Shown: in pieces, positions 1 to 7,802 of the stretch
Layout of the letters: the number at the start of each line of letters is the position of its first letter
How positions within the stretch are numbered: the stretch's first letter is position 1
NCBI GenBank assembly: GCA_046759145.1
Contig: JBHIBR010000071.1
Location: forward strand, 1-7,802
Direction of reading: 5' to 3'
Length of the DNA: 7,802 nt
DNA from: JBHIBR01 sp046759145 [NCBI: Nitrospinota bacterium]
GTDB taxonomy: Bacteria; UBA8248
Made by a program: the position numbers and the translations under genes
The notes under the pieces: model-generated
Told to the model about the DNA's origin: nothing
The model's database searches: none
Seen by the model: only the letters and a program-made list of their open reading frames with translations

Positions 1-1421
1 CCGGCCCCGCCGAAGGCCACCAGGACGAACTCCCTCGGGTCGTGGCCTCGCTCCACCGAGATGAGGCGGATGGCCCGCTCCATGCTCGCATCCGCCACCC
101 GGAGTACCCCCTCGGCCGCCTCTCGGGGCTCAAGGCCGAGGGCGCGTCCCAGGCGCGCGAGGCCCTCCTCCACGCCCCGGAGGTCCAAGCGGAGCCCGCC
201 CCCCAGGAAGCGGGCGGCATCCAGGCGCCCGAGGAAGAGGTGGGCGTCTGTGACCGTCACCTCCTGGCCTAGGTCCACTCGACCCGACCGCGCTCGGCCG
301 TAGCAGATGGGGCCTGGGTCCGCGCCCGCGCTCTGGGGGCCCACCCGGAGCGCCCCGCCTGCGTCTCGCCAGGCGAGGGAGCCCCCGCCCGCCCCCACGG
401 TGTGGATGTCGATGACGGGGACGCGGATGGGGCAGCCCGCCACTTCCGCCTCGGCCGTGAAACCCACATCGCCCCGGCAGAGGGAGACATCGGTGGAGGT
501 GCCCCCCATGTCGAAGGTGATGGCCTGGGTGAAGCCAGCCGCCCGGGCCGCCGCGAACCCTCCCACCACGCCGCCCGCGGGACCCGAGAGGATGGTGCGC
601 ACCGCCTCCTGCCCCGCCGCCCGGGCGGAGAGGACGCCGCCGTTGCTCTGCATTACCCTGAGCCGACCCCCCGGCAGTCGCCGGTCGAGCTCGGAGAGAT
701 AGCGCCCCATGAGGGGCGAGACGTAGGCGTTGACGCACGTCGTGCTGGTGCGCTCGTACTCGCGATACTCGGGCAGGATGCGGCTCGAGGGGCTCACGGC
801 GAAGCCCGCCCGCCGCGCCGCCTCGGCCGCCCGCCTCTCGTGGTCGGGGTTGGCGTAGGAGTGGAGGAAGCTGATGGCGACCGACCCCACGCCCGCCCGC
901 CCGAGCCTGGCGAGAGCCCGCTCCAGGGCCCCCTGGTCGAGGGGCCGCTCCACCTCCCCTTCGGGCCCCACCCGCTCGGGGACGCCGAGGCGCAGGGGGC
1001 GGGGCACGAGGGGCGGGGGCCTGCGGTAGTAAAGGTCGTAGAGCCGGGAGCGGTTCTGACGGCCGATCTCCACCACGTCCTCAAGGCCCGCCGTGGTGAG
1101 GAGGCCGGTGCGGGCCCCCGTGCGGGTGAGGAGGGCGTTGGTGGCGACGGTGGAGCCGTGGGTGATCTCGAGGATGCCCGCCAGGGGTCCCCAAGGCGCC
1201 CGCGCGCCGGGGGTGCCGGCCTCGGGCATTTCTCCAAGGAGCTGAGCCACCCCCTCCAGGATGGCCCGGGCCGGGTTCTCGGGGGTAGACAGCACCTTGA
1301 GGACGCGGGCTCGGCCCCCTCGCCCCCCCCGGCGGTCGCCCTCGATGAGGATGAAATCGGTAAAAGTCCCCCCCGTGTCCACGCCCAGCCGCCAGAGGGG
1401 GGCTTTCCTCCGCGCTACCAC
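1..1421 (-). CDS. Hydantoinase/oxoprolinase family protein, subunit A type (C-terminus beyond window)
   Basis: ATP-dependent hydrolase of the HyuA / 5-oxoprolinase family, which opens cyclic amides such as hydantoins or 5-oxoproline, usually with a HyuB partner; cytoplasmic. I translated the reverse strand without interruption for 473 codons. Visible motifs: VDTGGTFTD near residues 14-22 (N-terminal ATP-binding loop of the actin-like fold), THGSTVATNALL, MQSNGG, SGPAGGVVGG near 277, FDMGGTSTD near 302, VGAGGGS, GADPGP, and FGGAG just before the left edge. Family members run to about 650-700 residues, so roughly the last third is missing. The start is a GTG 10 nt after the aminotransferase stop; an in-frame TGA lies a few codons upstream, no better start lies between, and GAGGG sits 7 nt before the GTG. 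Last visible gene of the five-gene string. The substrate cannot be read from the sequence: N-methylhydantoinase, oxoprolinase and acetone/acetophenone carboxylase relatives share these motifs. A hyuB gene may follow off the edge. Confidence 0.93.
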   Translation of the reverse strand, partial: MVARRKAPLWRLGVDTGGTFTDFILIEGDRRGGRGGRARVLKVLSTPENPARAILEGVAQLLGEMPEAGTPGARAPWGPLAGILEITHGSTVATNALLTRTGARTGLLTTAGLEDVVEIGRQNRSRLYDLYYRRPPPLVPRPLRLGVPERVGPEGEVERPLDQGALERALARLGRAGVGSVAISFLHSYANPDHERRAAEAARRAGFAVSPSSRILPEYREYERTSTTCVNAYVSPLMGRYLSELDRRLPGGRLRVMQSNGGVLSARAAGQEAVRTILSGPAGGVVGGFAAARAAGFTQAITFDMGGTSTDVSLCRGDVGFTAEAEVAGCPIRVPVIDIHTVGAGGGSLAWRDAGGALRVGPQSAGADPGPICYGRARSGRVDLGQEVTVTDAHLFLGRLDAARFLGGGLRLDLRGVEEGLARLGRALGLEPREAAEGVLRVADASMERAIRLISVERGHDPREFVLVAFGGA

Positions 1422-1431
1422 GGCGGGGCCC

Positions 1432-2598
1432 TCAGCGGAGGCGACTCTTCACGACCCCCTCGATCCGGTCGAGCGCCTTCTCGAGGTCCTCTGTCGAGTT
1501 GGCGAAGCAGAAGCGGATGTGGCCCTCGCCGTGCTCGCCGAAATCGGTCCCCGCCAGGCACCCCACCCCCGCCTCCTCCAGCAGCGCCTCCGCCACCTGC
1601 TGGCAGTCGCCCACCTTGCGGACGTTGGGGAAGGCATAGAAGGCCCCGGCCGGGGTTTTGCACGAGAGGCCCGAGACCTCGTTCAGGCCCGCGACGAAGA
1701 GGTCGCGGCGGCGGCGGAACTCCTCCATCATCCGCCCGCTCTCCTCCTGAGGGCCCCGCAGGGCCTCGACGCCAGCGAGCTGGACGAAGGGAGGGGTGCA
1801 GGAGACGGAGTTGGTGATGAGCTTTGTGAGGTGTGCGGCGAGCTCCCGGTTGGTCGCCACCCAGCCCAGCCGCCACCCGGTCATGGCGTAGGTCTTGGAG
1901 TGGGAGTCCATGAGGATGGTGCGCTCCCGCATGCCGGGCATGGCGGCGATGGAGACGTGCGCCCCCTCGAAGAGCATGTTGGAGTAAACCTCATCCGCCA
2001 GCACCACGATGTCGCGCTCGCGGGCGAGCTCGGCGATGGCCTCGAGCTCCCGCTCGGTGAGGGTCCCCCCGGTGGGGTTGTGGGGGTAGTTGAGGATGAT
2101 GAGGCGGGTGCGCTCGTTCACCCGCCCGCGGACCTCCTCGACGGTGAAGCGGAAGTCGTTGGCCTCCAGGATGGGCAGAGCCACCGGGCGCGCCCCGGCG
2201 TAACGGATGACCGATTCGTAGACCGGGAAGCCCGGGTTGGGGTAGATGACCTCGTCCCCCGACTGGGCGAGGGCCACGATGGCATAGAAGAGGAAGGGTT
2301 TTGCCCCCGCCGCCACCACCACTTCCTCGGGCGAGTAGCGCACCCCGCGCGTGCGCTCGAAGTACTCGCAGATGGCCTCCCGCAGCTCCAGCAGCCCCTG
2401 GGAGGGGCAGTAGTGGGTCGCCCCTTCCTTGAGCGCCCGGTAGGCCGCCTCCACGATGGAGGAGGGGGTGTCGAAGTCCGGCTCGCCGATCTCCAGATGA
2501 ATGATGTCCCGCCCCCCTCGCTCGAGCTCCTTGGCCCGGGCCAGCACCACGAAGGCCGACTCGGTCAGGAGCCTCCCCATCCGGTCCGCAAGCCGCAT
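1432..2598 (-). CDS. PLP-dependent class I/II aminotransferase (AspC-like, subgroup I-gamma type)
   Basis: Fold-type I aminotransferase of 388 residues, moving an amino group between an amino acid and a 2-oxo acid; cytoplasmic. Visible family marks (numbering from the chosen start): GEPDFDTP at 38-45, NPTGG with N174 (contacts the PLP ring), DEVY with D202 and Y205 (pyridine N and O3' contacts), SHSKTYAMTGWR with K235 as the Schiff-base lysine, and HIRF with R362 as the likely substrate-carboxylate arginine. All key residues are present and the length is normal. The ATG at 2598 is preferred over a GTG at 2619: it lies 8 nt after a GGAGG and leaves 1 nt after the Maf stop, whereas the GTG would overlap Maf. 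The next gene is a HyuA-type hydrolase 10 nt downstream, hinting at amino-acid or cyclic-amide catabolism, but substrate choice (Asp, Ala, aromatic) cannot be decided here. Confidence 0.95.
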   Translation of the reverse strand: MRLADRMGRLLTESAFVVLARAKELERGGRDIIHLEIGEPDFDTPSSIVEAAYRALKEGATHYCPSQGLLELREAICEYFERTRGVRYSPEEVVVAAGAKPFLFYAIVALAQSGDEVIYPNPGFPVYESVIRYAGARPVALPILEANDFRFTVEEVRGRVNERTRLIILNYPHNPTGGTLTERELEAIAELARERDIVVLADEVYSNMLFEGAHVSIAAMPGMRERTILMDSHSKTYAMTGWRLGWVATNRELAAHLTKLITNSVSCTPPFVQLAGVEALRGPQEESGRMMEEFRRRRDLFVAGLNEVSGLSCKTPAGAFYAFPNVRKVGDCQQVAEALLEEAGVGCLAGTDFGEHGEGHIRFCFANSTEDLEKALDRIEGVVKSRLR

Positions 2599-2599
2599 T

Positions 2600-3223
2600 T
2601 CACCCTCCTCCTCGCCCACCGCGGAAACCCATCTCCTCCAGGACGGCCAGAAGCTCCCCCAGGGGGAGGCCCACTACACTGGTGTAGCTCCCCTCGATGC
2701 GGTCCACAAGTGCCCCCCCTCCGCCCTGGATGGCGTAGCCGCCCGCCTTGCCCAGGGGCTCGCCGCTCCCCACGTAGGCCTCCACCTCCTCGGGCGCAAG
2801 GGGCCGGAAGCTCACCCGCGTCCTCACCGACTTCACCCGCTTCCTCCCCTCCGGGCTCACCACCGCGAAGGCGGTCACCACCTCGTGGGTGCGGCCCGAG
2901 AGGGTGGCCAGCATCCGCCGGGCATCCTCCTCATCGCGGGGCTTGCCCAGCATCTCCCCACCCAGCACCACCACGGTGTCCGCCCCGACCACCCAGCGCC
3001 CGCCCCCCAGGCGCCCTGCCACCCCCTCTGCCTTGGCCAGGGCGAGGGCCTCCGCCCAGCCACGCGGGTCCTCCCCGGGGGAATGCGCCTCGGGTGCGGA
3101 CTCCTCCTCCGGGGGCCAGACCTCGAAGGGAACCCCCGCCGCCTGGAGGAGCTCGCGCCTGCGGGGTGAGGAGGAGGCCAGGACGAGGAGCGGGTGGGCT
3201 GCCCCTTCCTTCCTCTCAGACAT
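2600..3223 (-). CDS. maf: Maf-family nucleoside triphosphate pyrophosphatase (YhdE-like dTTP/UTP type)
   Basis: Maf proteins hydrolyse the alpha-beta phosphate bond of non-canonical or specific nucleoside triphosphates, releasing pyrophosphate; they clean the nucleotide pool and have been linked to septum formation. The product is 207 residues, normal for the family. Motifs: LASSSPRRRELL with SSSPRR at 17-22 (phosphate binding), EEE near 39-41, GADTVV with D82 (metal/catalytic), LGKP at 92-95, SGRTHEV at 109-115, GKAGGYAIQG at 158-167 and EGSYTSVVGLP. The IQG glutamine and GSY..VVGLP block match the YhdE rather than the YceF branch as I know them. The ATG at 3223 overlaps the end of the AMMECR1 gene by 8 nt; a longer frame reaches upstream but its extra residues are Arg/Ser-rich shadow of that gene. 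The C-terminus is Gly/Arg-rich because those codons double as the ribosome binding site of the next gene. Confidence 0.95.
   Translation of the reverse strand: MSERKEGAAHPLLVLASSSPRRRELLQAAGVPFEVWPPEEESAPEAHSPGEDPRGWAEALALAKAEGVAGRLGGGRWVVGADTVVVLGGEMLGKPRDEEDARRMLATLSGRTHEVVTAFAVVSPEGRKRVKSVRTRVSFRPLAPEEVEAYVGSGEPLGKAGGYAIQGGGGALVDRIEGSYTSVVGLPLGELLAVLEEMGFRGGRGGG
2603..2612 (-). promoter_or_regulatory. Ribosome binding site of the aminotransferase, inside the end of maf
   Basis: Reads AGGAGGAGGG on the minus strand, overlapping the last codons of maf and ending just before its TGA. GGAGG is 8 nt from the ATG at 2598. This strong site decides the aminotransferase start and lets ribosomes finishing maf reinitiate. 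Confidence 0.75.
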
Positions 3224-3740
3224 CCTCGCGGAAGCGCTCCACCGTAAAGCGGAACACCTCGCAGGGCTCTCCCTCCGGGATGCCCGCCTTCTTGCGGACG
3301 ATGGCGAGCTGCTCTTCGACCGTGCGGACGGCAGGAAGGTCGGGCAGGAGCACCCCCTGGAGCCCGCCCCAACGGACGAGGACGCCGTAGCGCTTCGGGT
3401 CCAGCTCACCGGAGTCCAAGACGGACTCGAGGGGGGCCACCACGTCCACCGACACGCTCACCTCCGCGAGCTCCCCGAGGGCAAGAGGGGGAAAGCGGGG
3501 GTCACGGGAGGCGGCGGCGATGGCGTTTCGGATGACCTCAGCGGCGACGTTCGCCTCCCGCGGCTCGGCTGTGCCGACGCATCCGCGGAGATCGCCGCCC
3601 TTCTTCAGGCTCACGAAAGCCCCCGCCCGGCGGGCCATTTCGGGGGGAAGGGGCTCGGGCGGGGGGAGAGCCTCGCCGCTTCTCAGGTAGTGCTCGATGG
3701 CCCGACGCGCGAGCTCCACCAAGGGGTGCGGCGGGGTCAA
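3216..3740 (-). CDS. AMMECR1-domain protein, stand-alone
   Basis: A 174-residue protein made of one AMMECR1 domain. Visible family marks are GAFVSLKKGGDLRGCVG with the hallmark LRGCVG at 51-56, DPRFPPL at 80-86, the VSVSVDV strand at 94-100, GVLLPDLP around 129-136 (many homologues have LLPQ here) and KKAGIP at 150-155. The biochemical role is not established; in many prokaryotes the domain is linked or fused to Memo and radical-SAM proteins, neither of which is visible here. The start is taken as a TTG at 3740, which overlaps the stop of the polyprenyl synthase by 4 nt (TTGA), a usual coupling arrangement. TTG and GTG codons at residues 7-8 are alternatives that would trim the N-terminus. 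The family call is firm; function is unknown. Context with quinone side-chain synthesis and Maf suggests a housekeeping rather than accessory role (inference). Confidence 0.92.
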   Translation of the reverse strand: MTPPHPLVELARRAIEHYLRSGEALPPPEPLPPEMARRAGAFVSLKKGGDLRGCVGTAEPREANVAAEVIRNAIAAASRDPRFPPLALGELAEVSVSVDVVAPLESVLDSGELDPKRYGVLVRWGGLQGVLLPDLPAVRTVEEQLAIVRKKAGIPEGEPCEVFRFTVERFREDV

Positions 3741-4720
3741 GAATCCCGCCCCACCACGTAGTCCGCCAGCGCCCGGAGGCCGTCCACGTAGTAGGAATCC
3801 CCCATAGCGCTCAGGTGACCCTTGGCCGCCTTCACATAGGCGCTGGCGCGGTCGAGGGTGTACTCGATGGCCCCGCAGGCGCGCATGAGGTTCCGGAGGT
3901 GGGCAAGTTCCTCCTCCCCCACCCCCTCCGCCTCCAGCACCGCGGCCCGCAGCCTCCCCTTCTCCTCGGGCGAGGCGAGCTGGTAGAGGCGCAGGAGCGG
4001 CAGGGTGACCTTCCCTTCTCGAAGGTCCTGCCCCACCGGCTTGCCCAGGCGGGCCTCGTCGGCGGTGTAGTCCAGCACGTCGTCCACCAGCTGGAAGGCG
4101 TATCCCACCTGGCGGCCGTACGCGCCGAGGGCCTCCTCCATCGCCGGGGACGCCCCGCCCAGGATGGCCCCCACCCGGCAGGAGGCCTCGATGAGGGCGC
4201 CGGTCTTGCGGAAGACTACGTCCAGGTACTGCTCCTCCGAGCAGGAGAGGTTGTAGAGGTTCACGAGTTCGAGGACCTCGCCCTCGCTCAGGTGAGTGGT
4301 GGCCTGGCTGATGGCGTTCAGGATGCGTGGGTCGGCATCCCGGCTCATGAGGGCGAAGCTCTTGGCAAAGAGGTAGTCCCCCACGAGGACGCTCGCCTCA
4401 TTGCCCCACTTGGCGTTGGCCGAGGGCCAGCCGCGCCGCTTCTCGGCCCCATCCACCACATCGTCATGGAGCAAGCTGGCGGTGTGGATGTACTCTACCA
4501 CGCAGGAGTGCGTGATGGAGCGCTCCCCCTCGTAGCCGCAGGCCTTGGCCGAGAGGAGCACCAGGAGGGGCCTCACGCGCTTTCCGCCGTTTCCGCTGAG
4601 GTAGCCCCCGATGTCGCCGATGAGGGCTACGTCGGAGCGGAGGTGCTCCCGAATGGCGGCCTCCACCCGGTCGAGCTCCCCGCGCAGGGAGGCCATCACT
4701 TCGGAAAAGCTGACGGCCAT
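3737..4720 (-). CDS. Long-chain polyprenyl diphosphate synthase (IspB/octaprenyl-type trans-prenyltransferase)
   Basis: Adds isopentenyl diphosphate units to an allylic primer to make the all-trans side chain of respiratory quinones. 327 residues, close to E. coli IspB. Motifs: GGKRVRP at 45-51 (IPP binding), LLHDDVVD with D86, D87 and D90 as the first Asp-rich motif, GDYLF at 114-118, KTGALIEAS at 172-180, FQLVDDVLD with D213, D214 and D217 as the second Asp-rich motif, and GKPVGQDLREGKVTLPLL from 226. Residues 5 and 4 before the first motif are Ala81 and Ser82; short-chain farnesyl synthases often carry bulky aromatics there, so a long product is likely. ATG 4720 is chosen over an upstream start at 4798, because the extra 26 residues are low-complexity and begin at the predicted transcription start. 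The ribosome site is a weak G-rich run. First gene of the five-gene string, behind a candidate promoter. Confidence 0.95.
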   Translation of the reverse strand: MAVSFSEVMASLRGELDRVEAAIREHLRSDVALIGDIGGYLSGNGGKRVRPLLVLLSAKACGYEGERSITHSCVVEYIHTASLLHDDVVDGAEKRRGWPSANAKWGNEASVLVGDYLFAKSFALMSRDADPRILNAISQATTHLSEGEVLELVNLYNLSCSEEQYLDVVFRKTGALIEASCRVGAILGGASPAMEEALGAYGRQVGYAFQLVDDVLDYTADEARLGKPVGQDLREGKVTLPLLRLYQLASPEEKGRLRAAVLEAEGVGEEELAHLRNLMRACGAIEYTLDRASAYVKAAKGHLSAMGDSYYVDGLRALADYVVGRDS

Positions 4721-4803
4721 ACCAGCCCCCCACCCCGCAGAAGCAACTGACCCGACCGATGGAAGCGTGCCCCCAGAGCCGCATCCAGGCATCGACAAGC
4801 GCG

Positions 4804-4833
4804 ACTCTACGCAACGGGCGGGGGACCTGTCAA
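4804..4833 (-). promoter_or_regulatory. Sigma70-like promoter for the polyprenyl synthase gene string
   Basis: On the minus strand, a perfect TTGACA (4833-4828) is followed after 18 nt by TAGAGT (4809-4804; 4 of 6 matches to TATAAT, including the first TA, the fifth-from-start A and the last T). This predicts transcription from about 4797 and a leader of about 77 nt before the ATG at 4720. It lies in the only gap of more than 60 nt between the SDR and the left edge, just where a new operon would begin. A perfect -35 box is rare by chance in DNA this GC-rich. Confidence 0.6.
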
Positions 4834-4842
4834 CGCCCGCCC
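4816..4842. repeat. Dyad symmetry GGGCGGG/CCCGCCC around the -35 box
   Basis: GGGCGGG at 4816-4822 and CCCGCCC at 4836-4842 form a 7-bp inverted repeat with a 13-nt centre that contains the whole TTGACA box. It begins immediately after the SDR stop codon. As RNA it could be a terminator hairpin for the SDR transcript, but no T-run follows. As DNA it could be an operator over the promoter. The sequence does not decide between these. Confidence 0.4.
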
Positions 4843-5616
4843 CTAATAGAAGTACATCCCCCCGTTCACCAGGAAGGTCTGGCCGGTGAGGTAGCCGGCC
4901 TCCTCCGAGGCGAGGAAGGCGCAGAGCGCGGCCAACTCCTCGGGCTTCCCCAGTCTCCTCACGGGGACCTCCCGGACGCGCTCCTCCGGCCCCCAGGGGC
5001 GCTGCCAGGCGGGCTTCGTGTCCCGGTAGTACTTGTTCTGGCGGGGCTCGGTGTCCATGAGGCCGGGCCCCACATGGTTGCAGGTGACCCCGAAGGGGGC
5101 GAGCTCATGGGCGATGGCCCGGGTGAATCCGACCGCCCCCGCCTTGCCGGCCGCGGTGTGGGCGCCGGAGCGGGCGTAGAGGTGGGCGTGGCCGGTGATG
5201 TTGAGGATGCGCCCCCAGCCCCGGCGCACCATGGGCCCCGCGAAGGCGCGGGTGCAGTAGAACATGCTGTGGAGGTTCACCCCGATGAGGGTGTGCCAGT
5301 CCTCGGGGCTCATCTCCAGGAAAGGCACGAAGGGGCTCGCCCCCACGTTGTTGACCAGGATGTCCACCGGCCCGAGCTCCTTGAGCACCCGCTCCTTGAG
5401 CCCCTCCACCCCCTCGTGCTCCGCCACATCGGCCTGGACGGCCACGGCCCGCACGCCCGCCTCCCGGCAGGCGGCGGCCACCCGCTCGATCTCCTCGGGC
5501 GTGCTCCGGGAGTTGACGGCCACATCCGCCCCCTCGGCCGCGAGCCGGAGGGCGATGGCCCGGCCGAGACTCCGGCCTGCCCCCGTCACGAGGGCCCTCT
5601 TCCCCTTGAGCGACAT
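4843..5616 (-). CDS. Short-chain dehydrogenase/reductase-fold protein lacking the catalytic tyrosine
   Basis: A classical-length SDR (257 residues) closest in layout to FabG-like 3-oxoacyl reductases. Rossmann marks: VTGAGRSLGRAIA at 10-22 (Ser in place of the second motif Gly), ADV at 62-64, NNVG at 89-92, N114 in GVNLHSMF, PG at 184-185 in the HVGPG block, and LTGQTFLVNGG near the C-terminus. The active site is unusual: in NITGHAHLYARSGAHTAAGK the Lys (K158) is present, but the position four residues before it, normally Tyr, is Thr154, and the position 13 before that, normally Ser, is Thr141. I checked this on the DNA: GGC GCC CAC ACC GCG GCC GGC AAG. His153 and Tyr147 are nearby candidates for a substitute acid/base. 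Either it uses a different mechanism or it is a non-catalytic or binding relative. The start ATG has an excellent AGGAGGTGA. It probably shares a transcript with the upstream acyltransferase, 59 nt away. Confidence 0.9.
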   Translation of the reverse strand: MSLKGKRALVTGAGRSLGRAIALRLAAEGADVAVNSRSTPEEIERVAAACREAGVRAVAVQADVAEHEGVEGLKERVLKELGPVDILVNNVGASPFVPFLEMSPEDWHTLIGVNLHSMFYCTRAFAGPMVRRGWGRILNITGHAHLYARSGAHTAAGKAGAVGFTRAIAHELAPFGVTCNHVGPGLMDTEPRQNKYYRDTKPAWQRPWGPEERVREVPVRRLGKPEELAALCAFLASEEAGYLTGQTFLVNGGMYFY

Positions 5617-5621
5617 GGCGC

Positions 5622-5630
5622 TCACCTCCT
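5622..5630 (-). promoter_or_regulatory. Strong ribosome binding site of the SDR gene
   Basis: AGGAGGTGA on the minus strand is a full match to the 16S anti-Shine-Dalgarno, 8 nt (from AGGAGG) before the ATG at 5616. It fixes the start of the SDR and rejects the much longer frame that continues upstream through the acyltransferase. Part of it lies in a hairpin arm described separately. Confidence 0.8.
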
Positions 5631-5670
5631 CCCTTCGGGGGGAGGACCCGGGGATGAGCCCCCTCCCCCC
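5627..5670 (-). other. Two mutually exclusive hairpins between the acyltransferase and SDR genes
   Basis: In mRNA sense, arm A (5670-5662, GGGGGGAGG) can pair with arm B (5645-5637, CCTCCCCCC), reinforced by an inner GGGG/CCCC pairing. Alternatively UCCUCCC (5646-5640) can pair with GGGAGGA (5633-5627) over a 6-nt loop, covering most of the SDR Shine-Dalgarno. The two structures share bases 5640-5645, so only one can form at a time. No T-run follows, which argues against a simple intrinsic terminator. The complementarity is exact, but G/C-tract pairing is easy in DNA this GC-rich, so a regulatory role is tentative. Confidence 0.35.
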
Positions 5671-5675
5671 CGCCT

Positions 5676-6392
5676 TCACCTGCCCACCGGCTTCGGAGCC
5701 GCCTCCTCCCCCTTCGCGAGGGCCGCGATGGCCTCCATGATGCGCTCGGTTGCCCCCTGGAGCACTTCCCGCTCGGCCGGCAGGCCCCGGAACTCCGCCA
5801 GGTCCACCGGCGGGCCGAAGCGCACCCGGGCGCGCGAAGGGGTGAGGAGCCCCCAGAGGATGGAGTCGGTGGGAGGGGTCCCCGAAATGCGGGCCGGGAT
5901 GACCGGCACGCCCGTGCGCAGCGCGAAGAGGGCGACCCCCAGCTTCCCATCGCCCGGCGCCCCCGCCAGCCGGATACGCCCCTCGGGGAAGATGCACACG
6001 AGCCCCCCCGACCGCAACGCCTGCAGGGTCTTCCGCGTGGAGGCAAAATCGCGCCCGTCGCGCTCCACAGGGATGGCGTCCAAAAAGCGGAAGAACCACC
6101 GACAGAGGGGGAGCTCGTAGTACTCCCGGGCCATGGGGAAGACCATCAGCCGGGGCGAGGGGGCACTCAGGAGGAATGGGTCGGCGCTCGAGACGTGGTT
6201 AGAGGCAACGATGGCGCCCCCTCGGATGGGGATGTGCTCCTCCCCCTCGACTTGCAGGCGATGCCAAACGCGGCAAAAGAGCCAGTTGATAGAGGCCAGA
6301 AGGGGGAGCAGGGCAGCGGCCCTTCGCCCCTTGAGGTGAGAGGGATGGGGTATCGTCCTCCGCACGGGCCGCAATCGGTCTCCCCCGGCCAT
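5676..6392 (-). CDS. PlsC-type 1-acyl-sn-glycerol-3-phosphate acyltransferase family protein
   Basis: Membrane-associated acyltransferase that transfers an acyl chain to lysophosphatidic acid or a related acceptor in phospholipid synthesis. 238 residues, usual for PlsC. Motifs: SNHVSSADPF with the catalytic H66-x4-D71 pair, a region around 105-110 ending in PVER, and IFPEGRI at 134-140 (the FPEG glycerol-phosphate binding motif), followed by GVPVIPARISG at 161-171. A hydrophobic stretch at about 26-40 (AALLPLLASINWLFC) may be a membrane anchor. The ATG at 6392 is chosen because AGAGGGG lies 7 nt upstream; longer in-frame starts (6443, 6506) would run into the repeat array and add a Gly/Arg-rich leader. 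The downstream SDR makes a lipid-related pair plausible. Acceptor specificity cannot be read from sequence. Confidence 0.93.
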   Translation of the reverse strand: MAGGDRLRPVRRTIPHPSHLKGRRAAALLPLLASINWLFCRVWHRLQVEGEEHIPIRGGAIVASNHVSSADPFLLSAPSPRLMVFPMAREYYELPLCRWFFRFLDAIPVERDGRDFASTRKTLQALRSGGLVCIFPEGRIRLAGAPGDGKLGVALFALRTGVPVIPARISGTPPTDSILWGLLTPSRARVRFGPPVDLAEFRGLPAEREVLQGATERIMEAIAALAKGEEAAPKPVGR

Positions 6393-6472
6393 GGGCTTTC
6401 CCCTCTCTCCTCTGCCGCCGCCAAGCCCTCGCCGCCATCCCATCTTACAACAAGGGGGCATAAGAGTGGGCC
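6393..6472 (-). other. Leader region of the acyltransferase gene, no clear promoter
   Basis: This 80-nt stretch between the repeat array and the acyltransferase ATG contains the G-rich ribosome binding site (6400-6406) and a purine-rich run. It is the least GC-rich piece of the window (around 6441-6465) and has one weak -10-like TAAGAT (6447-6442) without a matching -35 box. I see no small gene in it. Confidence 0.4.
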
Positions 6473-6679
6473 CCGCGCCCCCGGCCCCCGGGGTGCCCGC
6501 CGGCACCCGGGCGGAGCGAAGGAGCCCACTCTCCTCGAGCCCCGGGAGGCGAGGGGGGCTTTAGGGAGCTGGCCCCCCGGGGTGCCCGGTGGCACCGGCT
6601 ACCGGGCCGGAGCGAATGAGCCCACTGTCTTCGAGCCCCGGCAAGCGAGGGGAGCCCTACAGAGCTGGCCCCCCCGGGG

Positions 6680-6705
6680 TGCCCGGTGGCACCTGCCACC
6701 GGGCA
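6680..6705. repeat. Perfect 12-bp inverted repeat in the repeat array
   Basis: TGCCCGGTGGCA (6680-6691) and TGCCACCGGGCA (6694-6705) are exact reverse complements separated by CC. As RNA an 11-bp stem with a 4-nt loop is possible. The matching place in the previous unit (6583-6608) keeps ten core pairs, one of them a G-U wobble in plus-strand RNA. The dyad is mutually exclusive with the smaller GGTGCC/GGCACC hairpin at 6678-6693. Confidence 0.75.
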
Positions 6706-6726
6706 GGAGCGAATGAGCCCATTCCG

Positions 6727-7802
6727 TCAAAGCCCCCGCAGCGGAGGGGGGCCCGAAAGAACGGGACCTTCGCCTGGGGCCGCCGTGGCCCCGGCCGCGA
6801 AATGGGGCAGCACGTATCTCTCGTAGAGCCGCAGTCCCGCCTCGGTCCTCTCGATGTCCTGTGGGATGAAGGAGAGGGTGAAGTAGCGCACCCCGGCCCG
6901 GACGTAGCGCTCGAGGGCCTCGATGCAGTCATCCGGGTTGCCGGCGAGGACGATGCCGAGCCGCACCAGCTCCTCGGCGGGCCAAGAGGCCCAGTCCCGC
7001 CGCCTGCGGAGGATTTCGGCCGCCCGCAGAGCCCTCCCCCGGTCCTCGTCGATGCAGGTCCAGAAGAGGGCGCCCGGGACCAGGGCTTCGGCGTCCCGGC
7101 CCGCGGCGCGAGCGGCCGCGCGGGCGCGCTCGATCCCCTGTTGGTACTCTTCCGGGTCGAGCCCCCTGTAGTGGGGGGCGGCCGGCGTCCAGCCATCGCC
7201 CAGGCGGCCCGCGAGCTCCTGAGAGAGTCTCCCCTTCCCCCCGAACCAGATGGGGGGGCAGGGCTTCTGGAGGGGCTTCGGCCAGAGAGGGGCGCGGTCG
7301 AGGCGGTAGTGTTTGCCCTGGAAGGACACCCAGCCGTCCTCGGTCCAGAGCTTGCGGATAACCTTGACCCCCTCGTCCAGCATCTCCATCCTGCGCCGAA
7401 AACTCCGCTCGAAGGGGAGGCCGAAGGCACAGAACTCCCGCTCGTTCCAGCCCGAGCCCACCTGGAGGAGGAGCCTTCCGCCCGAGACCACGTCCAGGGT
7501 CGCCCCCATCCGGGCGATGAAGGCCGGATGGCGCAGTGTGACGGGCGTGACCTGGGGCCCCACCCGGATGCGACGGGTGACCGCCGCGGCGGCGGAGAGG
7601 GTGGTCCACGCCTCGAGGAAGTAGGGCCGGGCGGGGTCGGCCGAGAGGGCGTAGTGGCGGTCTTCGGCGAGGAACATGTGGTCGGGCAGGTAGAGGCCGT
7701 CGAAGCCCACCTCCTCGGCGACCTGCGCGACCCGCCGGAAACGCTCGAAGGGGGTGTCCTGCCGCTGGCCGTAGATGTTGAGGAGGAGAGCAAACGTGAC
7801 GG
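6727..7802 (-). CDS. LLM-class (luciferase-like, probably F420/flavin-dependent) oxidoreductase, N-terminus cut by window edge
   Basis: A bacterial-luciferase-fold TIM-barrel oxidoreductase using F420 or reduced flavin; substrate unknown. The frame is open from codon 7800-7798 (VTFALLLNIYG) to a TGA at 6729-6727, giving 357 visible residues; the start should lie only a few codons outside. Internal GTG starts (for example at 7710) would delete the first beta strand. Family blocks (numbered from the first full codon): VGFDGLYLPDHMF at 31-43, PQVTPVTLRHPAFIARMGAT at 82-101, VSGGRLLLQVGSGWNEREF at 105-123, FQGKHYRL at 160-167 and PPIWFGGKG at 182-190, then LAGRLGDGW. The domain proper seems to end near YVLPHFA; the remaining 20 or so residues are Gly/Pro/Ala-rich and their last codons belong to the downstream repeat array. 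It is separated from the acyltransferase by about 330 bp, so it is probably a different transcription unit. Confidence 0.92.
   Translation of the reverse strand, partial: VTFALLLNIYGQRQDTPFERFRRVAQVAEEVGFDGLYLPDHMFLAEDRHYALSADPARPYFLEAWTTLSAAAAVTRRIRVGPQVTPVTLRHPAFIARMGATLDVVSGGRLLLQVGSGWNEREFCAFGLPFERSFRRRMEMLDEGVKVIRKLWTEDGWVSFQGKHYRLDRAPLWPKPLQKPCPPIWFGGKGRLSQELAGRLGDGWTPAAPHYRGLDPEEYQQGIERARAAARAAGRDAEALVPGALFWTCIDEDRGRALRAAEILRRRRDWASWPAEELVRLGIVLAGNPDDCIEALERYVRAGVRYFTLSFIPQDIERTEAGLRLYERYVLPHFAAGATAAPGEGPVLSGPPPLRGL
6732..6752 (-). terminator. Possible terminator hairpin at the end of the LLM gene
   Basis: In mRNA sense, GCCCCC (6752-6747), a 9-nt loop and GGGGGC (6737-6732) form a 6-bp all-GC stem followed by UUUGA, where UGA is the stop codon. 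The stem lies within the last codons of the gene and has only three U residues after it, so it is at best a weak intrinsic terminator; further stems in the downstream repeats could add to it. Confidence 0.3.

What the first reader, a model, noticed from the sequence alone, without database searches (positions are those of the whole stretch)
5138..5205. SDR with Thr in place of the catalytic Tyr, and Thr in place of Ser
Seen: the protein has the Rossmann motif, NNVG, N114 and K158, but the YxxxK tetrad reads TAAGK, with Thr154 for Tyr and Thr141 for Ser. Known: Tyr is the catalytic acid/base of classical SDRs and its loss usually abolishes dehydrogenase activity. The rest of the protein, with an ideal ribosome site and intact C-terminal NGG, shows no decay. 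Inference: either His153 or Tyr147 takes over, or the protein is a non-redox or ligand-binding SDR. The unusual C-terminal half (MDTEPRQNKYYRDTKPAWQ) suggests a distinct subfamily.
Basis: partly seen in the sequence, partly recalled or inferred. Interest (0 to 1): 0.6.

Follow-up and report, generated by a model that had tools for sequence, protein, structure and literature searches.

The report
Dehydrogenase-like clade lacking catalytic serine, tyrosine
This gene encodes a member of a large, conserved but apparently unstudied branch of the common short-chain dehydrogenase enzymes that lost both of its key catalytic residues long ago yet is still kept intact by selection, so the usual label of alcohol dehydrogenase or ketoreductase is probably wrong.

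Summary
The window encodes an intact 257-residue SDR (4843-5616, minus strand) with Thr154 where classical SDRs have Tyr, and Lys158 kept. The catalytic-Ser column is Gly142, not Thr141. The Rossmann motif is also changed: the middle Gly of TGxxxGxG is Ser16.

It is not an error or decay. Two 36%-GC genes (window gene 72%) from Chloroflexota-type genomes are 53% identical and keep Gly142, His153, Thr154 and Lys158. The protein sits in a clade of SDRs, found in Rokubacteria, Chloroflexota-type and a few Actinomycetota genomes, with Gly for Ser, V/I/N/T/C for Tyr, Lys kept, and Asn or Ser for the middle Rossmann Gly. With the motif columns removed, 44 such proteins form one side of a branch (99/86). 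In one order, 87 of 217 genomes match above threshold; all 53 matches read (of 140) lack Tyr. Six close pairs show pN/pS 0.03-0.19. Two of five relatives tested pass an NCBI FabG cut-off.

Best reading (inferred): an NADP(H)-binding, lysine-only oxidoreductase acting on an activated C=C bond, mechanistically like eugenol synthase. A pseudoenzyme subunit is the main rival. No activity is shown.

The parts
4843..5616 (-). SDR-family protein, 257 aa plus stop
   Evidence: PF13561 6.4e-52, PF00106 3.7e-49
5624..5629 (-). Shine-Dalgarno GGAGGT, 7 bases from the ATG
5569..5571 (-). Ser16 in place of the middle Gly of TGxxxGxG
   Evidence: N (41) or S (3) in 44 clade rows, G in 41 of 41 Tyr-type rows
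5275..5277 (-). Asn114 (retained)
5191..5193 (-). Gly142 in the catalytic-Ser column
   Evidence: G in 44 of 44 clade rows, S40/T1 in Tyr-type rows
5158..5160 (-). His153 (K-5)
   Evidence: H in 28 of 32 non-Rokubacteria clade rows (window included), A or V in 12 of 12 Rokubacteria rows
5155..5157 (-). Thr154 in the catalytic-Tyr column (K-4)
5143..5145 (-). Lys158, invariant catalytic or ribose-binding Lys
5002..5058 (-). Residues 187-205, substrate-loop segment MDTEPRQNKYYRDTKPAWQ; partly shared with the two orthologues (MDTPPR..YY) and Rokubacteria (DTERR..WYPE), variable elsewhere in the clade; low model confidence
6730..7800 (-). Context: LLM-class (F420-type TIGR03619) oxidoreductase, open at the window's end; related LLM genes sit next to the SDR in several Rokubacteria
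5676..6506 (-). Context: PF01553 acyltransferase between the LLM gene and the SDR (start codon uncertain)

Best explanation
The protein belongs to an apparently single-origin clade of SDR-fold proteins that exchanged the Ser-Tyr pair for Gly plus an aliphatic or small residue but kept Lys, most of the NAD(P) pocket and the C-terminal GG. Most likely it is still an NADP(H)-dependent oxidoreductase. The invariant Lys holds the nicotinamide ribose and, with water or with the substrate's own phenol, enol or thioester group in the space left by Tyr, supports hydride transfer to or from an activated carbon (a conjugated C=C, quinone-methide or enoyl/dienoyl thioester) rather than reduction of a simple ketone. 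It would act in catabolic pathways. Shown: residue states, clade, conservation, selection, gene context. Inferred: cofactor binding, redox activity, substrate class.
For: Lys kept in 57 of 57 Tyr-less rows and in all 46 non-window rows (10 of these are genes already, so 36 are new). Ser and Tyr are lost together: of 205 rows, none has Gly aligned at the Ser column with Tyr kept (3 Tyr rows have a gap there), and the only Tyr-less rows with Ser are two FabL-like ones with Tyr at K-7. One clade, 99/86, with the motif columns dropped. pN/pS 0.03-0.19 in six close pairs. Arg15 kept; Arg37 in 42 of 44 clade rows against 7 of 41 Tyr-type rows, which by a recalled rule favours NADP(H). Model pLDDT 91.9, best Foldseek matches FabG, several with NADP. 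Catabolic neighbours: SBP_bac_5, FAH, CoA-transferase III, enoyl-CoA hydratase, amidohydrolase, LLM oxidoreductases. LLM gene within about 30 nt on the same strand in 7 of 20 Rokubacteria neighbourhoods. Mechanistic precedent: eugenol synthase lacks the SDR Tyr, needs Lys132, and the phenol of a bound inhibitor sits roughly where the Tyr OH would be (PMC1991597, passages read).
Against: No activity, cofactor or substrate is known to me for any clade member found. The middle Rossmann Gly is replaced, which could weaken dinucleotide binding. Asn114 is not universal (20 of 32 non-Rokubacteria rows). Eugenol synthase is a distant, atypical SDR. Gene neighbourhoods differ between subclades: LLM genes were found in only 2 of the 14 Chloroflexota-type neighbourhoods, and the window's other neighbours (prenyl synthase, AMMECR1, Maf, aminotransferase) are not an obvious pathway. 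The LLM profile was trained on the test loci, several loci are versions of one cluster, and some control stretches are short.
Confidence: 0.42

Rival explanations
1. Pseudoenzyme subunit: a catalytically dead SDR that forms hetero-oligomers with an active SDR, as recalled for the BbsC subunit of BbsCD.
For: Both catalytic residues and a Rossmann Gly are gone while the fold, purifying selection and the C-terminal GG persist. BbsD (7pcs) is among the PDB matches.
Against: A second SDR gene appears in only 4 of 34 neighbourhoods in the gene calls (L100, L116, L164, L165; those calls miss genes). No other SDR among the seven other window proteins scanned. An invariant Lys would not be expected in a dead subunit. 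The inactive-subunit property of BbsC is recalled, not read.
Confidence: 0.2
2. Non-redox enzyme or sensor: NAD(P)-bound lyase, isomerase or ligand-binding protein.
For: Loss of the acid/base with the cofactor pocket largely retained; some neighbours are hydrolases, lyase-like enzymes or hydratase/isomerases.
Against: The column under Tyr varies (V, I, N, T, C), with no single replacement residue shared by the clade, so no new catalytic residue is evident there either.
Confidence: 0.18
3. A classical alcohol dehydrogenase in which His153 (K-5) or His143 replaces Tyr as acid/base.
For: His at K-5 in 28 of 32 non-Rokubacteria clade rows; His143 follows Gly142 in the window and in L135/L175.
Against: K-5 is Ala or Val in all 12 Rokubacteria rows; His occurs there in 13 of 41 Tyr-type SDRs, so it is not a compensating change. 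Its place relative to the cofactor was not measured.
Confidence: 0.1
4. Enoyl-reductase-type SDR with a displaced Tyr (Yx6K or Yx8K) or a dienoyl-CoA-reductase-type site (Ser/Thr at K-4).
For: Thr at K-4 resembles the Ser recalled for DECR1; CoA-transferase and enoyl-CoA hydratase neighbours in some loci; one of 54 clade rows (L186) has Tyr at K-7.
Against: The window has Gly151, Ser150 and Arg149 at K-7 to K-9, so no displaced Tyr; the FabL-like rows fall outside the clade.
Confidence: 0.08
5. Sequencing error, point mutation or decaying gene.
For: None found.
Against: AT-rich orthologues keep the state; clade-wide conservation; pN/pS 0.03-0.19 in six close pairs.
Confidence: 0.02

Closest known systems
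FabG / classical SDR (PF13561, PF00106)
   Same: Fold, length, NNxG, Asn114, Lys158, C-terminal NGG; best PDB matches are FabG or FabG-like
   Different: Ser to Gly, Tyr to Thr, middle Rossmann Gly to Ser; the window scores below the cut-off of each FabG model among the 25 of 225 families shown
Eugenol synthase / PIP family (PMC1991597, passages read)
   Same: Lacks the SDR Tyr, keeps Lys; proposed Lys-water-substrate phenol relay
   Different: Atypical SDR of plants, reported as probably monomeric; its sequence relation to the window was not tested
FabL / FabI / FabV enoyl reductases (PMC9260719, passages read)
   Same: SDR superfamily; no Tyr at K-4
   Different: They have Tyr at K-7 (Yx6K) or K-9 (Yx8K); the window does not, nor do 53 of 54 clade rows at K-7; two FabL-like rows lie outside the clade
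BbsC subunit of BbsCD (recalled)
   Same: SDR without catalytic residues
   Different: Works with an active SDR partner; no SDR gene was found beside the window's
SAR202 SDR paralogues, Sfam 1639 (PMC5395668, section 12 passages)
   Same: SDR expansion, by my recollection in the same phylum (Chloroflexota); proposed role in dissolved organic matter oxidation
   Different: That paper proposes alcohol-to-ketone oxidation; the terms tyrosine and catalytic residues were counted 0 times in its main text; whether its proteins belong to this clade was not tested

Membership tests
SDR superfamily | Profile match and Rossmann SDR fold | tested here: met
Classical SDR | TGxxxGxG | tested here: not met
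   Ser16 for the middle Gly
Classical SDR | Catalytic Ser | tested here: not met
   Gly142
Classical SDR | YxxxK Tyr | tested here: not met
   Thr154
Classical SDR | YxxxK Lys and Asn114 | tested here: met
FabG (NCBIfam equivalogs and subfamilies) | Score above curated cut-off | tested here: not met
   Window: NF004198 199.9 against 296; NF009466 197.6 against 222; below cut-off in all 25 families shown of 225. Relatives L178 and L121, 2 of 5 tested, do pass NF009466
FabI/FabL/FabV enoyl reductases | Tyr at K-7 or K-9 | tested here: not met
   Gly151 and Arg149 in the window; motif definitions from PMC9260719 passages
Gly142/no-Tyr154/Lys158 clade described here | N/S16, G142, non-Tyr154, K158 and placement in the clade | tested here: met
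BbsC-type pseudo-subunit | Adjacent active SDR partner gene | tested here: not met
   No second SDR among the seven other window proteins scanned; a partner encoded elsewhere cannot be excluded, as no genome is held
Lys-only oxidoreductase (eugenol-synthase-like mechanism) | NADP(H)-dependent hydride transfer needing Lys but not Tyr | not testable with these tools
   Needs enzymology

The most novel reading that the evidence does not exclude
A separate catalytic class inside the SDRs: a single-origin, multi-phylum clade with a changed cofactor loop (TGxxRNxG/TGxxRSxG), Gly for Ser and no Tyr, in which Lys alone serves hydride chemistry on activated C=C or thioester substrates. It would be widely used by uncultivated Chloroflexota and Rokubacteria to degrade organic matter, in Rokubacteria often with LLM flavin/F420 enzymes, and be annotated as FabG-like ketoreductases.
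Probability: 0.33. Interest if true: 0.75.

Novelty: new variant of a known kind. Interest (0 to 1): 0.6.

Why it matters
Tyr is treated as the defining acid/base of classical SDRs, and SDR expansions in uncultivated bacteria are read as alcohol dehydrogenases (for SAR202, PMC5395668). A whole clade that lost Ser and Tyr in what looks like one event, yet is under strong selection and has members in 87 of 217 genomes searched in one order, means some such assignments may be wrong. It also gives a clean test system for what an SDR can do with Lys alone.

Tried and rejected
Point mutation, error or decay: rejected by the AT-rich orthologues, clade conservation and low pN/pS. Thr141 as the Ser replacement: rejected, the column is Gly142. 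Tyr147 as the new catalyst: rejected, not conserved. Displaced Tyr as in enoyl reductases: not in the window; one of 54 clade rows (L186) has Tyr at K-7.

The best prenyl-synthase match among 15 genomes was 46% (a Rokubacteria genome). The genome-contig scan kept 80 loci with at most 44% identity; their best matches all carry Tyr (two, L006 and L008, lack the Lys), and the clade was missed, probably because the scan needs exact 8-residue words. In the PDB the top A2-profile score was 273.9 bits, and the five matches shown aligned keep Tyr; untrained Tyr-less proteins scored 299-341 bits with A2 (residues), so no solved clade member is evident, but the other PDB matches were not read residue by residue. 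Paper searches for Tyr-less or pseudoenzyme SDRs and for SAR202 or Rokubacteria SDRs listed no paper that by title or start of abstract treats this clade; subscription papers are mostly not held. The HSDL1 search and the DECR searches gave nothing on this clade. First gene calls in the GC-rich neighbourhoods picked antisense ORFs and were redone with codon-position GC, which still misses genes, in several loci the SDR itself.

Results against a simple picture: score thresholds are imperfect. L195, from an alphaproteobacterial genome, is Gly/Val/Lys yet scores only 272.8 bits, below some Tyr-type rows (up to 299.3). The empty answers for the phylum of G1220 (0 of 200 at 1e-86), of G013 (0 of 249 at 1e-65 with A1) and of G008 (0 of 199 at 1e-84 with A2) therefore do not show absence. 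The four matches at 1e-84 in the phylum of G012 (4 of 136 genomes) are all ordinary Ser/Tyr proteins. LLM genes are rare beside the Chloroflexota-type members (2 of 14).

Full report
What is there. The window (71% GC) carries on its minus strand an intact SDR gene, 4843-5616, 257 residues, with a Shine-Dalgarno GGAGGT seven bases before ATG and GC3 of 0.96. Pfam matches are PF13561 and PF00106, and weakly KR. Its neighbours are an acyltransferase and an LLM-class (TIGR03619, F420-type) oxidoreductase upstream, and a polyprenyl synthetase, AMMECR1, Maf, aminotransferase and part of a hydantoinase A downstream, all on the minus strand. No genome is held for the window.

The residues. HTAAGK is at 153-158, so Thr154 stands at the Tyr position (K-4). 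NITG at 139-142 aligns with NITS of FabG-type structures, so the Ser position is Gly142, not Thr141. TGAGRSLG at 11-18 has Ser16 where 41 of 41 Tyr-type relatives have Gly. Asn114, Lys158, NNVG and NGG are present. AlphaFold2, with 35 relatives from the genome-contig scan, gives pLDDT 91.9 and pTM 0.91, lowest around residues 191-210; the best Foldseek matches are FabG structures. Coordinates are not returned, so no distances were measured.

Relatives. A genome-contig scan kept 80 loci with at most 44% identity, whose best matches all carry Tyr. A search of 95 genomes in the phylum of G003 (the genome of a record titled Rokuibacteriota) found a set at 43-49% identity. Residues were read in 22 of those genomes (L085-L099, L113-L119) and all 22 have Gly for Ser, Val for Tyr and Lys. 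In the phylum of G005 (a record titled Dehalococcoidia bacterium, hence 'Chloroflexota-type' here), 8 of the 11 loci returned from 251 genomes were Tyr-less, with V, I or N. In a class search, L135 is 53% identical to the window and has NITGHA, AHTVAGK and MDTPPR; in an order search of 217 genomes a second genome (L175) has nearly the same gene, and only these two matched at the level of the window's own type (526 bits or more; next 261). These two genes are 36% GC against 72% in the window, and synonymous sites are saturated between L135 and the window, so the motif survives full synonymous turnover.

The catalogue. Among 205 SDR segments of 210 residues or more in the loci scanned (neighbourhood loci that repeat a gene were left out), 57 lack Tyr: 54 belong to the Gly/(V,I,N,T,C)/Lys type, two are FabL-like (Ser kept, Tyr at K-7), and one is a divergent Gly/Phe row (L021). 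The other 148 have Tyr; none of them has Gly aligned at the Ser column, though three have a gap there. This set was assembled by searching for relatives and holds near-copies, so the counts are not frequencies in nature.

One clade. An 87-row tree with the motif columns removed (44 Gly/Tyr-less rows, near-duplicate Rokubacteria rows thinned from 22 to 12; 41 Tyr-type rows picked by hand out of 144; 2 FabL-like) puts the 44 on one side of a branch with 99/86 support. The window groups with L135 and L175 (98/87) and with L124 (100/96). A quick tree gave the same clade at SH-aLRT 88. Column contrasts: position 16 N 41/44 or S 3/44 against G 41/41; position 142 G 44/44 against S 40/41, T 1/41; position 154 V 33, I 4, N 3, T 3, C 1 against Y 41; position 158 K in all. 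Position 16 was among the tree's columns.

How common. A profile of 30 members (A5) scored the 54 known clade rows 324.6 bits or more and Tyr-type rows 299.3 or less, though many clade rows had trained it. In the order of G725 (217 genomes drawn from a larger group; about 12 candidates scored per genome, so some may be missed), 87 genomes had a match at E 1e-92 or better, 140 matches by my sum of the table. Residues were read for 53 of the 140: the 30 best loci (13 new, 17 already read under other or the same ids), 20 picked among the lowest scores, and L135, L175 and L134. All 53 are Gly, non-Tyr, Lys. In the phylum of G1218 (Streptacidiphilus) 3 of 168 genomes matched at 1e-86 and all three were Tyr-less. 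Empty or negative results elsewhere are not proof of absence, since a Tyr-less protein from an alphaproteobacterial genome (L195) scores below the threshold.

Selection. Six close pairs give pN/pS of 0.03-0.19, so these are maintained genes.

Gene context. In 20 Rokubacteria neighbourhoods (260 kb) an LLM gene was found in 13, against 1 of 20 arbitrary contig stretches of the same genomes (205 kb, some stretches only 1-2 kb) and 2 of 14 Chloroflexota-type neighbourhoods (176 kb). In 7 of the 20 the LLM gene lies within about 30 nt of the SDR on the same strand (gene ends approximate). The profile was trained on LLM genes from the neighbourhoods and several loci are versions of one cluster, so the enrichment is suggestive only. 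Other recurrent neighbours by Pfam are SBP_bac_5, FAA hydrolase, FAD monooxygenase, aldo/keto reductase, zinc ADH and alpha/beta hydrolase (mainly Rokubacteria), CoA-transferase III and enoyl-CoA hydratase (three Chloroflexota-type loci each), and amidohydrolase and cyclase genes (both groups). The two orthologues sit beside an MFS gene and a PEP-mutase/ICL-like, 2-hydroxyacid dehydrogenase, DHDPS-like and glyoxalase set. In the window the LLM gene is two genes upstream on the same strand.

Mechanism. Lys is invariant while Ser and Tyr are gone together, and the cofactor-binding features mostly remain. That fits an NADP(H) enzyme whose substrate does not need a side-chain acid, with precedent in eugenol synthase (passages of PMC1991597: K132A and K132Q inactive, K132R 71% active, Tyr absent, inhibitor phenol near the Tyr OH position). 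The imine-reducing SDRs of PMC7540600 keep the Tyr (passages), so they are not the model. FabL/FabI/FabV move the Tyr (PMC9260719 passages); the window has none at those positions. The resemblance of Thr154 to a Ser in human dienoyl-CoA reductase, the BbsC pseudo-subunit and the Arg37/NADP rule are recalled. The mechanism is inferred, and a pseudoenzyme subunit or non-redox role is not excluded.

Annotation. The window is below the cut-off of each of the 25 NCBIfam families shown, of 225 matched. Relatives L178 and L121 pass the cut-off of NF009466, named 3-oxoacyl-ACP reductase FabG (224.7 and 224.9 against 222), 2 of the 5 relatives tested. The SAR202 paper (PMC5395668, passages of section 12) reports 60 SDR-family proteins in five genomes and proposes alcohol-to-ketone oxidation; whether those proteins belong to this clade was not tested.

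Noticed in passing
window 6477-6766: About three tandem copies of a 97-nt GC-rich unit (74-79% identity to the reference copy, spacing 96-97) between the acyltransferase and LLM genes; overlaps the last codons (6730-6766) of the LLM reading frame.
   Followed up: partly
L178, L121 against NCBIfam NF009466: Proteins without catalytic Ser and Tyr pass NCBI's curated cut-off for a FabG ketoreductase model, a likely source of wrong names.
   Followed up: partly
L186 (same gene as L221): A clade member with Tyr at K-7, the place of the enoyl-reductase Tyr; many other members have Thr, Arg or Trp there.
   Followed up: no
L195 (G1220:C27): A genome whose record is titled Alphaproteobacteria carries a Gly/Val/Lys SDR with Asn at position 16 that scores low on the clade profile: the clade may be wider than counted.
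   Followed up: no
L105, L112, L113, L115-L118: LLM oxidoreductase and Tyr-less SDR genes in operon-like spacing, with FAH, SBP_bac_5 and FAD monooxygenase genes nearby in several: a recurrent catabolic-looking cluster of Rokubacteria.
   Followed up: partly
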